NCBI RefSeq assembly: GCF_900100945.1
Contig: NZ_FNCG01000012.1
Coordinates: forward strand, 1 to 64,000
Origin: Mucilaginibacter gossypii
GTDB taxonomy: Bacteria > Bacteroidota > Bacteroidia > Sphingobacteriales > Sphingobacteriaceae
Length of the DNA: 64,000 bases
Direction: 5' to 3'
Shown here one piece after another: positions 1 through 64,000 of the stretch (its first letter is position 1; every line of letters begins with the position of its first letter). The translations under genes were made by a program, and so were the position numbers. The notes beneath the pieces are model-generated. The model did no database searches, was not told where the DNA came from, and saw nothing but the letters and a program-made list of their open reading frames with translations.

Positions 1-1
1 T

Positions 2-241
2 AATGAGAATGCAATCAAAATACAGATATGGTGCGCTTTTATTGCCGATCTTCTAATCAAAATTGTCCAGGTACAACTCAAAAGACAATGGTCTTTCTCT
101 AATCTGAGTTCTATTATAAGACTCCATCTGATGAGTTATATCCACCTATTTAACTTTCTGAACGATCCGGAGAAACTGTCCGTCATGTCAACAAATCACT
201 CACGGCAACTAAAATTGGGGGGGCTTGGACATCCGCTTTAA
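2..241 (+). pseudogene. IS4-type transposase, C-terminal fragment (runs off left edge)
   Basis: An open frame enters from the left edge and ends at a TAA at 239-241, giving 79 residues. It reads IQIWCAFIADLLIKIVQVQ, then KRQWSFSNLSSIIRLHLMSY, then FLNDPEKL. This is the pattern I associate with the end of IS4-family (DDE) transposases of Bacteroidota: an aromatic patch, a W-F-S/N motif, then R-x-H-L-M-x-Y and a short NDPEK tail. The catalytic Asp and Glu lie outside the window, so I cannot say whether the element is intact. The family call comes from motif memory without a search. Confidence 0.6.
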
Positions 242-380
242 AACCTAAATCCTTCTTTTTATATCATAATGCAGTCTTTTTATAACAATAACAAACTTTA
301 CCGGACAACAGTGATGATCTATCGGAATCTCATTTTATACGCATCTGAAAACTTGCTATTGAAATGTTTATTATTTTTGG

Positions 381-959
381 ATGATGCATCCGGAATTTGA
401 AACATATCTGCGAAGGAGTGGCCTGGCTGAGGAAGCGGTCCGCAGGGTCAGTGATCTGGCAGTGGCAAGAAAATTGCGCCGTAATGAGCTCCTTTTTAGC
501 GCAGGCGAAATTTGCCGGCACAAGGTATTTGTTGTAAGCGGGCTACTGCACACGTTCAATATCTCGGCGGGAGGTAATCAGCATATTTTGCAATTTGCAC
601 CGGAAAACAGCTGGACGCTTGATGTTGAAAGTTATGACCGGCAGATACCCTCACAAGTGAGCATAGGAGCAGTAGAACCCAGCGAGATACTCTGCTGGCA
701 AAAAAAGGATTTCGATATGTTGCTGGCAGAGGTGCCCCAACTAAAAAAATTTGCCGAAGGCCTTATTGCCCGTAATATCCATTACAGCCGGAAGCGGATC
801 CTGATTTCATTAAGCGCAACGCCCGAAGAAAAGTATGAAGATTTTATCCAAACCTTCCCGGACTACCTGGCTCGTTTGCCCCTGCGTATGATTGCCGCTT
901 ATTTGGGCATCTCCATAAAAACCCTTACCCGTATCCGTCACGCGCAGCTCCTGCGCTAA
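381..959 (+). CDS. Crp/Fnr family transcriptional regulator
   Basis: The protein has 192 residues. An N-terminal cyclic-nucleotide-binding-type beta-roll (about residues 25-110, with FSAGEIC and VVSGLLHTF) is followed by a helix and a C-terminal helix-turn-helix (about 165-190, PLRMIAAYLGISIKTLTRI). The cAMP-contacting phosphate-binding cassette is not evident, which is usual for the Bacteroidota members of this family; the effector is unknown. The start is a tandem ATG ATG and either could be used. It lies 75 bp upstream of the SDR gene on the same strand, and a 16-bp perfect palindrome sits in that gap, so it may control its neighbour. The transposase fragment lies just upstream, but the N-terminus looks full length. 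Confidence 0.85.
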   Translation: MMHPEFETYLRRSGLAEEAVRRVSDLAVARKLRRNELLFSAGEICRHKVFVVSGLLHTFNISAGGNQHILQFAPENSWTLDVESYDRQIPSQVSIGAVEPSEILCWQKKDFDMLLAEVPQLKKFAEGLIARNIHYSRKRILISLSATPEEKYEDFIQTFPDYLARLPLRMIAAYLGISIKTLTRIRHAQLLR

Positions 960-967
960 TTGAAATT

Positions 968-983
968 ATGGTCAGCTGACCAT
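968..983. promoter_or_regulatory. 16-bp perfect palindrome, candidate operator
   Basis: ATGGTCAGCTGACCAT is perfectly self-complementary. It lies 9 bp after the Crp/Fnr stop codon and 52 bp before the SDR start. A near-consensus -7 box (GAATTTTG, against TAnnTTTG) lies about 20 bp downstream, which would place the palindrome near the -33 region. An operator for the adjacent regulator is an inference. Confidence 0.4.
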
Positions 984-1034
984 CTTTAGCATGATTTTAT
1001 TGGGGAATTTTGTATCAAATAAAATCATTGACCT

Positions 1035-1931
1035 ATGCGTGTATTTGTAACCGGAGCCTCAGGATTTGTAGGCTCAGCAATAGTAAAAGAACTTTTAGAG
1101 GCAGGCCATGAGGTACTTGGCCTCGTCCGTTCAGATAAAGGCGCTGAACAATTGGCATCAACCGGTGCCGAAGTATACCTTGGCGACATCAACGACCTGA
1201 AATTTATTCAGCAAGGTGCCGCCGCGTGCGATGCTGTAATCCATACGGCTTTTAATCATGATTTTTCACAGTTTAAGGCCAATTGTGAAGCCGACCGGAA
1301 GGTAATTGAAGCCCTGGGCGATGCACTTGTCGGAACAAGTAAACCTTTAGTTATTACCTCCGGAGTAGGGCTTTTGAATTATGGCCGGCTGGTTACAGAA
1401 GATGACGCGCCGCCTGCAGGATCAGATGTTATTCCGCGCGTAGCTTCAGAGGAGGCCGCCGCGGCTGCCGCGGCAAAACGTGTAAAAGTTTATACGGTGC
1501 GCCTGTCGCCCAGTGTGCATGGTGAGGGCGACCATGGTTTTGTACCGATGATCATTAATATGACCCGGGAAAAAGGAGAATCGGTCTATATAGCTGAAGG
1601 GAGCAATCGCTGGCCTGCCGTTCACCGTTCAGATGCCGCAGTTCTATATCGCCTGATTATAGAAAAGCAACCTGGGCTTCGTGTGTTTCACGCCGTAGCT
1701 GAAGAAGGTATCGAATTTCGCGAAATTGCCGAAGCAATTGGTCAGGGCCTGCATTTGCCTGTACTGAGCAAAACAGGTGATGAAGCGGCGGCGCATTTTG
1801 GATGGTTTTTACACTTTGCATCATTGGGTTGCCCCTCATCCAGCGAAAAAACACGCGCGGCCCTAAATTGGCAGCCTAAAGCTGTCGGGTTAATTGCTGA
1901 TATGAGAGCTGCCGGTTATTTCCAGCAATAA
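1035..1931 (+). CDS. Atypical SDR family NAD(P)-dependent oxidoreductase/epimerase
   Basis: The protein has 298 residues. The Rossmann dinucleotide-binding motif TGASGFVG sits at residues 6-13. Further on are the family-typical stretches VRLSPSVHGEGDHGFVP, RWPAVHRSDAA and FHAVAEEGI, ending in SSEKTRAALNWQP. The usual SDR catalytic YxxxK is not seen; an R-x-x-S-E sequence stands where it would be expected, as in the atypical members that resemble epimerases. Substrate unknown. The preceding gene is a Crp/Fnr regulator, a common pairing for this enzyme type. A strong hairpin follows the stop. Confidence 0.85.
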   Translation: MRVFVTGASGFVGSAIVKELLEAGHEVLGLVRSDKGAEQLASTGAEVYLGDINDLKFIQQGAAACDAVIHTAFNHDFSQFKANCEADRKVIEALGDALVGTSKPLVITSGVGLLNYGRLVTEDDAPPAGSDVIPRVASEEAAAAAAAKRVKVYTVRLSPSVHGEGDHGFVPMIINMTREKGESVYIAEGSNRWPAVHRSDAAVLYRLIIEKQPGLRVFHAVAEEGIEFREIAEAIGQGLHLPVLSKTGDEAAAHFGWFLHFASLGCPSSSEKTRAALNWQPKAVGLIADMRAAGYFQQ

Positions 1932-1957
1932 CATTGACCAAAACTTTAAGTTTACTC

Positions 1958-2003
1958 AAAGAACAAAAGCCGTCGTATACTTTTGCGATGGCTTCTGTTC
2001 TTT
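1958..2003 (+). terminator. Rho-independent terminator-like hairpin after the SDR gene
   Basis: An 18-bp stem with one mismatch and one G-U pair (AAAGAACAAAAGCCGTCG against CGATGGCTTCTGTTCTTT) encloses a 10-nt loop and starts 27 bp past the stop codon. The 3' side is followed by GGTTATT, so the U-tract is weak. The loop also contains TACTTTTG, which matches the -7 box consensus, but no gene follows on this strand. Confidence 0.55.
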
Positions 2004-2037
2004 GGTTATTGGGTAATGAGTATTAAAAAAACCAAGC

Positions 2038-2272
2038 TTAAGTAACCAAACCACGGATAACTTCATAGTAAGCACCGCTCACCGGCAATTCAATACCTGC
2101 TTAATTGCACTGTACGATTTTGTAAGGATTTTATTTTACCTACCGGAACAATATACCTGTGGTGAATGCGCTGAAATTTTGCAGAAGGCAGCTTTTTCAA
2201 TACCTCTTTTAATGGCATTAGCGTAAGTATGGGCTTGTCATTGGTTAAATGGATCCGGATATAATTTTCCAT
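2038..2272 (-). pseudogene. LytTR DNA-binding domain remnant (truncated, frameshifted)
   Basis: On the minus strand a 60-codon frame from an ATG at 2272 carries MENYIRIHL, LMPLKEVLKKLP, FQRIHHRYIVPVGKI and VQLSR, the hallmark of a LytTR domain. It then stops. Shifting one base at about 2094 restores IELPVSGAYYEVIRGLVT, the normal end of such a domain, with a TAA at 2038-2040. Upstream, the frame hits a stop 9 codons before the ATG, so the receiver domain is gone. I read this as the decayed tail of a LytTR response regulator. A sequencing error could mimic the frameshift but not the missing N-terminus. Confidence 0.65.
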
Positions 2273-2332
2273 CGGGGAAATTTTAAATGGAATCTGTTAT
2301 TGGTTTGAGAGAAGGATCGCCTTTAAAAAATA

Positions 2333-2363
2333 AAAGCCTCCCAACCTTGCGTCGGGAGACTTT
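2333..2363 (-). terminator. Terminator-like hairpin downstream of the sigma/anti-sigma operon
   Basis: On the minus strand, AAAGTCTCCC and GGGAGGCTTT form a stem with one mismatch around an 11-nt loop, followed by TTATTTTTT. It lies about 220 bp beyond the stop of the anti-sigma-like gene. The intervening bases hold only a short palindromic patch near 2533-2550. Confidence 0.5.
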
Positions 2364-2582
2364 CAACCTAAACCTTATCACAATTAAACCGGTAAGTTTA
2401 CCAGTTCGTAAATCTTGTCACAATCACTGTGCCAAAAGCGGCGACTTTTTAAATTTTTATTTAATGTATTCTTGTTGATACATTAATCATAGGTTAAAAC
2501 TGAGATTCCTGTTACAAAAGCCAGGTGTGACCAGTGTCAATATGACACTTTGGATGATTTGGCATATAGAAAACTGAACACT

Positions 2583-3089
2583 TTATGCCTCTTTTGCAGC
2601 TTTTTTTCTACGCAGATAACTATCAGTTAAAAATAGCGCCAAAATTACGTCAAACACGAAAAAACTTTTCATGAAAGCGCTATTGAAAATGGCGTTGGCT
2701 GCAGGCAATTTTAAATTTGCAGGTAGTTTAATGTTTACAACACTGAACGGATTTCCAGAAATTTGGACATTTGAAACGGTGATTGCCAGCAGGGCCAATA
2801 TGCTTAGCACAAAAAAAGCCGCAATACCCAGTATAATCTTTTTATTTATAGTTGATTTTAGAGGTGCCAGTGCCTGATCTGCCCTGATAGCCTCCATTAC
2901 ATTATAGTTAAAGGCCATTGATGGTTCATCAAGTTCCAGGCCGGCAAACTCCTGGTTTAGCACAAGCAGCTCTGTGTACTTTTGTTTGTACAGCTCATCT
3001 TCCTCAATAAGCCTGGCAATGGCTTCCTGCTCAGCCGGTGTGCAGGTACCATCAATATAGTTCCAAAGTTTTTCTTCGATGGTGTTCAT
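2583..3089 (-). CDS. Anti-sigma-factor-like membrane protein
   Basis: The protein has 168 residues. The N-terminal third is acidic and helical (LWNYIDGTCTPAEQEAIARL), like the cytoplasmic sigma-binding part of Bacteroidota anti-sigma factors. Two membrane segments lie near residues 84-104 and 140-157. The zinc-binding His-x3-Cys-x2-Cys motif of classical ZAS anti-sigma factors is absent. Its ATG overlaps the stop of the sigma gene by 4 bp (ATGA), indicating translational coupling, and this context is the main basis for the role. A plain membrane protein of unknown function remains possible. Confidence 0.65.
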   Translation of the reverse strand: MNTIEEKLWNYIDGTCTPAEQEAIARLIEEDELYKQKYTELLVLNQEFAGLELDEPSMAFNYNVMEAIRADQALAPLKSTINKKIILGIAAFFVLSILALLAITVSNVQISGNPFSVVNIKLPANLKLPAANAIFNSAFMKSFFVFDVILALFLTDSYLRRKKAAKEA

Positions 3090-3667
3090 ATCAGTTCTTT
3101 CACCTCGTGTTTTAAATTGCGCTCCAGCTTTTCTTTCAAACGCTGGCGTGCCCTAAATAGTTTAACCTTAACGGTATTTGTTTCAATACCCATTGTTTGG
3201 GCAATTTCTTCTAACGATTGCTCCCCCTTATAAAACAGGGTAATAATAGTGGCGTCATCGGGCAGTAATTGCTCAATTGCCTGGTTCAGGTAATATGACC
3301 GCGATTTGTTTTCTGCGTTGTTGGTATCATATGCCGATTCATGGCTCTCAACCTGTACAAATGTACCTTCATCATCAATCGAATCGGTATCCACCCGTTT
3401 CTTTCTTAAAAATGTCATAGCTGTAGTATAAACTATACTATACAGCCAGGTACTGAATTTTGACTGCCCCTGGAACGAAGCCAGCGAGCGGTACGCTTTC
3501 ACAAAACAATCCTGCGCAATCTCTTCAGCATCTTCCCGGCCCTTTGCAAAACGCAGGGCCAGCGTAAAAACAAAACGCTGGTGCCGCTTAACCAAATCAG
3601 CGTACGCGAACTGGTTACCAGCCAGGGTTTGCTCAATAAGTTCGATATCTGAAAGCTTGCTCTGCAT
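3086..3667 (-). CDS. ECF-type RNA polymerase sigma factor
   Basis: The protein has 193 residues. Region 2 lies at about 25-90 (FVFTLALRFAKGREDAEEIA, FSTWLYSIVYTTAMTFLRKK). Region 4 lies at about 130-185 (LPDDATIITLFYKG, SLEEIAQTMGIETNTVKVKL). Regions 1 and 3 are missing, as in extracytoplasmic-function sigma factors. A 4-bp overlap joins it to a downstream two-TM protein that is probably its anti-sigma factor. Upstream lie about 550 bp without a gene, so this operon has its own promoter, not identified here. Confidence 0.9.
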   Translation of the reverse strand: MQSKLSDIELIEQTLAGNQFAYADLVKRHQRFVFTLALRFAKGREDAEEIAQDCFVKAYRSLASFQGQSKFSTWLYSIVYTTAMTFLRKKRVDTDSIDDEGTFVQVESHESAYDTNNAENKSRSYYLNQAIEQLLPDDATIITLFYKGEQSLEEIAQTMGIETNTVKVKLFRARQRLKEKLERNLKHEVKELI

Positions 3668-4216
3668 TATATAACCCCTGTGACCACACTTTTACAGACC
3701 AGGTTACACCTTTATGTAAATATAATTTATTTTGATGGGAATAGATATGGTATTAGGGGATTGCGCGTGGGGCGCGTTAGATTGCAGTGTAAAGCCCGGA
3801 GCGCGTAGAGAGGTTGCGGGTAGGAAAGGCGAGGACTTGCAACGAAAAGCCCGGGCCGGAGGCAACGCCATTGTCTGAATCAGAATTTACAGAATTTGAT
3901 AATTGACCGAATGCTAAACCAATAAAAAATCCTTAGTTCATTTAGCTCAGGTATGATATTAAAAGAAATCCGAATTCGAAAATCCCAACTCCGAAATCAA
4001 TCATAGCGTTGCCTGCGGCCGGGCATTACGCTCATACGCCTGCAGGCATTACGCTCCCGGCCGGTATCCGCTTCAATCCCTAACGCAAATTTGGGTTCAA
4101 TTAAAGCGGTGCCCTCTAAGGTCAATAATCCAAATACACACCCGATTCGTAACATACGCCCCAACATTCAATCTCATAATTTTGTATTTTTACATTTATA
4201 AAAGGGATATTGTACG
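3668..4216. other. Gene-free interval carrying a split inverted repeat
   Basis: No credible coding sequence is visible in these 549 bases. Near-identical 19-20 bp arms lie in opposite orientation at 3849-3868 (GCCCGGGCCGGAGGCAACGC) and 4006-4024 (GCGTTGCCTGCGGCCGGGC). They enclose about 137 bp of AT-rich sequence. The arms are much richer in GC than the surroundings, which suggests a short non-coding repeat of the REP or MITE kind. A -7-type promoter box for the next gene closes the interval. Confidence 0.5.
4177..4184 (+). promoter_or_regulatory. Candidate Bacteroidota -7 box
   Basis: TAATTTTG matches the TAnnTTTG -7 consensus and lies 36 bp before the ATG at 4220. No clear TTG -33 element was found at the usual distance, so the assignment rests on the -7 box alone. 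Confidence 0.4.
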
Positions 4217-4219
4217 TTG

Positions 4220-5182
4220 ATGGATGAAAACAGGCTAAATATTTTAAATAGCTCAAACAGGATGCTCAGCAAGCTTCAACTGCTGTCGGTATTTTTTGAA
4301 GATGAACTCATTTATAAGATCTACCTGCGTACCCAGGTTATCCATAAGCTTTTTGAAACCAATCCCGAAATCGATATCAACAAGCTGGAACTTTTTCATG
4401 TGCAATTTACCACCAGTCTGGTCGACCTGCTCCGCAAGATCAAGAAGAACAACGAGAACAATGTAAGCCTTGTGCTCGACGAGATCCAGCTTACCCGGGA
4501 AATGATTGATAAGATGGATGATAATGTGCTCACCGAGCAGGATTTCAAGATAGACAGACAACGGCAGGCGCTGAAAGTAAACCTTTCGTTGCGGAAGCTT
4601 TACCAGGTACTTTCAGATAACTCGGCTGATTATCCTTTCTCCAAAAATATCAATGCCTTCAGCCTGCGCTATGGTTCCGATTTTTTTTATAACATAACTC
4701 CCGAGCTGTATAATGAACTTGTGCAGCATAACTATAATGATACCTATCATAATAACTACGCTACTATTCAGCGTAAGCTGATGGGGGTATTGTTAAAACG
4801 CGAGTTCCGTACAGAGTTTTACTGTGGGTTAAAGGCCGGTAACCTGATACTGGAAGTATATAAATTTATGGATGAAGACAGGCACTTTTTATTTTCGCCT
4901 GCCAATAATTTATTCCTATTTTGCGATGTTACAAAGCTTTCGGGCATCGAGCATAATAACAATATGTCAAAAAGGGAAAAACTGATGCATGAGCTGCAGG
5001 ACAAAATTGATAAGCTGCAAAGCGATGTAGTTACCATGAAAGCTTATATGCCTCCCGAAATAAAAAGCCTATTAGCCGAAAACTACAAAAAAATAGCCGA
5101 CATCAACTTTTTACAAAGCCTGAGCGATGTGGATGTGCAGGCCAATATTTTAAAAGCAATGCTTAATACCGATATTATATAA
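4220..5182 (+). CDS. Conserved-looking cytosolic protein of unknown function, linked to TerC
   Basis: I do not recognise this 320-residue protein. It has no signal peptide or membrane segment, is charged and mostly helical, and carries a predicted coiled coil near residues 250-280 (REKLMHELQDKIDKLQSDVV). The ATG at 4220 is preferred to the TTG one codon earlier. A TAATTTTG promoter box lies upstream. The TerC-type gene starts 3 bp after its stop, so the two are almost certainly co-translated and probably act together. No enzyme motif was seen. Confidence 0.75.
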   Translation: MDENRLNILNSSNRMLSKLQLLSVFFEDELIYKIYLRTQVIHKLFETNPEIDINKLELFHVQFTTSLVDLLRKIKKNNENNVSLVLDEIQLTREMIDKMDDNVLTEQDFKIDRQRQALKVNLSLRKLYQVLSDNSADYPFSKNINAFSLRYGSDFFYNITPELYNELVQHNYNDTYHNNYATIQRKLMGVLLKREFRTEFYCGLKAGNLILEVYKFMDEDRHFLFSPANNLFLFCDVTKLSGIEHNNNMSKREKLMHELQDKIDKLQSDVVTMKAYMPPEIKSLLAENYKKIADINFLQSLSDVDVQANILKAMLNTDII

Positions 5183-5185
5183 TTT

Positions 5186-6007
5186 ATGGAGTTTTTACAT
5201 TACCTGCTTGGCCCCGACCTTAAGGCCGGCCTATTGATTGTCCTAAACCTGATTGTTATTGAGAGCCTCCTATCCGTTGATAATGCTGCCGTACTGGCTA
5301 CCATGGTACTTGACCTGCCTCCGCATCAGCGTAAAAAAGCACTACGTTATGGTATTATAGGTGCATATGTTTTACGGGGTGTTTGTTTGTTTTTAGCGGC
5401 ATGGCTGGTATCTGTTTGGTGGCTGAAACCACTTGGAGGCCTTTACCTGATATACCTGAGCTTCAATTATTTTAAAGGCAAACTGAAAAAGGCCGACGGC
5501 GATGCTGAAGAAGAAACGGTTGATAAAAACAAGAACTGGCTTTACCGCTCAACCGTTGGTTTGATAGGTAATTTGTGGGCAACTATAGCTTTAGTGGAGC
5601 TGATGGACCTTGCCTTCTCTATTGATAACGTTTTTGCAGCTGTTGCATTTACTGACCATAAGATGTTAATTTATATTGGCGTGTTTATCGGGATCCTGGC
5701 TATGCGATTTGTTGCCCAGGCTTTTGTGAGGCTGATGGAAAAATTCACTTTCCTGGAAACCGTAGCTTTTATCGTGATTGGTGTACTGGGCATTAAACTG
5801 GCCTCATCGTTATTCATCCACCTTTATCCTGAAGCGGGATTTTCAAAATTGATGGAAGGAGAAAGCGCTGATATTTTCACTTCGGTGTTTACGGTAGCGT
5901 TATTTATTATCCCGGTACTTACATCATTGCTGTTTAACTTCCCAAAAAGACATACTATTGAACCAGAAGTTGCAGAAGCGGCAGAGGATGTGCTGGATAA
6001 GCAGTAG
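5186..6007 (+). CDS. TerC/DUF475-type integral membrane protein
   Basis: The protein has 273 residues and about seven hydrophobic segments. The two acidic membrane motifs typical of the TerC family are present: ESLLSVDNAAVLATMV near residues 26-41 and ELMDLAFSIDNVFAAVAF near 139-156, each with an S-[VI]-D-N core. Family members are linked to metal ion (manganese, tellurite) handling; the ion here cannot be told. The gene directly follows an unknown coiled-coil protein with a 3-bp gap. A dispersed palindromic repeat starts 16 bp after the stop and may end the transcript. Confidence 0.85.
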   Translation: MEFLHYLLGPDLKAGLLIVLNLIVIESLLSVDNAAVLATMVLDLPPHQRKKALRYGIIGAYVLRGVCLFLAAWLVSVWWLKPLGGLYLIYLSFNYFKGKLKKADGDAEEETVDKNKNWLYRSTVGLIGNLWATIALVELMDLAFSIDNVFAAVAFTDHKMLIYIGVFIGILAMRFVAQAFVRLMEKFTFLETVAFIVIGVLGIKLASSLFIHLYPEAGFSKLMEGESADIFTSVFTVALFIIPVLTSLLFNFPKRHTIEPEVAEAAEDVLDKQ

Positions 6008-6023
6008 GCATACATTCCTTTAT

Positions 6024-6146
6024 TTGTCATTTCGATAGAGCCGAAGGGTGTACTTTAGCGGGTGAGGACGAAAGAGAAATCTTATACTTTACGCCATGAC
6101 CGCAGGAAAGGTGTATAAGATTGCTCACTATCGTTCGAAATGACAA
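6024..6146. repeat. Dispersed imperfect palindrome, family A, copy 1
   Basis: A 123-bp element is bounded by perfect 12-bp arms TTGTCATTTCGA and TCGAAATGACAA. Nested inside are GAGAAATCTTATAC (6074-6087) and GTATAAGATTGCTC (6113-6126), which pair with one mismatch. The same outer and inner motifs recur at 39002-39154. It lies between the TerC gene and pgpA. Confidence 0.8.
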
Positions 6147-6174
6147 TTTTTAATTCTTTAACGATACAAATTAA

Positions 6175-6642
6175 ATGTTCCTAAATAAAACAATAGCTTC
6201 CATTTTTGGCATCGGTTTTTTAAAAGGCGGGGGTACTTACGCCGCCATTGTTACCTGTGGCTTTATCTGGTTATTGTGGCAAAACCCGGCTTTGCAAAAT
6301 CCCTGGTACCTGTTGGCTATTACCATATTTGTTACCGCACTTGGCGTATTTGTAGGCAATAAGGTTGAACCCGACTGGGGCGAAGACAGCTCGCGTGTGG
6401 TAATTGATGAGGTTGCCGGAATGCTGATAGCTATGCTTTTTATCCCTGCTAACTTATATTTCCTTTTAGCCGGATTGGTATTGTTCCGTTTTTTTGATAT
6501 TGTGAAACCGCTTGGCGTACGCAAAATGGAAGATCTTGGCGGTGGTTTGGGTGTAATGATGGATGATGTGCTGGCTGGCGTTTACTCCAATATCCTGCTT
6601 TGGATTGGATATTTTGTGTGGATGAAATTTGGAGCACATTAG
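6175..6642 (+). CDS. pgpA: Phosphatidylglycerophosphatase A
   Basis: The protein has 155 residues with three to four membrane segments. PgpA removes the phosphate from phosphatidylglycerol-phosphate in the inner membrane, the last step to phosphatidylglycerol. Family signatures seen are FLKGGGTYAA near the N-terminus, VVIDEVAGM (the acidic metal-binding site) in the middle, and FRFFDIVKPLGVRKMEDL followed by MMDDVLAGVYSN. Length is normal for the family. It is convergent with the response regulator gene that follows. Confidence 0.9.
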   Translation: MFLNKTIASIFGIGFLKGGGTYAAIVTCGFIWLLWQNPALQNPWYLLAITIFVTALGVFVGNKVEPDWGEDSSRVVIDEVAGMLIAMLFIPANLYFLLAGLVLFRFFDIVKPLGVRKMEDLGGGLGVMMDDVLAGVYSNILLWIGYFVWMKFGAH

Positions 6643-6778
6643 TGAAAGAGCGGGTTTGTGAGATTTCCTCTTCCTAGCCCATAAAATCAAATATGTGGTT
6701 ACATAGCTAACTTGGTTAAGCCCCCTTGAGGCCTATATCACACAAATAATTTTTTCAACACAAAAATTAACCCTGAGT

Positions 6779-7471
6779 TCAGTTAATCAGTAGCTTATAC
6801 CCCCGTCCGTGTACGTTGATGATCTCCACGTTAGGGTCGTCTTTCAGATACTTACGGATCTTGCTCAAAAATACATCCATACTCCGACCGTTAAAATAAT
6901 TGTCATCATGCCAGATGTTCAGCAGGGCTTCTTCGCGGGTAAGCACCTCGTTTTTATGCACACACAACAGGCGCAGTAATTCGGCCTCTTTGGTAGATAG
7001 CTTTTGCTGGTTGTCTGTTGTCATGATCATCTGGGTTGTATAATCAAACGTATATTTCCCAATTTTAAAGGAGGTTTGTTTCTCCTCTTCCTTTTTGCCG
7101 ATATTATCTGTACGTTTTAACAGCGCATTTATACGAAGCAGTAATTCCTCAATGCGGAAAGGCTTGGTGATATAATCATCTCCCCCCAAATTGAAGGCCT
7201 GGGTTTTATCTTCAATCATGCCTTTGGCAGTCGCAAAAATAATAGGCACCTGGGCATTTATCTTACGGATATCCTTACCAAGCGTAAAACCGTCCTTTTT
7301 AGGCATCATAACATCCAGTATCAGCAAGTCATATGTTTGTTTGGTAAAGGCGCGTAGGCCTTCTTCGCCATCTTTACATAAAACCACATCAAACTTACCT
7401 TTCAATTGCAGGTAGTCTTGCAGTAACAGGCCTAAATTGGCATCATCCTCAACCAGTAGTATTTTCTTCAT
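6779..7471 (-). CDS. OmpR-family response regulator, RprY-like
   Basis: The protein has 230 residues. The receiver domain has the acidic pair E8-D9-D10, phospho-acceptor Asp53 (LLILDVMMP), a conserved Thr/Ala switch (IIFATAKG) and Lys in YITKPFR. A winged-helix DNA-binding domain follows (about 135-230: LSTKEAELLRLL, SMDVFLSKIRKYLKD, GRGYKLLIN). It is encoded 128 bp downstream of the kinase, with a palindromic repeat between them. The domain layout resembles Bacteroides RprY; the regulon cannot be read from sequence. Confidence 0.9.
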   Translation of the reverse strand: MKKILLVEDDANLGLLLQDYLQLKGKFDVVLCKDGEEGLRAFTKQTYDLLILDVMMPKKDGFTLGKDIRKINAQVPIIFATAKGMIEDKTQAFNLGGDDYITKPFRIEELLLRINALLKRTDNIGKKEEEKQTSFKIGKYTFDYTTQMIMTTDNQQKLSTKEAELLRLLCVHKNEVLTREEALLNIWHDDNYFNGRSMDVFLSKIRKYLKDDPNVEIINVHGRGYKLLIN

Positions 7472-7514
7472 ATATTTTCCAAGTCAGGAAGATTTTTTAG
7501 TCCGGAAGTCCGAG

Positions 7515-7576
7515 GTCGGAAAGTCCGTAAGTCTTTATTTATTAAGTGGCTGAGCTTATCTTACGGACTTTCGGAC
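7515..7576. repeat. Palindromic repeat, family D, copy 1
   Basis: GTCGGAAAGTCCGTAAG (7515-7531) pairs with CTTACGGACTTTCGGAC (7560-7576) with one mismatch. Further copies of the core words (AGTCCG, CGGACTT, TTTCCGACTT) flank both arms from about 7480 to 7597. The same vocabulary recurs at 20581-20697. It lies between the kinase and regulator genes and may reduce or end read-through. Confidence 0.7.
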
Positions 7577-7599
7577 ATCCCGACTTTCCGACTTAACAA

Positions 7600-9411
7600 T
7601 TACGCCACTGCAAACTTCAGCTCAAACTCCGAGCCCTTTTCTTTTTCTGATCTCACGCTTATGGTACCGTTCAGGCGTTTTACTATGGTATTAACATAGC
7701 TTAAGCCCAACCCAAAACCTTTAACGTTGTGCACGTTGCCGGTAGGGATGCGATAAAATTGTTCAAATATTTTTGATTGCTGGTCGCGGCTCATGCCTAT
7801 ACCTTTATCAGCTACTTTAATAACAATTTGCCCGTTTTTAACAAAAGTACTTATAGTTATATCAGGCGCTTCGTTGCTGTATTTAATGGCGTTATCAACC
7901 AGGTTGTATAATACGTTCGAAAAATGCAGCTCATCAGCAATGATATAGGCTTTTTCGGCATCAAGGTGCAGTGTGGTTTTAGCATTGCATTTTTGCAGTT
8001 TGAGCGCCATACTGTCAAGCACTATGGTAACCATTTCATTTACATCAACCGGTTTTTTATCCAGTTTAAAATCGTTACGCTCAATGCGGGCAATGTTTAA
8101 TACACGCTCTATATGGCTGCCCAAGCGGGCGTTCTCTTCAAAAATGATGTTCGCTAAACGGGCTACCCGGTTTTTATCTTCGGCAATTTCATTATCCCTT
8201 AAAGCTTCACTGGCAATCATGATGGTTGACACCGGGGTTTTAAACTCGTGGGTCATGTTGTTAATGAAATCGATCTTCATTTCGGAGATCTTTTTCTGCC
8301 TCAATATCGAAAATATAGTATAACCGAAGCAAAGGATCAGCACCATGGTAAGGCCGCCGGTTGTAGCCATGGTAGCAGTCATATTGCTTAAGATCAATGA
8401 GTTTTTTTGCGGAAACGAAAGCCTGATCTTTCCGGGGTCGTTGATCACCTCTTTGGTAAAAATGGGTGTTTGGTAAGTATTTGCCGCTACAAACACAGGC
8501 AGCTTTTCGCCCTGGCTGTCGCTGGCATTTGAAAATATGAGCGAGTCGCTGTTGGCGGTTGTTACTTCGTAGCTGAAAGGCAGAAAAATGCCTTTATTAT
8601 GCAGCTCAAAACGCAGTAACGAATCTATCCAGAAAGGGTTGATCCGTTTATTCAACGGTTCGCCCGATTTACGGTATTCTTCGGCCAGGTTTTCAATAAC
8701 TGTGGGCTTATTGCTCAAACTGTTAGCCTTTTCAAGCGAATCGGTCTCCAGCATTTTTTTTATTTGTTGAACCTGCCGTTCCTTTTGCTTACGGGTTTGT
8801 TCCTGTACCCATAACGGATTGATACGCGGTACCGAGATCATTTGTTTGCCAAACTGGGGGTCGACGTAGACATACCTCAAGGTATCATACTTATGAAGTT
8901 TTTTAGGATGACCTACCCTGCGGGTAATACGCGTATGCACTATCTCGGGTGTAAGTTGCTCATGTACTACGCCAAACTCGTCTGTATATTCTTCTACACG
9001 TACTTTAAAATCAACCGTACCTTCTGTTTGTAGTAAGCCGTTAAGCTCATCATCCATTTTTCTGCGCTGGATCATGCGCTGCAAACTATCGCGCAGTAAA
9101 GCAATCCGTTTTTCGCGGGCAGATGAATGTTTTTTTGTTTTTGGTATTCCCGCTACTTTTATCGTGCTTATGTCCTGTTCTTCATTATCGGTGCTAATGG
9201 TAGCTTGCTGGGTTTTGGTTTTCAAAAAGTTATTCGCATCCTGGCGGGTAACCTTATCTACCACATTGTTCATAGCCTCCCTTACCTGGCGATCGAACGA
9301 ATCAGACTGCATCTGGTATGATTGCCTCAGAAAATAAAATTGCATAGCCATTACGCCCAGCAACGCAAAGCTCATTAAGCCAATAATTAAACCTATGCTC
9401 CTTTTCTTCAT
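7600..9411 (-). CDS. Sensor histidine kinase, RprX-like
   Basis: The protein has 603 residues. TM1 is near 7-27, a periplasmic region of about 315 residues follows, then TM2 near 350-370. The HisKA domain carries phospho-accepting His388 in FINNMTHEFKTPVSTI. The HATPase domain shows the N-box NLVDNAIKYS, DKGIGM and GFGLGLSYV. The periplasmic part matches no sensor domain I know; it is charged and partly helical near both membrane ends. Its partner regulator is immediately downstream. The family is RprX-like by layout only. Confidence 0.88.
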   Translation of the reverse strand: MKKRSIGLIIGLMSFALLGVMAMQFYFLRQSYQMQSDSFDRQVREAMNNVVDKVTRQDANNFLKTKTQQATISTDNEEQDISTIKVAGIPKTKKHSSAREKRIALLRDSLQRMIQRRKMDDELNGLLQTEGTVDFKVRVEEYTDEFGVVHEQLTPEIVHTRITRRVGHPKKLHKYDTLRYVYVDPQFGKQMISVPRINPLWVQEQTRKQKERQVQQIKKMLETDSLEKANSLSNKPTVIENLAEEYRKSGEPLNKRINPFWIDSLLRFELHNKGIFLPFSYEVTTANSDSLIFSNASDSQGEKLPVFVAANTYQTPIFTKEVINDPGKIRLSFPQKNSLILSNMTATMATTGGLTMVLILCFGYTIFSILRQKKISEMKIDFINNMTHEFKTPVSTIMIASEALRDNEIAEDKNRVARLANIIFEENARLGSHIERVLNIARIERNDFKLDKKPVDVNEMVTIVLDSMALKLQKCNAKTTLHLDAEKAYIIADELHFSNVLYNLVDNAIKYSNEAPDITISTFVKNGQIVIKVADKGIGMSRDQQSKIFEQFYRIPTGNVHNVKGFGLGLSYVNTIVKRLNGTISVRSEKEKGSEFELKFAVA

Positions 9412-9579
9412 TTATTAACAAACAAAATTATCCTAAATCCGCACACAAAAATTGCATTTAACAAAATTTAACAAATGTACATTCAATTTAAAACTCTGCT
9501 GCTTAATATTTTATTGTATCAATTATTAAGATGTCTGTTTAAGGCTATGGGTTATAACGGGCAGCGTATAAACAACAAA

Positions 9580-9598
9580 AGGCCCATTAACAGGGCCT
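9580..9598 (-). terminator. Terminator after the DUF3127 gene
   Basis: On the minus strand AGGCCC and GGGCCT pair around a 7-nt loop and are followed by TTTGTTGTT. The hairpin lies 35 bp past the stop of the gene at 9633-10001. Confidence 0.65.
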
Positions 9599-9632
9599 CT
9601 TGAAATATTTTACTTATGCTTTTCTTTATTTA

Positions 9633-10001
9633 TTAGAATGGCAGATCATCATCATCGGCCGATGAGCTGATATCAGCTGACGGAGCTGCATATTGCGGTG
9701 CAGCAGGCGCGTTGTTAGCAGCAGCCAGCGGGGTAACCCTCCATAACTGCAATGAGTTAAAATAGGTTTTTTTACCCATTTTATCTGTCCACGGGCGGCC
9801 TTTAAGGTTAAAAGAAACCTCTACATCGTCCCCAACTTTTACGTTATCCAGTAAATTGCAACGATCCTGTATAGCCTCAAACTTTAAATATTCAGGGTAT
9901 TGAGGGTTCTCAATATATTCAAGTATAAGTTCGCGTTTTTTAAGTGAATCGGTTACTTGCTGGGTAGCCGATACTTCATGTACCTTACCTTTAACTTCCA
10001 T
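9633..10001 (-). CDS. DUF3127 domain protein
   Basis: The protein has 122 residues. An OB-fold-like beta-rich core is seen (MEVKGKVHEVSATQQVT, LILEYIENPQYPEYLKFEAI, VEVSFNLKGRPW, YFNSLQLWRV). A low-complexity Ala/Pro linker then ends in the acidic tail DDDDLPF. The acidic aromatic tail resembles that of single-stranded DNA-binding proteins, but this family is annotated only as DUF3127 and its function is unknown. It is monocistronic and diverges from the THUMP methyltransferase. Confidence 0.8.
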   Translation of the reverse strand: MEVKGKVHEVSATQQVTDSLKKRELILEYIENPQYPEYLKFEAIQDRCNLLDNVKVGDDVEVSFNLKGRPWTDKMGKKTYFNSLQLWRVTPLAAANNAPAAPQYAAPSADISSSADDDDLPF

Positions 10002-10089
10002 AATTAGTCTTCAAATAATTTAAAAATGTAAAGTTAATAGTAAGAAATTAAAATAGGGGCTTTTTAATTCTTAATTTTACCGAATTAAT

Positions 10090-11265
10090 ATGCAAGTTTT
10101 CCACACCGAAAGTAAAATCATAATTACATGTAACAAAAGGCTTTCGCCTTACCTGCAAAGGGAGGTTGAAGCTTTAGGCTATGAGCCGGTCCGCGTTTTC
10201 CCTACCGGGGTTGAACTAAAAGGGACCGTTACAGATACTATTCCGCTTAATTTGAACTTGCGCTGCGCAAGCCAGATCCTGTATTCGTTAAAAACTTTTA
10301 CCGCCCGCGACCCGAAAGAGCTTTACGATGAGCTGGTAACCATTGAGTGGGAAAAGCTGATTGATTTTACCGGCTATTTCTCGGTATCATCAAATGTAAA
10401 TAACGAGCACATCCTTACCCCGCTGTTTGCCAATGTAAAAGTAAAGGATGCCATTGCCGACAGGATCAAATCCATTAAAGGTATCAGGCCCGATTCGGGC
10501 CCGGAGGTTAATAAAACCCTGGTACATCTTTACTGGCAGGATGACCGTGCCGAAATTTTCCTGGATACATCGGGCGAAACCCTGGCCAAGCACAGCTACC
10601 GTAAGATACCCGGCAAGGCACCAATGCTTGAGGCTTTGGCCGCATCAACCATTATGGCTACTAAATGGGATATGAAAAGCACATTCATTAACCCTATGTG
10701 CGGTTCGGGTACCCTGGCTATTGAAGCAGCATTGCTGGCTACTGATAAATCTCCGGGTTTGTTCAGGATGAATTATGGTTTTATGCACATACTGGGTTAC
10801 GATGAAACCGTATTTTTTGCCGAACGCCGCAATTTAAAAGATAAAGCAAAAAAGGAAACCGGCTTTAAAATCATTGCCACTGATATCTCTGAAGACGCAG
10901 TTGACATCGCCCGTAAAAATGCCAGAACAGCCGGCGTAGAACATTTGATCGATTTTGCCGTTTGTGATTTTGAAGATACTGAGGTTCCGGCAGAAACTGG
11001 TGTAGTAATGTTTAACCCCGAATACGGTGAGCGCTTAGGCGTACACACTAAGCTGGAGATCACCTATAAGCGTATGGGTGATTTTATGAAAAAGAAATGC
11101 CTCGGGTATAATGGTTACGTTTTTACGGGTAATCCCGACCTGGCCAAAAAGATAGGCCTGAAGGCAGCCCGAAAAATTGAATTTTATAATGGTAAGCTTG
11201 ATTGCCGCTTGTTTGAGTATGAATTATACCAGGGCAGCAAACGCGAACCGAAAGAAGAAAATTAA
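10090..11265 (+). CDS. THUMP-domain class I RNA methyltransferase, RlmL-like
   Basis: The protein has 391 residues. An N-terminal ferredoxin-like/THUMP region (about 1-155) is followed by a Rossmann methyltransferase. SAM motif I is NPMCGSGTLAIEAAL, starting at residue 201, then IIATDISEDAVDIARKNA. The catalytic motif reads F-N-P-E-Y-G-E-R at 308-315, where N-P-P-Y is usual for N2-guanine methyltransferases. By homology it should methylate a guanine of 23S rRNA. The next gene begins directly after its TAA. Confidence 0.85.
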   Translation: MQVFHTESKIIITCNKRLSPYLQREVEALGYEPVRVFPTGVELKGTVTDTIPLNLNLRCASQILYSLKTFTARDPKELYDELVTIEWEKLIDFTGYFSVSSNVNNEHILTPLFANVKVKDAIADRIKSIKGIRPDSGPEVNKTLVHLYWQDDRAEIFLDTSGETLAKHSYRKIPGKAPMLEALAASTIMATKWDMKSTFINPMCGSGTLAIEAALLATDKSPGLFRMNYGFMHILGYDETVFFAERRNLKDKAKKETGFKIIATDISEDAVDIARKNARTAGVEHLIDFAVCDFEDTEVPAETGVVMFNPEYGERLGVHTKLEITYKRMGDFMKKKCLGYNGYVFTGNPDLAKKIGLKAARKIEFYNGKLDCRLFEYELYQGSKREPKEEN

Positions 11266-11763
11266 ATGAAAAAGATCCTGTTATTTATAACACTTATTTT
11301 ATCATCAGTACTGGTTAAAGCACAAGCGCAATTGGCATTTCCGTTTCAGGGCGGTAGTCCTATTATGAACCGCTTTTTTAAAGACAGTCTTGTTGTATCG
11401 CCCGAAATCATTAAAAAGAAAGCAAGCGGAACAGCGGTGTTTAAATTTACCGCTGATGAAAAAGGTTTGATTAAAAAAATAATTGTTTACTATGCCGATG
11501 ATGCCATACTGGTAGTACCCATCATTGAGGCGCTAAAAAAATCAAATCATAAATGGATCATCCCCGATCATGAAAAACTGCATGATTTTATTTTGCCGTT
11601 TTCCATTAACTTTAATGCGCCGACAAATACAAGCAATGCTACTATAAAGGCGGCATTTGATTATTACAGCAAACGCAAGCCAATCATATCTTATAACCAG
11701 GTACCGCTTGAAACGGCTACTTTATTGCCCACGGTAATTGTTAGTTACAATTTAAGCGAGTAG
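11266..11763 (+). CDS. Secreted protein of unknown function, possibly TonB-C-like
   Basis: The protein has 165 residues. A signal peptide is clear (MKKILLFITLILSSVLVKAQ). The mature part contains GTAVFKFTADEKGLIKKIIV and a conserved-looking ALKKSNHKW, which resembles the small TonB C-terminal fold used in many Bacteroidota periplasmic proteins. That fold call is tentative. The ATG follows the methyltransferase stop with no gap, so the two genes form an operon, closed by a terminator hairpin 24 bp downstream. Confidence 0.7.
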   Translation: MKKILLFITLILSSVLVKAQAQLAFPFQGGSPIMNRFFKDSLVVSPEIIKKKASGTAVFKFTADEKGLIKKIIVYYADDAILVVPIIEALKKSNHKWIIPDHEKLHDFILPFSINFNAPTNTSNATIKAAFDYYSKRKPIISYNQVPLETATLLPTVIVSYNLSE

Positions 11764-11786
11764 TTTTTTAATAAAAAGGAATTTGG

Positions 11787-11819
11787 AAGCGACAGACTTT
11801 GCGGCCTGTCGCTTTTTTT
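11787..11819 (+). terminator. Rho-independent terminator
   Basis: AAGCGACAG and CTGTCGCTT form a 9-bp perfect stem around a 10-nt loop, followed by TTTTT. It ends the methyltransferase/secreted-protein operon. Confidence 0.85.
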
Positions 11820-12012
11820 GTCTTTATTATTAATTAATATGGTTGTTAAAACCTATGTATTTATACCGGCTCTTATAAAGGGCTGTTAATTTTTAATTAA
11901 AAAAGTATAAAATATCAGCTTTTCAATTGGTTAGCCATTAAAAAAATTGAAAATTTTGAAATCCATAACCCCATTATTTTCGTTATTTATAATCGAACTA
12001 ATAAGTAAATGG

Positions 12013-12252
12013 ATGAAAGATATGCTAAATTTAAAGATCAAGGCTATAGCTGCTAACATAAGGCATACCAGGGAGGGATTAAATTACACCCAGGAATACC
12101 TTGCAGCCAAGCTGGGTATATCACAAAACGCGTATAGCAAAATTGAGTTAGGTTATACAAAAATAACAGTGGAAAGGCTTTTTCAGATTTCCGCTATTTT
12201 GGAGATTGAAGTTGCCGAACTTATCGATACAGAAAAAATAGCCGCTGCTTAA
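12013..12252 (+). CDS. Small XRE-type helix-turn-helix regulator
   Basis: The protein has 79 residues and is almost only a Cro/C1-type HTH (IAANIRHTREGLNYTQEYLA, KLGISQNAYSKIELGYTK, ITVERLFQISAILEI). The ATG at 12013 is chosen; the frame is open upstream to 11947 but that sequence looks non-coding. An ATG at 12022 is also possible. It is a stand-alone gene, without an adjacent toxin or phage gene, so its targets are unknown. A second protein of this kind is encoded at 31171-31410. Confidence 0.8.
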   Translation: MKDMLNLKIKAIAANIRHTREGLNYTQEYLAAKLGISQNAYSKIELGYTKITVERLFQISAILEIEVAELIDTEKIAAA

Positions 12253-12271
12253 CGTTTTATACACAACCCCA

Positions 12272-12299
12272 TTGTTCTGTCTTTTGCTTAGTATCTTTG
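12272..12299 (+). promoter_or_regulatory. Bacteroidota promoter of the HD-domain gene
   Basis: TTG (12272-12274) and TATCTTTG (12292-12299) are 17 bp apart and match the -33/-7 consensus TTG...TAnnTTTG. Transcription would begin at about 12304-12307, that is on or next to the ATG at 12306, predicting a leaderless or nearly leaderless mRNA. Confidence 0.6.
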
Positions 12300-12305
12300 C
12301 AAAAG

Positions 12306-12956
12306 ATGGAACATAATAAAATCATTGAAGCCACTGCAAATTTTGTGCGCAATACGCTCAGTGACGCCGAAGGTGGTCACGACTGGTGGCATATTCACCG
12401 TGTTTGGACAAACGCGAAGCTCATCAATCAAACAGAAAAAACCGATCAGTTGGTAGTTGAACTTGCTGCCCTGCTACATGACATTGCCGATAGTAAGTTT
12501 CATAACGGCGATGAAGAGATTGGCCCGCGTACTGCCGGCAATTACCTGCAAAGCATGAATGTTGATACTGGTGTTACCGAACATGTGCAACAGATCATCA
12601 GGCATATGTCGTTCAAGGCCAGCTTTGATAAACCCTCCTTTCATTCGCCCGAACTGGCTGTAGTACAGGATGCCGACAGGCTGGATGCTATTGGCGCCAT
12701 CGGTATTGCCCGTGCCTTTACCTATGGAGGCTTTAAAGGCCGCGAATTGTACAATCCCGAGATCCCGCCAAACCTTAACATGACCAGGGAAGAATATAAA
12801 AACACTACCGCACCAACTATTAATCACTTTTACGAAAAGCTATTACTACTTAAAAATAAAATGAATACGCCTGCCGGTAAGGCACTTGCCGAACAAAGGC
12901 ACACATTTATGGAGCATTATTTAAAACAGTTTTTTGACGAATGTGGTTCAAGTTAA
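12306..12956 (+). CDS. HD-domain phosphohydrolase
   Basis: The protein has 216 residues. Metal-binding HD motifs are seen in order: HDWWHIHRVW, ALLHDIADSKFH (the H-D pair) and VVQDADRLDAIGAIGIARAF (the distal Asp). This arrangement fits the YpgQ-like stand-alone HD hydrolases, thought to act on nucleotides or phosphoesters. The ATG at 12306 is chosen over the TTG at 12297, because the TTG overlaps the predicted -7 box. It is followed 36 bp later by a porin gene with its own promoter box. Confidence 0.85.
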   Translation: MEHNKIIEATANFVRNTLSDAEGGHDWWHIHRVWTNAKLINQTEKTDQLVVELAALLHDIADSKFHNGDEEIGPRTAGNYLQSMNVDTGVTEHVQQIIRHMSFKASFDKPSFHSPELAVVQDADRLDAIGAIGIARAFTYGGFKGRELYNPEIPPNLNMTREEYKNTTAPTINHFYEKLLLLKNKMNTPAGKALAEQRHTFMEHYLKQFFDECGSS

Positions 12957-12966
12957 CGTGAAAGCT

Positions 12967-12974
12967 TACTTTTG
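12967..12974 (+). promoter_or_regulatory. Candidate -7 box of the porin gene
   Basis: TACTTTTG matches TAnnTTTG and ends 18 bp before the ATG at 12993. No good TTG is present at the expected -33 position inside the end of the HD gene. Confidence 0.4.
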
Positions 12975-12992
12975 CGCCAAAATTGACAGCCC

Positions 12993-14300
12993 ATGAAAAA
13001 ACTTATACTTACTATAATACCCGTATTAATTACCGCCGTCGCTTTGGGGCAGGATACAGCTAAACGTCAGCGGTTCAACTTCCATTTCCAGCAAACAGTA
13101 ATTACCCAATACAAACCATCGTTTCATGCCGATTATAACGGCGACAATAGTTTACTTACCAAAGAAGAAACACAAAGCTCAATTACCACTACGCTTTTTG
13201 GCGGTGCAAGGCTCTGGAAAGGCGCCGAAGCTTATTTTAATCCCGAACTTTCGGGCGGATCGGGCCTGAGCAAAACGCTGGGTGCGGCAGGTTTCCCTAA
13301 TGGCGAAACTTTTCGTGTAGGCGGCGCAGAGCCGAAAATCTACATCGCCCGCTTATATTTTACCCAAAACTTTGAATGGGGCAAGGATAAAGACACCATT
13401 AGCGATGATGCCAACCAGTTAGCCGGTTTAAAAAGCAAGCGTTACTTTTCGGTTACCGTAGGTAAATTTGGTATGGCCGATTTTTATGACGGCAATGAAT
13501 TTAGCCATGATCCGCGTACGCAGTTCATGAACTGGAGCTTAATGGATAACGGCGCATGGGATTATCCCGCCAATACCCGCGGATATGTTATGGGGATCCA
13601 TACCGAATTAGGGCAACCTAACTGGACTTTGCGTTTTGCCTTTACCATGTCAACCACTACCGCCAACGGCGCCATTTGGGATCAAAAAATTGGTAAAGCA
13701 AACACCCAGACCTTAGAATATGAAAAACGCTATACACTTAACGGCCAAAAAGGTACCTTCAGGATCTTAGGTTTCCATAATAATGGCAAAATGGGAGATT
13801 ATCGCCTGGCACTCGCGCAAAGCCCTGTTGCCCCCAATGTTGATACCACACAAGCTTATGGCAGGCACAAATATGGTTTCGGCATCAGCGCCGACCAATA
13901 TCTGACCAAAGATTTTGGGGTATTTGCCAAAGTGAGTTATAATGATGGTAAAACCCAAACATGGTATTTTACCGAGATTGACCGGTCATTGAGTTTTGGC
14001 GGCGTACTTAAAGGAAGTTCATGGAACCGCGGCGATGACGAACTGGGCCTGGCTTTTGTAGCCAACGGCATCTCAAACGCCCATCGTGATTATCTTGCAG
14101 CCGGCGGCTACGGTTTTATTATAGGCGATGGCAAGCTTAATTACGGCACCGAATTTATTGCCGAACTTGATTATAAAATAAACGCATATCAAAAAAAGTT
14201 CTGGCTTACACCCGGTTACCAGTTTTTACTCAACCCGGCCTATAATAAGGACAGGGGACCGGTAAATGTCTTTTCGCTAAGGGCACATGTGGAGTTTTAA
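12993..14300 (+). CDS. Outer-membrane carbohydrate-porin-like protein
   Basis: The protein has 435 residues with a signal peptide (MKKLILTIIPVLITAVALGQ). The rest is beta-rich with alternating aromatic residues and Gly/Asn turns. It ends in VFSLRAHVEF, a terminal aromatic beta-strand typical of outer-membrane barrels. Stretches such as GKFGMADFYDGNEFSHDP and FMNWSLMDNGAWDYPAN resemble OprB-type carbohydrate porins. The substrate is unknown. It is monocistronic, between a TACTTTTG box and a strong terminator. Confidence 0.75.
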   Translation: MKKLILTIIPVLITAVALGQDTAKRQRFNFHFQQTVITQYKPSFHADYNGDNSLLTKEETQSSITTTLFGGARLWKGAEAYFNPELSGGSGLSKTLGAAGFPNGETFRVGGAEPKIYIARLYFTQNFEWGKDKDTISDDANQLAGLKSKRYFSVTVGKFGMADFYDGNEFSHDPRTQFMNWSLMDNGAWDYPANTRGYVMGIHTELGQPNWTLRFAFTMSTTTANGAIWDQKIGKANTQTLEYEKRYTLNGQKGTFRILGFHNNGKMGDYRLALAQSPVAPNVDTTQAYGRHKYGFGISADQYLTKDFGVFAKVSYNDGKTQTWYFTEIDRSLSFGGVLKGSSWNRGDDELGLAFVANGISNAHRDYLAAGGYGFIIGDGKLNYGTEFIAELDYKINAYQKKFWLTPGYQFLLNPAYNKDRGPVNVFSLRAHVEF

Positions 14301-14304
14301 ACAT

Positions 14305-14343
14305 AAAAAGGCCTCGTCACTTATATTATGATGAGGCCTTTTT
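14305..14343. terminator. Bidirectional terminator
   Basis: AAGGCCTCGTCA and TGATGAGGCCTT pair with one G-U and are flanked by A5 on one side and T5 on the other. It sits between the porin gene and the convergent HIT gene, so it can serve both. Confidence 0.85.
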
Positions 14344-14414
14344 GTTTATATATAAGCTAAAAGCAGCATGAGCAAAACTAATAGCTAATAGCTTGATTAA
14401 TGTTATCCCAATTG

Positions 14415-14807
14415 TTAACTGATTGCCTGTCTGATCTTCTCGGCGGTAGTGTTAAATTGTTCGGGGGTGAATTTTTGTTTAGGGAGCGAAAAGTTAATGC
14501 TGCTCATATCATTCATCGGTATAAGATGGATATGCGCATGGGGCACATCAAGGCCCATAACTGCTACTCCAACCCGTGGGCAGGGAACAGCCTTTTTTAA
14601 ACCGAGGGCTACTTTTTTGGCAAATACCTGTAAGCCTATATAAGTATCATCGTCCAAATCAAAAAGATAATCAACCTCCTTCTTTGGGATCACCAGCAGG
14701 TGACCTTCCGTAAGCGGAAAAATATCCAAAAAAGCCAGAAATTCATCGTTCTCGGCCACTTTATAAGCGGGGATCTCGCCTGCAACTATTTTTGAAAAGA
14801 TGGTCAT
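14415..14807 (-). CDS. HIT-family nucleotide-binding protein
   Basis: The protein has 130 residues. The histidine triad HAHIHLIP has His90, His92 and His94, and the N-terminal FSKIVAGEIPAYKV and GHLLVIPKKE are typical of HINT-type hydrolases of purine nucleoside phosphoramidates. The start at 14807 (MTIFSKIV) matches the family; an upstream in-frame ATG at 14861 would add 18 residues that encode repeat sequence. The gene lies downstream of greA on the same strand, with an inverted repeat between them whose left arm starts 5 bp from this ATG. Confidence 0.9.
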   Translation of the reverse strand: MTIFSKIVAGEIPAYKVAENDEFLAFLDIFPLTEGHLLVIPKKEVDYLFDLDDDTYIGLQVFAKKVALGLKKAVPCPRVGVAVMGLDVPHAHIHLIPMNDMSSINFSLPKQKFTPEQFNTTAEKIRQAIS

Positions 14808-14811
14808 TATT

Positions 14812-14928
14812 GGTGAGTGGTTGATTATGTTGATTGGATGAGTGTTTCTTTTATAGCGCAAATTATTCAGGTAAGCAGTTAATTATGACAGCTGGATAAA
14901 ACCCAATCAACATAATAAACCACTCACC
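14812..14928. repeat. Inverted repeat, family E, copy 1
   Basis: Arms at 14812-14837 (starts GGTGAGTGGTTGATTATG) and 14903-14928 (ends AACCACTCACC) are 26 bp long with one mismatch, separated by 65 bp. The element fills the whole greA-HIT spacer and overlaps the HIT translation start region. The same word set (GTTGATT, GTGAGTGG) appears at 52072-52192. Confidence 0.8.
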
Positions 14929-14936
14929 TAATTAAA

Positions 14937-15410
14937 TTATCTGCTTATTTCCAGGATCTCGAATTCAATTTTACCTGCAGGTACGGTGATCTCGGTTTTT
15001 TCACCAACCTTTTTGCCAAGCAGGCCTTTAGCTATCGGCGACGCTACCGAGATTTTACCGGTTTTAAGATCGGCTTCACTCTCTGATACCAGCTGATAAC
15101 TCATGGTAGCTCCGTTTTTCAGGTTCTTGATCTTTACTATCGACAATGCAAGTACCTTCGAAACGTCAAGTTTTGATTCATCAAGCAGGCGCGCATTGGC
15201 CAATGTTTCCTGCATCTGGGCTATTTTGGCCTCATGTAAGCCCTGAGCTTCTTTAGCCGCATCGTATTCGGCATTTTCCGACAGATCGCCTTTGTCGCGT
15301 GCCTCAGCAATAGCTTTTGATATATCGGCACGGCCGGTTGTTTTTAATCTCTGTAGTTCTTCTTTTAATTTCTCTAAACCATCTTTGGTATAGTATGATA
15401 CCTCTGCCAT
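14937..15410 (-). CDS. greA: Transcription elongation factor GreA
   Basis: The protein has 157 residues, the standard length. GreA enters the RNA polymerase secondary channel and stimulates cleavage of backtracked RNA. The N-terminal antiparallel coiled coil carries the catalytic acidic tip (ARDKGDLSENAEYDAAKEAQ, near residues 37-56). The C-terminal domain has PIAKGLLGKKVGE and EITVPAGKIEFEI. It starts with MAEVSYYTKDGLEKLKEE, which fits the family. Confidence 0.97.
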   Translation of the reverse strand: MAEVSYYTKDGLEKLKEELQRLKTTGRADISKAIAEARDKGDLSENAEYDAAKEAQGLHEAKIAQMQETLANARLLDESKLDVSKVLALSIVKIKNLKNGATMSYQLVSESEADLKTGKISVASPIAKGLLGKKVGEKTEITVPAGKIEFEILEISR

Positions 15411-15504
15411 AACGCAAAAATTAATTAATATTATTACTGTTAATCAACCAAAAAAAACCGCCCTTCCCTGTTTTAAGAAAGGACGCAATGCTTATAAAAG
15501 CAAA

Positions 15505-15539
15505 CAAGACTATGTAAGCCCTCTGCTTACATAGTCTTG
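15505..15539 (-). terminator. Perfect 15-bp hairpin, likely terminator
   Basis: CAAGACTATGTAAGC and GCTTACATAGTCTTG pair perfectly around a 5-nt loop. On the minus strand it is followed by TTTGCTTTT, so it best serves the gene at 15693-16967, whose stop is about 150 bp upstream on that strand. Confidence 0.65.
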
Positions 15540-15692
15540 CGTTTTGGTAATTAACGAAGATAAGTGATTTAAGTTTTATTATCCAAATTTTTAAGAAGGG
15601 AATTTTTTTGTTACGTTATTACACAATGCCTTGTTATTCATTGGTAAAGTTGGAGCTAAGTATACACAAACAGGATTATCGGAATAATATGG

Positions 15693-16967
15693 TCAATTAT
15701 ACAGTTTCCGCGTATCCTCATTGCAATCAAACCTGATCTCATTTTTTATTCGCTCACTTAGCACATTATTGTTCTTTAATATTTCAACAACATGTTTCCG
15801 GCACATACCGCAGTTGTGTTTATCATAAAGTGCCTCCAATGGCTCCCGGCATTCCGGAGTTTTATTGGCATAATAGATATTAGTAATGTCAATTATCAAA
15901 CCCTCTAATTCAATGCCTTTATTGCTGTTTGCTATGAGGGTTGTCAACAGTTTATGATCTCCCTTTTTATAATTTTCTTTTAAAAGCTCAACAAATAGTG
16001 TTGGCTGTTTACCAATAGCAATTTGTTTTAAAGCGAACTCCCTGATGCTTTTATTTTTAAAAAGACTAAGCGCTTGAATAGCGAATGTCACAACTCTTCT
16101 GTTCTTTGCCGGATGTTTACAAGCCCAATCAAAAAGAAATTCTTTGTCAAGAGGAAATGGATGCTTTGTAAAAACTTTAAGTAATTTTTCCCGGTTACTT
16201 TTCTTTCGTTCAATTATAAGTTGCTGACCGATTGATTTAAGTTCGGTGCTTTTTAGTTTCCTATTGTAAAACCAAAGTTGGCTTTGTCTCAACAGCGTTT
16301 CCTCAACTATATTTTTATAAACGGGTTCCGGTGGTTTTACCTTTGTGGCACGCTGTGCCATGTTTTCCCTCACCGAATCGATGTAGATCTTTATAAAGCG
16401 ATTTTGTTTGGCACTGATATCCAGTTGCACCCAGGTGTCGGTTTCCGGGTTTTCTTTTTGAAATTGATTAATGAGGTCCTCGTCCTGCCAGTCTCCCGGA
16501 TCTGCTTCAAGGCGTTTGCCAAATTCTTCAGCAATAAATTTCAAGCCTTCAATACCATCAAGTTGTATAATGTCTGAGGTACCGGCCCAATCCGATCGCC
16601 AAATAGGATTGTGAACAAAGGCATCGTAAATGGTTTTCCGGGCTTCTGCATCATCTTGTCGGGCAAACATTTTAGCCAGGCTGAAAAGCTGTGTCAGTGT
16701 CCAGGTATCTTTCTGAGGTTTTAGCAGGGCTTTTAATACTGCTTTCTTTATTTTGTCTTTTTTCCCCGAAAGGCCAATAAGTTCAAAAAGATATTCCCCT
16801 CTGCTGCCTTCGCATTGTCCATCGTACGAGAAGTTTTTGACACAGGCTTTGATGATCTCTCCCGAAAAATCAATACCGGGATAGCGTTGCAGTAGTAAAT
16901 ACGCTTCGCCGGTTCCCCGTCGGATGGCGCTTTTAAATTTTTGTTTGATAAGGTGGGTTTCTTTCAT
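15693..16967 (-). CDS. Protein of unknown function, alpha-helical repeat-like
   Basis: The protein has 424 residues without signal peptide or membrane segment. It is Lys-rich and strongly helical. Helix pairs such as LTQLFSLAKMFARQDDAEA, VVTFAIQALSLFKNKSIREF and LLTTLIANSNKG suggest a HEAT- or ARM-like solenoid. The C-terminus has a CGMC motif (HNCGMCRKHVVEIL). I do not recognise a named family. It is monocistronic, and its base composition is more AT-rich than its neighbours, which may mean a lineage-specific gene. Confidence 0.7.
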   Translation of the reverse strand: MKETHLIKQKFKSAIRRGTGEAYLLLQRYPGIDFSGEIIKACVKNFSYDGQCEGSRGEYLFELIGLSGKKDKIKKAVLKALLKPQKDTWTLTQLFSLAKMFARQDDAEARKTIYDAFVHNPIWRSDWAGTSDIIQLDGIEGLKFIAEEFGKRLEADPGDWQDEDLINQFQKENPETDTWVQLDISAKQNRFIKIYIDSVRENMAQRATKVKPPEPVYKNIVEETLLRQSQLWFYNRKLKSTELKSIGQQLIIERKKSNREKLLKVFTKHPFPLDKEFLFDWACKHPAKNRRVVTFAIQALSLFKNKSIREFALKQIAIGKQPTLFVELLKENYKKGDHKLLTTLIANSNKGIELEGLIIDITNIYYANKTPECREPLEALYDKHNCGMCRKHVVEILKNNNVLSERIKNEIRFDCNEDTRKLYN

Positions 16968-17137
16968 TAAAATATAGGTAGCACTTTAATTAATCTGGAG
17001 TTTCGTATCCTTTTGTTTTATGGTATCCGCTAACATTTCAAGCCTGGCTGTCTCATCAGTTTCTTAAGCGGGGTGTTTAAGACTTCCCTACCTAAATGTA
17101 TCTGGCAGCGTTTATTATCTGGGTCTTTATCTATGTA

Positions 17138-18673
17138 TTACTTTCCGTTGGCCTTCTTCACCATAAAATCCAAAGCGGCTTTATCCGGCAAAGGTTTTGC
17201 GCCCGGCTTCTCACCCAATATCATTATTTTATGATCACTTGTTGTATAAGCCGGCCATGCAGGTACGCCTTTCCCGTTCGGGTTACCGGTTTTAACGAAA
17301 TTAACCCAGTAAGTGCTCATTGTATTGGCCAGTTGCTGATCGACAGGTCCCCATGGCCGGTTCAGGAATTTGAGGTTATCATAGGCATAAGCAACCTCGC
17401 CAGTATGGAAAGCGCCGTATTTTACAAAATCGGCAGTGGCAGGCAGGCGGCGGATAAAACGGTAAACATAGATTTTCGACTTCGCCTTTTTACTTTGCAC
17501 ATTGGCCCAGGTATAATTCTGCATCCCGAAGATCTGATCGCGGTTTATCCGTGTTTGGGAGGTCGCGGCTTCCTGGTCCGAACCCGCCGGATATAGTTTT
17601 AAAAATGCATCAGCATCGGCACCATATTGGCTTTTTATCATCTTTTTATACTCTTCAGCAGTTTTTGGCGGACCGACAAAAGCGTCGTCTTCGTTCCAGC
17701 CGGTAAGTACAGGCACATCGTTTTGTTTATGCTCATTAAAAATATCAGCGATGGTTGCGGGTAAAACATAGCCGTCAATAACCGGGCGGCTTTGGCCTTT
17801 GCCAACCAGTTCGGCAGCGGGTTTACTCCTTAGTTCGGCAATGGTGCTTGCACCCAAGGTAGTCGCTGTTTTTACACCGGCTGCCTCTGCTTCCCGCAAC
17901 CCGCCTGATCCTTGCTGACTGATAAAACTGGCCCCGCTTTCGGCAATTGCACCACCGAACAACCCTTTACCTAATGGCGATGCCACCAAACAATTTACAC
18001 TCATGGAACCTGCCGACTGCCCCGCTATGGTAACCTTATCCGGGTCTCCACCGAAAGCCGCGATATTCTTTTTTACCCATGTTAATGCAGCCAGCTGATC
18101 CATCAAACCATAATTCCCTGATGCATTATGCGGCGATTCCCTGGTTAATTCGGGATGGGCGAAGAAACCAAAAATCCCGACGCGGTAATTAATAACCACA
18201 AATATGATCCCTTTTTTAGCCATCGCCTCGCCATCATAAATAGGTACGCCAGCTCCACCACTTACAAATCCACCGCCATAAATATAAACCAGCACAGGGC
18301 GTTTTTCTGACGGTGTTTTTGCGGCAGTCCATACATTAAGATACAGGCAGTCTTCGCTGATGGGCTCATAGGGGATCAGGAATTCGCGCGTGTAAACACC
18401 AAAGGGGTCTGGTTTACCCCGCATTGGGCTGGCCGCAAAATCAGTGCATTTTTTAACGTCGTCCCAGGGCTTTACCGGCTGTGGTTCCTTCCAGCGTAAA
18501 TCACCAACCGGTGGCGCTGCAAAGGGAATACCTTTATAAATATGCACATCGCCCGCCTGATTGGTTAAGCCTGATACTTTACCTGCATCAGTAGTAACAA
18601 CATCAGGGTTTTTATTTTGAGCGACGACAGAGCAAGCCAGCAGCAAAAGCGGCAATAAAAGGATGCGTTTCAT
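17138..18673 (-). CDS. Type-B carboxylesterase/lipase (para-nitrobenzyl-esterase family)
   Basis: The protein has 511 residues with a signal peptide (LLLPLLLLACSVVAQ). It is an alpha/beta hydrolase: oxyanion-hole IYGGGFVSGG near 131-140, nucleophile elbow GQSAGS with Ser220, acidic residue in GWNEDDAF near 328-330 (the usual D-E-G is D-D-A here) and His423 in GAFHTGEVAYAY. EDCLYLNVW near 107-115 is the second family signature. The enzyme should cleave carboxylic esters in the periplasm or outside. It diverges from the phosphatase gene across a palindromic repeat. Confidence 0.9.
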   Translation of the reverse strand: MKRILLLPLLLLACSVVAQNKNPDVVTTDAGKVSGLTNQAGDVHIYKGIPFAAPPVGDLRWKEPQPVKPWDDVKKCTDFAASPMRGKPDPFGVYTREFLIPYEPISEDCLYLNVWTAAKTPSEKRPVLVYIYGGGFVSGGAGVPIYDGEAMAKKGIIFVVINYRVGIFGFFAHPELTRESPHNASGNYGLMDQLAALTWVKKNIAAFGGDPDKVTIAGQSAGSMSVNCLVASPLGKGLFGGAIAESGASFISQQGSGGLREAEAAGVKTATTLGASTIAELRSKPAAELVGKGQSRPVIDGYVLPATIADIFNEHKQNDVPVLTGWNEDDAFVGPPKTAEEYKKMIKSQYGADADAFLKLYPAGSDQEAATSQTRINRDQIFGMQNYTWANVQSKKAKSKIYVYRFIRRLPATADFVKYGAFHTGEVAYAYDNLKFLNRPWGPVDQQLANTMSTYWVNFVKTGNPNGKGVPAWPAYTTSDHKIMILGEKPGAKPLPDKAALDFMVKKANGK

Positions 18674-18736
18674 TGATTATAGGTTTAATGATTGGTTTGC
18701 TAAACTTACAAAGATTTGGGCATTTTGTAAACACGG

Positions 18737-18804
18737 CCCCACCCAAACCCTCCCCGGAAGAGAGGGCTTTAAAGTCTCCCCTTCCGGGGAGGGTTTGGGT
18801 GGGG
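18737..18804. repeat. Perfect 24-bp inverted repeat, family C
   Basis: An arm starting CCCCACCCAAACCCTCCCCG (18737-18760) is the exact reverse complement of 18781-18804, with 20 bp between. It is far richer in GC than the flanks and lies between two divergent genes. This sequence type is commonly seen dispersed in Sphingobacteriaceae intergenic regions, from memory. Confidence 0.8.
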
Positions 18805-18898
18805 GTTTCTGTAACAATCCTCTATATTTAACAAAAGCATCACATTGCATTTTAAATGCTTTGCTGATATTTGGCGAAATCAAAAATCTTTTTTCGCG

Positions 18899-20581
18899 AT
18901 GAAGTTTAAACATCTGCTGCTTATTTCCCTGTCCTTCGCTACCGTTTCGGTATCGGCCCAAAAAAAGAAAACTACAACGGCTGCCCCGGCATCTGCATCA
19001 ATTCCACGCCCAAAATTAGTTGTGGGTTTGGTGGTTGACCAAATGCGTTGGGATTACCTGTATCGCTATTATGACCGTTACCAAGCCGGTGGCTTTAAGC
19101 GCATGCTTAATGAGGGCTTCACCTGCGAAAATACCAATATCGACTATATCCCAACGGTAACAGCTGCCGGCCATACCTGTATCTATACCGGATCCATCCC
19201 CGCCATACATGGCATAGTGGGTAACGATTTCATTATCCAGGCTACGGGTAAATCCATGTATTGTACCGACGACAGCACGGTTGTAGCCGTTGGCAGCACT
19301 TCAAAAGCAGGACAAATGTCGCCCCGCAACTTGCTGGTTAGCACAGTTACCGATGAATTGAGGCTGGCTACTAACTTTCGCTCAAAGGTTATCGGCATAG
19401 CATTAAAAGATCGCGGCGGCATCCTGCCTGCCGGTCACTCGGCCAATGCTGCTTACTGGTTTGATGATGCCAGCGGTAACTGGATCACCAGTACTTATTA
19501 CATGAATGACCTGCCCGCCTGGGTTAAAACCTTCAACAATCAAAAAATTGCTGAAAAATACCTGAAGCAGGACTGGAACCCGTTATATCCTATTAAGACG
19601 TATGTACAAAGCGCACCCGATAACAGCGATCGTTATGAAGGTAAATTTGCCGGTGCCGCTACACCAACCTTACCGGTCAAAACATCCGAACTTTATAAGG
19701 GCCATATTGGCATGATCCGTTCTACTCCGTTCGGCAACACCATGACGCTCGACCTGGCTAAAGCTGCTATTGAGGGCGAAAAACTGGGCAAAAACATAGT
19801 AACCGACTTTTTAGCCGTTAGCCTTTCATCAACAGATTATGTTGGTCACCAGTTTGGCCCTAACTCTGTTGAGGTTGAAGACACTTATTTAAGGCTTGAC
19901 CAGGACCTGGCCGCGTTTTTCAATTATTTAGATGCAACTGTAGGTAAAGGCAATTATTCGGTTTTCCTGAGTGCCGACCACGGCGCTGCCCACAACCCTA
20001 ACTTCTTGAAAGATCATAACATCCCGGCAGGTGTTTGGGACGAGGGAAAAGCTGCAAAAGAAATGAACACGATGATCAGCGATAAATACAAAGTGGATAA
20101 CCTGATCATCAGTATGGATAATTACCAGGTTAATTTTAATAACGCGGCCCTTGCAAAAGCAGGCGTTAGCGAAGATGCGCTAAAGTTAGATTGCATCGCA
20201 TACCTGAAGAAACAACCAGGCATTGCCTATGCAATCGACCTGCAAAAAATACAGGAAGCCAATATTCCCGATGAGCTGCGCAGTATGATCATTAACGGTT
20301 ATAATGCCGAGCATAGCGGTGCTATCCAGATCATCCTGAAACCTGCATGGTATACCGGCCACGGCACAAACGACCGCGGGCCAACCGGTACTACACACGG
20401 CACCTGGAATCCTTATGATTCGCATATCCCATTGGTATTTATGGGCTGGGGCATTAAGCATGGCAGCCTTACCCGCCAAACACATATGACCGATATTTCG
20501 GCTACTGTAGCATCGCTACTTCATATCCAGGCTCCTGATGGCTGTGTAGGTAAAACGATCAGCGAAGTGCTGAAAAACTAA
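18899..20581 (+). CDS. PafA-like alkaline phosphatase (type I phosphodiesterase superfamily)
   Basis: The protein has 560 residues with a signal peptide (HLLLISLSFATVSVSAQ). Motifs of the phosphate-insensitive PafA group are seen: VVDQMRWDY (Asp47, first metal ligand), IPTVTAAGHTCIYTGS (nucleophile Thr86 or Thr88), STDYVGHQFGPNS and SADHGAAHNP (metal ligands), and THGTWNPYDSHIP (last His ligand). It should release phosphate from monoesters in the periplasm. The ATG at 18899 directly precedes the signal peptide; the frame is open further upstream but not meaningfully. Confidence 0.9.
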   Translation: MKFKHLLLISLSFATVSVSAQKKKTTTAAPASASIPRPKLVVGLVVDQMRWDYLYRYYDRYQAGGFKRMLNEGFTCENTNIDYIPTVTAAGHTCIYTGSIPAIHGIVGNDFIIQATGKSMYCTDDSTVVAVGSTSKAGQMSPRNLLVSTVTDELRLATNFRSKVIGIALKDRGGILPAGHSANAAYWFDDASGNWITSTYYMNDLPAWVKTFNNQKIAEKYLKQDWNPLYPIKTYVQSAPDNSDRYEGKFAGAATPTLPVKTSELYKGHIGMIRSTPFGNTMTLDLAKAAIEGEKLGKNIVTDFLAVSLSSTDYVGHQFGPNSVEVEDTYLRLDQDLAAFFNYLDATVGKGNYSVFLSADHGAAHNPNFLKDHNIPAGVWDEGKAAKEMNTMISDKYKVDNLIISMDNYQVNFNNAALAKAGVSEDALKLDCIAYLKKQPGIAYAIDLQKIQEANIPDELRSMIINGYNAEHSGAIQIILKPAWYTGHGTNDRGPTGTTHGTWNPYDSHIPLVFMGWGIKHGSLTRQTHMTDISATVASLLHIQAPDGCVGKTISEVLKN

Positions 20582-20598
20582 GTCTGAAGTCAGGAAAG

Positions 20599-20645
20599 CC
20601 GGAAAAGTCCGAAAGTTTACAACACAAAACTTTCGGACTTTTCGG
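20599..20645 (+). repeat. Palindromic repeat, family D, copy 2; also terminator-like
   Basis: CCGGAAAAGTCCGAAAGTTT pairs with AAACTTTCGGACTTTTCGG around an 8-nt loop, starting 18 bp after the phosphatase stop. Further half-copies (CTTTCCGACTTTCGG, TTCGGACTT) follow up to 20697, just before thiE. The words match those at 7480-7597. Confidence 0.7.
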
Positions 20646-20700
20646 TTAATAATTAAAAACTTTCCGACTTTCGGGTTTGACCAAATTCGGACTTAATAAA

Positions 20701-21327
20701 ATGAAAAAATACATTTCTAAATTTCATTATCTTATAAATGATCTGCCCGGTTTTAGCCACGTACAACAGGTGCAGATGGCTTGCGGTGCGGGCGCAAACT
20801 GGGTACAACACCGTTGCCTTACCAAACCCGAAGATGAGCTGATTGATGAGATAAACCAAATAGCCGAAATTTGCGACGACTGGGGTGCAACGCTCATTAT
20901 CGCTAATCATTACGGCTTGCTTGACCGGGTTGATGCGCAGGGTGTGCACATAGATGATAGTGATGCCGATCTGGCCAGTATCCGCAAGATTATCGGCCCG
21001 GATAAAACTCTTGGCGTATCGGCGGCAGGTGCTGATGAATTATTGAAATTACAAAGTACCGGAGTGGTTGATTATTATGTTTACGGGCCATTTGCATCCG
21101 CATTAAATGATGTGTCCAGCGTACATAAGGTGCTTGGTTTTAATGGGTATCGTGAACTGGAGAAACTGGGCATCCATATCCCGGTGATAGCAGCAGGCGG
21201 CATCCAACCAGATGATGTAGGCCCCTTGCTCCAAACAGGCATCGATGGTATCGCAATATCGTCGGCCATTAATTTGGCTGCAGACCCGGCTGCGAAGTTG
21301 AAGGAGTTTTACAGGAAGATGTATTGA
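20701..21327 (+). CDS. ThiE-like (thiamine-phosphate synthase superfamily) protein
   Basis: The 208-residue protein follows the TIM-barrel order of ThiE/TenI: NWVQHRCLTKP near 33-43 (usually Q-x-R-E-K), LIIANHYG (usually N-D), AQGVHIDDSDADL (usually G-V-H-L-G-Q-x-D), LGVSAAG, YYVYGPFASALND (usually G-P-x-x-x-T-x-T-K), IPVIAAGGI and GIAISSAI. Arg, Asn, the late Asp, Ser and the Gly-rich phosphate site are kept. The second Asp of N-D and the T-x-T-K set are lost, so catalysis as true ThiE is uncertain. The ATG at 20701 is chosen. A TPK-like gene lies 577 bp downstream. Confidence 0.65.
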   Translation: MKKYISKFHYLINDLPGFSHVQQVQMACGAGANWVQHRCLTKPEDELIDEINQIAEICDDWGATLIIANHYGLLDRVDAQGVHIDDSDADLASIRKIIGPDKTLGVSAAGADELLKLQSTGVVDYYVYGPFASALNDVSSVHKVLGFNGYRELEKLGIHIPVIAAGGIQPDDVGPLLQTGIDGIAISSAINLAADPAAKLKEFYRKMY

Positions 21328-21335
21328 TTCAGACC

Positions 21336-21749
21336 CTATCGGTATTTGATCTGCCAATCGACCCTTTTTAATTCATCAAGCGTATAATCGAGTCTTTTTA
21401 AATACTTTTTATTTCCAAGCAAATAACTCATATCGGCACCTCCCTTTTGATATTTATTTAAGCTATCGATGTCAAAAAAATAAGCGTACAGAGTTTTGGT
21501 TTTCCCTTTATTAATATACTCAAGCCAGGCATTTTTTCCCGACTTTGTTATAAAAGAGGTGTCATTAGGTGCTATCACATGCGATTGATAATATGGAATG
21601 CCATTTTCTGTTCGCACAGTTGTATCGTTAACTACCTCCACAGCAACGTGAACCGACGATTTATTAATAACAGATAAACGCCGGTCGTAATAATCCGTGA
21701 TGCAGCCTGTGAATAATAAAGGCACGAACAATAAAATTTTTGCTTTCAT
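21336..21749 (-). CDS. Small lipoprotein of unknown function
   Basis: The protein has 137 residues. The signal peptide ends in a lipobox (LLFTGC, Cys16), so it should be lipid-anchored. The mature part has a beta-rich start (RLSVINKSSVHVAVEVVND) and a Tyr/Lys-rich middle. No family is recognised. It is convergent with the ThiE-like gene (8-bp gap) and divergent from the TPK-like gene. Confidence 0.7.
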   Translation of the reverse strand: MKAKILLFVPLLFTGCITDYYDRRLSVINKSSVHVAVEVVNDTTVRTENGIPYYQSHVIAPNDTSFITKSGKNAWLEYINKGKTKTLYAYFFDIDSLNKYQKGGADMSYLLGNKKYLKRLDYTLDELKRVDWQIKYR

Positions 21750-21903
21750 GATGAGGTTTATTTATCATTAATACCCTGCAAATAAAAAGGTGACCTTTTT
21801 ATATTATTCTACCGTCATAAAACTTTGATTTGGTTTCAGCAATCAATAAAAACCCCATCTTTATATTTTCATTTAATATTCATCTGTTCCATCTACATTA
21901 GCA

Positions 21904-22476
21904 ATGTCATCACATCATATAGTTCGCGAAAAACAGGAACCAGCTTTATTAGTTTTAAGCATGGATACTTTTGATGAGGAAATGCTGGGGCAGTTGCTGG
22001 AGTGGAGCCCGACCGTGATCTGCTCTACCGGTACCGCCGAAAAGCTGGATGCATCAGGGATTAAAATCGACTGGATAATAAGTGATGGTGATTCGGGTGA
22101 TTTGCAGTCGGACGTGAAGGTGATGCCTTCGGGAGGTGACAATGCGGCAGGCGCAGCTTTAAAATACTTGGTAACGCATAATTACCAGGCGGTCAATGTA
22201 ATTACCGATGTGCTGGACCTGAAAGATTTTTTGTTTTATGCTGATAAAATAAACCTGGTGATTTTTAGGGAACGGCAAAAGATCTACCCGGTTAATTCGG
22301 GCTTTAGTAAGTGGAAACCCGCAGGTGAGTTCATTGAAGTACTTTCGCATCCGTCGGGCTTACAAATAAGCGGGCTTGAAACTACAGGCAATAACAGGTA
22401 TAAAACCACCCATGATGGTTTTTTTACCCTGCAGTTTGAGCAACCTTTTTTGTTCATTGCCGAGGATATAGCGTAG
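21904..22476 (+). CDS. Thiamine pyrophosphokinase-like protein
   Basis: The protein has 190 residues. WIISDGDSGDL near 60-70 resembles the TPK motif G-D-x-D-S, and GGDNAAGAALKYL near 80-92 stands where D-K-D-x-T-D-x-E is usual. The C-terminal beta half (LEVTG-like SGLETTGNNRYKTTHDG, then FFTLQFEQPFLFI) resembles the thiamine-binding domain. TPK transfers pyrophosphate from ATP to thiamine. The call relies on recognising the Bacteroidota version; the catalytic motif is divergent. The ThiE-like neighbour gives weak support. Confidence 0.55.
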   Translation: MSSHHIVREKQEPALLVLSMDTFDEEMLGQLLEWSPTVICSTGTAEKLDASGIKIDWIISDGDSGDLQSDVKVMPSGGDNAAGAALKYLVTHNYQAVNVITDVLDLKDFLFYADKINLVIFRERQKIYPVNSGFSKWKPAGEFIEVLSHPSGLQISGLETTGNNRYKTTHDGFFTLQFEQPFLFIAEDIA

Positions 22477-22626
22477 CGAAAACAATAGCCGGTACGTATG
22501 GATGGTATTGGTTCGCTTTTTGAGTGAAAAATAATTAAAAACGCGTTAAACCGTTTAAACATTTAATAGTCTATATATTTATATCAGCAAAAAATACCAT
22601 GCTGATCTGTTAAAAAATCTTTCATC

Positions 22627-23745
22627 ATGAAAAGGACATATAAAAATCTATTAACAATTGCATTAGGGGGCTTATTGAGCTTATCCCTGGCATTCAATGC
22701 TGATGCACAACGTGGCGGCGGTTCTCGCGGCGGCGGTGGCGGAGGAGGCGGCGGTTCAAGACCGTCAGGCGGTGGTGGCGGAGGCGGTAGTTTTTCCCGT
22801 CCTTCTGGTGGTAGTTTTTCCCGCCCCTCAACTTCATTTAATGGTAGCACACGCGGCGCTATCGCGGCTCCGCAACGGAGCTATGGAACTGACTCTCGTG
22901 GTAGCATAGGCGCTCCTCAACAACGCAGTTATGGTGGTCGTGATTACGCAATAAGGCCAAATGGCACATCCGTAGCACCCCAGCGTAGCTATGGTAGCAC
23001 CGGCCGTACCGTATACAATGGTAACCGCAGCTATACTACTGTAGACAGGCGCGTTTATAATGGCGGTCGAGGCACTTATTACAGAGGCGGTTCATACGCA
23101 TACGGTGGTCGCAGGGTTTATCCTGGTACTTACCATTACGGTGGCCGCGGGGGGTATTTTGGCAGCCACTACTATTATCCATACCGTAACTACTATAATT
23201 CATTCTATTATCCGCGGTTAGGTTTTAGCATAGGTTTCTTGCCATATGGTTACTATCCTTTCTGGTGGGGCGATTACCAATATTTTTACAGCGATGGTTT
23301 GTACTACCGTCAATACAATGACCAGTATACCGTTGTTGAACCGCCGATAGGGGCCGAGATTAAAACCCTGCCTTCAGGTGCCGAATCTATCATGATCAAT
23401 GGCGAACAGTACTACGAGTTAAATGGTGTTTACTACCAGCCATACACCAAAGATGACGGCTCAACTGTTTACGTGATTGCAGGTAAAGATGGCCAATTAA
23501 CTACCGATCAGGGCAACGGCGATGGCAGCAGTGTTGACCAGGGCCCGCAAATTGGTGACATTGTAACTCAATTGCCACCGGATTGCCGCAAGATCAAGAT
23601 CAACGGTGAAAAGCTGTTTGTATCCCCTGATGGTTATTACTACCAGGAAACTCAGGACGACGGCAATAAAGCTTACAAAATTGTAGGCACCCCATCTGAT
23701 GATCCTGAAAATAACGACAGCGATCAAAACCCTAACCAACAGTAA
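22627..23745 (+). CDS. Gly-rich, Tyr-rich exported protein, DUF6515-like
   Basis: The protein has 372 residues. After a signal peptide (LLSLSLAFNADAQ) come an Arg/Gly/Ser low-complexity region (about 28-60) and four spaced copies of a Q-R-S-Y-G type motif. A very Tyr-rich stretch (about 150-235, HYYYPYRNYYNSFYYP) follows. The C-terminal half holds two DUF6515-type beta repeats: VEPPIGAEIKTLPSG...YYELNGVYYQPY, then QLPPDCRKIKINGEKLF with DGYYYQE. It is probably surface-exposed or envelope-associated; function unknown. A strong terminator follows. Confidence 0.75.
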   Translation: MKRTYKNLLTIALGGLLSLSLAFNADAQRGGGSRGGGGGGGGGSRPSGGGGGGGSFSRPSGGSFSRPSTSFNGSTRGAIAAPQRSYGTDSRGSIGAPQQRSYGGRDYAIRPNGTSVAPQRSYGSTGRTVYNGNRSYTTVDRRVYNGGRGTYYRGGSYAYGGRRVYPGTYHYGGRGGYFGSHYYYPYRNYYNSFYYPRLGFSIGFLPYGYYPFWWGDYQYFYSDGLYYRQYNDQYTVVEPPIGAEIKTLPSGAESIMINGEQYYELNGVYYQPYTKDDGSTVYVIAGKDGQLTTDQGNGDGSSVDQGPQIGDIVTQLPPDCRKIKINGEKLFVSPDGYYYQETQDDGNKAYKIVGTPSDDPENNDSDQNPNQQ

Positions 23746-23774
23746 TTAATAAAAATTCAATATATATATATTAG

Positions 23775-23805
23775 GGCCGCTTCCATTTTGGAAGCGGCCT
23801 TTTTT
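23775..23805 (+). terminator. Rho-independent terminator
   Basis: GGCCGCTTCC and GGAAGCGGCC form a perfect 10-bp stem with a 5-nt loop, followed by T6, 29 bp after the stop of the Gly-rich protein gene. Confidence 0.9.
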
Positions 23806-23901
23806 GATTCTTACAGAATCTGAACCGAATAATTCAAATTAATTCAAACTTTTTTTAATTGCAAAGGGTAGTATATTAAGTAATAATTAAAATCTACCAT
23901 T

Positions 23902-24246
23902 ATGCAAAATCATGATCACCGCGTTATAATTCAAAAATTATTGGATTGCGCTTTAGCTTGCGAACATTGTGCTACTGCATGCCTGCACGAAGAGGATGTT
24001 AAAATGATGGCCAACTGCATTAGTCTTGACCGGGACTGCGCTGACATATGTGTCCAGGGAGCCCGCTTATTGCAAAGAGATTCAGTTATTGCCCACCAAT
24101 ACCTGGTTTTATGCGAGGAGATCTGTCGCCTTTGCGCCGCTGAGTGCGGTAAACATCAGCACGACCATTGCCAGGAATGTGCCAAAGCCTGTATCGATTG
24201 TGCTGAGGCCTGCCACGCACATCATGAACCTATTACACAGGATTGA
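23902..24246 (+). CDS. Four-helix-bundle copper-binding protein (DUF326/Csp-like)
   Basis: The protein has 114 residues with 16 Cys, arranged as repeated C-x2-C and C-x3-C motifs on four predicted helices (CALACEHCATAC, CISLDRDCADIC, CEEICRLCAAEC, CQECAKACIDCAEAC). It ends in His-rich HAHH. This matches the copper storage protein (Csp) fold, which binds many Cu(I) ions inside the bundle. There is no signal peptide, so it should be the cytosolic type. No copper pump or regulator is adjacent. Confidence 0.9.
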   Translation: MQNHDHRVIIQKLLDCALACEHCATACLHEEDVKMMANCISLDRDCADICVQGARLLQRDSVIAHQYLVLCEEICRLCAAECGKHQHDHCQECAKACIDCAEACHAHHEPITQD

Positions 24247-24279
24247 GGTATGTTGAGTGATTAAATGCGGTGGCTTTTT

Positions 24280-24461
24280 GAAGGAGTGATGACAAAAGGA
24301 AGGCCTCTCGGTCAGCCCGTCGACGGATAACATGTTGTAGGCCCAGACTTACGAAGTTGCAAAAACTTTGTAAGTCTTCAACCGATTGCTATTTCCCCTT
24401 CATAGCGCACCGATTCTAAAATTCAGAAGTACAGGCCTTCCTGAATAATTGTCACCCCTTC
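24280..24461. repeat. Nested palindromic element, family G
   Basis: Three nested inverted pairs share one axis: GAAGGAGTGATGACAA (24280-24295) with TTGTCACCCCTTC (24449-24461), imperfect; AGGAAGGCCT (24297-24306) with AGGCCTTCCT (24433-24442), perfect; and AGACTTACGAAGTT (24345-24358) with AACTTTGTAAGTCT (24364-24377), one G-U. No gene lies in the 290-bp gap it occupies. Confidence 0.65.
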
Positions 24462-24536
24462 GTTTGAACAAACACCAATCTTATAAATTACTAATTTTTT
24501 TAGGATTTGGCGTTTTCTTTTCTGAATTTTACTTTT

Positions 24537-25817
24537 ATGAATAACCTCCCGCCATTAGCCGAACGCATGCGCCCCAAATCGCTTGATGATTATGTTGGGC
24601 AAAAACACCTTGTTGGGCCGGGAGCAGTGCTGCGTAAAGCTATCGAGTCGGGTTCATTGCCGTCGATGATATTTTGGGGACCGCCGGGAGTGGGTAAAAC
24701 CACTTTGGCTTATATTATTTCGCAGTCATTGTTTCGTCCGTTTTTTGCTTTGAGTGCTATTAACTCGGGCGTAAAAGACGTAAGGGAGGTGATAGAAAAA
24801 GCGTCGTTGTTAAAGAAACAAGGCGAGGTGCTACCGATATTATTTATCGATGAGATCCACCGCTTTTCCAAATCGCAGCAAGATTCATTGTTAGGCGCTG
24901 TAGAGCGGGGCATTGTTACGTTAATAGGCGCAACGACTGAAAACCCATCTTTCGAAGTGATCTCGGCTTTGCTGTCGCGTTGCCAGGTGTATATTTTACA
25001 GCCGCTATCCGAAACCGATCTGATCGACCTGCTGAACAAGGCTATGAAGGAAGACGTAATCTTAAAGGATAAAAGCATCACCATAAAAGATTACGAAGCT
25101 TTGCTGCGCCTTTCGGGAGGCGATGCCCGCAAGCTGCTCAATATTTTTGAGCTGTTGATAAATGCTTTTGACACGCCGGAGATAATATTAACCGATGAGG
25201 TTGTATTGGAACATGTACAACAAAACATGGCGTTGTACGATAAAACCGGTGAGCAGCATTACGATATCATTTCAGCTTTTATCAAATCCATGCGGGGCTC
25301 TGACCCCAACGGTGCAGTTTACTGGCTGGCGAGAATGATCGTAGGCGGTGAAGACCCTTTGTTTATTGCCCGCCGTATGCTGATCCTGGCATCCGAAGAT
25401 ATTGGCAACGCTAACCCCAATGCCTTGCTGCTTGCACAAAGTTGTTTTGAGGCGGTTAATAAGATTGGTATGCCTGAATCGCAACTGATATTATCGCAGA
25501 CGGCTATTTACCTGGCAACATCGGCTAAAAGTAATTCGGCTACAACAGCTATTGGTGCGGCCATAGCATTGGTGCGCCAAACCGGCGATTTACCGGTGCC
25601 GCTGCACTTACGTAACGCACCAACCAAATTCATGAAAAACATAGGCTACGGCAAGGATTACAAATACGCCCATAGCTACGAAGGTAATTTTACCGATCTT
25701 GATTTTCTGCCGGATGCTATCCGCGGAACAAAAATTTACGACCCCGGTAACAACGCGCGTGAAAACGAATCAAAAGAAAAGTTAAGAAAACTTTGGGGCG
25801 ACAGGTATAAATACTAA
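24537..25817 (+). CDS. rarA: Replication-associated recombination protein A (MgsA-type AAA+ ATPase)
   Basis: The protein has 426 residues. Walker A is GPPGVGKTTL and Walker B is ILFIDEIHRF, with the sensor GATTENPSFEV. The C-terminal tetramerisation part holds DIISAFIKSMRGSDPNGAVY, ARRMLILASEDIGNANP and a final DLDFLPDAIRGTKIY. RarA acts at stalled replication forks. The ATG at 24537 (MNNLPPLAERMRPKSLDDYV) fits the family better than an upstream in-frame ATG at 24507. It is monocistronic. Confidence 0.95.
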   Translation: MNNLPPLAERMRPKSLDDYVGQKHLVGPGAVLRKAIESGSLPSMIFWGPPGVGKTTLAYIISQSLFRPFFALSAINSGVKDVREVIEKASLLKKQGEVLPILFIDEIHRFSKSQQDSLLGAVERGIVTLIGATTENPSFEVISALLSRCQVYILQPLSETDLIDLLNKAMKEDVILKDKSITIKDYEALLRLSGGDARKLLNIFELLINAFDTPEIILTDEVVLEHVQQNMALYDKTGEQHYDIISAFIKSMRGSDPNGAVYWLARMIVGGEDPLFIARRMLILASEDIGNANPNALLLAQSCFEAVNKIGMPESQLILSQTAIYLATSAKSNSATTAIGAAIALVRQTGDLPVPLHLRNAPTKFMKNIGYGKDYKYAHSYEGNFTDLDFLPDAIRGTKIYDPGNNARENESKEKLRKLWGDRYKY

Positions 25818-25883
25818 CTTAAGCTTCGTTTTATTGAGCCTGTTAATTAATATCATATAACAAATTGACCAATATTAATTAAT

Positions 25884-25975
25884 TTATAGCTTTAGGCTTT
25901 ACGCATCGTGCCTGTCGCTTTTATATAGAACAAATTATAGCTTTGGGCTTTATGCATTTTGCTTTTAGCTTTATA
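25884..25975 (+). repeat. Two direct repeats of about 41 bp
   Basis: 25884-25925 and 25935-25975 both begin TTATAGCTTT-R-GGCTTTA and end GCTTTATA or GCTTTTATA, with roughly four of five bases alike. They fill the gap upstream of the DUF5687 membrane gene. No coding content. Confidence 0.5.
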
Positions 25976-26009
25976 AAACCTATACCTTAACCTTTAACTG
26001 TCTATACTT

Positions 26010-27485
26010 ATGATCACTACCTTTCTCGGGCACGAACTTAAAGCTTTCTGGCGGTCAAAAAACACAGGTAAAAGTATTGCTATCCGTGTGGTGATGGGCT
26101 TACTTATCCTTTATCTTTTTGGATGTATTTTGCTTGCCGGTTTGTTTTTGAATGAAATTTTGGGCCAGGTTTTTCCGCATGATGACATAGTGGTTTCTTT
26201 TTGCGGTATCATCCTGCTTTATTTTTTATTTGACCTGATGATGCGCATGCAATTGCAGGAGCTGCCAACGTTACGGGTGCAACCATATCTTCATTTACCT
26301 ATAAAAAGGAATAGGGTGGTCGGCTATCTGGCCTTTACGGCCATGCTTTCGGTGTTTAACCTGTGGCCCATTATACTTTTTGTACCTTTTATTTTAAAAG
26401 TGATCCTTACCGATTCGGGTGCTTTGCCTGCGCTCGCTTTTATATTGGCTATTATCGGTTTCATGCTTTTCAATAACTACATGGCCTTGTTTATTAAACG
26501 CAGGGCCAATCTTAACGGATGGGTCTTCCTGGTTTTCGCAGCGGCTCTCATCCTTATTATTACCGGTGATTTCAGGTTTCACCTCTATTCGGTACGCAAT
26601 ATTTCCTATCTGTATTTTGGCCATTTGCTCAATAAACCGGTGTTGGTATTGCCGCCTGTTGTGCTTGCAGCAGCCATGTATTACATAAATTTTGCCTATT
26701 TAAAGCAAAACCTGTATCTCGAAGAGCTGAGTTCGCGCAAGGCATCGGCTTATAAAAGCAGTACGGAGTTTCCGCTGTTAAACAGGTTTGGTAAAGTAGG
26801 CGACCTTGCCGCAAACGAGCTGAAACTGATATTCCGTAATAAGCGGCCACGATCGACATTGGTTATGGGGCTGTTCTTTATGTTTTACGGGCTCATATTT
26901 TATACCAACAGCCATTACGGACAAACCTGGTACATTTTTGTGGGCATGTTCATGACTGGTATTTTTATTATCAGTTACGGGCAGTTCATGTATAGCTGGC
27001 AAGGCGCTCATTTTGATGGCCTGTTGGTAAGCAAGATCAATTTCCGCGATTTTTTAAAGGCAAAATACCTGCTGTTTACCATGGTATCAACCGTGGCTTT
27101 TATATTGACTACGCCTTATGCTTATTTTGGCTGGCGCATTGTTTTGGTACATTTTGTAATGTACCTGTGGAACATTGGTATCAACACCACCATTGTACTG
27201 TTTTTTGCTAACCGCAATGCCAAACGGATAGATCTGTCAAAAGGCGCGTCGTTTAATTGGGAAGGGGTGGGGGCAACGCAAATGCTTATTTCGTTTCCCT
27301 TGATGATTACGCCGTATATTATTTATCTTCCCTTCTCACTGTTCAAACACGCGGACATCGGCCTGGCCATGCTGGCCGGTACCGGGATCATATTTATTTT
27401 AACCCGCGATTTTTGGGTTAAAAAACTTGAGGAGGATTTTATACAAAAACGTTATACCGTTGCCGAAGGCTTCAGAAACAAATAA
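26010..27485 (+). CDS. DUF5687 membrane protein, ABC exporter permease subunit
   Basis: The protein has 491 residues with about twelve hydrophobic segments. It begins MITTFLGHELKAFWRSKN, typical of ABC-2-like permeases in which the N-terminus is amphipathic. The adjacent ATP-binding gene starts 2 bp after its stop, which is the usual partner of DUF5687 proteins in Bacteroidota. The cargo is unknown. No other transport gene is nearby. Confidence 0.85.
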   Translation: MITTFLGHELKAFWRSKNTGKSIAIRVVMGLLILYLFGCILLAGLFLNEILGQVFPHDDIVVSFCGIILLYFLFDLMMRMQLQELPTLRVQPYLHLPIKRNRVVGYLAFTAMLSVFNLWPIILFVPFILKVILTDSGALPALAFILAIIGFMLFNNYMALFIKRRANLNGWVFLVFAAALILIITGDFRFHLYSVRNISYLYFGHLLNKPVLVLPPVVLAAAMYYINFAYLKQNLYLEELSSRKASAYKSSTEFPLLNRFGKVGDLAANELKLIFRNKRPRSTLVMGLFFMFYGLIFYTNSHYGQTWYIFVGMFMTGIFIISYGQFMYSWQGAHFDGLLVSKINFRDFLKAKYLLFTMVSTVAFILTTPYAYFGWRIVLVHFVMYLWNIGINTTIVLFFANRNAKRIDLSKGASFNWEGVGATQMLISFPLMITPYIIYLPFSLFKHADIGLAMLAGTGIIFILTRDFWVKKLEEDFIQKRYTVAEGFRNK

Positions 27486-27487
27486 CC

Positions 27488-28204
27488 ATGATTGAAGTAA
27501 GAAATTTGAAAAAAGTTTATAACGGGATTACCGTTGTAGATGTACCCGCCCTGCAAATTAACAAAGGCGAAAGCGTAGGCCTTGTAGGTAATAACGGCGC
27601 AGGCAAAACTACGTTGTTCCGGATGGTGCTCGACCTCATTCGCGCCGAAAGTGGCGAAATCCTTTCAAACGGAGAAATTGTAGCCGGTCATGAGAAGTGG
27701 AAAGATTACACCGCTGCTTATCTTGATGAAGGTTTCCTGATAGACTACCTTACACCCGAAGAATATTTTTATTTTATAGGAGGGCTGCATGGTCATAACC
27801 GCACATATGTTGATGAGGTGTTAGTTAGCCTGACCGATTTTTTTAATGGCGAGATACTGAAGAAAGGGAAGTACATTCGCGACCTGTCAAAAGGTAACCA
27901 ATGCAAAGTTGGTGTAGCGGCCTGCCTGTTGCAGGAACCTCAATTGCTCATGCTGGACGAGCCCTTTGCCAATATTGACCCAAGTACCCAGTTCAGGCTT
28001 AAAAACCTGCTGAAAGATCTGAACAGGAATAAGGGTGTAACTACCATAGTATCCAGCCATGATCTTAACCACATCACTGATGTGTGCGACCGCATCCTGC
28101 TGATGGAAAAAGGTGTGATCATTAAAGATATTGCAACCAGCTCATCAACGTTAAATGAGTTGGAAGCGTATTTTGGCGTTGAGGTCGCCCCTTCCGCCCG
28201 TTAA
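27488..28204 (+). CDS. ABC transporter ATP-binding protein
   Basis: The protein has 238 residues. Walker A GNNGAGKTT sits near 36-44. The signature reads L-S-K-G-N-Q rather than L-S-G-G-Q, followed by CKVGVAACLL. Walker B is LLMLDEPFANID and the switch His is in VSSHDLNHI. It should power the DUF5687 permease encoded 2 bp upstream. The operon ends at a strong hairpin. Confidence 0.92.
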   Translation: MIEVRNLKKVYNGITVVDVPALQINKGESVGLVGNNGAGKTTLFRMVLDLIRAESGEILSNGEIVAGHEKWKDYTAAYLDEGFLIDYLTPEEYFYFIGGLHGHNRTYVDEVLVSLTDFFNGEILKKGKYIRDLSKGNQCKVGVAACLLQEPQLLMLDEPFANIDPSTQFRLKNLLKDLNRNKGVTTIVSSHDLNHITDVCDRILLMEKGVIIKDIATSSSTLNELEAYFGVEVAPSAR

Positions 28205-28239
28205 AAGGGTGACTACCTTCAAGCTCCCTTTTTAAGCAT

Positions 28240-28280
28240 AAACAAAAAACGCATTGCCGGCAGCAATGCGTTTTTTGTTT
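28240..28280. terminator. Bidirectional terminator
   Basis: AAACAAAAAACGCATTGC pairs perfectly with GCAATGCGTTTTTTGTTT (18 bp, 5-nt loop). It sits between the ABC operon and the convergent TlpA gene and can stop both. Confidence 0.9.
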
Positions 28281-28323
28281 AAAATCTTCTTTTGACAAGC
28301 GCGTGTGCATACAAGCACTCGCT

Positions 28324-29565
28324 TTAGGGGGCGGGTGGGGCCTGGATTAGCTCATCCGTCAATTTCTCAAACTCGTTGATAAACTCGGTATAATGCTCCC
28401 CCGTACCGGGGCCGCTAAAACCTGTATGGATCTTTTGTACGTCGCCGTTTTTATCAATAATGATGGTGGTAGGGAAGCCAACCACTTTTGATAACATAGG
28501 CAGGCTTTGGGCGGTTTGTTTTTTATCGCTGGTATAGCCGGTCACCAACAATGGATAAGGTACTTTAAACCTGTCTTTTACCTGCTGCAGCGCTTTCTTT
28601 GATTTTTCAAAATCGGTGGTGCGTTCATAAGCCAGACCAATTACTTCAACACCTTTATTGTGATATTTGTTATAGTAGTTAACCATATAAGCAGTTTCGT
28701 CCATACAGTTAGGGCACCATGAGCCCAATATCTGTACAATTACCACTTTGTTTCTGAACCTGGCATCATCAAGCGAGATAGTTTTGCCATCAAGGTCCTT
28801 AAAGCTGAAAGTTATTTTTTTATACCCCGGTTTTAATGAAGTGAGTGAATATGCATCGGGAAGTTTGGCGTTTTCATCCTTTACAGCAGTCCATGCCTGC
28901 ACAGATGAATAGCCGGCGAAAAATTTACCGTCGGTTAAGGTCTTATCATCGCTAATGGTAGCAGTAAAAGTATAGGCATGACCACCGTCGAAAGTAGAGA
29001 GGTAAAGTTTATTACCACTTACCGAGCCTTCTAAATAACGGTAATCACCGGTGGTGGTTAAGAAAGTGCCTGTAAGTTTATTGCCCTCCTGCTTAAACTC
29101 GCCAACGGTGGTATCGCGGCCCTCGCCCTCACCAAACACCGCCGACCAGCGGCCTCCGATATTAAATGCCGGGTTTTCGGTATTCTTAAAAAAGCGCCAT
29201 GAAGTGTTAGGTCGGGCGCTGAACGGAACAAGAAGATCATTATCGGCCAGGTGCCTTACCCAGTTGCCGTTAAGGCTATCTCCGTTAAGTTTCAGCTTAA
29301 ATTCTGAATTGAACAGCGGCATATGGATAAAAACAGAATCGCCTTTGGTAGCAACATCTGTTACTTTAAAATGCTCGGCACCGTTAATGATAGCTAATTG
29401 TTGTTTGCTCCCGCTATTGCTGAACTCGAAATTAAAAGGGATTTCGGTGCCTGATTTAGTTTTAAGCGCACCGCGCCACACACCTGTTTTTAGTTTGGTT
29501 TGAGCAAAGCCGGTTTGCAGAAATAGTAATCCGCAAATACCGGCTATAATATTTTTGAAAGTCAT
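28324..29565 (-). CDS. TlpA-family thioredoxin-like protein
   Basis: The protein has 413 residues with a signal peptide (MTFKNIIAGICGLLFLQTGF). An N-terminal beta-sandwich region of about 240 residues precedes a TlpA/ResA thioredoxin domain. The redox motif is W-C-P-N-C (Cys284, Cys287), and the cis-Pro region is VVGFPTTIIID. The domain should act as a periplasmic disulfide reductase. The N-terminal part resembles the DUF4369-like or lipid-binding extension of Bacteroidota TlpA proteins, but I cannot name it with certainty. Confidence 0.88.
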   Translation of the reverse strand: MTFKNIIAGICGLLFLQTGFAQTKLKTGVWRGALKTKSGTEIPFNFEFSNSGSKQQLAIINGAEHFKVTDVATKGDSVFIHMPLFNSEFKLKLNGDSLNGNWVRHLADNDLLVPFSARPNTSWRFFKNTENPAFNIGGRWSAVFGEGEGRDTTVGEFKQEGNKLTGTFLTTTGDYRYLEGSVSGNKLYLSTFDGGHAYTFTATISDDKTLTDGKFFAGYSSVQAWTAVKDENAKLPDAYSLTSLKPGYKKITFSFKDLDGKTISLDDARFRNKVVIVQILGSWCPNCMDETAYMVNYYNKYHNKGVEVIGLAYERTTDFEKSKKALQQVKDRFKVPYPLLVTGYTSDKKQTAQSLPMLSKVVGFPTTIIIDKNGDVQKIHTGFSGPGTGEHYTEFINEFEKLTDELIQAPPAP

Positions 29566-29622
29566 ACTTAAATATATAGTCTACTTAATCTATATACTTT
29601 CAAAGGTATAAAAACAGCGCCG

Positions 29623-30762
29623 TTATTTCAACAATCCGCGCGAAATGACAATTCTTTGAATTTCAGATGTTCCTTCATAAATCTGGGTTATTTTGGCATC
29701 CCGCATCAGGCGTTCAACGTGATACTCTTTCACGTAACCGTACCCGCCATGGATCTGTACCGCTTCGGTGGTGGTGCGCATAGCTACTTCAGATGCATAA
29801 AGTTTTGCCATTGATGATGCCTGGGCATAGGGTTTTCCATGATCTTTAAACCATGCCGCTTTAAGGCACATCAAACGTGCTGCCTCAATTTCAGTAGCCA
29901 TATCGGCCAGCTTAAATTGGATAGCCTGGTGATCAGCCAGCGGTTTACCAAAAGTTTTGCGCTCCTTAGCGTATTGCACTGCAAGTTCGTAAGCACCTGA
30001 AGCAATACCTAAAGCCTGCGAAGCAATACCTATACGGCCGCCATCCAGTACGTTCATGGCAAACTTAAACCCAAAACCGTCTTCGCCAATGCGGTTCTCT
30101 TTAGGCACTTTAACGTCGGCAAACATCAGCGAGTGGGTATCCGAGCCGCGGATGCCCATCTTGTTCTCTTTAGGGCCGACAGTAAAGCCGGGCGTTCCTT
30201 TTTCCACAATAAAAGCGTTAATACCATGGTGCTTTTTTTCGGCATTGGTTTGTGCTATTACAATATAGGTAGATGCGCTGCCCCCGCTGGTGATCCAGTT
30301 CTTAGTACCATTAAGCAGGTAATGATCGCCCATATCAATGGCTGTAGTGCTTTGTGACGTAGCATCAGAGCCGGCCTCTGGCTCCGAAAGACAGAAAGCG
30401 CCAATGCATTCACCTTTGGCCAGCGGTGCCAGATATTTTTGCTTTTGTTCTTCGCTGCCATATTTCTCCAATCCATAGCATACCAGCGAATTATTCACAG
30501 AAACAACTACTGACGTGGATGCGTCAATCTTTGAAAGTTCCTCCATCACCAGCACATATGATATGGCATCCATGCCAGCGCCGCCATATTGCGGAGATAC
30601 CATCATGCCCAGGAAACCCAGTTCACCAAGTTTCTTAACCTGTGCGGCAGGGAATTTTTGCTGTTCATCGCGTTCAATAACACCTGGCTTTAATTCTGTT
30701 TGCGCAAAATCACGCGCAGCCTGGCGAATCATTTTTTGTTCTTCGGTCAGTTCAAAATACAT
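29623..30762 (-). CDS. Short-chain-type acyl-CoA dehydrogenase
   Basis: The protein has 379 residues, the family's usual length. It catalyses FAD-dependent alpha,beta-oxidation of acyl-CoA thioesters. Motifs seen are CIGAFCLSEPEAGSDATS (FAD/substrate loop), NGTKNWITSGG, RKTFGKPLADHQAIQFKLAD, and the catalytic Glu in QIYEGTSEIQRIVISR. The ATG at 30762 (MYFELTEEQKMIRQ) is the family start. An ATG at 30804 falls in the centre of a 36-bp palindrome and is rejected. Confidence 0.95.
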   Translation of the reverse strand: MYFELTEEQKMIRQAARDFAQTELKPGVIERDEQQKFPAAQVKKLGELGFLGMMVSPQYGGAGMDAISYVLVMEELSKIDASTSVVVSVNNSLVCYGLEKYGSEEQKQKYLAPLAKGECIGAFCLSEPEAGSDATSQSTTAIDMGDHYLLNGTKNWITSGGSASTYIVIAQTNAEKKHHGINAFIVEKGTPGFTVGPKENKMGIRGSDTHSLMFADVKVPKENRIGEDGFGFKFAMNVLDGGRIGIASQALGIASGAYELAVQYAKERKTFGKPLADHQAIQFKLADMATEIEAARLMCLKAAWFKDHGKPYAQASSMAKLYASEVAMRTTTEAVQIHGGYGYVKEYHVERLMRDAKITQIYEGTSEIQRIVISRGLLK

Positions 30763-30785
30763 TGGTATAATTAAAAGCATAAATA

Positions 30786-30821
30786 TATAAAAATTACTAT
30801 GCATGCATAGTAATTTTTATA
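30786..30821. promoter_or_regulatory. 36-bp perfect palindrome upstream of the acyl-CoA dehydrogenase gene
   Basis: The 36 bp around the central GCATGC at 30801-30806 are perfectly self-complementary (half-site TATAAAAATTACTATGCA). The inner edge lies 24 bp upstream of the ATG. It may be an operator for a dimeric regulator or a cruciform. An RNA hairpin in the leader is also possible. Confidence 0.5.
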
Positions 30822-31170
30822 AACAAAAAAAGAGAGCTTTTTTTGAAGCTCCCTTTCCCCTAATTAATTTAAACTATTGATTAAACCCAAAACAAAGAAC
30901 AAAAAATCTCAACTTGGGCGTCTGAGAATTCAATTTAATTTTTCACAGGTAGATGTTACTAAATCTTTTATTTTTTCACAGATGATACAGGGCGAATATC
31001 TATATACAAATCCTTTGCCATAATTATAAAATTGTGGCATTAATATTTCATGTTTAAACGTTAGTCGCCCATTTTTATAAAAGAATAATATCTGCATATA
31101 AAATGTAATGGTGTTATTTTATATTTAGCTTGCACAAAAAATACAAAGTATCATATTAGCCGATCCAGTC
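30822..31170. other. AT-rich gene-free stretch
   Basis: No gene is seen. On the minus strand, AAGGGAGCTTC and AAGCTCTC can pair and are followed by T7 (about 30828-30855), which is terminator- or attenuator-like in the leader of the acyl-CoA dehydrogenase gene. A weak hairpin (TGCCATAAT with ATTGTGGCA) lies near 31017-31040. Confidence 0.4.
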
Positions 31171-31410
31171 ATGCTTTTAACTGATTTTGAATACCTTAAC
31201 AACACTAATAACGCATTTAAACGCAAAGTTGCCTTGCAGATAAAAACCTTACGCAAACAAAATCAGGTTACGCAGGAGAAGTTTTTTAACGAAACGCACA
31301 TAAATATTGCTCGGCTCGAATCAGGTATTATTGATATCAGGTTGGAAACACTTCGTAAAATTTGTTATTATTTTAACGTTTCCTTAGCAGGTTTTTTCCA
31401 GGAGATATAA
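31171..31410 (+). CDS. Small XRE-type helix-turn-helix regulator
   Basis: The protein has 79 residues. The HTH is VALQIKTLRKQNQVTQEKFF then HINIARLESGIIDIRLETLR, ending KICYYFNVSLAGFF. It is a stand-alone regulator. The surrounding DNA and the gene itself are AT-rich. Neighbours (acyl-CoA dehydrogenase diverging, M13 peptidase following) give no clear target. The perfect palindrome 350 bp upstream could be its site, but this is only proximity. Confidence 0.75.
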   Translation: MLLTDFEYLNNTNNAFKRKVALQIKTLRKQNQVTQEKFFNETHINIARLESGIIDIRLETLRKICYYFNVSLAGFFQEI

Positions 31411-31498
31411 TAAATTATCATATTTTAAAAAATAAGCTGTCCTAAATTCTATTTTACCATACAGTTGTTGTATTTTAATTCATACACACGCCTAAAAA

Positions 31499-33553
31499 AT
31501 GAACAGAAAAACCCAATCCTTATCCATAGTTGCCGCCGCGCTTGGCACCTTACTTAGTGCCTGTAGCCAAACCGACAAAACAAAAGCTTACGAAGCCGGC
31601 GACCCAGTGATCCATAATATGGATACCACCGTAAAACCGGGCGATGACTTCTTTAAATATGCCAACGGAACCTGGCTCCGCAAAAATCCTATTCCGGCGG
31701 CGTACGCTGCCTGGGGCATCGGCAATGTTGTGCAGGAAGAACTGCGAGACAAGATGAAAAAGATCAACAAGGATGCGCTTAAGGCTAATGCTCCTAAAGG
31801 CAGCAACACCCAAAAAATAGGTGATTTTTATTTCAGCGGGATGGATACCGTTAACATCGAAAAACAGGGGCTTGCACCACTGAAAGATGAACTGGATAAA
31901 ATTGACCGGATAACGGATATCAAAAGCCTGGTTGAGGAGTTTGCACACTTACAAAGGATTGGCGTTACACAGCCTATCGGCGCTTATGTTGGGCAGGATG
32001 CTAAGAACAGTGCAAAGATGGCTTTGGGTTTATACCAATCGGGCATTGGTATGCCTAACCGCGATTACTACTTTAATAAAGATGCGCATAGCGTAGCCAT
32101 CCGTACCGACTATCAAAATAATTACCTGCCCGCCATATTTAAACTGGCAGGCCTGCCTGCTGATAGGGCAACTGCAGCCGCTAAGAAAACTTATTCGCTG
32201 GAAACTTTCCTGGCTGATAGCAGCCGGAAACTGGAGGACCTGCGCGATCCTTATCATAACTATAACAAAATGCCACTTGCCGCGCTGAGCAAGCTGGCCC
32301 CGGATATTGACTGGAAACCCACTTTTGAAAAGATGGACTACAAAAATGCGGATACCGTAATTGTAGGACAGCCTGAGTATTACAGGGCGCTTAATAAAGC
32401 ACTAAAAACTTTTACTATAGATGACTGGAAGAATTACCTGCGCAAGAGCCTGGTCACTGCTTTTGGGCCATACCTGAGCAAACCGTTTGATCAGGAGGTG
32501 TTTCGGTTTTATGATAAGGTGATTTATGGCAGTACGGCCCAACTCCCACGCTGGAAAAGGGTGCTGGATACTGAAAACGGTTTGATGGGCGAGGTATTAG
32601 GGCAAATCTTCGTAAAAGAATATTTCCCCGAAAAGACAAAAGAACGCTATGTAAAACTGGTTGAAGAAATGCGCACCAGCTTTAAAGAGCATATTGAAAA
32701 GCTGGATTGGATGAGCCCCGAAACCAAGGAGAAAGCTTACTACAAATTATCAAAAGTTGTCCCTAAAGTTGGTTATCCGGATAAATGGAAGGATTTTTCA
32801 ACTTTGGAAATTAACCGGGGCCCTTACGCCCTCAACGTATTACGGGCAAACGAATGGTGGCATAATTTCAGTGCAGCTAAATTAGGCAAACCTGTCGACC
32901 GTACTGAATGGGATATAACGCCTCAAACCTATAATGCTTACTATAACCCGTCAAACAACGAGATTGTATTGCCTGCCGGCATTTTTACCATTCCCGGCTA
33001 CAAGGATGAAAATATTGATGATGCCGTCATTTACGGCTATGCTGCTGCCTCAACTATTGGCCACGAAATGACCCACGGTTTTGATGACCAGGGCCGCCAG
33101 TTTGATGCTGCCGGAAACCTTAAAGCCTGGTGGAAACCGCAGGATTCGGTAAAATTTAGTCAACGTGCCAAAATGCTTATCGACCAGTTTAATGGTTACA
33201 GCATTTATGGTTTGCATGTAAATGGCAAAGCCACTCAGGGTGAGAACATTGCTGACCTTGGCGGCATTGTAATAGGTCTTGACGCGTTCAAAAAAACACA
33301 GCAATATAAAGAGGGTAAACTCATTAACGGGTTAACACCATTACAGCGCTATTTTTTAGGATACTCATTAGGCTGGCTTACGCAGGACAGGAAAGAATCA
33401 CTTTCGAGCCAGATCTTAACCAATGAGCATGCGCCCGGTTTTATGCGTGTTAACGGGCCGTTTACCGATGTGCCTGAATTTTACGAAGCCTTTCATATTA
33501 AGAAAGGTGATAAGATGTGGATAGACCCGGATAAACGAGTGAAGATATGGTAG
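31499..33553 (+). CDS. M13-family (neprilysin-like) zinc metallopeptidase lipoprotein
   Basis: The protein has 684 residues, a full-length M13 protein. The signal peptide ends in LLSAC, a lipobox (Cys22), so it should be anchored in the envelope. Zinc site: H-E-M-T-H with His522, Glu523 and His526, and a third ligand Glu582 in GENIADLGG with Asp586. Substrate-binding N-A-Y-Y-N-P near 480 and the end IDPDKRVKIW (the family usually ends in ...VW) are present. It should cleave oligopeptides. Monocistronic. Confidence 0.95.
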   Translation: MNRKTQSLSIVAAALGTLLSACSQTDKTKAYEAGDPVIHNMDTTVKPGDDFFKYANGTWLRKNPIPAAYAAWGIGNVVQEELRDKMKKINKDALKANAPKGSNTQKIGDFYFSGMDTVNIEKQGLAPLKDELDKIDRITDIKSLVEEFAHLQRIGVTQPIGAYVGQDAKNSAKMALGLYQSGIGMPNRDYYFNKDAHSVAIRTDYQNNYLPAIFKLAGLPADRATAAAKKTYSLETFLADSSRKLEDLRDPYHNYNKMPLAALSKLAPDIDWKPTFEKMDYKNADTVIVGQPEYYRALNKALKTFTIDDWKNYLRKSLVTAFGPYLSKPFDQEVFRFYDKVIYGSTAQLPRWKRVLDTENGLMGEVLGQIFVKEYFPEKTKERYVKLVEEMRTSFKEHIEKLDWMSPETKEKAYYKLSKVVPKVGYPDKWKDFSTLEINRGPYALNVLRANEWWHNFSAAKLGKPVDRTEWDITPQTYNAYYNPSNNEIVLPAGIFTIPGYKDENIDDAVIYGYAAASTIGHEMTHGFDDQGRQFDAAGNLKAWWKPQDSVKFSQRAKMLIDQFNGYSIYGLHVNGKATQGENIADLGGIVIGLDAFKKTQQYKEGKLINGLTPLQRYFLGYSLGWLTQDRKESLSSQILTNEHAPGFMRVNGPFTDVPEFYEAFHIKKGDKMWIDPDKRVKIW

Positions 33554-33611
33554 CGTAGCGGTAATGATGTAACTGGCCGTTACATGATCACAATGATAAC
33601 GTTTAAAACAG

Positions 33612-33666
33612 ACACGAAGCAAATCCAAACCATACAGGGCGACTGTAAATCGGGATTGCTTCGTGT
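33612..33666. repeat. Imperfect inverted repeat after the M13 gene
   Basis: ACACGAAGCAAATCC (33612-33626) pairs with GGGATTGCTTCGTGT (33652-33666) with a one-base offset. The word GGGATTGCTTCGT resembles parts of the REP-like element at 58412-58528. It may end the M13 transcript. Confidence 0.5.
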
Positions 33667-33767
33667 ATCATAGTTGCATGACTGTAAGTTGTTAATTGTC
33701 ATTCGTAATATGTATTGTAGTTTTAGGATTGTCCTGGGGCTACTCCTCATGACGTCCTAACGGTTCC

Positions 33768-35393
33768 CTACAATATAAACTTCGTGCTCAGGAAATTGGA
33801 ATCATTGTCATTCACAATTTCGTTGATGATGTTTTTGTTGGTTTCGGTCATTTTAGTGGTAACTAATGAACGGATTGAGAACGACCTTAACGCATCATGT
33901 ACCGAAAGTGTACCCTCGGCGCTGTCCTTGCGCCCGGTGAACGGAAATACATCCGGACCGCGCTGGCACTGACTGTTAATGTTTACGCGGCTTACTAAAT
34001 TCACAAAGGGATCGATCAGTGACGAAATTTCCCTGGCATCATTACTGAAAATACTCACCTGCATACCATGTGGCGAATCTATCTGGTAAGCGATAGGCTC
34101 CTCAATATCTTCAAACGGAATTACTGGGATCACCGGTCCAAATTGCTCTTCGCGGTACAGTTTCATGTTTTCATTAACCGGGTAAACTATGGCCGGGAAA
34201 AAGAACGAAGCCGATGTTTCACCGCCGTTTTCGTTAATCACTTTTGCGCCGTTGGCTAAAGCGTCATTTACAATATCGGTAAGGTAAGCTGGTTTATGAG
34301 GTTCGGGGAGCGGGGTAAGTTTTACGTCCTTTTCCCAGGGCAGTCCGAACTTAAGTTTGGCAACGGCCTCGCTCAATAGTTTTAAAAACTCATCAGCAAC
34401 GGCTTTATGTACAAATATCACTTTAATAGCAGTACAACGCTGGCCGTTAAATGACAGCGAGCCTAAAATGCACTCGCTCACAGCCTGCTGCAGGTCGGCA
34501 TGTTTGGTGACTATGGCTGCGTTCTTGGCGTCCAGACTTAAAACAGCTCTTAAGCGATTAATTTTAGGGTGACGCTTTTTCAAATCATTTGCTACTTTGC
34601 TTGAGCCAATGAAAGCCAGCACATTCACCTTGCCCGATGACATCAGCCCGGGTGTTACCACTGCGCCCCTGCCATAAATGGTGTTCACCACTCCTTTAGG
34701 GAATGATTCCTGGAAAGCTTTTAGCAATGGGTAATGCAATAGTGTGCCGTGTTTAGGCGGTTTAAATAAAATGGTGTTCCCCATAATCAGCGCGGGGATC
34801 AGCGTAGTGAAAGTTTCGTTTAACGGGTAATTAAACGGCCCCATGCAAAGCACTACCCCCAGGGGCGAACGACGGATCTGGGCCACCAGCCCCTCGGCCA
34901 TTTCAAAGCGTGACGACTGACGGTCAATATCTTTTAACGCGTCGATGGTGGCATTGATGTATTCAATAGTACGGTCAAATTCTTTAGCCGAATCAGCGTA
35001 TGATTTACCTATTTCCCACATCAGCAGTTTTACCACCAGCGTACGTTGTTCGCTCATTTTGTAAATAAAGCGCTCCATACATTTAATACGGTCGGCAATG
35101 CTCATGGTGGGCCATTCGCCGCGGCCATTGTCATAGGCTTCAAGCGCGGCATCCAGGGCTTCAAAAGCTTCTTTTTCGGTGCAAACCGGGTAGGTGCCTA
35201 TCAGCTTCCGGGTAAAAGTACCGTCCTCTGCCCAAAAACCAACAGGTGAGTAAACTTCACTTACTTCGCCGTTCCATGGTTTCATTTCGCCACCGCTCAG
35301 ATATTCGCGCTGGTGTACTTCTTCAATCTGAAATTCGGGGGGGATATTATTTTCATCAATAAAAATTGAACTGAGCTGGGTTTTAAAACTCAT
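33768..35393 (-). CDS. gapN: NADP-dependent glyceraldehyde-3-phosphate dehydrogenase-like aldehyde dehydrogenase
   Basis: The protein has 541 residues. It is an ALDH fold; the catalytic Cys320 lies in SFNGQRCTAIKVIFVH and the C-terminal INSQCQRGPDVFPFTGRKD with AEGTLSVHDALRSF is characteristic of the GapN branch, which oxidises glyceraldehyde-3-phosphate to 3-phosphoglycerate with NADP. The general-base region reads L-S-L-D-A-K-N (284-291 area), where other ALDHs have Glu. About 30 extra residues follow the usual end. Monocistronic. Confidence 0.8.
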   Translation of the reverse strand: MSFKTQLSSIFIDENNIPPEFQIEEVHQREYLSGGEMKPWNGEVSEVYSPVGFWAEDGTFTRKLIGTYPVCTEKEAFEALDAALEAYDNGRGEWPTMSIADRIKCMERFIYKMSEQRTLVVKLLMWEIGKSYADSAKEFDRTIEYINATIDALKDIDRQSSRFEMAEGLVAQIRRSPLGVVLCMGPFNYPLNETFTTLIPALIMGNTILFKPPKHGTLLHYPLLKAFQESFPKGVVNTIYGRGAVVTPGLMSSGKVNVLAFIGSSKVANDLKKRHPKINRLRAVLSLDAKNAAIVTKHADLQQAVSECILGSLSFNGQRCTAIKVIFVHKAVADEFLKLLSEAVAKLKFGLPWEKDVKLTPLPEPHKPAYLTDIVNDALANGAKVINENGGETSASFFFPAIVYPVNENMKLYREEQFGPVIPVIPFEDIEEPIAYQIDSPHGMQVSIFSNDAREISSLIDPFVNLVSRVNINSQCQRGPDVFPFTGRKDSAEGTLSVHDALRSFSIRSLVTTKMTETNKNIINEIVNDNDSNFLSTKFIL

Positions 35394-35427
35394 ATTTTTT
35401 CAAGGGTTTGATTTCCCTAAGATAAAA

Positions 35428-35453
35428 AAAGCCTGCTTTAACAAGCAAGCTTT
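35428..35453 (-). terminator. Terminator-like hairpin after the MscS gene
   Basis: AAAGCCTGCTT and AAGCAAGCTTT pair with one mismatch around a 4-nt loop; on the minus strand the 3' side is followed by TTTTATC. It lies between the MscS stop (118 bp away) and the gapN start. Confidence 0.5.
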
Positions 35454-35570
35454 ATGTGTTATAATGTTTACTGATTTTTAATAACCGAAGGCATTATTGA
35501 TGATCCGATCCGCCTTCGTGAAAGAATTATCCTTTTGAAGGGCCTTTGATTCCCGGTTTCCTGCTTCTTA

Positions 35571-36362
35571 TCAAAATCCTGGTTTAGGGAAATTAACGCC
35601 ACCTGCGGCAAGCTCTTTAAGCATTTGTTCCTGAAGGTTTATTTTAGCATTGAGGAAATCGGCAGGATCAACCCAAACATTAATGGTAAACCTTACACAA
35701 TCGTTATCCAGGCTAATAACACCCACGCGCGCGGCCGGGTCATGAAGGATATCTTTATTGGCATTTACTACGCCTGTCATGATGGCCTTCGCCTTTTCTA
35801 TATCATTGTTATAGCCCACCCGCAATTCAAAATCAAGACGGCGGCGGCCTTCGCGCGTTATGTTTACAATAACTTCATTAAACAGCTTTCCGTTAGGGAT
35901 AATGACGGTTTTGTTATCTGCAGTAATAAGTACGGTATAAAACATCTGTATAGATACCACCTTGCCATCCTGCCCTTGCGCAACAATGCTGTCATCTATC
36001 TCAAAAGGTTTTAATAACAAGATCAGCACACCACCTGCAAAGTTTTGAAATGTGCCCGACAGCGCCAAACCGGCTGCTACCGAAAATGCGCCGATAATGG
36101 TAGTGAAAATGCTCATTTCAAGCCCTATGATGTTCATTACCCAAATAATGAGTAAAACATATAAAGCTGTAATGGTTAGGCTTAAGAAAAATGGCTGCAG
36201 TGACGAATGGATGCCGCGTTTCATCATACGCATGCGCAGCCTTGCACGCAAAAACTTAATAAACCATAACCCAATAAAAAATATGATTAGTCCACCTACA
36301 TAATTAGGGCCGCGGTTAATAAGCCAATGGTGGAACTCAATGTAAAATTCGTCCAGTTTCAT
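35571..36362 (-). CDS. Small-conductance mechanosensitive channel (MscS family)
   Basis: The protein has 263 residues. Three membrane segments (about 20-40, 60-85, 90-115) precede a pore helix with Gly/Ala packing (GAFSVAAGLALSGTFQNFAGG). The beta domain has IDDSIVAQGQDGKVVSIQMF and VIIPNGKLFNEVIVN. Length equals that of E. coli MscS. It opens under membrane tension to release solutes. The ATG at 36362 (MKLDEFYIEF) is preferred over one four codons upstream. Confidence 0.92.
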   Translation of the reverse strand: MKLDEFYIEFHHWLINRGPNYVGGLIIFFIGLWFIKFLRARLRMRMMKRGIHSSLQPFFLSLTITALYVLLIIWVMNIIGLEMSIFTTIIGAFSVAAGLALSGTFQNFAGGVLILLLKPFEIDDSIVAQGQDGKVVSIQMFYTVLITADNKTVIIPNGKLFNEVIVNITREGRRRLDFELRVGYNNDIEKAKAIMTGVVNANKDILHDPAARVGVISLDNDCVRFTINVWVDPADFLNAKINLQEQMLKELAAGGVNFPKPGF

Positions 36363-36649
36363 AACTGGGCGCAAAGTTAATAATTATCTATTAACTGTAC
36401 AGGGAAACGAAGAGCTCGGGGCCCTTAAACAACACCCACTCAACCAGGGTGCTTTGTATTTGTTTTGTTTTTTGAGATAGACGTTTCATGACCTGCATTA
36501 TTCAAATCCTGTGCCTGATTAGTGCTGTATCAGATTTGTTATGCAAAATTACGTATTACTACGCCCAGAGGATTTGGAAATTAATCAAATGATTAATAAA
36601 TGACCGTTGAATTACCTTAGGATGACTATAACGGCCTCTTTTAAAGCAC
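36363..36649. other. Gene-free interval between groEL and the MscS gene
   Basis: No gene, tRNA-like cloverleaf or clear palindrome is seen, apart from a weak C-A-C-C/G-G-G-T-G pairing near 36430-36455. The groEL terminator follows on the right side. Confidence 0.4.
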
Positions 36650-36681
36650 AAAACCCTGTATGCTTTTGCATACAGGGTTTT
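36650..36681 (-). terminator. Terminator of the groESL operon
   Basis: AAAACCCTGTATGC and GCATACAGGGTTTT pair perfectly over 14 bp with a 4-nt loop, 48 bp past the groEL stop on the minus strand, followed by TGTGCTTT. Confidence 0.8.
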
Positions 36682-36728
36682 GAAAGTATATAAGTTTCTA
36701 TACACCCCTTCAGGGGGCTTGGGGGCTC

Positions 36729-38360
36729 TTACATCATGCCGCCCATGCCACCGCCACCCATTGGTGGGCCAGCTGGAGCATCTTCAGGATCATCAGCCAA
36801 TACAACTTCAGTTGTTAATAACATTGAAGCGATTGAAGCAGCGTTCTCTAAAGCTACGCGACCTACTTTAGTTGGGTCGATAACACCGGCAGCAATCAGG
36901 TTTTCGTATTTATCGGTACGTGCATTGTAACCAAAGTCGGCAGTGCCTTCTTTTACTTTTTGCACAACGATTGAACCTTCGATACCAGCGTTTTCGCAGA
37001 TCTGACGTAAAGGCTCTTCGATAGCGCGACGGATGATCTGGATACCAGTGTTTTCGTCTTCGTTATCGCCTTTAAGGTCAGCTAAAGAAGCAACAGCACG
37101 GATGAAGGCAACACCACCACCAGCTACGATACCTTCTTCAACAGCGGCACGTGTAGCGTGTAAAGCATCGTCAACACGGTCTTTTTTCTCTTTCATTTCA
37201 ACTTCGGTAGCAGCACCTACGTAAAGTACAGCAACACCGCCAGATAATTTGGCTAAGCGCTCTTGTAATTTTTCGCGGTCGTAGTCAGAAGTTGTTGATT
37301 CAATTTGTGATTTGATCTGGCTTACGCGGCCTTTGATCTCTTCTGCAGAACCAGCACCATTGATGATAGTAGTATTATCTTTGTCGATAACGATTTTCTC
37401 AGCAGTACCTAAGTAGCTAAGATCAGCGTTTTCTAATTTGTAACCTCTTTCTTCAGAGATCAAAGTACCACCGGTAAGGATAGCGATATCCTCTAACATA
37501 GCTTTACGACGGTCGCCGAAACCTGGAGCTTTAACAGCAGCAACTTTCAGTGAACCACGGATTTTGTTAACTACCAAAGTAGCTAAAGCTTCACCGTCAA
37601 GATCTTCAGCAATGATCAATAATGGTTTGCCGGTTTGTACTTGTTTTTCAAGGATAGGAAGCAATTCCTTCATCGAAGAGATCTTTTTATCATAGATCAG
37701 GATGTAAGGATTTTCCAGTTCAGCTTCCATTTTATCAGCATTGGTTACGAAGTAAGGAGAAAGGTAACCACGGTCAAACTGCATACCTTCTACAGTTTTA
37801 ACTTCAGTTTCAGTACCTTTTGCTTCTTCAACAGTGATAACACCGTCTTTACCAACTTTTTCCATTGCTTCAGCAATTAACGAACCGATAACCTCGTCGT
37901 TATTTGCAGAAATAGAAGCGACTTGTTTGATTTTGTTATTGTCTTCACCAACAGTTTGCGACTGGGTTTTCAGGTTTTCAACAACTGCTGCAACCGCTTT
38001 ATCGATACCGCGTTTCAAATCCATTGGGTTTGCACCGGCAGCCACGTTTTTAATACCTGCAGTTACAATAGCCTGAGCTAAAACAGTAGCAGTAGTAGTA
38101 CCATCACCTGCAATATCGGCAGTTTTTGAAGCTACTTCTTTAACCATTTGAGCACCCATGTTTTCAAGGGCGTCTTTTAATTCAATTTCTTTAGCAACAG
38201 TAACACCGTCTTTAGTGATGGCTGGTGAGCCAAATTTTTTGTCGATGATTACGTTACGGCCTTTAGGACCTAAGGTTACTTTTACTGCGTTAGCAAGGAT
38301 ATCAACACCGCGTTTCAGGGCGTCGCGTGCTTCAACATTGTATTTAACTTGTTTTGCCAT
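36729..38360 (-). CDS. groEL: Chaperonin GroEL (60 kDa)
   Basis: The protein has 543 residues and is full length. It forms the double-ring ATP-driven folding chamber. [14 protein letters not shown] and [14 protein letters not shown] (ATP-binding, with the Asp in GDGTT), [20 protein letters not shown] and the flexible GGMGGMM tail are all present. It is co-directional with groES, with a 150-bp spacer that carries a repeat. No second groEL copy is in the window. Confidence 0.98.
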
Positions 38361-38372
38361 GATGTTTTAATT

Positions 38373-38505
38373 ATTGAATTATTGAATTAGCGAATGAGTG
38401 ATTTGATTTCGCTTTCAATAATCTATTTTTTTTAATTTCTTTGATTTTAAACCAGCGGTTTGAACAGGAATAAATTCACTAATTCAATAACTCACTAATT
38501 CACTA
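38373..38505. repeat. Inverted repeat in the groES-groEL spacer
   Basis: Words GAATTATTGAATTAGCGAATGAGTGA on one side and CACTAATTCAATAACTCACTAATTCACTAATT on the other are imperfect reverse complements (only representative words are given). The layout resembles the family E elements, with word content GTGAGT/TTGA, so it may belong to the same class. It could modulate the groES:groEL ratio. Confidence 0.5.
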
Positions 38506-38510
38506 ATTGG

Positions 38511-38786
38511 TTAAAGAACTGCGTATATGTCTGATTCACGCATAATTAAGTACTCTTTACCTTCATAGGTAATTTCAGTACCTGCATATTTACCATATAA
38601 AACCTGGTCACCAACTTGTACGGTTAAAGGCTCATCAACTTTTCCCTGTCCAACAGCAACGATGGTTCCACGTTGAGGTTTTTCTTTGGCAGTATCAGGA
38701 ATGAAGATACCTGAAGCGGTTTTCTCTTCGGCTGCTGCAGCTTCCACTACAACCCTATCGCCGATCGGTTTAATGTTTAATGACAT
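38511..38786 (-). CDS. groES: Co-chaperonin GroES (10 kDa)
   Basis: The protein has 91 residues, normal length. Typical sequence: [20 protein letters not shown] (with the mobile loop [16 protein letters not shown]), [27 protein letters not shown] and [14 protein letters not shown]. It caps the GroEL ring. It is the first gene of the groESL operon. No CIRCE inverted repeat was found upstream. Confidence 0.98.
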
Positions 38787-39209
38787 AGTTATAACTGTTT
38801 ATTTTTATTTAAGTTTTTCAGCCCAATATGCAACATCAATTATGCCAAGCGGGTATTATGGCAAGTATTGACAGGCTAAACTGTTTTAATGTCAGCAAAA
38901 GGTTATTTGCGTTTTGCGGCTTAACAATTTTTTAACCCGATGGTGTCAGGTTGTCAGTATGACTTAGGGATGACGGTAGGGGGATGATGCTTAAAAAAAA
39001 ATGTCATTTCGATAGAGCAGGGGGGAGGAGTGCGCGGTAGGGCGAAAGAGAAATCTTTTAGGCTTTGCAGAGCGATAATGTATGATTTATACAAGGCGTA
39101 TAAGATTTCTCCTCACTCCCACGCGTATTCCCTCACTTGTTCGTCGAAATGACAATCAGTTTTTATTGGTCGGGAGCGATTAAGAAAGAATGTTGTATCT
39201 GAACGAGTC
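38787..39209. other. Gene-free interval with a family A repeat
   Basis: The left part (38787-38990) is the presumed groES promoter region; no TAnnTTTG box or CIRCE was found, but the pair TTGCCATAAT and TTGGCATAAT (minus strand, about 38840-38868) is a short direct repeat. The right part holds the family A palindrome. No gene. Confidence 0.4.
39002..39154. repeat. Dispersed imperfect palindrome, family A, copy 2
   Basis: Outer arms TGTCATTTCGA (39002-39012) and TCGAAATGACA (39144-39154) are perfect; inside, GCGAAAGAGAAATCTT (39042-39057) faces ATAAGATTTCTC. Shared words with copy 1 (6024-6146) cover both ends, while the central parts differ in length and sequence. Confidence 0.8.
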
Positions 39210-39971
39210 TTACGCCGTTTTCCTCACCGCTGATAACTTCTTTACTTCATCCTTAGCTTTTGCAAACCATACTTTATTGCTTTTTCGCTCAACAGGGCTT
39301 AACTGCGATTGCTCGTTGAGCATATCCGTGAAAATTTGCCAGGCATCGTCATCGCGGCCGGCACGGGTAAGGAACATGCCGTATTCATAGCGGGGCTCAA
39401 AATAGGAGTAACGCCCTTTCATCAGTTTAAATTCATTTTCGGCCAACTCTTCCTGGTAAGTAAGCTCAAGCGATTTGGCATACAGGATGTGCGCTTTTGA
39501 GCGGGCAAATTGTGGTAGCTTATAAAGTTTTTTAGCAATAGGAATCACCTCGTTATACTGGCCTTTTTCAAAATAAGCTACAATTAGCTGCGCCATTACG
39601 TGCTCGTTTTCGGCAAAGGCACCGGTGAGACTGTTTTGATATATTTCGAGTGCTTTATCGGTAAGCCCGGCGTCCAGATAGGCATCTGCCAGTTTAACAC
39701 GGTTGGCAAAAGTATCGGTAAACCTTACTTCATCTTCAAGGCGTTTAATTTTGGCCCCGGGGTTTATTACCGCTTCAACATTTAGTTTAGGTGCACGGAT
39801 ACCTCGGTTGGATAGTATTTCGCTGTATATATAATACAAGCAGCCAAATACGGGTATTACTATCAGGATCCAAAGCCATTTTTGCTGGGTGCCGCGCCGC
39901 AGGCTGTGAATGATACAAAATGCCTCTAATATCAATATAATATAATAATAATTGCCACCGCCGAAGTACAT
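39210..39971 (-). CDS. Membrane-anchored TPR-like protein
   Basis: The protein has 253 residues. Two hydrophobic segments at the N-terminus (about 8-25 and 33-50, with QKWLWILIVIPVFGCLYYIY) look like the cardiolipase/PLDc_N-type membrane anchor. The rest is a chain of helix pairs of TPR type (RVKLADAYLDAGLTDKALEI, AQLIVAYFEKGQYNEVIPIA, YEYGMFLTRAGRDDDAWQIF). Such proteins act as scaffolds; the partner is unknown. Confidence 0.75.
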   Translation of the reverse strand: MYFGGGNYYYIILILEAFCIIHSLRRGTQQKWLWILIVIPVFGCLYYIYSEILSNRGIRAPKLNVEAVINPGAKIKRLEDEVRFTDTFANRVKLADAYLDAGLTDKALEIYQNSLTGAFAENEHVMAQLIVAYFEKGQYNEVIPIAKKLYKLPQFARSKAHILYAKSLELTYQEELAENEFKLMKGRYSYFEPRYEYGMFLTRAGRDDDAWQIFTDMLNEQSQLSPVERKSNKVWFAKAKDEVKKLSAVRKTA

Positions 39972-40111
39972 GCCTGTTTATGATATAAGATTTAGTAATA
40001 TTCAAAAATAACTAAAATACAGCTGTAAACAAGGGGGGTATAGCTGTAAAATGATTTTTTTGCTAATTGTTTGAGTATTGGATAAACGGGATTAATCGGC
40101 AGGTAAATAAA

Positions 40112-40142
40112 AAAGCCACCGGCTATTGTTACCGGTGGCTTT
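40112..40142 (-). terminator. Terminator of parC
   Basis: AAAGCCACCGG and CCGGTGGCTTT form a perfect 11-bp stem with a 9-nt loop starting 4 bp after the parC stop on the minus strand, followed by TTTATTT. Confidence 0.85.
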
Positions 40143-40145
40143 GCG

Positions 40146-42884
40146 TTAAAATAGCCCTAATTGTCCCTGATCGTCCATGTCGATATCGTCGGGGTTAGTG
40201 ATCTCAAAATCGATCTTTTTAGGTGGCTTTGGCGACTCTTCAGATTGATCGGCTGGTGTTGCCGGCCCGTCTTCCTGAGAAACTACAGGCTCATCTTCAT
40301 TTGTATCTGTTGATGCAAGAGTAGCTTCTTCGTTAATGTCGGTTTCGGCAGTTTCCGTTGCCTGGTTAATGCCATCACTTATCAGCTCAACTGATTTTAC
40401 CGGATGTTGTGAAAGGCGGTTGCCCATGGCTTTCATTCCTTTTACATCAATAACATCTGCTAAATTCAGTTCGAGGGTTTCAGGTGTTTGATCTTTGCCT
40501 TTCAAGTGTGTCATGCTGATTACCGGCGCGGTGTGACCGATCAACACCATTTTTGATCCGGCTTCTTCACTGATCAGGCTTATCTGCTTACCAACGGCTA
40601 TGTTTTCAAAAGAGAAACGCTTAACAAGATAGTTTTTGGATTTGCCTTCAATGTGTACTATCGAGAACACTGCCTGCGGCTCATACTTTTCGATAAGGAT
40701 CATCTTATCATCAAAGTGGTTGTTAAGATCAAAGCTGCTTAATTCATAAACGCCATTGCTGAGCACGGTGAGAATGCGGTCGTCACCATCAAATTCGCCC
40801 AGGTATTTGCCGCGGCCATCTGCGTTCAGGCGCTTCAGGATATCATCATACCAGATCTTACGTCCGGCCAGCGTTGACACACCCTTGCTTTTCAGTATGA
40901 TTTTTTTAACCGGGTATTTGGTAATGATATTACCCATCGAACCGCGGCCTTTGATAGCTATAGATGCGAAATCCTCATCAAACTGTAGTTTTTTAAGTTT
41001 GGAGTGAGGTTTAAGCTGTACGTTCACCACTTCGGCCTCGCCGTTAGGGTTGGCGGTAAAGTACAATACTTTTGAGCCTTTGGTGCCTTTGGTAAGGTCG
41101 TATTCCTTATCGCGGGTTACACCCACTACCGAGAATCGTTTGATATAACTGATGCCACTCTCGCCGTCTTTATATATCATATTATAAACGGTGCGTTCGT
41201 CATTCTTTTTAAATACGGCAACGTGAATGATGTCCTTACCCACAAAAACCTTGTCCTGCACTTTGGTAATCATACAGCGGCCATCGCCCCTAAAAACAAT
41301 GATCTCGTCAATGTCTGAACAATCGCCAACGTATTCAACCGAGTCATCTTTCTTCAGGCCAGATCCAATAAAGCCGTCGGCCCTGTTAACATATAGTTTG
41401 ATATTAGCCAATGCTACCTGTGCAGCTTCAACCTTATCAAAGGTGCGCAGTTCGGTTTTGCGCTCTCTGTCCTTACCATATTTATCCTTCAGTTTTTCGA
41501 ACCAGGCAATGGTATACTCGGTAAGGTGTTTTAGGTGATGTTTTACCTGTTTTATCTCATTTTCGAGCGCCTTCATTTGCTCATCCGCTTTTTTAACATC
41601 AAAGCGGGTGATGCTGCTCATAGGTTTATCTATCAGCTTTTTATAATCTTCGGGCTGTATGGTGCGGTAAAACTGCGGAAAGAAAGGCTCAAACAAGCGG
41701 TTCAATACTTCCAATACCACTTCAAAATTGCCCGAGTTTTCGTACTCAGGATTTTTATACATCCCTTCCTGGATAAAGATCTTAAGTAATGAACTGAAGA
41801 AGATCTTCTCCATTAAATCCTTCAGCCTGATCTCCAACTCCTGTTTTAGCAGGTCTTTGGTGAAGAATGTGCTTTCGGTAAGCATATCGTTCACGCTCAT
41901 GAAGCGCGGCTTATCATCCTGTATTACGCAGGTGTTTGGTGATATGGATACCTCGCAATCGGTAAAGGCATAAAGAGCGTCGATGGTTACATCGGGCGAG
42001 ATGCCCGGAGCCAAGTGAATAATGATCTCTACATCCCTGGCGGTATTATCCTCAATTTTTTTGATCTTGATCTTACCTTTATCGTTGGCCGAGATCACGC
42101 TGTCAATTAAACTGCCGGTAGTAGTAGTAAATGGTATTTCGGTAATGGCAAGCGTTTTTTTATCGCGCTCAACAATTTTAGCCCTTACCCTCACTTTACC
42201 TCCACGCTGACCTTCATTATATAGTGAAGCATCAGCCATGCCCCCTGTCGGAAAATCAGGCATGAGGTTAGGGCGTTCACCTTTTAATACGGCTATGGAA
42301 GCATCAATTAACTCAATAAAGTTATGAGGTAAGATTTTGGTAGCCAAACCTACCGCAATACCTTCGGCTCCCTGTGCAAGCAGCAAGGGGAACTTTACCG
42401 GCAGAGTAATAGGCTCTTTGTTACGGCCGTCATAGCTGGCCTGCCAAACGGTGGTATCCGGGTTAAAAACAACATCAAGCGCAAATTTTGATAAGCGCGC
42501 TTCAATATAACGGGGTGCCGCTGCCGAGTCGCCGGTTACCGGGTCGCCCCAGTTTCCCTGGCAATCAATCAACAGGTTTTTCTGACCAATCTGCACCATC
42601 GCGTCACCAATAGAAGCATCACCATGAGGGTGATATTTCATGGTGTTACCTATAACATTGGCGGCTTTGTTAAAACGCCCGTCGTCCATTTCCTTCAACG
42701 AATGCAGGATGCGGCGTTGTACGGGTTTTAAACCATCGTTGATATGGGGAACAGCCCGGTCGAGAATTACATAGGATGCATAATCAAGAAACCAATTTTC
42801 ATATAACCCATCGAGTGAGGCAACGGTGTGGAGTTTTTCTTCATTAGGGTTTGGTGTATCGTTTTGATGCAGATCTTCACTCAT
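40146..42884 (-). CDS. parC: DNA topoisomerase IV subunit A (ParC-like)
   Basis: The protein has 912 residues. The breakage-reunion domain has DGLKPVQRRILHSLKEMD, KYHPHGDASIGDAM and the catalytic Tyr126 in AAPRYIEARLS. A long coiled coil (KADEQMKALENEIKQVKHHL) and a C-terminal beta-pinwheel follow, then a 100-residue acidic tail. The canonical GyrA box (QRRGGKG) is not found, which supports ParC over GyrA. The position equal to the quinolone-contact Ser83 of E. coli GyrA is Ala90. The ParE gene lies 1.1 kb away in the opposite orientation. Confidence 0.88.
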   Translation of the reverse strand: MSEDLHQNDTPNPNEEKLHTVASLDGLYENWFLDYASYVILDRAVPHINDGLKPVQRRILHSLKEMDDGRFNKAANVIGNTMKYHPHGDASIGDAMVQIGQKNLLIDCQGNWGDPVTGDSAAAPRYIEARLSKFALDVVFNPDTTVWQASYDGRNKEPITLPVKFPLLLAQGAEGIAVGLATKILPHNFIELIDASIAVLKGERPNLMPDFPTGGMADASLYNEGQRGGKVRVRAKIVERDKKTLAITEIPFTTTTGSLIDSVISANDKGKIKIKKIEDNTARDVEIIIHLAPGISPDVTIDALYAFTDCEVSISPNTCVIQDDKPRFMSVNDMLTESTFFTKDLLKQELEIRLKDLMEKIFFSSLLKIFIQEGMYKNPEYENSGNFEVVLEVLNRLFEPFFPQFYRTIQPEDYKKLIDKPMSSITRFDVKKADEQMKALENEIKQVKHHLKHLTEYTIAWFEKLKDKYGKDRERKTELRTFDKVEAAQVALANIKLYVNRADGFIGSGLKKDDSVEYVGDCSDIDEIIVFRGDGRCMITKVQDKVFVGKDIIHVAVFKKNDERTVYNMIYKDGESGISYIKRFSVVGVTRDKEYDLTKGTKGSKVLYFTANPNGEAEVVNVQLKPHSKLKKLQFDEDFASIAIKGRGSMGNIITKYPVKKIILKSKGVSTLAGRKIWYDDILKRLNADGRGKYLGEFDGDDRILTVLSNGVYELSSFDLNNHFDDKMILIEKYEPQAVFSIVHIEGKSKNYLVKRFSFENIAVGKQISLISEEAGSKMVLIGHTAPVISMTHLKGKDQTPETLELNLADVIDVKGMKAMGNRLSQHPVKSVELISDGINQATETAETDINEEATLASTDTNEDEPVVSQEDGPATPADQSEESPKPPKKIDFEITNPDDIDMDDQGQLGLF

Positions 42885-42989
42885 TATTCAATAAAAACTT
42901 TTGGATTGGTAAAGATACGGATTATGTGCTGATGTGCAGATGAAGTGAGCTACATTTTAATGTCTTGTTAATATTGGTTTATAACAAAA

Positions 42990-43021
42990 TTGTTACGTTT
43001 AGGTAGGTTTGCAACAATTAC
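42990..43021 (+). promoter_or_regulatory. Promoter, TTG...TAGGTTTG
   Basis: TTG at 42990-42992 and TAGGTTTG at 43014-43021 are 21 bp apart, a good match to the Bacteroidota consensus. The next gene on this strand starts at 43182, so the leader would be about 155 nt. Confidence 0.5.
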
Positions 43022-43181
43022 TAATCACGTGCGTAAAAATTATTAATGTAACAAATAATTGATTGATATTGTCGTTAAAGCATAGCGGTTATTTGAATGC
43101 GAGAGGGTGTTGATTAATTAATTTGTTTATATATTTACCTATGGTGCTTTAACCAGGTTTTTTTTCCTGGCTGCCCCTTAA

Positions 43182-43886
43182 ATGAAAACTATTTTGAAGT
43201 TAACCCGGCCCTTATTGCTTATGGCTTTGTTGTTGCTGTGCTTTACAAAAAGCATAGCTCAGATAAGTCCAAGGCCGTTATATGCCCAAAATAATAAGAA
43301 ACATACAACAGCGAAGGTTAAGCCTGGCTACTCAAAGCTCAAAACAGCAGGTACAGATCAGTTTAAAGAATTTACCAAGCTTTTGGCCCAGGCCAATGTA
43401 ATTTATACCCCACCCAGGGGGTTTAAAGAGATTCCCGCTCCCAATGATGAGGATTTTTCATTTGATTATGCGTTGCAGTTGCCGGGGCAGGATTTTGAAG
43501 TATGGTTCCAGGTAAAATCCCAGAAACAGAATTATACCAGTTATGAGCAGGGGCAATATGATATTGACCGGGAAACCGAAAATCCAGATTCGATATATAT
43601 AAACATGAGCAGGGCGCACGCCATAGCTTTTACCGGCGAAAGGGATAACTTTATGCGGAGCATACCGGTTAACGTTTTAAACAGATATAAAGCTGATGCC
43701 GGTAAGTCATACCTGTTAAACCTGCTCGATTTGCCTGCTACCAAGCATTATAAATACGCGCTGCTTATTGCATTACAGCGTAACCATACCGGCACCATTA
43801 TGGCTGTTTGTTTTACTAATGATAAAGGCCCCGAGTTTTTTAAAAATGTAGACAGGGCAAGTAATTGCTTGAAGTTTAAGCCGTAG
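43182..43886 (+). CDS. Secreted protein of unknown function between parC and parE
   Basis: The protein has 234 residues with a signal peptide (LTRPLLLMALLLLCFTKSIAQ). The mature part contains FTKLLAQANVIYTPPRGFKE, DYALQLPGQDFEVWFQVKSQ and YKYALLIALQRNHTGTIMAV. No family is recognised. It is beta-rich and lacks catalytic motifs I can identify. It sits between divergent parC and co-directional parE (about 156 bp upstream of parE), a position conserved enough in my memory of related genomes to note but not verified here. Confidence 0.7.
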   Translation: MKTILKLTRPLLLMALLLLCFTKSIAQISPRPLYAQNNKKHTTAKVKPGYSKLKTAGTDQFKEFTKLLAQANVIYTPPRGFKEIPAPNDEDFSFDYALQLPGQDFEVWFQVKSQKQNYTSYEQGQYDIDRETENPDSIYINMSRAHAIAFTGERDNFMRSIPVNVLNRYKADAGKSYLLNLLDLPATKHYKYALLIALQRNHTGTIMAVCFTNDKGPEFFKNVDRASNCLKFKP

Positions 43887-43989
43887 AGAGATACAGAAAA
43901 GTAATCTCTCTGCTGTGTCATTTCCTTTATATAATTCCCCAATGTTAATAAGTTGATATTTGCTCTCCGTTAATTCAAGCGGGAAGTTT

Positions 43990-43997
43990 TATTTTTG
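43990..43997 (+). promoter_or_regulatory. Candidate -7 box of parE
   Basis: TATTTTTG matches TAnnTTTG and lies 45 bp before the ATG at 44043. It overlaps an alternative start at 43995, which supports the later ATG. Confidence 0.45.
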
Positions 43998-44042
43998 CAG
44001 TTAGGCGCATTTTTACGCTGTTTAATTTTCTACTTTATATAC

Positions 44043-45941
44043 ATGGCAGAACCAGTTAATTATAGTGAAGATAGTATCCGCTCCCTTGATTGGAAGGAGC
44101 ACATCCGTTTACGCCCCGGTATGTATATTGGTAAACTGGGCGATGGCTCTGCTTATGACGATGGTGTATACGTACTGCTTAAAGAGATCATTGATAACTC
44201 GATAGACGAGTTTGTAATGGGATCAGGCCGTACCATTGAGGTGAACATGAGCGACCATAAGGTATCGGTGCGCGATTATGGCCGCGGTATCCCTTTGGGT
44301 AAAGTGATCGACTGTGTATCCAAAATAAATACAGGCGGTAAATACGATAGCAAGGCCTTTCAAAAATCGGTAGGTTTAAATGGGGTGGGTACCAAAGCGG
44401 TTAACGCGCTTTCCAACTCATTTACAGTGCAATCATATCGTGACGGCCGCACCAAACTGGCCGAGTTTGCCAAAGGTGAACTGATTCGTGATGAGAGTGA
44501 AAAAGATACCACCCAGCGGAATGGTACTGCTATCAATTTTATACCCGATGATACCATTTTCAGACATTACCGGTTTATCCCGGAGTTTGTAGAAAGTATG
44601 ATCTGGAACTACGTGTTCCTGAACGCGGGCCTTACTATCAATTTTAACAATCAAAAGTATTTTTCGGAACGCGGCCTATATGATTTGCTTACCCGTAATA
44701 CGGATGCTGAAACTTTACGGTATCCAATTATCCACCTTAAGGGCGAAGACATTGAGATAGCCATGACCCACGGTCAGCAATACGGCGAGGAATATTACTC
44801 ATTTGTTAACGGTCAAAATACTACCCAGGGCGGTACGCACCAGGCCGCCTTCCGCGAGGCGGTAGTAAGAACCGTACGCGAGTTTTATAAAAAAGAGTTT
44901 GATGCTTCGGATATCAGGGCTTCAATTGTTGCGGCTATTGCCATAAAAGTTCAGGAGCCGGTTTTTGAATCGCAAACCAAAACCAAGCTGGGCTCACAAA
45001 ACGTTGGTCCGGATGGTCCGTCTGTGCGTGGTTTTATTAATGATTTTGTTAAAAAGGAGCTTGATAATTATCTGCATAAAAACACAGAAGCTGCTGATGG
45101 CTTGCTAAAAAGGATCCTGCAATCAGAACGGGAGCGTAAAGATATTGCAGGTATTAAAAAACTGGCCAACGAGCGTGCAAAAAAAGCATCATTGCATAAC
45201 CGCAAACTGCGCGACTGCAAAGTGCATTTTGACGATACGCACGAACGTAAACAAGATACCACGTTGTTCATTACCGAAGGTGACTCGGCCAGTGGTTCGA
45301 TCACTAAATCGCGTGATGTGATGACCCAGGCTGTGTTCAGCTTAAAAGGTAAACCCCTTAACTGCTTTGGCCTAACCAAAAAGGTAGTTTACGAAAACGA
45401 AGAATTTAACCTGCTGCAGCATGCCCTGAATATAGAGGACGGCCTTGATGCTTTACGTTACAACAACATTGTAATAGCTACCGATGCCGATGTGGACGGT
45501 ATGCACATCCGCCTGTTGTTGATGACCTTTTTCCTGCAGTTTTTCCCTGATCTGGTAAAGGCCGGTCACGTTTCCATATTGCAAACACCGTTATTTCGCG
45601 TACGAAATAAAAAGGAAACCATTTATTGTTACAGCGATGAGGAACGCCGCAACGCCATAGCTAAATTGGGTAATAAACCCGAGATCACTCGGTTTAAAGG
45701 TTTAGGTGAAATTTCGCCCGAAGAATTTGGTTTGTTTATTGGTAAAGACATGCGGCTTGACCCTGTAATATTAAGAGATGCCAATGTAAAGGCGCTCCTC
45801 GAATATTTTATGGGCAAAAATACTCCAGCCCGCCAAATGCATATCGTTAATAACCTGAGGGTTGAAAAGGATGATGAAACCATCAACCCAACAATAGCTA
45901 AAGAAACTGAAGCTGAGGAAGAGTTGCCAGTGGCTGTATAA
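44043..45941 (+). CDS. parE: DNA topoisomerase IV subunit B (ParE-like)
   Basis: The protein has 632 residues. GHKL ATPase motifs: [15 protein letters not shown] (Glu, Asn), DYGRGIP and [15 protein letters not shown]. The TOPRIM domain has [12 protein letters not shown] and [14 protein letters not shown]. This subunit hydrolyses ATP to pass DNA through the break made by ParC. The start at 44043 ([20 protein letters not shown]) is chosen; the frame is open to 43995 but that overlaps the promoter box. Confidence 0.93.
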
Positions 45942-45956
45942 ACCTTGATTTGCCTG

Positions 45957-46002
45957 ATTAGGGGATTTTCCTGAGTTGTGTAACTTAAGAAAATCCCCTA
46001 AT
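45957..46002 (+). terminator. Terminator-like hairpin after parE
   Basis: ATTAGGGGATTTTC and GAAAATCCCCTAAT form a perfect 14-bp stem around an 18-nt loop, 15 bp after the parE stop, followed by TTGTTT. Confidence 0.65.
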
Positions 46003-46157
46003 TTGTTTCAAGCCAGTGGTCAGTGTTTTCACCATACCGCACGATGTGGGATACGATTGCAATAATTGAAATAGCCGCAAAAGTGGTGCGGTGATAACAT
46101 ATACCACGAGCTCAATTTTTTGTAATGCCCTAATTTTTTGTTTTGATTAGGTGCTTT

Positions 46158-46619
46158 TTATTTAAAGAAGCCGTCGGAGTTGATATTATAGGCGAGGATT
46201 TTAATCGAACCATCTTTTTCTTTTACAAGCCTGATCGATTCAACCGCTTTATATTTGCTGTGTTTGGTGTTGTATGCAAAAACATATTCTGCGGATGGGT
46301 TAGTACCCACAACCCTGCGTGTTTCCCATTTGTTTACCGTTGTTGAGTCAAGGTCGCCAAGTTTGTTTTCTGTTGCGGTGTATAACTCAAGTAATTTATC
46401 CTTTGTTGTAACCGCCCAAAACTGATTACTGTAAAGCTTAAAGGTGTCGTTGTATTTTTTAGCTTTTATAAGCTCAAAAAGTTTATTCGTTACTTTTTCA
46501 CCGTCCTTTTTATCTTCTTCCCTGTTTATATAAGTATTGTTAAAGCTGCATCCATTTAAAGTAATAGCGGCTGTTAATAGCATTAAGCAAACAAACTTAA
46601 ATGATTTAATAAATTGCAT
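46158..46619 (-). CDS. Lipoprotein of unknown function
   Basis: The protein has 153 residues. The signal peptide ends in the lipobox LNGC (Cys24). The mature domain (VTNKLFELIKAKKYNDTFKL, then VFAYNTKHSKYKAVESIRLV and IKILAYNINS) has the helix-then-beta layout of NTF2-like or DUF4019-like folds. No catalytic residues can be named. It stands alone and is divergent from the cytidine deaminase gene. Confidence 0.7.
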   Translation of the reverse strand: MQFIKSFKFVCLMLLTAAITLNGCSFNNTYINREEDKKDGEKVTNKLFELIKAKKYNDTFKLYSNQFWAVTTKDKLLELYTATENKLGDLDSTTVNKWETRRVVGTNPSAEYVFAYNTKHSKYKAVESIRLVKEKDGSIKILAYNINSDGFFK

Positions 46620-46735
46620 GAGCGTGAGTGAGTTTAGATAATGGAATAAATGTAAATAAATCTTTTCAAAATTTTAATCCTGTTAAAATTTCCTTATCTT
46701 GTTTCCCCCGATTTTTTAACAAGGGTCGATAATAT

Positions 46736-47227
46736 ATGATAAGTCACGAAATTAAAATAGCCTTTGACGAATATGAGTCGCTGGCCGATCTTGATAAAGC
46801 CGACAGGCAGCTGTGCCTTGAAGCACAGAAAGCATTAAAAAACTCACATTCTCCATATTCCAAATTCCGTGTTGGGGCTGCACTTCGTTTGCAAAGCGGT
46901 AAAATTATTTATGGCAGTAACCAGGAAAATGTAGCCTATCCATCGGGTTTATGTGCCGAGCGGGTGGCATTGTTTAACTGGGGCGCCAATCACCCTGATG
47001 ATCCTATCGAGGCCATGGCAGTAACGGCACATTCAGATGATTTTCCTATTGTAAAACCAATTACCTCTTGCGGATCATGTTTACAGGTATTAGCTGAATG
47101 CGAAAAGCAGCAAAATCAATCAATAAAAATTATATTGCATGCCGAAGATGGACCGGTTTGGATCATCAAAGGCATTGAAAACCAATTGCCGTTTTTATTT
47201 TTTGAAGAACGTATAGCTACTCCATAA
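46736..47227 (+). CDS. cdd: Cytidine deaminase
   Basis: The protein has 163 residues. The zinc site is complete: Cys73 and Glu75 in G-L-C-A-E-R, and Cys112 and Cys115 in SCGSCLQVL (the usual P-C-G-x-C is S-C-G-S-C). SPYSKFRVGAAL at 39-50 is the substrate-binding signature. It deaminates cytidine and deoxycytidine for pyrimidine salvage. Its last base overlaps the first base of the SGNH hydrolase start (TAATG), so both are translated together. Confidence 0.92.
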   Translation: MISHEIKIAFDEYESLADLDKADRQLCLEAQKALKNSHSPYSKFRVGAALRLQSGKIIYGSNQENVAYPSGLCAERVALFNWGANHPDDPIEAMAVTAHSDDFPIVKPITSCGSCLQVLAECEKQQNQSIKIILHAEDGPVWIIKGIENQLPFLFFEERIATP

Positions 47228-47886
47228 TGAAACTGAAGTTTTTTTTTCTCTTCATAGGTCTTGCATTTAGCATTGATGTATTGGCCCAACAGGGTTTCCC
47301 GTTTGATAATGAGATCAGGGCCTTTAAACATCAGGATAGCCTGAGTTTTCCAAAGCCAGGTGGTATTTTATTTATCGGCAGTTCATCTATCCGTAAGTGG
47401 ACAGATCTCGAGCAGCGGTATGCCGGCAGGCCTATTATAAGGAGGGGAGTAGGCGGTTGCGAATTATGGCAGATAGCAGATTATTACACGCCTTACATCC
47501 TGCTCCCATACAAGCCACGCAAAATTTTTGTTTATGCCGGCGAAAACGATATAGCGGCAGGTAAATCGGCCCAGGCGGTTGCCGCTTCATTTGCAAAGCT
47601 GTGGGAACTAATCCATCAGAAATTGCCGGGTGCCGAAGTGTATTTCATGTCGATTAAACCGAGCCCGGTGCGCGCTAAATATTATGATGTGGTTTATGCC
47701 GCGAATGAGCTGGTGAAAAGCTATCTGAAAGGTAAACCAAAAAGTTATTATGTCGACCTCGTTCCGGCTACTTACAAGCCGGGTACTACAGCCCCGGATT
47801 CAAGTTTGTTTAATAACGATTACCTGCACCTTAATAGCAAAGGTTATGATCAATGGAAAAAGGTACTTGATCCGCTGGTGAAATAA
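47227..47886 (+). CDS. SGNH/GDSL-family hydrolase, secreted
   Basis: The protein has 219 residues with a signal peptide (MKLKFFFLFIGLAFSIDVLA). Block I is LFIGSSSIRKW (nucleophile Ser), block II R-G-V-G-G, block III YAGENDIAAG, and block V D-Y-L-H-L (Asp and His). This set fits acetylesterases and lipases acting on carbohydrate esters. The gene is translationally coupled to cdd (1-bp overlap), although no biochemical link is obvious. Confidence 0.88.
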   Translation: MKLKFFFLFIGLAFSIDVLAQQGFPFDNEIRAFKHQDSLSFPKPGGILFIGSSSIRKWTDLEQRYAGRPIIRRGVGGCELWQIADYYTPYILLPYKPRKIFVYAGENDIAAGKSAQAVAASFAKLWELIHQKLPGAEVYFMSIKPSPVRAKYYDVVYAANELVKSYLKGKPKSYYVDLVPATYKPGTTAPDSSLFNNDYLHLNSKGYDQWKKVLDPLVK

Positions 47887-47890
47887 AATA

Positions 47891-47919
47891 AAAAAAGCCC
47901 CGCACCAACGGGGCCTTTA
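47891..47919. terminator. Terminator of the cdd/SGNH operon
   Basis: GCCCCG and CGGGGC pair around a 6-nt loop, with A6 before and TTTA after. It lies 5 bp past the stop and can also serve the convergent gene. Confidence 0.65.
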
Positions 47920-47954
47920 CCTACTTACATATTAAACACTAAACTAAAACTTAC

Positions 47955-48383
47955 TTATTTAAAAACGCTGTACACGTTTGTAATTTTCCAGCCGCTGCCG
48001 GTGTTGGTAACGGTTACATAGTTGCTGCGGGTAAAAGTGCTGTATTTCATATCAACTTTTACTACGGCAAGGTCATTGTTGCTTTCAACAATTGAAGTGC
48101 TGGTAATGCAATCCTGCTCGGTATTTTTATTGGCTTTTAATAAGTCAACTACTTCAGTTTTGGTAAAACTTAATACTTTAGTGCCGCGTAACATGCTGAA
48201 TTTTGCCGATTGATCTACCACTTCGTTAAAGCCCTGCATTTTGCCGCGGGTCATGGCATCTATATAAGTGTTGATGGCGTAGTTTTTGGTTAAATTATCG
48301 CCTTCAATTTTATTTGTTGCTTTTGCTGCAGTGCCTATTACTAATAAGGCTAAGCCAAGCATGATTGATTTTAAGGTTTTCAT
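47955..48383 (-). CDS. Secreted NTF2-like (putative lumazine-binding-type) protein
   Basis: The protein has 142 residues. A signal peptide (LKSIMLGLALLVIGTAAKA) precedes an NTF2-like cone: helix with INTYIDAMTRGKMQGFNEVV, then beta-strands KFSMLRGTKVLSFTKTEVVD and SNNDLAVVKVDMKYST ending ITNVYSVFK. This is the pattern of the 'putative lumazine-binding' family common in Bacteroidota; ligand unknown. The ATG at 48383 is preferred to one 19 codons upstream, which would bury the signal peptide. Confidence 0.8.
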   Translation of the reverse strand: MKTLKSIMLGLALLVIGTAAKATNKIEGDNLTKNYAINTYIDAMTRGKMQGFNEVVDQSAKFSMLRGTKVLSFTKTEVVDLLKANKNTEQDCITSTSIVESNNDLAVVKVDMKYSTFTRSNYVTVTNTGSGWKITNVYSVFK

Positions 48384-48556
48384 ATTGTTGTTGTTTTTTA
48401 GGTTTTTAACTTTTAAATTGTTTTTATACTCATAAGACATTGCTACTATGCATTACGTTACAGCCTCTACAACTAAATATGACGATTTAACAAACATTTA
48501 ACATTTTCGCATATTTTTTAGTGATGATGATAACAATATGCTATTAAATAATACTT

Positions 48557-49069
48557 ATGGTTGATTTTAATGCCATTATTTTACAGTTTGCCGAACAGGG
48601 CGAAAAAACCGGGTGGACCTACATCGAAATTCCCGCCGATGTGGCGCAGGAAATGAAGCCTGGTAATAAAAAATCGTTTCGTGTAAAGGGTAAGCTTGAT
48701 GAGTTTGAGGTGCGTGGTATGGCCCTGATGCCAATGGGAGAGGGGAATTTTATCATGGCCCTGCGCCGGGAAATCTGTAAAGCAATCCATAAACATCGCG
48801 GGGCTATGCTCCGGGTACGGCTTGAACCCGATGATGATTTTAAATACATAGTTCCGGATGACTTGCTGGAGTGCTTTGAATATGAACCTGAAGGCGGCGA
48901 TTTTTTCAATAGTCTTGCCGAAAGTCACCGGGGGTATTTTATAAAATGGATAGAGAGTGCCAAAACCGAAGCTACCCGCGCTAACCGAATAGCCAGCACT
49001 GTTAATGCTATGGTGCGCCGCATGGATTACGGGCAAATGCTGCGGGCCCAAAAAAAAGCAAGGGAGTAA
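48557..49069 (+). CDS. YdeI/OmpD-associated-type protein with DUF1905 domain
   Basis: The protein has 170 residues. The N-terminal DUF1905 barrel (FAEQGEKTGWTYIEIPADVA, GKLDEFEVRGMALMPMGEG, HKHRGAMLRVRLEPDDD) is followed by the YdeI helical tail (SHRGYFIKWIESAKTEATRA, NRIASTVNAMVRRMDYG). The family's biochemical role is unclear. It lies upstream of the ModE-like regulator but separated by 47 bp, with no evidence for shared function. Confidence 0.85.
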   Translation: MVDFNAIILQFAEQGEKTGWTYIEIPADVAQEMKPGNKKSFRVKGKLDEFEVRGMALMPMGEGNFIMALRREICKAIHKHRGAMLRVRLEPDDDFKYIVPDDLLECFEYEPEGGDFFNSLAESHRGYFIKWIESAKTEATRANRIASTVNAMVRRMDYGQMLRAQKKARE

Positions 49070-49116
49070 CTGTGTAGTGTATCAGCTGTAATAAATTTGA
49101 TGATTAACAATTATTA

Positions 49117-49452
49117 ATGGAAATCCCTTCATTTAAACTTAACGGTCGCATCTGGATAGAAATGGACGAGGAAAAAGTACTTGGCCATGGCAGGGTCGAG
49201 TTACTTGAGCGGATCCATGCGTCGGGCTCCATCAGGCAGGCCGCGCTGCAAATGAAAATGTCATACAAGCAGGCCTGGGATTTAGTTAACCACATGAACG
49301 ATGGTTTTAAGCAGCCGCTGGTAATTTCAAAAAGAGGGGGAAAGGGTGGTGGAGTAGCCTTGCTTACACCATTTGGGTTGGAAGTTATTGGGGAGTTTAA
49401 AGATCTGCAGCAAAAATTCTCTCAATTTTTAGACAGTAATAGCAAAAAGTAA
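49117..49452 (+). CDS. ModE-type (LysR-like) winged-helix regulator, DNA-binding domain only
   Basis: The protein has 111 residues. The winged helix matches the N-terminal part of ModE: RVELLERIHASGSIRQAALQ, MKMSYKQAWDLVNHMNDGF and KRGGKGGGVALLTPFG. The molybdate-binding TOBE/MOP domains of full ModE are missing, so it may respond to something else. It is followed 170 bp later by a molybdopterin-fold secreted protein, a natural target. No molybdate transporter lies in the window. Confidence 0.85.
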   Translation: MEIPSFKLNGRIWIEMDEEKVLGHGRVELLERIHASGSIRQAALQMKMSYKQAWDLVNHMNDGFKQPLVISKRGGKGGGVALLTPFGLEVIGEFKDLQQKFSQFLDSNSKK

Positions 49453-49622
49453 AAGTTTTTTCTGGGTTTAGTATTGAAAATTAAAAAACGGTATTCGTGG
49501 TGGATTGATTTGTCGATCCTATTCTGCATTTTTGCGTTATTTTTTTTTAAAATATAACGGGATCGCCATATGATATAAACATTTTGCAGATCTGCATCAA
49601 TCAAAAAAAACTGACATAAGCC

Positions 49623-50111
49623 ATGAAAAAATATACCCTTATATTGCTGCTATTGATAGCCGGTTTAACAACACAGGCGCAAACAAAAGAAGCCGTAGTA
49701 AAAATAACCGGAGAAGTAACAAATCCACTAACCATTGGCCCTGCCGAGTTGCAGCAATACAAGCAAACGACAGTTACCCGTAAGGACAAGGACGGAAAAG
49801 CCCACATCTATTCGGGCGTAATTGTATCCGAAATACTGACTAAAGCAGGTGTTACCCTGGGCGCCGACTTACATGGTAAAAACCTGGCTAAATATCTTTT
49901 AGTTGAAGCCGGTGACGGCTACCAGGTACTTTTTGCCCTTGCCGAGCTGGATAAAGGTTTTACCGACCGCGTGATCATTCTTGCTGATAAAATCGATGGC
50001 CAGCCCTTGGCCCCTGCCGATGGGCCGTTCCGCATCATTGTTCAGGATGAAAAGAAACCTGCGCGTTGTATAAAGCACGTTACTGGGATGAAGGTGATGT
50101 TTGCGAAATAA
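49623..50111 (+). CDS. Small secreted molybdopterin-oxidoreductase-fold protein
   Basis: The protein has 162 residues with a signal peptide (YTLILLLLIAGLTTQAQ). The core (VVKITGEVTNPLTIGPAEL, YSGVIVSEILTKAGV, YLLVEAGDGYQVLFALAEL, PLAPADGPFRIIVQDE) follows the sulfite-oxidase-type molybdopterin domain in reduced form. The Cys that ligates molybdenum in that family is absent at its expected N-terminal location; the only Cys is near the end (ARCIKHVTGM). Cofactor binding is therefore doubtful. The ModE-like gene upstream supports a link to molybdenum. Confidence 0.75.
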   Translation: MKKYTLILLLLIAGLTTQAQTKEAVVKITGEVTNPLTIGPAELQQYKQTTVTRKDKDGKAHIYSGVIVSEILTKAGVTLGADLHGKNLAKYLLVEAGDGYQVLFALAELDKGFTDRVIILADKIDGQPLAPADGPFRIIVQDEKKPARCIKHVTGMKVMFAK

Positions 50112-50139
50112 ATCTTGCGTTGTTAATTCATTCTGTTAG

Positions 50140-51108
50140 ATGGAACATAAAAAAATTAGTGCTGGTTTCCTGAAAACCATTTCATGGTTAAATGAAAATA
50201 TAATCGATTGGGCAAATGCTGGTCAGCAATATAATATCGATGGGAAACAAACGCAGCTTTACCAATATTCTTATGCTTATAGTTTTGATGGAGCTATAAC
50301 GTCAGTAGGAGGGGAATATGCCTTTATTTATCAAAAGCTTGGTACAAAAGGCTTATTGCTGAAAAATGGTGATTTGCTAAGAGAAATTAACCGGACATAT
50401 TATTGTGCGAATGTTTACGAATACCCGGCGGCATTTATAACAATGAATGAAGTGACGTATTTAATTCACTGCCCAGCCGAATATTGCCAGCTCGATTTTG
50501 AAAATGTTGAAACCGGTGAAATAGTAACCAATATCTCCGGGCGCAAGCCGGACGATTTCTTTCATTCAAGGCTGGAAGTAAGCCCGTCGGGTAAGTTTTT
50601 AATGAGTAAAGGGTGGCATTGGCACCCCTTAGACGATGTTTATATTTTCGATATAGAGGAGTGTATAAAACATCCAATCCTTCTTGATAATTCGAAACTA
50701 CGTCACTGCTCATCTACGGAACTATGTACTGCAAGTTTTATAGATGACTCCAAGGTACTTATTGGCTCTTCTGATGAATTGATTGACGATGACGATGATC
50801 ATTTTCCCCCAAAGCATATCGCGATTTGGGATATCAGGACTAATAAGATATCTACACCTGTAAAAGTGGATGGGGAGTTCGGCAATCTATTTGCTATTAG
50901 TGATGAATTGGCGTGGGATACATTTGAATATCCAAAGATCATCAATGTCAATACCGGCGAAGTTTTGGAAAAAGCAGAATCGGTTAATAGCGGTAGGCAG
51001 CGTTCAAGTATCGTGAACAAAAATGAATTGGCGCAAATTGTATTCAATCGCAAAACTAAACAGCTTGCAATAGCTAACGGTGAAAGTATTGAAATACGTA
51101 GCCTATAA
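50140..51108 (+). CDS. Beta-propeller-like protein of unknown function
   Basis: The protein has 322 residues, no signal peptide. Repeated strand groups such as SFDGAITSVGGEYAFIYQKL, RLEVSPSGKFLMSKGWHWHP, HIAIWDIRTNKI and FNRKTKQLAIANGESIEI resemble WD40- or Kelch-like blades. An acidic loop (ELIDDDDDHFPPKH) lies in the middle. No named family is recognised. It follows the molybdopterin-fold gene by 28 bp and may be co-transcribed. Its AT-rich codon use differs from its neighbours. Confidence 0.65.
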   Translation: MEHKKISAGFLKTISWLNENIIDWANAGQQYNIDGKQTQLYQYSYAYSFDGAITSVGGEYAFIYQKLGTKGLLLKNGDLLREINRTYYCANVYEYPAAFITMNEVTYLIHCPAEYCQLDFENVETGEIVTNISGRKPDDFFHSRLEVSPSGKFLMSKGWHWHPLDDVYIFDIEECIKHPILLDNSKLRHCSSTELCTASFIDDSKVLIGSSDELIDDDDDHFPPKHIAIWDIRTNKISTPVKVDGEFGNLFAISDELAWDTFEYPKIINVNTGEVLEKAESVNSGRQRSSIVNKNELAQIVFNRKTKQLAIANGESIEIRSL

Positions 51109-51181
51109 TAATTATGCAGGAATGTTACAGATAAATTGCTGCTGAATGCTATCTTAGTTCGTTAATTAATTTAAACCTTTC

Positions 51182-51631
51182 ATGATTCCATATAGCCAGG
51201 CTGTAGAGCAACTTGAAGAAGAGAAACCTAAAATATACACCCTTAACTCAATCAGGGTAGCAACATTTATATTCGGGCCATTAGCCGCGGGGTATTTGGT
51301 ATCTCAAAACTACAAAGCGTTTAATGAGAAAGATAAATCAACCACAACCTGGATAATTGCCGTTGTCGCATTGATCGCAATTATTGGCCTGGCTGTTATT
51401 ACTTCAAGTATAGAGCGGTTTCCAAGGTTTATATTTCCATTGGCTTATGCCTGGGGGACTTTCCTACTTGTACAAAAGTTCCAGGGCGAACAAATGAAGG
51501 AACATTTTGCCACCGGAGGTAAAACTTTTACTATATGGCGTGCATTGCTTGCCGGTCTGATTTGTCTAATTGTGACAGTGGCAGCCTTATTTTTGATTCT
51601 TTTAGTGATACCTGGCGCTCTTGAAGAATAA
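51182..51631 (+). CDS. Membrane protein of unknown function, three TM segments
   Basis: The protein has 149 residues. Hydrophobic segments lie near 28-45 (VATFIFGPLAAGYLVS), 56-78 (WIIAVVALIAIIGLAVIT), 82-98 and 118-145 (LLAGLICLIVTVAALFLILL). Nothing catalytic is seen and no family is recognised. It is 73 bp downstream of the propeller-like gene. Confidence 0.65.
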   Translation: MIPYSQAVEQLEEEKPKIYTLNSIRVATFIFGPLAAGYLVSQNYKAFNEKDKSTTTWIIAVVALIAIIGLAVITSSIERFPRFIFPLAYAWGTFLLVQKFQGEQMKEHFATGGKTFTIWRALLAGLICLIVTVAALFLILLVIPGALEE

Positions 51632-51700
51632 AACTCGCCATAGGACGGTCAGCACCAGAGGTGCAAAAGTTGTAGAAAATAAATAACTAAATTGTTAGTG

Positions 51701-51744
51701 TGTGCCAGAGATACGAGACCTCAACGCCACGCATCGCTGGCACA
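51701..51744. terminator. Weak hairpin between convergent genes
   Basis: TGTGCCAG and CTGGCACA pair over 8 bp around a 28-nt loop between the small membrane-protein gene and the convergent DUF4286 gene. There is no clear T-tract, so the terminator call is weak. Confidence 0.3.
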
Positions 51745-51750
51745 ATTAGT

Positions 51751-52053
51751 TTATTCCACCTCTTCCATCAGGGTATTGAACATCACAAATTTTTCGTTAA
51801 ATTTTTCCTGGTGGGTAGCCTGAAATTTGTGCAGGTGGTTCATGTAAAACTGCTGAAAATGCTCAATGCTATCAGCATTGTATTGAATACAGTAGGTAAC
51901 CCCTTCGTTAGGCGAATCAATAACAGTCAGGATGCGGTACGAGCTGAAATGTCCGGTAGCCATGATAGCCGGGATATGGATGGTTTTGATATAGTTAAGC
52001 CATTCGTCATGAATGGTTACGTCAATTATTATGGTGTCGTTGTATACAATCAT
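51751..52053 (-). CDS. DUF4286 family protein
   Basis: The protein has 100 residues. MIVYNDTIIIDVTIHDEWLN, then YRILTVIDSPNEGVTYCIQY and HLHKFQATHQEKFNEKFVMF match the small ferredoxin-like DUF4286 family of Bacteroidota. Function is unknown. It is followed upstream by a large TPR protein gene on the same strand, across an inverted repeat of about 120 bp. Confidence 0.85.
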   Translation of the reverse strand: MIVYNDTIIIDVTIHDEWLNYIKTIHIPAIMATGHFSSYRILTVIDSPNEGVTYCIQYNADSIEHFQQFYMNHLHKFQATHQEKFNEKFVMFNTLMEEVE

Positions 52054-52071
52054 GTTGTAAAATTAGTTATT

Positions 52072-52192
52072 TAAGTTGATTGGGTGAATGGTTGATTTAG
52101 TGAGTAGTTGATTAGGTGACTGGTTGGCATATTCAGAACAGCAGCAATTTAGACAACCACTCGCCATTTAACCTAATCAACCACTTACCAAC
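52072..52192. repeat. Inverted repeat, family E, copy 2
   Basis: Left words GGTGAATGGTTGATTTAGTG and AGTTGATTAGGTGACTGGTTG face right words CAACCACTCGCC and ACCTAATCAACCACTTACC. The arms pair imperfectly with small gaps. It fills the spacer between the TPR gene and the DUF4286 gene, as copy 1 (14812-14928) fills the greA-HIT spacer. Confidence 0.6.
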
Positions 52193-52193
52193 T

Positions 52194-54002
52194 TTAAGAC
52201 GCATCCGGTTTATCGCCCCTTAATACTCTGAAACGTTTGCGGGCTTCGTTGATCCAGAGGCTGCCGGGATAATCAGTTATGATTTTTTGGTAGTAGTTCC
52301 TGGCAGTGGTTTTATCGTTCAACCTGTTTTCATAAATGTCGCCTAACATAAATACGGCATCATCGGCCCAAAGATCGGCGGGGTGCTCTTCGACAATTTT
52401 CTTTAATAAAGGTACCGCTCCGGCATAATCCTTCTGCTGGATCAGGATGCGAGATTTTGACATCATGATATCATCATCTAAAGCATTGTTCGGGAACTTT
52501 TTGCCAATACTGTCTAATATCATTACTGCCTTTTCGGGATTTTGAGCAAAAATCTGCAAATCGGCCCGGGCGTACACTTTAAGCGCCGCCCCGCTGCTAT
52601 CGGCAGCAAGATTATCCTGGATCAGCAACAATAGGTTAAGTGCATCGTTTGCTATTAATTGCGATGTAGCAACTTTCAGCACATCCAACTGTCCCTTTGC
52701 CCAGGTGAAATCTCCGGTATAATAAGCCATTTTAGCATTTCTGAATAAAGCATCCTGCCCGACGGCAGTAGCGGGGAAATCTTTCTCAACCTGGCTGTAA
52801 AGCAGGGTGGCTTCCCAGGGTTGGTTGTTAAGTAGGTAAATATCGCCTAAATCAAGCTTGCAATCGGCTAAAAGGTTTGGCCTGATATCATTTAACCTGG
52901 TAGTTTCTTCCAATAATTTTTGGGCGTCCTTAAGTTTGTGAAGCTTAAAAGCTTGCAGATTGGCCAGCTTCTGCATGGCAAAGGCGGTACTGCTGTTACG
53001 GCCAAATTCGGTGAGCAAGTCGTTATAGTCTTTTTCAAGTCCAAGCAAATCTTCGGGCAGGTATTTGCCCGATGTTACTTTCAGGTTTTTGGTGTTGATC
53101 AACTCAATCTTTGAGGGGATGTATAGTGACGATGTTTTCCCTTTGCTGATAATGTATTCATATCCGCGAATGGCTTCGTCATAAGCTTCATTGGCAATGA
53201 AGGTACGGCAGAGGTCATAGATGCTGTTACCATCGTCATTTTGTCTGCGGCTCAGGGCCAGTGCCTGGTTAAGGGCCAGATCAAATTCCTTTTGCTGCAG
53301 GTACTGCCAGGTAAGCAGATCGGCATAAATGGTTTGCTGCGGATCTTTCTGAATGCGTCTCAGTAAAGCTGTTTTAAGCATATCATAATCAGCGCTACCC
53401 TCGTATACATTTGAAAAAGCATTTTCGGCCTGGTTTATAAAATTGGGGTTTTGAGGTAAAAAGTTCAGGTATTCGTCGGTGAGGGATATTTTGTCGCGCT
53501 TAAAACGGTAAAGGTTAATAAGCTCATAAGTAAACATGTTATCATTTTTAAGCAGTTTCCGTCCTTGCTGAAAAATTTTGATTGCATAATCAATATTAGC
53601 GCTTTGGTAAAACTGGGATGCCAGGGCAGCTATTTCACCCTGGTCGGCCGGGAGGCTTTTGATCAGGTCGTCATAAATAGCGTCAGCTTTGGCCATATTG
53701 CCCCCCTGTGTATAAATATTACCCAGCATTATAGCATACTGGTGGTCATCAGGATGGCGGCGGATCAGTTTTTTGGTGATGCTTTCGGCTTCATCAAATT
53801 TTTTAAGGTTGAGCAGTGTATTTATGTATACACTGTAATAGTTCTCGTTGTTTTGCTTGTATAACTTTTGATAAATTTCGAGTGCTTTTTGCGGTTCGCC
53901 GTTAGCATTGTATTGCCTGGCCAGCAGCAGTTCATTGTCCTGTGCAAGCAGCCTGCCGCTAAAGCAAAAAGCAAGAATAATAACAATATATAAAGCCCTC
54001 AT
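52194..54002 (-). CDS. Large periplasmic TPR protein
   Basis: The protein has 602 residues with a signal peptide (RALYIVIILAFCFSGRLLAQ). At least ten TPR-like helix pairs follow (ARQYNANGEPQKALEIYQKL, YAIMLGNIYTQGGNMAKADA, ALFRNAKMAYYTGDFTWAKG, AVFMLGDIYENRLNDKTTAR). The last two resemble the YbgF/CpoB type. It may scaffold an envelope complex. The ATG at 54002 is placed at the signal peptide; one six codons earlier is possible. It diverges from the S9-like lipoprotein operon. Confidence 0.85.
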   Translation of the reverse strand: MRALYIVIILAFCFSGRLLAQDNELLLARQYNANGEPQKALEIYQKLYKQNNENYYSVYINTLLNLKKFDEAESITKKLIRRHPDDHQYAIMLGNIYTQGGNMAKADAIYDDLIKSLPADQGEIAALASQFYQSANIDYAIKIFQQGRKLLKNDNMFTYELINLYRFKRDKISLTDEYLNFLPQNPNFINQAENAFSNVYEGSADYDMLKTALLRRIQKDPQQTIYADLLTWQYLQQKEFDLALNQALALSRRQNDDGNSIYDLCRTFIANEAYDEAIRGYEYIISKGKTSSLYIPSKIELINTKNLKVTSGKYLPEDLLGLEKDYNDLLTEFGRNSSTAFAMQKLANLQAFKLHKLKDAQKLLEETTRLNDIRPNLLADCKLDLGDIYLLNNQPWEATLLYSQVEKDFPATAVGQDALFRNAKMAYYTGDFTWAKGQLDVLKVATSQLIANDALNLLLLIQDNLAADSSGAALKVYARADLQIFAQNPEKAVMILDSIGKKFPNNALDDDIMMSKSRILIQQKDYAGAVPLLKKIVEEHPADLWADDAVFMLGDIYENRLNDKTTARNYYQKIITDYPGSLWINEARKRFRVLRGDKPDAS

Positions 54003-54156
54003 CTGTTCAAAAATAATCAATTAATAGGATTGCTTAAGCCGGTTTGCCATATTATTTATATAACGGTATATAAGGGTAAAATTGTAGTGACATCTTGATA
54101 ACATCGAACTTATTTATCTAATTTGAGTACGTGAATAAAATGGGGTATTTGTAGCT

Positions 54157-56049
54157 ATGTTGAGCCGGGTCAGATTTTTTCTTATTGTGAGTTGCATTAT
54201 CGTCTTCTTTTCCTGCAACAGGAGTAAAGTAAGGCAGATACCTATTATTGACTTTTTTAAAACACCCGAAAGGAGCTTTTACCGAATTTCGCCCGATGGT
54301 AAATATGTATCATACCTTAAGCCATTTAAAGATAAGCAAAACATATTTATACAGTCATTAGCCGATGGTAAGGAACGAATGGTTACTCAATTTGAGGACT
54401 ATTCAATCAGAGGTGATTATTTTTGGACATACAATAACCAGCTTGTTTTTTCGCAGGATCTTATCGCTACCGATTCAGTTAAAATGTATGCTTTTGATGT
54501 GGCTACCAATAAAAGCCGGATTATATTATCATTCGGTAATGTGAGGATTGGCCTGGTTAACCGTAACCGGCAGCAGCCAGATATCATCACTATTAAGACC
54601 AATGAGCGAGATCCCGGCAATTTTGACGTTTATCGCCTTAATGTGAAAACCGGCGAAATGAAGACTTACCTGCTTAATCCGGGGAATATTACTGAATGGT
54701 TTGCAGATGCCGACGGCAGGATCAGGCTTGAAAGGGCATCAGACGGGGTTAACGAAACCATCTTATTCCGCCCCGATGAGGATAAGCCCTTTAAGCCTAT
54801 AATCGAAAATAATTTTAAGAATGCAGTAAGACCTATAGCATTTACAGGTATAAAAAATTATTTCTATGCGCTATCAAACGTAAACCGCGATAAGATGGCC
54901 CTGGTTGAGATTAATGCGGAAGATGGTAAAGAAGAGCGGACAATTTTTAGCTGCAGCAAAGCGGATATCACCAGTTTCGAATATTCAAAAAATAAACACC
55001 GGATAGAGTTTACCGGCTGGGACGAATCAATGCCGCGTAAGCATTTTCTTGCACCTGATGTTGAGCAGATGTACCAAACCATTCAGCAACAGCTTAAGGG
55101 TAATGAGATCAGGGTGGTTGACCGCGACAGCTCTGAGAATAAATTTATCCTCAACACTTATACCGACCGTAATCCCGGTTCATACTATCTTTTTGAAAAA
55201 AACAGTGGTAAGTTAACCAAGCTAAGCGATATCAACTCAAGCCTTGTACCTGCCGAATTATGCGCCATGAAACCTATATCATACCATGCGCGCGATGGCT
55301 TGCTGATTAATGGTTATTTAACCTTACCAAGGGGCGATAAAAATGAAAACTACCCTGTAGTAGTTATGCCGCACGATGGTCCATGGGGGCGTGATACCTG
55401 GGGATATGATGACCAGGTGCAGTTTTTAGCCAATCGTGGGTATGCCGTGTTCCAGGTTAATTACCGCGGATCAACAGGCTATGGCAAGGCCTTCCGAAGT
55501 GCGGGATATAAACAGGTAGGCGGCAAAATTCAGGATGATATTACCGATGGGGTACACTGGCTTATTGATACTAAAGTTGCAAACCCTAAAAAGATTGCCA
55601 TTTTTGGCGGGCGTTTTGGCGGTTTTTCAGCGCTTTATGGTGTGTCTTTTCATCCCGAGTTATATAGTTGTGCGGTGGTACAATACGGCCTCATTAACTT
55701 TTTTACCTATATCAAGGATGCGCCGCCGTTTGTTAAGCCTTATTTAAAAATGACTTACGAAATGGTTGGCAACCCCGAAACTGACGCAGATCAGTTGAGG
55801 GCTATATCGCCTGTTTTTCATACCGACAAAATTAAGGTACCTTTAATCATATTCCAGGGTGCCAAAGATCAGCGGGCTAATATCAGCGAGCTTAACCAGT
55901 TTGTACGCGAGCTGCGTAAACGTAACGTTGATGTGAAATATTTTTTAAAACCCAATGAACGTGCATATTTCAGGAGCGAACATAACCGTATGGAAATGTA
56001 TGCCGAAATAGAGAAGTTTTTGGATAAGAATATGCGGGTTAAACCATAA
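54157..56049 (+). CDS. S9-family prolyl-oligopeptidase-like lipoprotein, catalytically dead
   Basis: The protein has 630 residues. The lipobox VFFSC (Cys20) anchors it. A beta-propeller-like region (about 35-360) precedes a C-terminal alpha/beta-hydrolase domain (HDGPWGRDTWGYDDQVQFLA; YRGSTGYGKAFRSAG). The nucleophile elbow reads G-G-R-F-G-G (484-489), with Arg486 where active S9C enzymes have Ser. In the His loop, N-E-R-A-Y-F (600-605) replaces the usual D-E-G-H-G-F, so Ala603 stands for His. Asp571 in GAKDQR is kept. The codons are CGT (55612-55614) and GCA (55963-55965). The kinase gene starts 6 bp after its stop. Confidence 0.9.
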   Translation: MLSRVRFFLIVSCIIVFFSCNRSKVRQIPIIDFFKTPERSFYRISPDGKYVSYLKPFKDKQNIFIQSLADGKERMVTQFEDYSIRGDYFWTYNNQLVFSQDLIATDSVKMYAFDVATNKSRIILSFGNVRIGLVNRNRQQPDIITIKTNERDPGNFDVYRLNVKTGEMKTYLLNPGNITEWFADADGRIRLERASDGVNETILFRPDEDKPFKPIIENNFKNAVRPIAFTGIKNYFYALSNVNRDKMALVEINAEDGKEERTIFSCSKADITSFEYSKNKHRIEFTGWDESMPRKHFLAPDVEQMYQTIQQQLKGNEIRVVDRDSSENKFILNTYTDRNPGSYYLFEKNSGKLTKLSDINSSLVPAELCAMKPISYHARDGLLINGYLTLPRGDKNENYPVVVMPHDGPWGRDTWGYDDQVQFLANRGYAVFQVNYRGSTGYGKAFRSAGYKQVGGKIQDDITDGVHWLIDTKVANPKKIAIFGGRFGGFSALYGVSFHPELYSCAVVQYGLINFFTYIKDAPPFVKPYLKMTYEMVGNPETDADQLRAISPVFHTDKIKVPLIIFQGAKDQRANISELNQFVRELRKRNVDVKYFLKPNERAYFRSEHNRMEMYAEIEKFLDKNMRVKP

Positions 56050-56055
56050 GCCGAC

Positions 56056-57702
56056 ATGGCATTACAGAAAAACGCTTACCGGCAAAACTTTACGCTGATC
56101 ACCATTTTCCTGGTGTTCATTTCCATAACTTTCGTGGTAGCCCTGTTTATATCTTATAACCTCACCGCAAAGTATGTTGAAAATGAGTTTTCCTCAAAAA
56201 AGGTTGAGGTACTGGAACAAACCATTAAACCGTATTATGAGTTTTTTCAGAATAAAATCCCTGAAATAACCTCCTATCAGGGTTTTCTTGATTCGGCATC
56301 GGCAGGTAAATATGCGGCCTCTGTTTTTCATGATTATAATTTTGTGCGCCGGGTTATCTTTTATGATGCCCTCATTGGCGGCAAAACTACGATGACCGTA
56401 CGTAAAAATAATTTGAACATAGCTGCTAAGGCGGTTTATCAGTATTGGCACGTTAATGACAAGGTGTACGGGGCCGAGCAACGGAGAACAGTCAATGAAG
56501 ATGATTTCAGAGAGATGGCTATTAAATTAAGTAATTATATTGCCTTTTCAGATACATCACGAGTATCAAGTCAGGATGAACTTTTTAAAGCATTTTGGGA
56601 TGTGAAACCCGACAAGATCAGTTATACCAATGTTCTCAGGCGCGAGGATGTACGTATTTATCGTGACATGCAAATGCTCGGTAACAGCAAAGGGGCTTCA
56701 TACAAGCAAAACATGATGACCTTTTACCTCGACCCGTATCTGATCAAGGTGAAAAATACGCATCCCGAGCTGTACGAAAATGTATCCATTCAACCCGTAG
56801 TATATGACCCTATTGACAGTGAGGGCGATAAACTGATAACCGAGGTGTCATTACCAGTGGCTTTTTCTGATTATAAGCTGTTCTTTAGTTCGGCACAGGG
56901 TTATTTAACAGCCGAAATTAACCGCCGCTTTATGCCTATCGGAGCTATTGTATTATTAATGACCCTGTTTTTAATGCTGATAGGCTGGCTTATATACCGT
57001 AATCTGAATGTGAACATGAAACTGTTCAAGCTTCAGTATGATTTTATCAACAACTTTACCCACGAGTTTAAAACACCGGTAAGCGTAATCAAAATAGCCG
57101 GTTCAAATTTGCGTGGCGATGGCGAACTTACCGAAAGGCAGCGCCGTCATTATGGCAAAATATTGGATGAGGAAGCTGATAAGCTCAACGAGCTCATGAA
57201 CAAGCTGCTTTCCTTTACGCAGATTGAAAATAAATCCATTACTTTAAAAGAGGAAGAGATTGATATAGAGAATTTTATTAGCCGGTATATTGATACCTTT
57301 AAAATAAAGTACGCTGATTTTAATATTAAATTTAAAATCAACAGGGTTGAAACTTTTTATACTGATCCTGTATTATTAGGGAGTGTTTTTCAAAACCTTA
57401 TCGAAAATGCATACAAGTATTCGCACCCTCAGCAAAAGGAGTTGTTCATCAATATTTCACAGGAAAAGCGCAATATTGTTTTTTCGTTTGCAGACAAGGG
57501 GATAGGGATACCAAAAAATGAACTGAATAACGTTTTTAAGAAGTTTTACAGAATAGAAAACCAATACAATCAAAACGGGAGCGTTGGCCTGGGTTTGGCA
57601 TTTTGTAAAGAACTGGTTAATTTTATGAACGGCGAAATAACCGTTTACAGTAAGGTTAACGAAGGTTCGGAATTTATAGTTACGCTTCCATACGAAAATT
57701 AA
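56056..57702 (+). CDS. Sensor histidine kinase, partner of the S9-like lipoprotein
   Basis: The protein has 548 residues. TM1 lies near 12-34 and TM2 near 293-315, leaving about 255 periplasmic residues that match no sensor fold I know (FLDSASAGKYAASVFHDYNF, AVYQYWHVNDKVYGAEQRR, VYDPIDSEGDKLITEVSLP). HisKA His336 lies in DFINNFTHEFKTPVSVIKIA. HATPase: NLIENAYKYSH (N-box), FADKGIGIP and GSVGLGLAFCKEL. It follows the lipoprotein gene by 6 bp and precedes its regulator by 3 bp, so the three form one operon. It is distinct from the RprX-like kinase at 7600-9411. Confidence 0.92.
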   Translation: MALQKNAYRQNFTLITIFLVFISITFVVALFISYNLTAKYVENEFSSKKVEVLEQTIKPYYEFFQNKIPEITSYQGFLDSASAGKYAASVFHDYNFVRRVIFYDALIGGKTTMTVRKNNLNIAAKAVYQYWHVNDKVYGAEQRRTVNEDDFREMAIKLSNYIAFSDTSRVSSQDELFKAFWDVKPDKISYTNVLRREDVRIYRDMQMLGNSKGASYKQNMMTFYLDPYLIKVKNTHPELYENVSIQPVVYDPIDSEGDKLITEVSLPVAFSDYKLFFSSAQGYLTAEINRRFMPIGAIVLLMTLFLMLIGWLIYRNLNVNMKLFKLQYDFINNFTHEFKTPVSVIKIAGSNLRGDGELTERQRRHYGKILDEEADKLNELMNKLLSFTQIENKSITLKEEEIDIENFISRYIDTFKIKYADFNIKFKINRVETFYTDPVLLGSVFQNLIENAYKYSHPQQKELFINISQEKRNIVFSFADKGIGIPKNELNNVFKKFYRIENQYNQNGSVGLGLAFCKELVNFMNGEITVYSKVNEGSEFIVTLPYEN

Positions 57703-57705
57703 GAT

Positions 57706-58398
57706 ATGAACAAAGAAATTAAAATTGCGCTGGTTGAAGATGACGAGAACCTGCGTTTCCTGGTTTCAGAGCGTTTGCAATCAGAGGGGTACAAGGTACT
57801 GGAAGCCGGTAATGGCAATGAAGCCGAAACCATGATATTGGCTGAGCAGCCTGATATTGTACTGTTAGACTGGATGCTGCCCGGCAAACCGGGCTCGGAG
57901 GTTTGCGGTAATATCCGCGAAAAAGGGTTCGATAAACTCATCATCATGATGACCGCTAAAGCCCAGGATGTTGACAAGATAGAAGCCTATAACTTTGGGG
58001 TATCTGACTATATCACCAAACCATATAACATGGACGTATTGGTGGCGCTGATTGAGAACAAAATCAAGTTTTCTCTTAACAGCGAAAAACCCGAATCGTA
58101 CCGTTTTGCCAACATGGAACACCTGCCTAACACGCACCTCCTCATCCGCGATGGCCGTAAGATAGAGCTAACTATCCTCGAAAACAGGATCCTGCTTTAT
58201 TTCCTCAAAAACAAAAACAAGGTTATCAACCGCGAAGAATTAATGATGGAAGTTTGGGGCTACAACGCCGATGTAAATACCCGCACCCTTGATATGCACA
58301 TCGTTCGCCTGCGTAAAAAGATTGAAACCAATGCCGATTCGCCGCAATACTTACAAACTGTAAGGGGGATAGGGTATAAGTTTGTTTATAATCAGTAG
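57706..58398 (+). CDS. OmpR-family response regulator of the S9/kinase operon
   Basis: The protein has 230 residues. Receiver: acidic pair E11-D12-D13, phospho-acceptor Asp55 (IVLLDWMLPG), Thr83 and Lys105 in YITKP. The winged-helix output domain has ENRILLYFLKNKNKVINREE, NTRTLDMHIVRLRKKIETN and VRGIGYKFVYNQ. It starts 3 bp after the kinase stop. The targets are unknown; the operon's own upstream region (54003-54156) would be the first place to look. A REP-like repeat follows 13 bp after the stop. Confidence 0.95.
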   Translation: MNKEIKIALVEDDENLRFLVSERLQSEGYKVLEAGNGNEAETMILAEQPDIVLLDWMLPGKPGSEVCGNIREKGFDKLIIMMTAKAQDVDKIEAYNFGVSDYITKPYNMDVLVALIENKIKFSLNSEKPESYRFANMEHLPNTHLLIRDGRKIELTILENRILLYFLKNKNKVINREELMMEVWGYNADVNTRTLDMHIVRLRKKIETNADSPQYLQTVRGIGYKFVYNQ

Positions 58399-58411
58399 TT
58401 TCAATTAAAAT

Positions 58412-58528
58412 ATGTCATTGCGAGCGAAGCGTGGCAATCTCGTAGCTATACAGGTCGAACATGCATTGGCCACGGGATTGCCGCGTCGCCCCCGGCACTT
58501 TAGCCCATGCCGCTCCTCGCAATGACAT
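58412..58528. repeat. REP-like palindromic repeat, family B
   Basis: Perfect 13-bp outer arms ATGTCATTGCGAG (58412-58424) and CTCGCAATGACAT (58516-58528). Inside, GCGTGGCAATCTC (58430-58442) faces GGGATTGCCGCGTC. The sequence type (GTCATTGCGAG...GGCAATCTC) resembles widely dispersed palindromic repeats of several bacterial phyla. It fills the spacer between convergent genes. Confidence 0.85.
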
Positions 58529-58530
58529 GT

Positions 58531-59154
58531 TTAAGATAATTTTCTATACACCCTCGCCACAATAAAATCTCCAAAAAAGGTTTTATTATCAATTACGCTA
58601 TACCCGGCAGTGCTAAAACGCTTTTCAATAGCCGGGAGCTTGCTGGCTTCTATCCCGCAAAGCAACCTGAAAAAAATGAACATGCTTCTGAGCATTACAT
58701 TCTGCCACCATTGGCCGGTTAGTTGAAAGTCGACGTTAAGCCACAATCCTTCTGGTTTGAGCAGGTTATGTAAATGGTTAAAAACGTTGTCTACCGTTTT
58801 ATCCACAAAGTTATCGAACAGGAAGGGCGTGATAACCACATCAAAGCCGGCAGTAAGTTCAACGTTTTCAACAGCATCGTTAACAAAGGCAACTGTGTTT
58901 TGGCCGGTTTGCCTTTTTTGCGAGAGCTCAGTCATATTAGCCGAAATTTCCACATAGGTAATATCTAAACCCGAAGGATGTATTTTGGTGAGTTCTTCCA
59001 ATATCCAGCCTGTTCCGCCACCTGCGATGAGGATTTTACTTTTTGGTGGAATAAAGCCTAATAAATAAACCTGCGCGTTTATCAAAGCTTTGCCGTAAAC
59101 TATTCTTGAAAGCCGATCATAAAACCATGCCGAGTTGTTATAATTGGCCGCCAT
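58531..59154 (-). CDS. Class I SAM-dependent methyltransferase
   Basis: The protein has 207 residues. Motif I is ILIAGGGTGWILEEL, motif II TYVEISANM and motif III-like FDVVITPFLFDNF. MAANYNNSAWFYDRLSRIVY at the N-terminus is typical of UbiE-like or small-molecule methyltransferases. The last C-terminal strand is FFGDFIVARVYRK. It starts 3 bp after the stop of the UbiA-like gene, so a coupled step on the same prenylated or lipid substrate is likely. The substrate is unknown. Confidence 0.85.
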   Translation of the reverse strand: MAANYNNSAWFYDRLSRIVYGKALINAQVYLLGFIPPKSKILIAGGGTGWILEELTKIHPSGLDITYVEISANMTELSQKRQTGQNTVAFVNDAVENVELTAGFDVVITPFLFDNFVDKTVDNVFNHLHNLLKPEGLWLNVDFQLTGQWWQNVMLRSMFIFFRLLCGIEASKLPAIEKRFSTAGYSVIDNKTFFGDFIVARVYRKLS

Positions 59155-59157
59155 GCT

Positions 59158-60048
59158 TTAACGAAAAAAGTATTTGAGGGCGTTAAAGGCTACTACAATA
59201 ACATACTGTAAAATCAGCACCCCATCCATATAAAAAAAGTAATAGTACTCGTTTTTTTCCCAGGCCGATCTGAAGATGAGCCATCCGGTGAGGAACATGG
59301 TAAGTGTGAGTGCAAAGAAATCAAGGCTAAAGCCATTTTGCCTGAACAGGAACATAAGTACAATGTAGCCAGTGAGCAATACCTGGCAAAACAGATAAGC
59401 ACTTTTTTCACCCCAAACTACCGGGATGGTCTTAAGGCCCACTTTACGGTCGTCGAAAAGGTCCCTGATATCGAAAGGTATTGTAAGCGCACCTATAAAT
59501 AAAAAGCGTTTGGCTATGAGTATAGTAGTATCGCGCATGCTGATATCGGTTAGGTGATTATGCATTGATTCCAATACCGGGAACAGTACACAGCTCATTG
59601 TCCATACTAGGGTTATTAAAAACGGTTTTAAACCGGGGATATTTCTTAAACCAAATTTATGATCGCCTACACTAAACAAGGGTAAACCGTAGCCAAATGA
59701 TAAAACACTGAGAAATATGAGCAGGATCTTTGATTCGGTAGTGATGATAAAGAAAAGCGGGACCAACGATAGTAGCGACACGATGGTAAATGTTACCATA
59801 AGCCGATAATGTGCAAAAAACCAGCGTACCCTTTTATAAGGCGACCGTTGTGGTTTAGTTGGACGGGTGATGAGGATACAAAAATTGTAAATGCCCAGGG
59901 TTGATGTAAATAACAGGCCTAACACAGGGAATACAGGTTTTGATCCTATTAAATGAAATGTAAGTAAAGCCTGTGCTACAGCACAAAGCGACATGAAAAT
60001 ATTACTGAAGAGCAGAAAATCTAATACAGATTGTAGTAATTTCTTCAT
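59158..60048 (-). CDS. UbiA-superfamily-like membrane protein
   Basis: The protein has 296 residues with eight to nine membrane segments. The second Asp-rich motif of UbiA prenyltransferases is intact (Asp193, Asp196 and Asp199/200 in FDIRDLFDDRKVGLKTIP). The first (N-D-x-x-D-x-x-x-D) is not: the matching loop reads Y-N-F-C-I-L-I-T-R near residue 55. Either prenyl-diphosphate binding differs, or the protein is non-catalytic. The next gene is a methyltransferase 3 bp downstream; together they resemble a quinone- or lipid-type pair. Confidence 0.75.
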   Translation of the reverse strand: MKKLLQSVLDFLLFSNIFMSLCAVAQALLTFHLIGSKPVFPVLGLLFTSTLGIYNFCILITRPTKPQRSPYKRVRWFFAHYRLMVTFTIVSLLSLVPLFFIITTESKILLIFLSVLSFGYGLPLFSVGDHKFGLRNIPGLKPFLITLVWTMSCVLFPVLESMHNHLTDISMRDTTILIAKRFLFIGALTIPFDIRDLFDDRKVGLKTIPVVWGEKSAYLFCQVLLTGYIVLMFLFRQNGFSLDFFALTLTMFLTGWLIFRSAWEKNEYYYFFYMDGVLILQYVIVVAFNALKYFFR

Positions 60049-60081
60049 CGGTAAAAGGATAGCAGCTTCTGCCTGGATCTT

Positions 60082-61374
60082 TTAGGAAATTGGTAATGAG
60101 GGATCGCGGCCTGCTTTTAATGTAAATATCGTAATCTCCGGCAATATTCCAACCCTGCCGGTTAAACCAACAAAACCAAAACCTACATTTACATATAATT
60201 GTTGTTTGTTTTCCTGGTAATGACCAGCCCATTCATTATAAACATATTTTATAGGGCTATATTGAAAATGCGGGGTACGTACGCCAAATTGCATGCCATG
60301 GGTATGCCCGGCAAACATAGCATCAATTTGTGGGTATTTAGGTAATACCTCGGCCCGCCAATGCGATGGATCATGCGAGAGCAGGAGCTTTACCGGCAGG
60401 TCATCGGTGTTTTTTACGGCCAGGTCCATGCGCCCGTATTTGGGGAAGCGGCTGTATTCGCTCCAGTTTTCAATACCTAAGATCCCTATTTCTTCTCCGT
60501 TGATTTTTAGACGACGATTTTCGTTCCTGAGCAGGTTCCAGCCCATGTTTTTATGGGTGGTTATCAGGTCATCATGATTTTTCTTTTTATCTGCCGGGGA
60601 GTTCCAGTCGCCATAGTCACCATAATCATGGTTACCCAGGGTTGAAAAAACACCAAGGGGGGCTTTTACTTTAGTGAAAATGTCCTGGTAGCTGGTCATT
60701 TCCGATGCTTCATCGTTAACCAGATCGCCGGTAAAAAATATCAGGTCAGGTTTTTCTTTCAGAAGCATTTCAACACCCCCGCGCACCGCTTTTTTATTAT
60801 AAAAGCTGCCTGAATGAATATCCGAGATCTGCCCGATCCTTAAGCCATCAAAGGCCTTTGGCAGATTAGGCAGATACATAGTTTGATACAGTACATGATA
60901 ATCATATGAACCTTTGGGCATGGCCTTTTTTATAGCGGCCAGGGGAACGGTTGCGGCAAGCAAGCCTGCTTTTAAAAGAAACTCGGAACGGGGAATGGCA
61001 TCATTAATATTAGTAGCAGCGGCAGGCGCAGTTGGGAGAGTAATTGAGGTATCAGTTTTTTTCCTTTTCAACGCAATTTTTCGCCTGATATCATCGGCAA
61101 AAATGAATGGTATAAAGGTAAATTTACAGATGAGCAGGATAAATGTTACCAGCAAACAGGCTGCGCGTACACCCGTACCTGCTATGGTAATATAACCGGC
61201 AGTTAAAAGCGCGGCCACACACAAGGCCGAAAAGCCCCAATAAAAAATGGCGAATGCTTTTGATTGAAGCAATCGCCATTTTTTGAACGCGCCACGGATG
61301 CCATATAAAACATACCGGTCGGCCAGCAGCTCAATTATGATCCAGAACAATATGCTTAGCGCTTTAAAAATCAT
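60082..61374 (-). CDS. Membrane metallophosphoesterase, YkuE-like
   Basis: The protein has 430 residues. Four N-terminal membrane segments lie in the first 100 residues. A twin-arginine-like linker region precedes the catalytic domain. Metal-binding motifs: Q-I-S-D-I-H, F-F-T-G-D-L-V-N-D, L-G-N-H-D-Y, L-L-S-H-D-P-S-H and A-G-H-T-H-G. These place it in the calcineurin-like group related to YkuE and membrane phosphodiesterases. It lies 15 bp after the chelatase-like gene and 33 bp before the UbiA-like gene. Confidence 0.88.
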   Translation of the reverse strand: MIFKALSILFWIIIELLADRYVLYGIRGAFKKWRLLQSKAFAIFYWGFSALCVAALLTAGYITIAGTGVRAACLLVTFILLICKFTFIPFIFADDIRRKIALKRKKTDTSITLPTAPAAATNINDAIPRSEFLLKAGLLAATVPLAAIKKAMPKGSYDYHVLYQTMYLPNLPKAFDGLRIGQISDIHSGSFYNKKAVRGGVEMLLKEKPDLIFFTGDLVNDEASEMTSYQDIFTKVKAPLGVFSTLGNHDYGDYGDWNSPADKKKNHDDLITTHKNMGWNLLRNENRRLKINGEEIGILGIENWSEYSRFPKYGRMDLAVKNTDDLPVKLLLSHDPSHWRAEVLPKYPQIDAMFAGHTHGMQFGVRTPHFQYSPIKYVYNEWAGHYQENKQQLYVNVGFGFVGLTGRVGILPEITIFTLKAGRDPSLPIS

Positions 61375-61389
61375 ATAGCGCCATATATT

Positions 61390-62895
61390 TTAGTATCGGT
61401 CGTCGTCAATATCAAGGTCATCGTCATCGGGCTGCAAGTTAAATAAACTGTTAAACATATCCGAAAACGCGAAGCCATTATCCAGGAAACCTTTGTTCAA
61501 TTGTGAAAATTCCGACAGGCCGTGAAGTACAAATTCCATCAGCAGCAATTGCTGGCTCTCGCCCAAACGCGGGTGGATCTTTTTTACAAGGTCTTTCAAT
61601 CCGGCAACCTCTTCCAATGCTTTTTTGTATTCCTGCATGGGCATATCATCAACCAAAGCTACATTGTTGCCATCGCCAAACCAGTTAATGATAGCTGCAT
61701 ATGGGTTAGGGGCTTTGGCTTTCTTAGCCTTTTCCGGGTCAGGGAAAAACGATAGCAGTAAGCTTCTGATGGCTTTGCCTATCAGGATATTGGCCACTTT
61801 GCCTGGTCCCTCCAGTTCACCCTCATAAACCAGCTCAATTTTACCGGTGATGGCAGGGATCACACCTAAAAAGTCGGTAATACGTACAAAGGTAGTTTTT
61901 TCGTGGTTGATGATCATCCGGCGTTCGGCATTACTGATCAGGTTTTCATAGGCCGAAATGGTTAAACGCGCCGATACACCCGATTTTTTGTCGATATACT
62001 CAGAGTTACGGGCTTCAAAAGCAATCTGTTCCACCAGGTTTTTAACCAAACCATCAGCCTCAATAGCGATACGCTGATCATCGGTGAGGGACGCTTCCTG
62101 TTGCGTGATCTTGCGTGAAATCTCAACCGAACGCGGGTAATGTGTTAAAATCTGGCTCTCAATGCGGTCTTTAAGCGGTGTTACTATCGAACCACGGTTG
62201 GTATAATCTTCAGGGTTGGCGGTAAACACAAACTGGATATCCAGTGGCAAGCGTAATTTAAAACCACGGATCTGGATATCTTTTTCCTGCAGTATGTTGA
62301 ACAGCGATACCTGGATCCGGGCCTGCAGGTCGGGCAGCTCATTGATCACGAAAATGCCGCGGTGTGCACGTGGGATCAAGCCGAAGTGGATTACACGCTC
62401 GTCCGAATAGGTTAATTTTAAGGTGGCAGCTTTGATTGGATCAACATCACCAATTAAATCGGCTACGGTAACGTCAGGGGTGGCCAACTTTTCGGTATAA
62501 CGCTCAGAGCGGTGGATCCAGCCGATGGGGGTATCATCTCCTTTTTCGGTTATGATGCTATGACCAAACCACGATATGGGGTTGTAAGGGTCATCAAATA
62601 ATTCTGACCCTTCAATATATGGTATATACTCATCAAGCAGGTTAACCAACAACCGGGCAATACGGGTTTTTGCCTGGCCGCGTAAGCCTAACAGTAAAAT
62701 ATTGTGACGTGACAGGATAGCAGTTTGCAGATCGGGGATAACAGTATCTTCAAATCCGATGATGCCCTCAAAGCCGCCTTCGCGCTTTTTAAGCTGTTCA
62801 ATAAGGTTAGCACGTAATTCGTCTTTAACCGAACGGCTTTTGTAGCCTGTTTGCTTTAACTGGCCGAGGGTTTTTATATCTAATAATTTACTCAT
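61390..62895 (-). CDS. AAA+ ATPase related to Mg-chelatase subunit I (BchI/MoxR-like)
   Basis: The protein has 501 residues. Walker A is G-L-R-G-Q-A-K-T-R (70-78, with Ala where Gly is common), Walker B with sensor is GIFVINELPDLQARIQVSLF, and the ring-forming insert VVTAN-like VFTANPEDYTNRGSIVTPLK is present. The C-terminal part ends in an acidic tail (DDDDLDIDDDRY). It would work with the VWA protein encoded upstream, like BchI with BchD. No tetrapyrrole genes are nearby, so the substrate is probably not a porphyrin. Confidence 0.88.
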   Translation of the reverse strand: MSKLLDIKTLGQLKQTGYKSRSVKDELRANLIEQLKKREGGFEGIIGFEDTVIPDLQTAILSRHNILLLGLRGQAKTRIARLLVNLLDEYIPYIEGSELFDDPYNPISWFGHSIITEKGDDTPIGWIHRSERYTEKLATPDVTVADLIGDVDPIKAATLKLTYSDERVIHFGLIPRAHRGIFVINELPDLQARIQVSLFNILQEKDIQIRGFKLRLPLDIQFVFTANPEDYTNRGSIVTPLKDRIESQILTHYPRSVEISRKITQQEASLTDDQRIAIEADGLVKNLVEQIAFEARNSEYIDKKSGVSARLTISAYENLISNAERRMIINHEKTTFVRITDFLGVIPAITGKIELVYEGELEGPGKVANILIGKAIRSLLLSFFPDPEKAKKAKAPNPYAAIINWFGDGNNVALVDDMPMQEYKKALEEVAGLKDLVKKIHPRLGESQQLLLMEFVLHGLSEFSQLNKGFLDNGFAFSDMFNSLFNLQPDDDDLDIDDDRY

Positions 62896-62906
62896 TCGTT
62901 TGTTAT

Positions 62907-62981
62907 GATTTCACCGATGAAGATTGATTTCACCGATTTTTTGTTTTGGGGATTCCACAGATTATTTGTGATTTCACCGAT
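62907..62981 (+). repeat. Three copies of a 12-bp direct repeat
   Basis: GATTTCACCGAT occurs at 62907-62918, 62926-62937 and 62970-62981, in the spacer between the VWA gene and the chelatase-like gene. Spacing between starts is 19 and 44 bp. A regulator-binding array or decayed repeat are both possible. Confidence 0.6.
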
Positions 62982-63013
62982 TTAACTAACCTCTAATCTC
63001 CAACCACTAATCT

Positions 63014-64000
63014 CTACCTAACAGTCCTTCTTCTGTTTCTGATATAATCCTCAAAAATGTACTCACCAAGACCGTTCAGGGAACTGTAAAAGGCTTTGCC
63101 TCCGTTTGTTTCTGTGAATTTACGAACAAACTGCTGCAAATAAGGGTCTTTAGCTATCATAAATGTGGTAATAGGTATTTTTAAGCGCTTACATTGGGCA
63201 GCCATGTTAAGGGTTTTGTTAACCACTTTCCTGTCCAAACCAATGCTGTTTTTATAATACCTGGTGCCTTCCTTTAAGCAGGTTGGCTTACCATCCGTAA
63301 TCATGAAAATCTGCTTATTGTGCGTTTTACGGCGTCGGAGCAGATCGGTAGCCAGTTCTAAACCTGCATAGGTATTGGTATGATATGGGCCAACCTGCAA
63401 GTAAGGTAAATCCTGCAAGGTTATTGGCCATGCATCGTTCCCAAAAACAACAATATCCAACGTGTCCTTAGGATATTTGGTGCGGATCAGTTCGGCAAGG
63501 GCCATAGCTACTTTTTTGGCCGGAGTGATCCTGTCTTCGCCATAAAGGATCATGGAGTGCGAAATATCGATCATGAGCACAGTTGAAGTAAGGGTTTTGT
63601 AGTCCATTTCCTCTACTTCAAGATCGCGTTCGGTCATCATGAAATCGCCTATACCGTGATTAACCTGGGCGTTGTGGATAGACTGGGTCATGTCTATCTG
63701 ATCAAGGCTGTCGCCAAACTCAAACTCGCGGCGTTCGGCATTTTTTTCATCGCCCTGGCCTGATTGCGGCGAGCGGTGGTTGCCTTTGCCTGATTTTTTT
63801 AGCTTGCCGAAGATCTCTTCCAGAGCAGATTGCCTGATGCTTTGCTCAGTTTTTGCCGTAATTCGGAACTCGCCATTCTCATTATTTTCGTCGAGATAAC
63901 CCTTTTGCTTTAGTTCATCGATGAAATCGCCCATGCCATAATCATCGTTGGTAAGGTTATATTGTTTATCGAGTTCGTTAAGCCAGGCTAAAGCTTCGCC
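63014..64000 (-). CDS. VWA-domain protein, chelatase D/CoxE-like (5' end outside window)
   Basis: The frame runs off the right edge: upstream of the Met at 63934 it stays open (GEALAWLNELDKQYNLTNDD precedes it), so at least 328 residues are encoded. The MIDAS motif is L-M-I-D-I-S-H-S (Asp, Ser, Ser), with later Thr and Asp in VFGNDAWPITL and MITDGKP. It ends in RNRRRTVR. VWA plus AAA+ ATPase pairs form metal-dependent chelatase- or MoxR-type remodelling complexes. Upstream neighbours are not visible. Confidence 0.85.
   Translation of the reverse strand, partial: GEALAWLNELDKQYNLTNDDYGMGDFIDELKQKGYLDENNENGEFRITAKTEQSIRQSALEEIFGKLKKSGKGNHRSPQSGQGDEKNAERREFEFGDSLDQIDMTQSIHNAQVNHGIGDFMMTERDLEVEEMDYKTLTSTVLMIDISHSMILYGEDRITPAKKVAMALAELIRTKYPKDTLDIVVFGNDAWPITLQDLPYLQVGPYHTNTYAGLELATDLLRRRKTHNKQIFMITDGKPTCLKEGTRYYKNSIGLDRKVVNKTLNMAAQCKRLKIPITTFMIAKDPYLQQFVRKFTETNGGKAFYSSLNGLGEYIFEDYIRNRRRTVR

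Follow-up and report, generated by a model that had tools for sequence, protein, structure and literature searches.

A conserved operon of Sphingobacteriaceae combines an S9 peptidase-like lipoprotein, predicted to have lost its catalytic triad repeatedly, with a sensor histidine kinase and a response regulator

The closest described systems each share some of their features with the operon that is analyzed here. In Vibrio, the periplasmic binding protein LuxP is the co-receptor of LuxQ, a hybrid kinase with a tandem-PAS (dCache-type) sensor; for the present locus, a dCache-like kinase sensor is predicted and a periplasmic co-receptor is proposed, whereas LuxP is a relative of sugar-binding proteins and not of peptidases. 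The S9C acylaminoacyl peptidases (5l8s and its kin) share the fold and most of the conserved positions with the protein described below and differ from it by having an active triad, and we know of no such peptidase that is encoded in a kinase operon. LpqB is not known to be related to S9 peptidases, and QseG is not known to be a relative of an enzyme. In the MtrAB–LpqB system of Actinobacteria, the lipoprotein gene lies in an operon with the kinase and regulator genes, as it does here, and LpqB is reported to modulate MtrB (PMC5487470); this system belongs to another phylum, and its gene order is mtrA-mtrB-lpqB. In the QseG–QseE–QseF system of Pseudomonadota, the lipoprotein QseG binds the kinase QseE and activates it (PMC12691602). 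The animal S9B proteins DPP6 and DPP10 resemble the present protein in being S9 propeller-hydrolase proteins in which the nucleophilic serine is replaced (by Gly in DPP10 and by Asp in DPP6); they now modulate a membrane protein, with DPP10 acting on Kv4 channels (PMC4350108). They differ in having a potassium channel as the partner, in belonging to S9B and not to S9C, and in being type II single-pass proteins and not lipoproteins; furthermore, DPP10 keeps its His and Asp. The HaeSR system of Porphyromonas was considered as a matching system and rejected, as the prolyl oligopeptidase is there a regulated gene at another locus (PMC3764172). Among the best matches listed in the open-access literature, no system was found described in which a histidine kinase works together with an S9 peptidase-like lipoprotein, in agreement with the first-pass annotation of this DNA, in which no described system of this composition was known. 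Nor do we know of a precedent for this combination or for the dozen parallel losses described below; each ingredient has one.

The window, which is the whole stretch of 64,000 nucleotides that was analyzed, is from the genus Mucilaginibacter of the family Sphingobacteriaceae (the genera of this family are coded g1–g25 in the following). The three genes are all on the forward strand, with gaps of 6 bp between the S9 gene and the kinase gene and of 3 bp between the kinase gene and the regulator gene; this order and these gaps, as first annotated, agree with the ORF coordinates, and the spacing suggests that the three genes are co-transcribed. By its composition, with the lipoprotein being encoded together with the kinase, the locus resembles an accessory-lipoprotein two-component system of the LpqB-/QseG-like kind, in which the lipoprotein would also contact or modulate the kinase. 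The features of the locus are as follows.

52194–54020, reverse strand: divergent exported TPR protein (TPR families, Pfam), a frequent neighbor of the operon
54075–54092, forward strand: conserved block GGTAAAATTGTAGTGACA ahead of the operon, a candidate site for a promoter or a regulator (per-base conservation, 89 rows)
54157–56049, forward strand: S9-type pseudo-peptidase lipoprotein ORF, 630 residues, β-propeller at about 40–366 and α/β-hydrolase at about 370–628
54214–54216, forward strand: codon of the lipobox cysteine, Cys20 (aligned column)
55612–55614, forward strand: codon of Arg486, at the position of the nucleophilic serine (alignment to 5l8s and direct reading)
55867–55869, forward strand: codon of Asp571, the retained acid of the triad (alignment)
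55963–55965, forward strand: codon of Ala603, at the position of the catalytic histidine (alignment to 5l8s and direct reading)
56056–57702, forward strand: sensor histidine kinase ORF, 548 residues, HisKA and HATPase_c (Pfam)
56152–56943, forward strand: periplasmic sensor domain of the kinase, residues 33–296, predicted to be dCache-like (AF2 model with pLDDT 89.8, VIA-align, Foldseek)
57706–58398, forward strand: OmpR/PhoB-type response regulator ORF, 230 residues, Response_reg and Trans_reg_C (Pfam)

The first protein of the operon scores 141.8 bits with the Pfam family Peptidase_S9 (PF00326, cut-off 22.6), and the top Foldseek match of its AF2 model (mean pLDDT 92.6) is the acylaminoacyl peptidase 5l8s (E 1.8e-44, TM 0.80 by query length). 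These matches assign it to the S9 (prolyl oligopeptidase) protein family, and its modeled structure has the acylaminoacyl-peptidase fold; with the NCBIfam model of the dipeptidyl-peptidase Dpp5 (NF053518) it scores 84.9 bits, below the cut-off of 900. In the phmmer alignment with 5l8s, the three catalytic segments are paired as GGRFGGF/GGSYGGY, GAKDQRA/GAKDPRV and NERAYFR/DEGHGFS, and direct reading of the window protein gives R486, D571 and A603 in these segments, exactly the Arg-for-Ser and Ala-for-His replacements and the retained Asp that had been claimed. The Ser-Asp-His triad of an active S9 peptidase is not present in this protein, which, as judged from its sequence, is catalytically dead, as was first proposed. 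The six further S9-like proteins found by the search in the same genome each have a GxSxGG motif with the serine (located by the motif, unaligned). The Ser and His losses are found across species and are, within the genome, specific to this gene, which shows that they are real and not a sequencing error.

The annotated lipobox is also borne out by the alignment, as the column of Cys20 is Cys in 178/179 aligned rows. In the phylum Bacteroidota, surface-exposed lipoproteins as a rule carry an acidic run after the lipid-bearing cysteine. The residues following Cys20 of the window protein are NRSKVRQI, with no acidic run, and when considering the six residues after the cysteine in the 178 rows in which it is found, at least three D/E occur in one row and at least two K/R in 117. 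By the above rule, this argues for a lipoprotein that faces the periplasm, where it would be able to meet the sensor domain of the kinase.

The kinase (HisKA and HATPase_c) and the regulator (receiver and Trans_reg_C) form a two-component pair of the OmpR/PhoB type, and the H, N and G boxes of the kinase are conserved in at least 90% of 63 rows. Among the best 25 matches per protein (of 78 and 96), none of the named NCBIfam two-component models (PnpS, PhoR/PhoB, RprY, PorY, MtrA/MtrB and others) is above its curated cut-off, the best scores being 167.2 of 400 for the kinase (PnpS) and 190.7 of 296.2 for the regulator (PhoB). In a dCache sensor, a long N-terminal helix carries two PAS-like modules, and in most cases such a domain binds its small ligand directly, with no need of a partner protein. 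The periplasmic domain of the kinase is predicted to be dCache-like, as VIA-align superimposes its model on the dCache domains of TlpA, TlpC, Mlp24 and vpHK1S with Z scores of about 10 (about 180–210 residues, rmsd 3.7–4.8); the best Foldseek match has an E value of 1.3e-3 with TM below 0.5, and no Pfam Cache family matches the kinase at E 0.001.

The S9 gene is found in 142/149 Mucilaginibacter genomes, including 117/117 near-complete ones, and family-wide in 290/301 genomes (280/286 near-complete ones) and 22/25 genera. The carriers of the operon are soil and plant-associated Bacteroidota of one family. For the comparisons, 179 S9 rows (177 distinct) were selected such that each of the 22 genera having a match is represented; 89 of these rows are labeled g1, and percentages of rows are not percentages of genomes. 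The two duplicates, L124 and L130 (labeled g1), are identical to L239 and L238 (g3), respectively, and neither was used in the trees. Six of the 178 rows other than that of the window, among these the sole g23 locus, are cut off by a contig end short of the last gene and were excluded from the analysis of gene order. In all 172 loci having the three genes, from 21 genera, the order is S9 gene, kinase, regulator on one strand, with a median S9–kinase gap of 8 bp, so that the tight operon seen in the window is conserved in every complete locus. The sensor domain of the kinase is present in 150/151 genomes of the family, the exception (G211) being also without the S9 gene, and it is found in 0/285 genomes of other families of the class by a profile search with 63 rows; the S9 operon and this kinase therefore go together. 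A marginal single-sequence match in G401 (E 9.8e-4 over 79 residues) was considered as a relative of the sensor outside the family and rejected, as the profile did not confirm it. In genus g11, with reduced genomes of 1.3–2.0 Mb, the kinase is present in 5/6 genomes and the S9 gene is found in 0/6 at E 1e-50 (for four of the six also at 1e-30), and in the five g11 loci that were fetched the TPR gene is the immediate divergent neighbor of the kinase and regulator genes, with no S9 gene between them. It follows that the S9 protein is accessory and not strictly required.

The state of the triad varies among the orthologues. In a set of 80 loci, mostly from Mucilaginibacter, the nucleophile position is G in 61, R in 14, S in 4 and W in 1, Asp571 is retained in all 80, and none has His at position 603 (78 have other letters, one has a gap and one is cut by a contig end). 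When considering all 179 rows, the triad is incomplete in 154, including every row of 11 genera, and intact in 25, from 11 genera: it is intact in every sampled row of g6 (4 rows), g15 (3 rows) and g8, g13, g17, g22, g23, g24 and g25 (one row each), and in 3/7 rows of g18 and 8/12 rows of g21, these being the mixed genera. Eight rows have lost Ser and kept His, and five have kept Ser and lost His. Five letters (G, S, R, W and N) occur at the nucleophile position and 15 at the His position, and the Asp571 position is Asp in 175 rows; the His loop has been eroded, or part of it deleted, in several of the dead genera. The losses are shared across species, and the 25 rows that lie before the same kinase and keep Ser-Asp-His, which we assume to be active enzymes, speak in part against the first-pass annotation, which had itself named active homologues at this kinase as evidence against its reading.

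Of the 20 loci that were fetched from outside the family, two (L373 and L374, with longer proteins) were left unaligned, and among the other 18, with 32–44% identity, the triad is intact in 17. Another kinase–regulator pair is found within about 5 kb, by comparison with the window proteins, at 2/20 of these loci (L359 and L376), and a weak regulator-like match is near a third (L369). The eighteenth aligned protein, L376 (genome G506), is a possible second case outside the family, being an S9 lipoprotein that is itself dead (GAFFGGF, NEGRGM) and that adjoins a pair of RprY-like type (295.7 bits, cut-off 370). As it is from one genome of its family, on a long branch, it is taken as a lead, and it was left out of the 17 outside rows on which column conservation is based. 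Five active-type paralogues from within the family (L190, L192, L194, L197 and L198) all have an intact triad.

The retention of the triad in 25 rows before the same kinase points to repeated rather than ancestral loss of activity. The tree of the S9 proteins was made from 115 operon rows, without the three triad columns, and rooted with four active paralogues. In it, the dead rows fall into 13 separate groups inside an ancestrally active clade, and this number is again 13 when branches with support below 80 are collapsed and dead siblings are grouped. The tree of the kinase and regulator (99 rows) gives 12 losses. These counts assume no regain, and the fewest changes with regain allowed are also 13 and 12; both trees come from quick searches, with branch support by SH-aLRT alone, and several of their backbone forks are weak. 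As reconstructed from these trees, the triad has been lost about a dozen separate times, and the dead state is one that arose repeatedly and not the ancestral one.

The dead proteins evolve under strong constraint. In 12 usable pairs, the dN/dS of the dead S9 protein is 0.010–0.065, as compared with 0.019–0.065 for the kinase of the same pairs, and it is 0.052–0.083 in the three usable triad-keeping pairs; dS is near saturation in many pairs, and no value was obtained for two pairs of dead and two of triad-keeping proteins. In the four pairs of the window protein, the dead S9 protein is more tightly constrained than the kinase (0.010–0.037 versus 0.028–0.058), and in some other dead pairs it is slightly less so. 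The same is seen by column conservation. In the 87 dead rows, 96 of the 101 columns that are conserved in both the 17 outside rows and the 25 triad-keeping rows are kept by at least 60% of the rows, and 83 of these by at least 80%. Ser486, His603, Tyr509, Tyr525 and Arg573 are the columns kept by less than 60%; the last three, from sequence position and knowledge of the family, are probably around the active site. With both S486 and H603 among the five, the loss is aimed at catalysis, and the dN/dS values together with the column conservation support the view that the dead protein is maintained by selection for something other than catalysis.

A mirror-tree approach was used to study whether the S9 protein and the kinase sensor co-diverge. 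Without a neighbor control (99 rows), the partial r with the sensor is 0.61 for the whole S9 protein, 0.47 for the propeller and 0.18 for the hydrolase domain. With the TPR protein as a control, the propeller–sensor value is 0.34 (jackknife 0.14–0.43, 67 rows), and with both the TPR protein and a metallophosphoesterase as controls it is 0.53 (24 rows). When one row per genus is used, it is 0.27 versus 0.40 for sensor–TPR in the TPR set, and 0.26 versus 0.44 for sensor–metallophosphoesterase in the set with both neighbors. Co-divergence was rejected as proof of contact between the S9 protein and the kinase, as the signal did not discriminate once the TPR control was added.

The lipid anchor, the invariable linkage and the selection without catalysis make an accessory or co-receptor role the simplest reading: the S9 protein would be a recruited peptidase with a noncatalytic job, most likely that of an accessory protein or a co-receptor that serves the kinase in the periplasm, to which we give a probability of about 0.55. 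LpqB with MtrB, QseG with QseE and DPP10 with Kv4 channels are precedents for such a role; the survival of the kinase and regulator in g11, the triad-keeping rows, the co-divergence values and the usually direct ligand binding of dCache domains speak against it. In this reading, a lipoprotein of S9C type (acylaminoacyl-peptidase-like) would have been recruited to the head of a kinase–regulator operon in an ancestor of the Sphingobacteriaceae, and the job for which it was selected would not need catalysis, such that Ser and His could be lost repeatedly with the fold, the lipid anchor and the operon being kept. The membrane-anchored protein would report the state of the envelope or bind a ligand in the periplasm, which may be a peptide occupying the former active site, and it would tune the dCache-like sensor domain of the adjoining kinase, by a presumed contact and with either sign of effect; the sensor would in turn set the phosphorylation level of the regulator and, through it, a putative regulon. 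The sensor-lipoprotein idea of the first-pass annotation, in which peptides or peptidoglycan fragments would be the putative ligands and the signal would pass through the periplasmic domain of the kinase, thus remains the best reading, with the corrections that the dead state is repeatedly derived and that the kinase persists without the S9 protein in g11. Somewhat more tentatively, at a little under even odds, the operon can be seen as a series of enzyme-to-receptor conversions, in which a peptidase, captured to serve as a sensing subunit, gave up catalysis about a dozen separate times in one family under strong selection throughout, with triad-keeping, half-lost and fully dead forms at the same kinase and one genus without the S9 protein. 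Pseudoenzymes are usually viewed as isolated end points. In the present case, one conserved signaling operon contains triad-keeping forms as well as forms that lack Ser, lack His or are eroded, such that the order and the cost of the loss of catalysis are directly testable in harmless soil bacteria, as is the change from enzyme to signaling partner. The locus would also provide a first component list of a family-wide, apparently uncharacterized sensory system of soil and plant-associated Bacteroidota.

The persistence of the kinase and regulator in g11, the failure of co-divergence to single out the S9 protein with the kinase sensor, and the divergent TPR neighbor, which hints at an envelope module, would also be in agreement with a dead lipoprotein that is an envelope scaffold or binding protein independent of the kinase and merely co-transcribed with it, for example if the regulator controls its own operon. 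This is rather unlikely, as the adjacency is invariable in the complete loci of 21 genera, and the S9 homologues fetched from other families are not in this operon and, but for one of those aligned, keep the triad. It is also conceivable, and less probable still, that the S9 protein controls the supply of peptides, with active forms trimming the peptides that are sensed by the dCache domain and dead forms binding and withholding them, the S9 protein itself being no receptor subunit. The triad-keeping orthologues before the same kinase, the retention of most of the conserved frame in the dead rows and the predicted resemblance of the sensor to small-ligand dCache domains are consistent with this, and the erosion of the His loop in several dead genera and the loss of Arg573 and the two tyrosines together with the triad speak against it.

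Two further explanations were considered and rejected. That the S9 protein is still hydrolytic by means of other residues would fit the near-universal Asp571 and the Ser486 of the four mostly Mucilaginibacter loci noted above, but the many letters at the nucleophile and His positions are unlike a re-built site, and no column is Ser, Cys or His in at least 80% of the 87 dead rows while being so in less than 50% of the 17 outside rows; we regard this as very improbable. Hardly any weight is given to ongoing decay, in which the S9 gene would be a relic leaving the operon. The loss of the gene in g11, an interrupted frame at a g16 locus (L193) and a single in-frame stop in a few S9 matches, among the matches listed, are what such decay would produce, but every near-complete Mucilaginibacter genome retains the gene, only one internal stop (G138) occurs among the matches listed for this genus, and the dN/dS values are low. 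For Mucilaginibacter, this presence and these values refute pseudogene decay.

The region upstream of the operon was considered for its possible role in regulation. Scanning for sigma-70-type sites is uninformative, as it gives 9 sites, fewer than the mean of 13.3 in shuffled sequences. The block GGTAAAATTGTAGTGACA has one exact copy in the genome and is not enriched elsewhere in it; at up to three mismatches it has 16 forward and 18 reverse matches, versus 30 and 23 for the reversed pattern, and no regulon can be called from these. At the operon itself, each of its bases is conserved at 82–100% in 89 rows, two of these being duplicate g3 loci, and related forms are present in some other genera. 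The TPR gene precedes the operon divergently in 140 of the 176 loci with enough upstream DNA, and the C-terminal part of its protein is YbgF/YfiO-like, with scores below the NCBIfam cut-offs. The block may be a site of the operon, of the TPR gene, or of the two together.

The Ser at the nucleophile position (residue 486 of the window protein) is present, and the catalytic His absent, in five S9 homologues (loci L075, L077, L085, L086 and L255). L075 and L085 each adjoin a Gly row in the S9 tree, a placement that looks as if Ser had been re-acquired at a position that varies freely.

The features considered outside the S9 frame of the window, and in fetched loci, are as follows.

Window 52194-54020 (-), exported TPR protein, divergent from the operon
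Window 54075-54092, 18-bp block between the TPR and S9 genes, with strong conservation
L193:4995-8548, operon S9 frame of one g16 genome, split in two with the pieces in different frames
L196:3953-7258, S9 homologue in two pieces, outside the operon
L376:4995-9270, dead S9 lipoprotein with regulator and kinase neighbours, the S9 gene being divergent from the pair

In L376, which comes from a family other than Sphingobacteriaceae, the Ser position is occupied by Phe and the His position by Arg, and the lipoprotein is adjoined, in divergent orientation, by an RprY-like regulator and a kinase; here a dead S9 protein and a kinase may have been brought together independently.

The split frame of L193 may be an assembly error; the kinase and regulator of this locus are full-length matches. 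In L196, a 434-residue open frame lies between the two pieces and may be an inserted element.

The divergent TPR protein, whose C-terminal part is YbgF/YfiO-like with scores below the NCBIfam cut-offs, adjoins the operon in 140 of the 176 loci and may belong to the same envelope module. The 17-base core of the intergenic block has one exact copy genome-wide.

At five loci of genus g11, which has reduced genomes (L310, L311, L312, L313 and L314), the S9 gene is absent, and the TPR gene adjoins the retained kinase and regulator.
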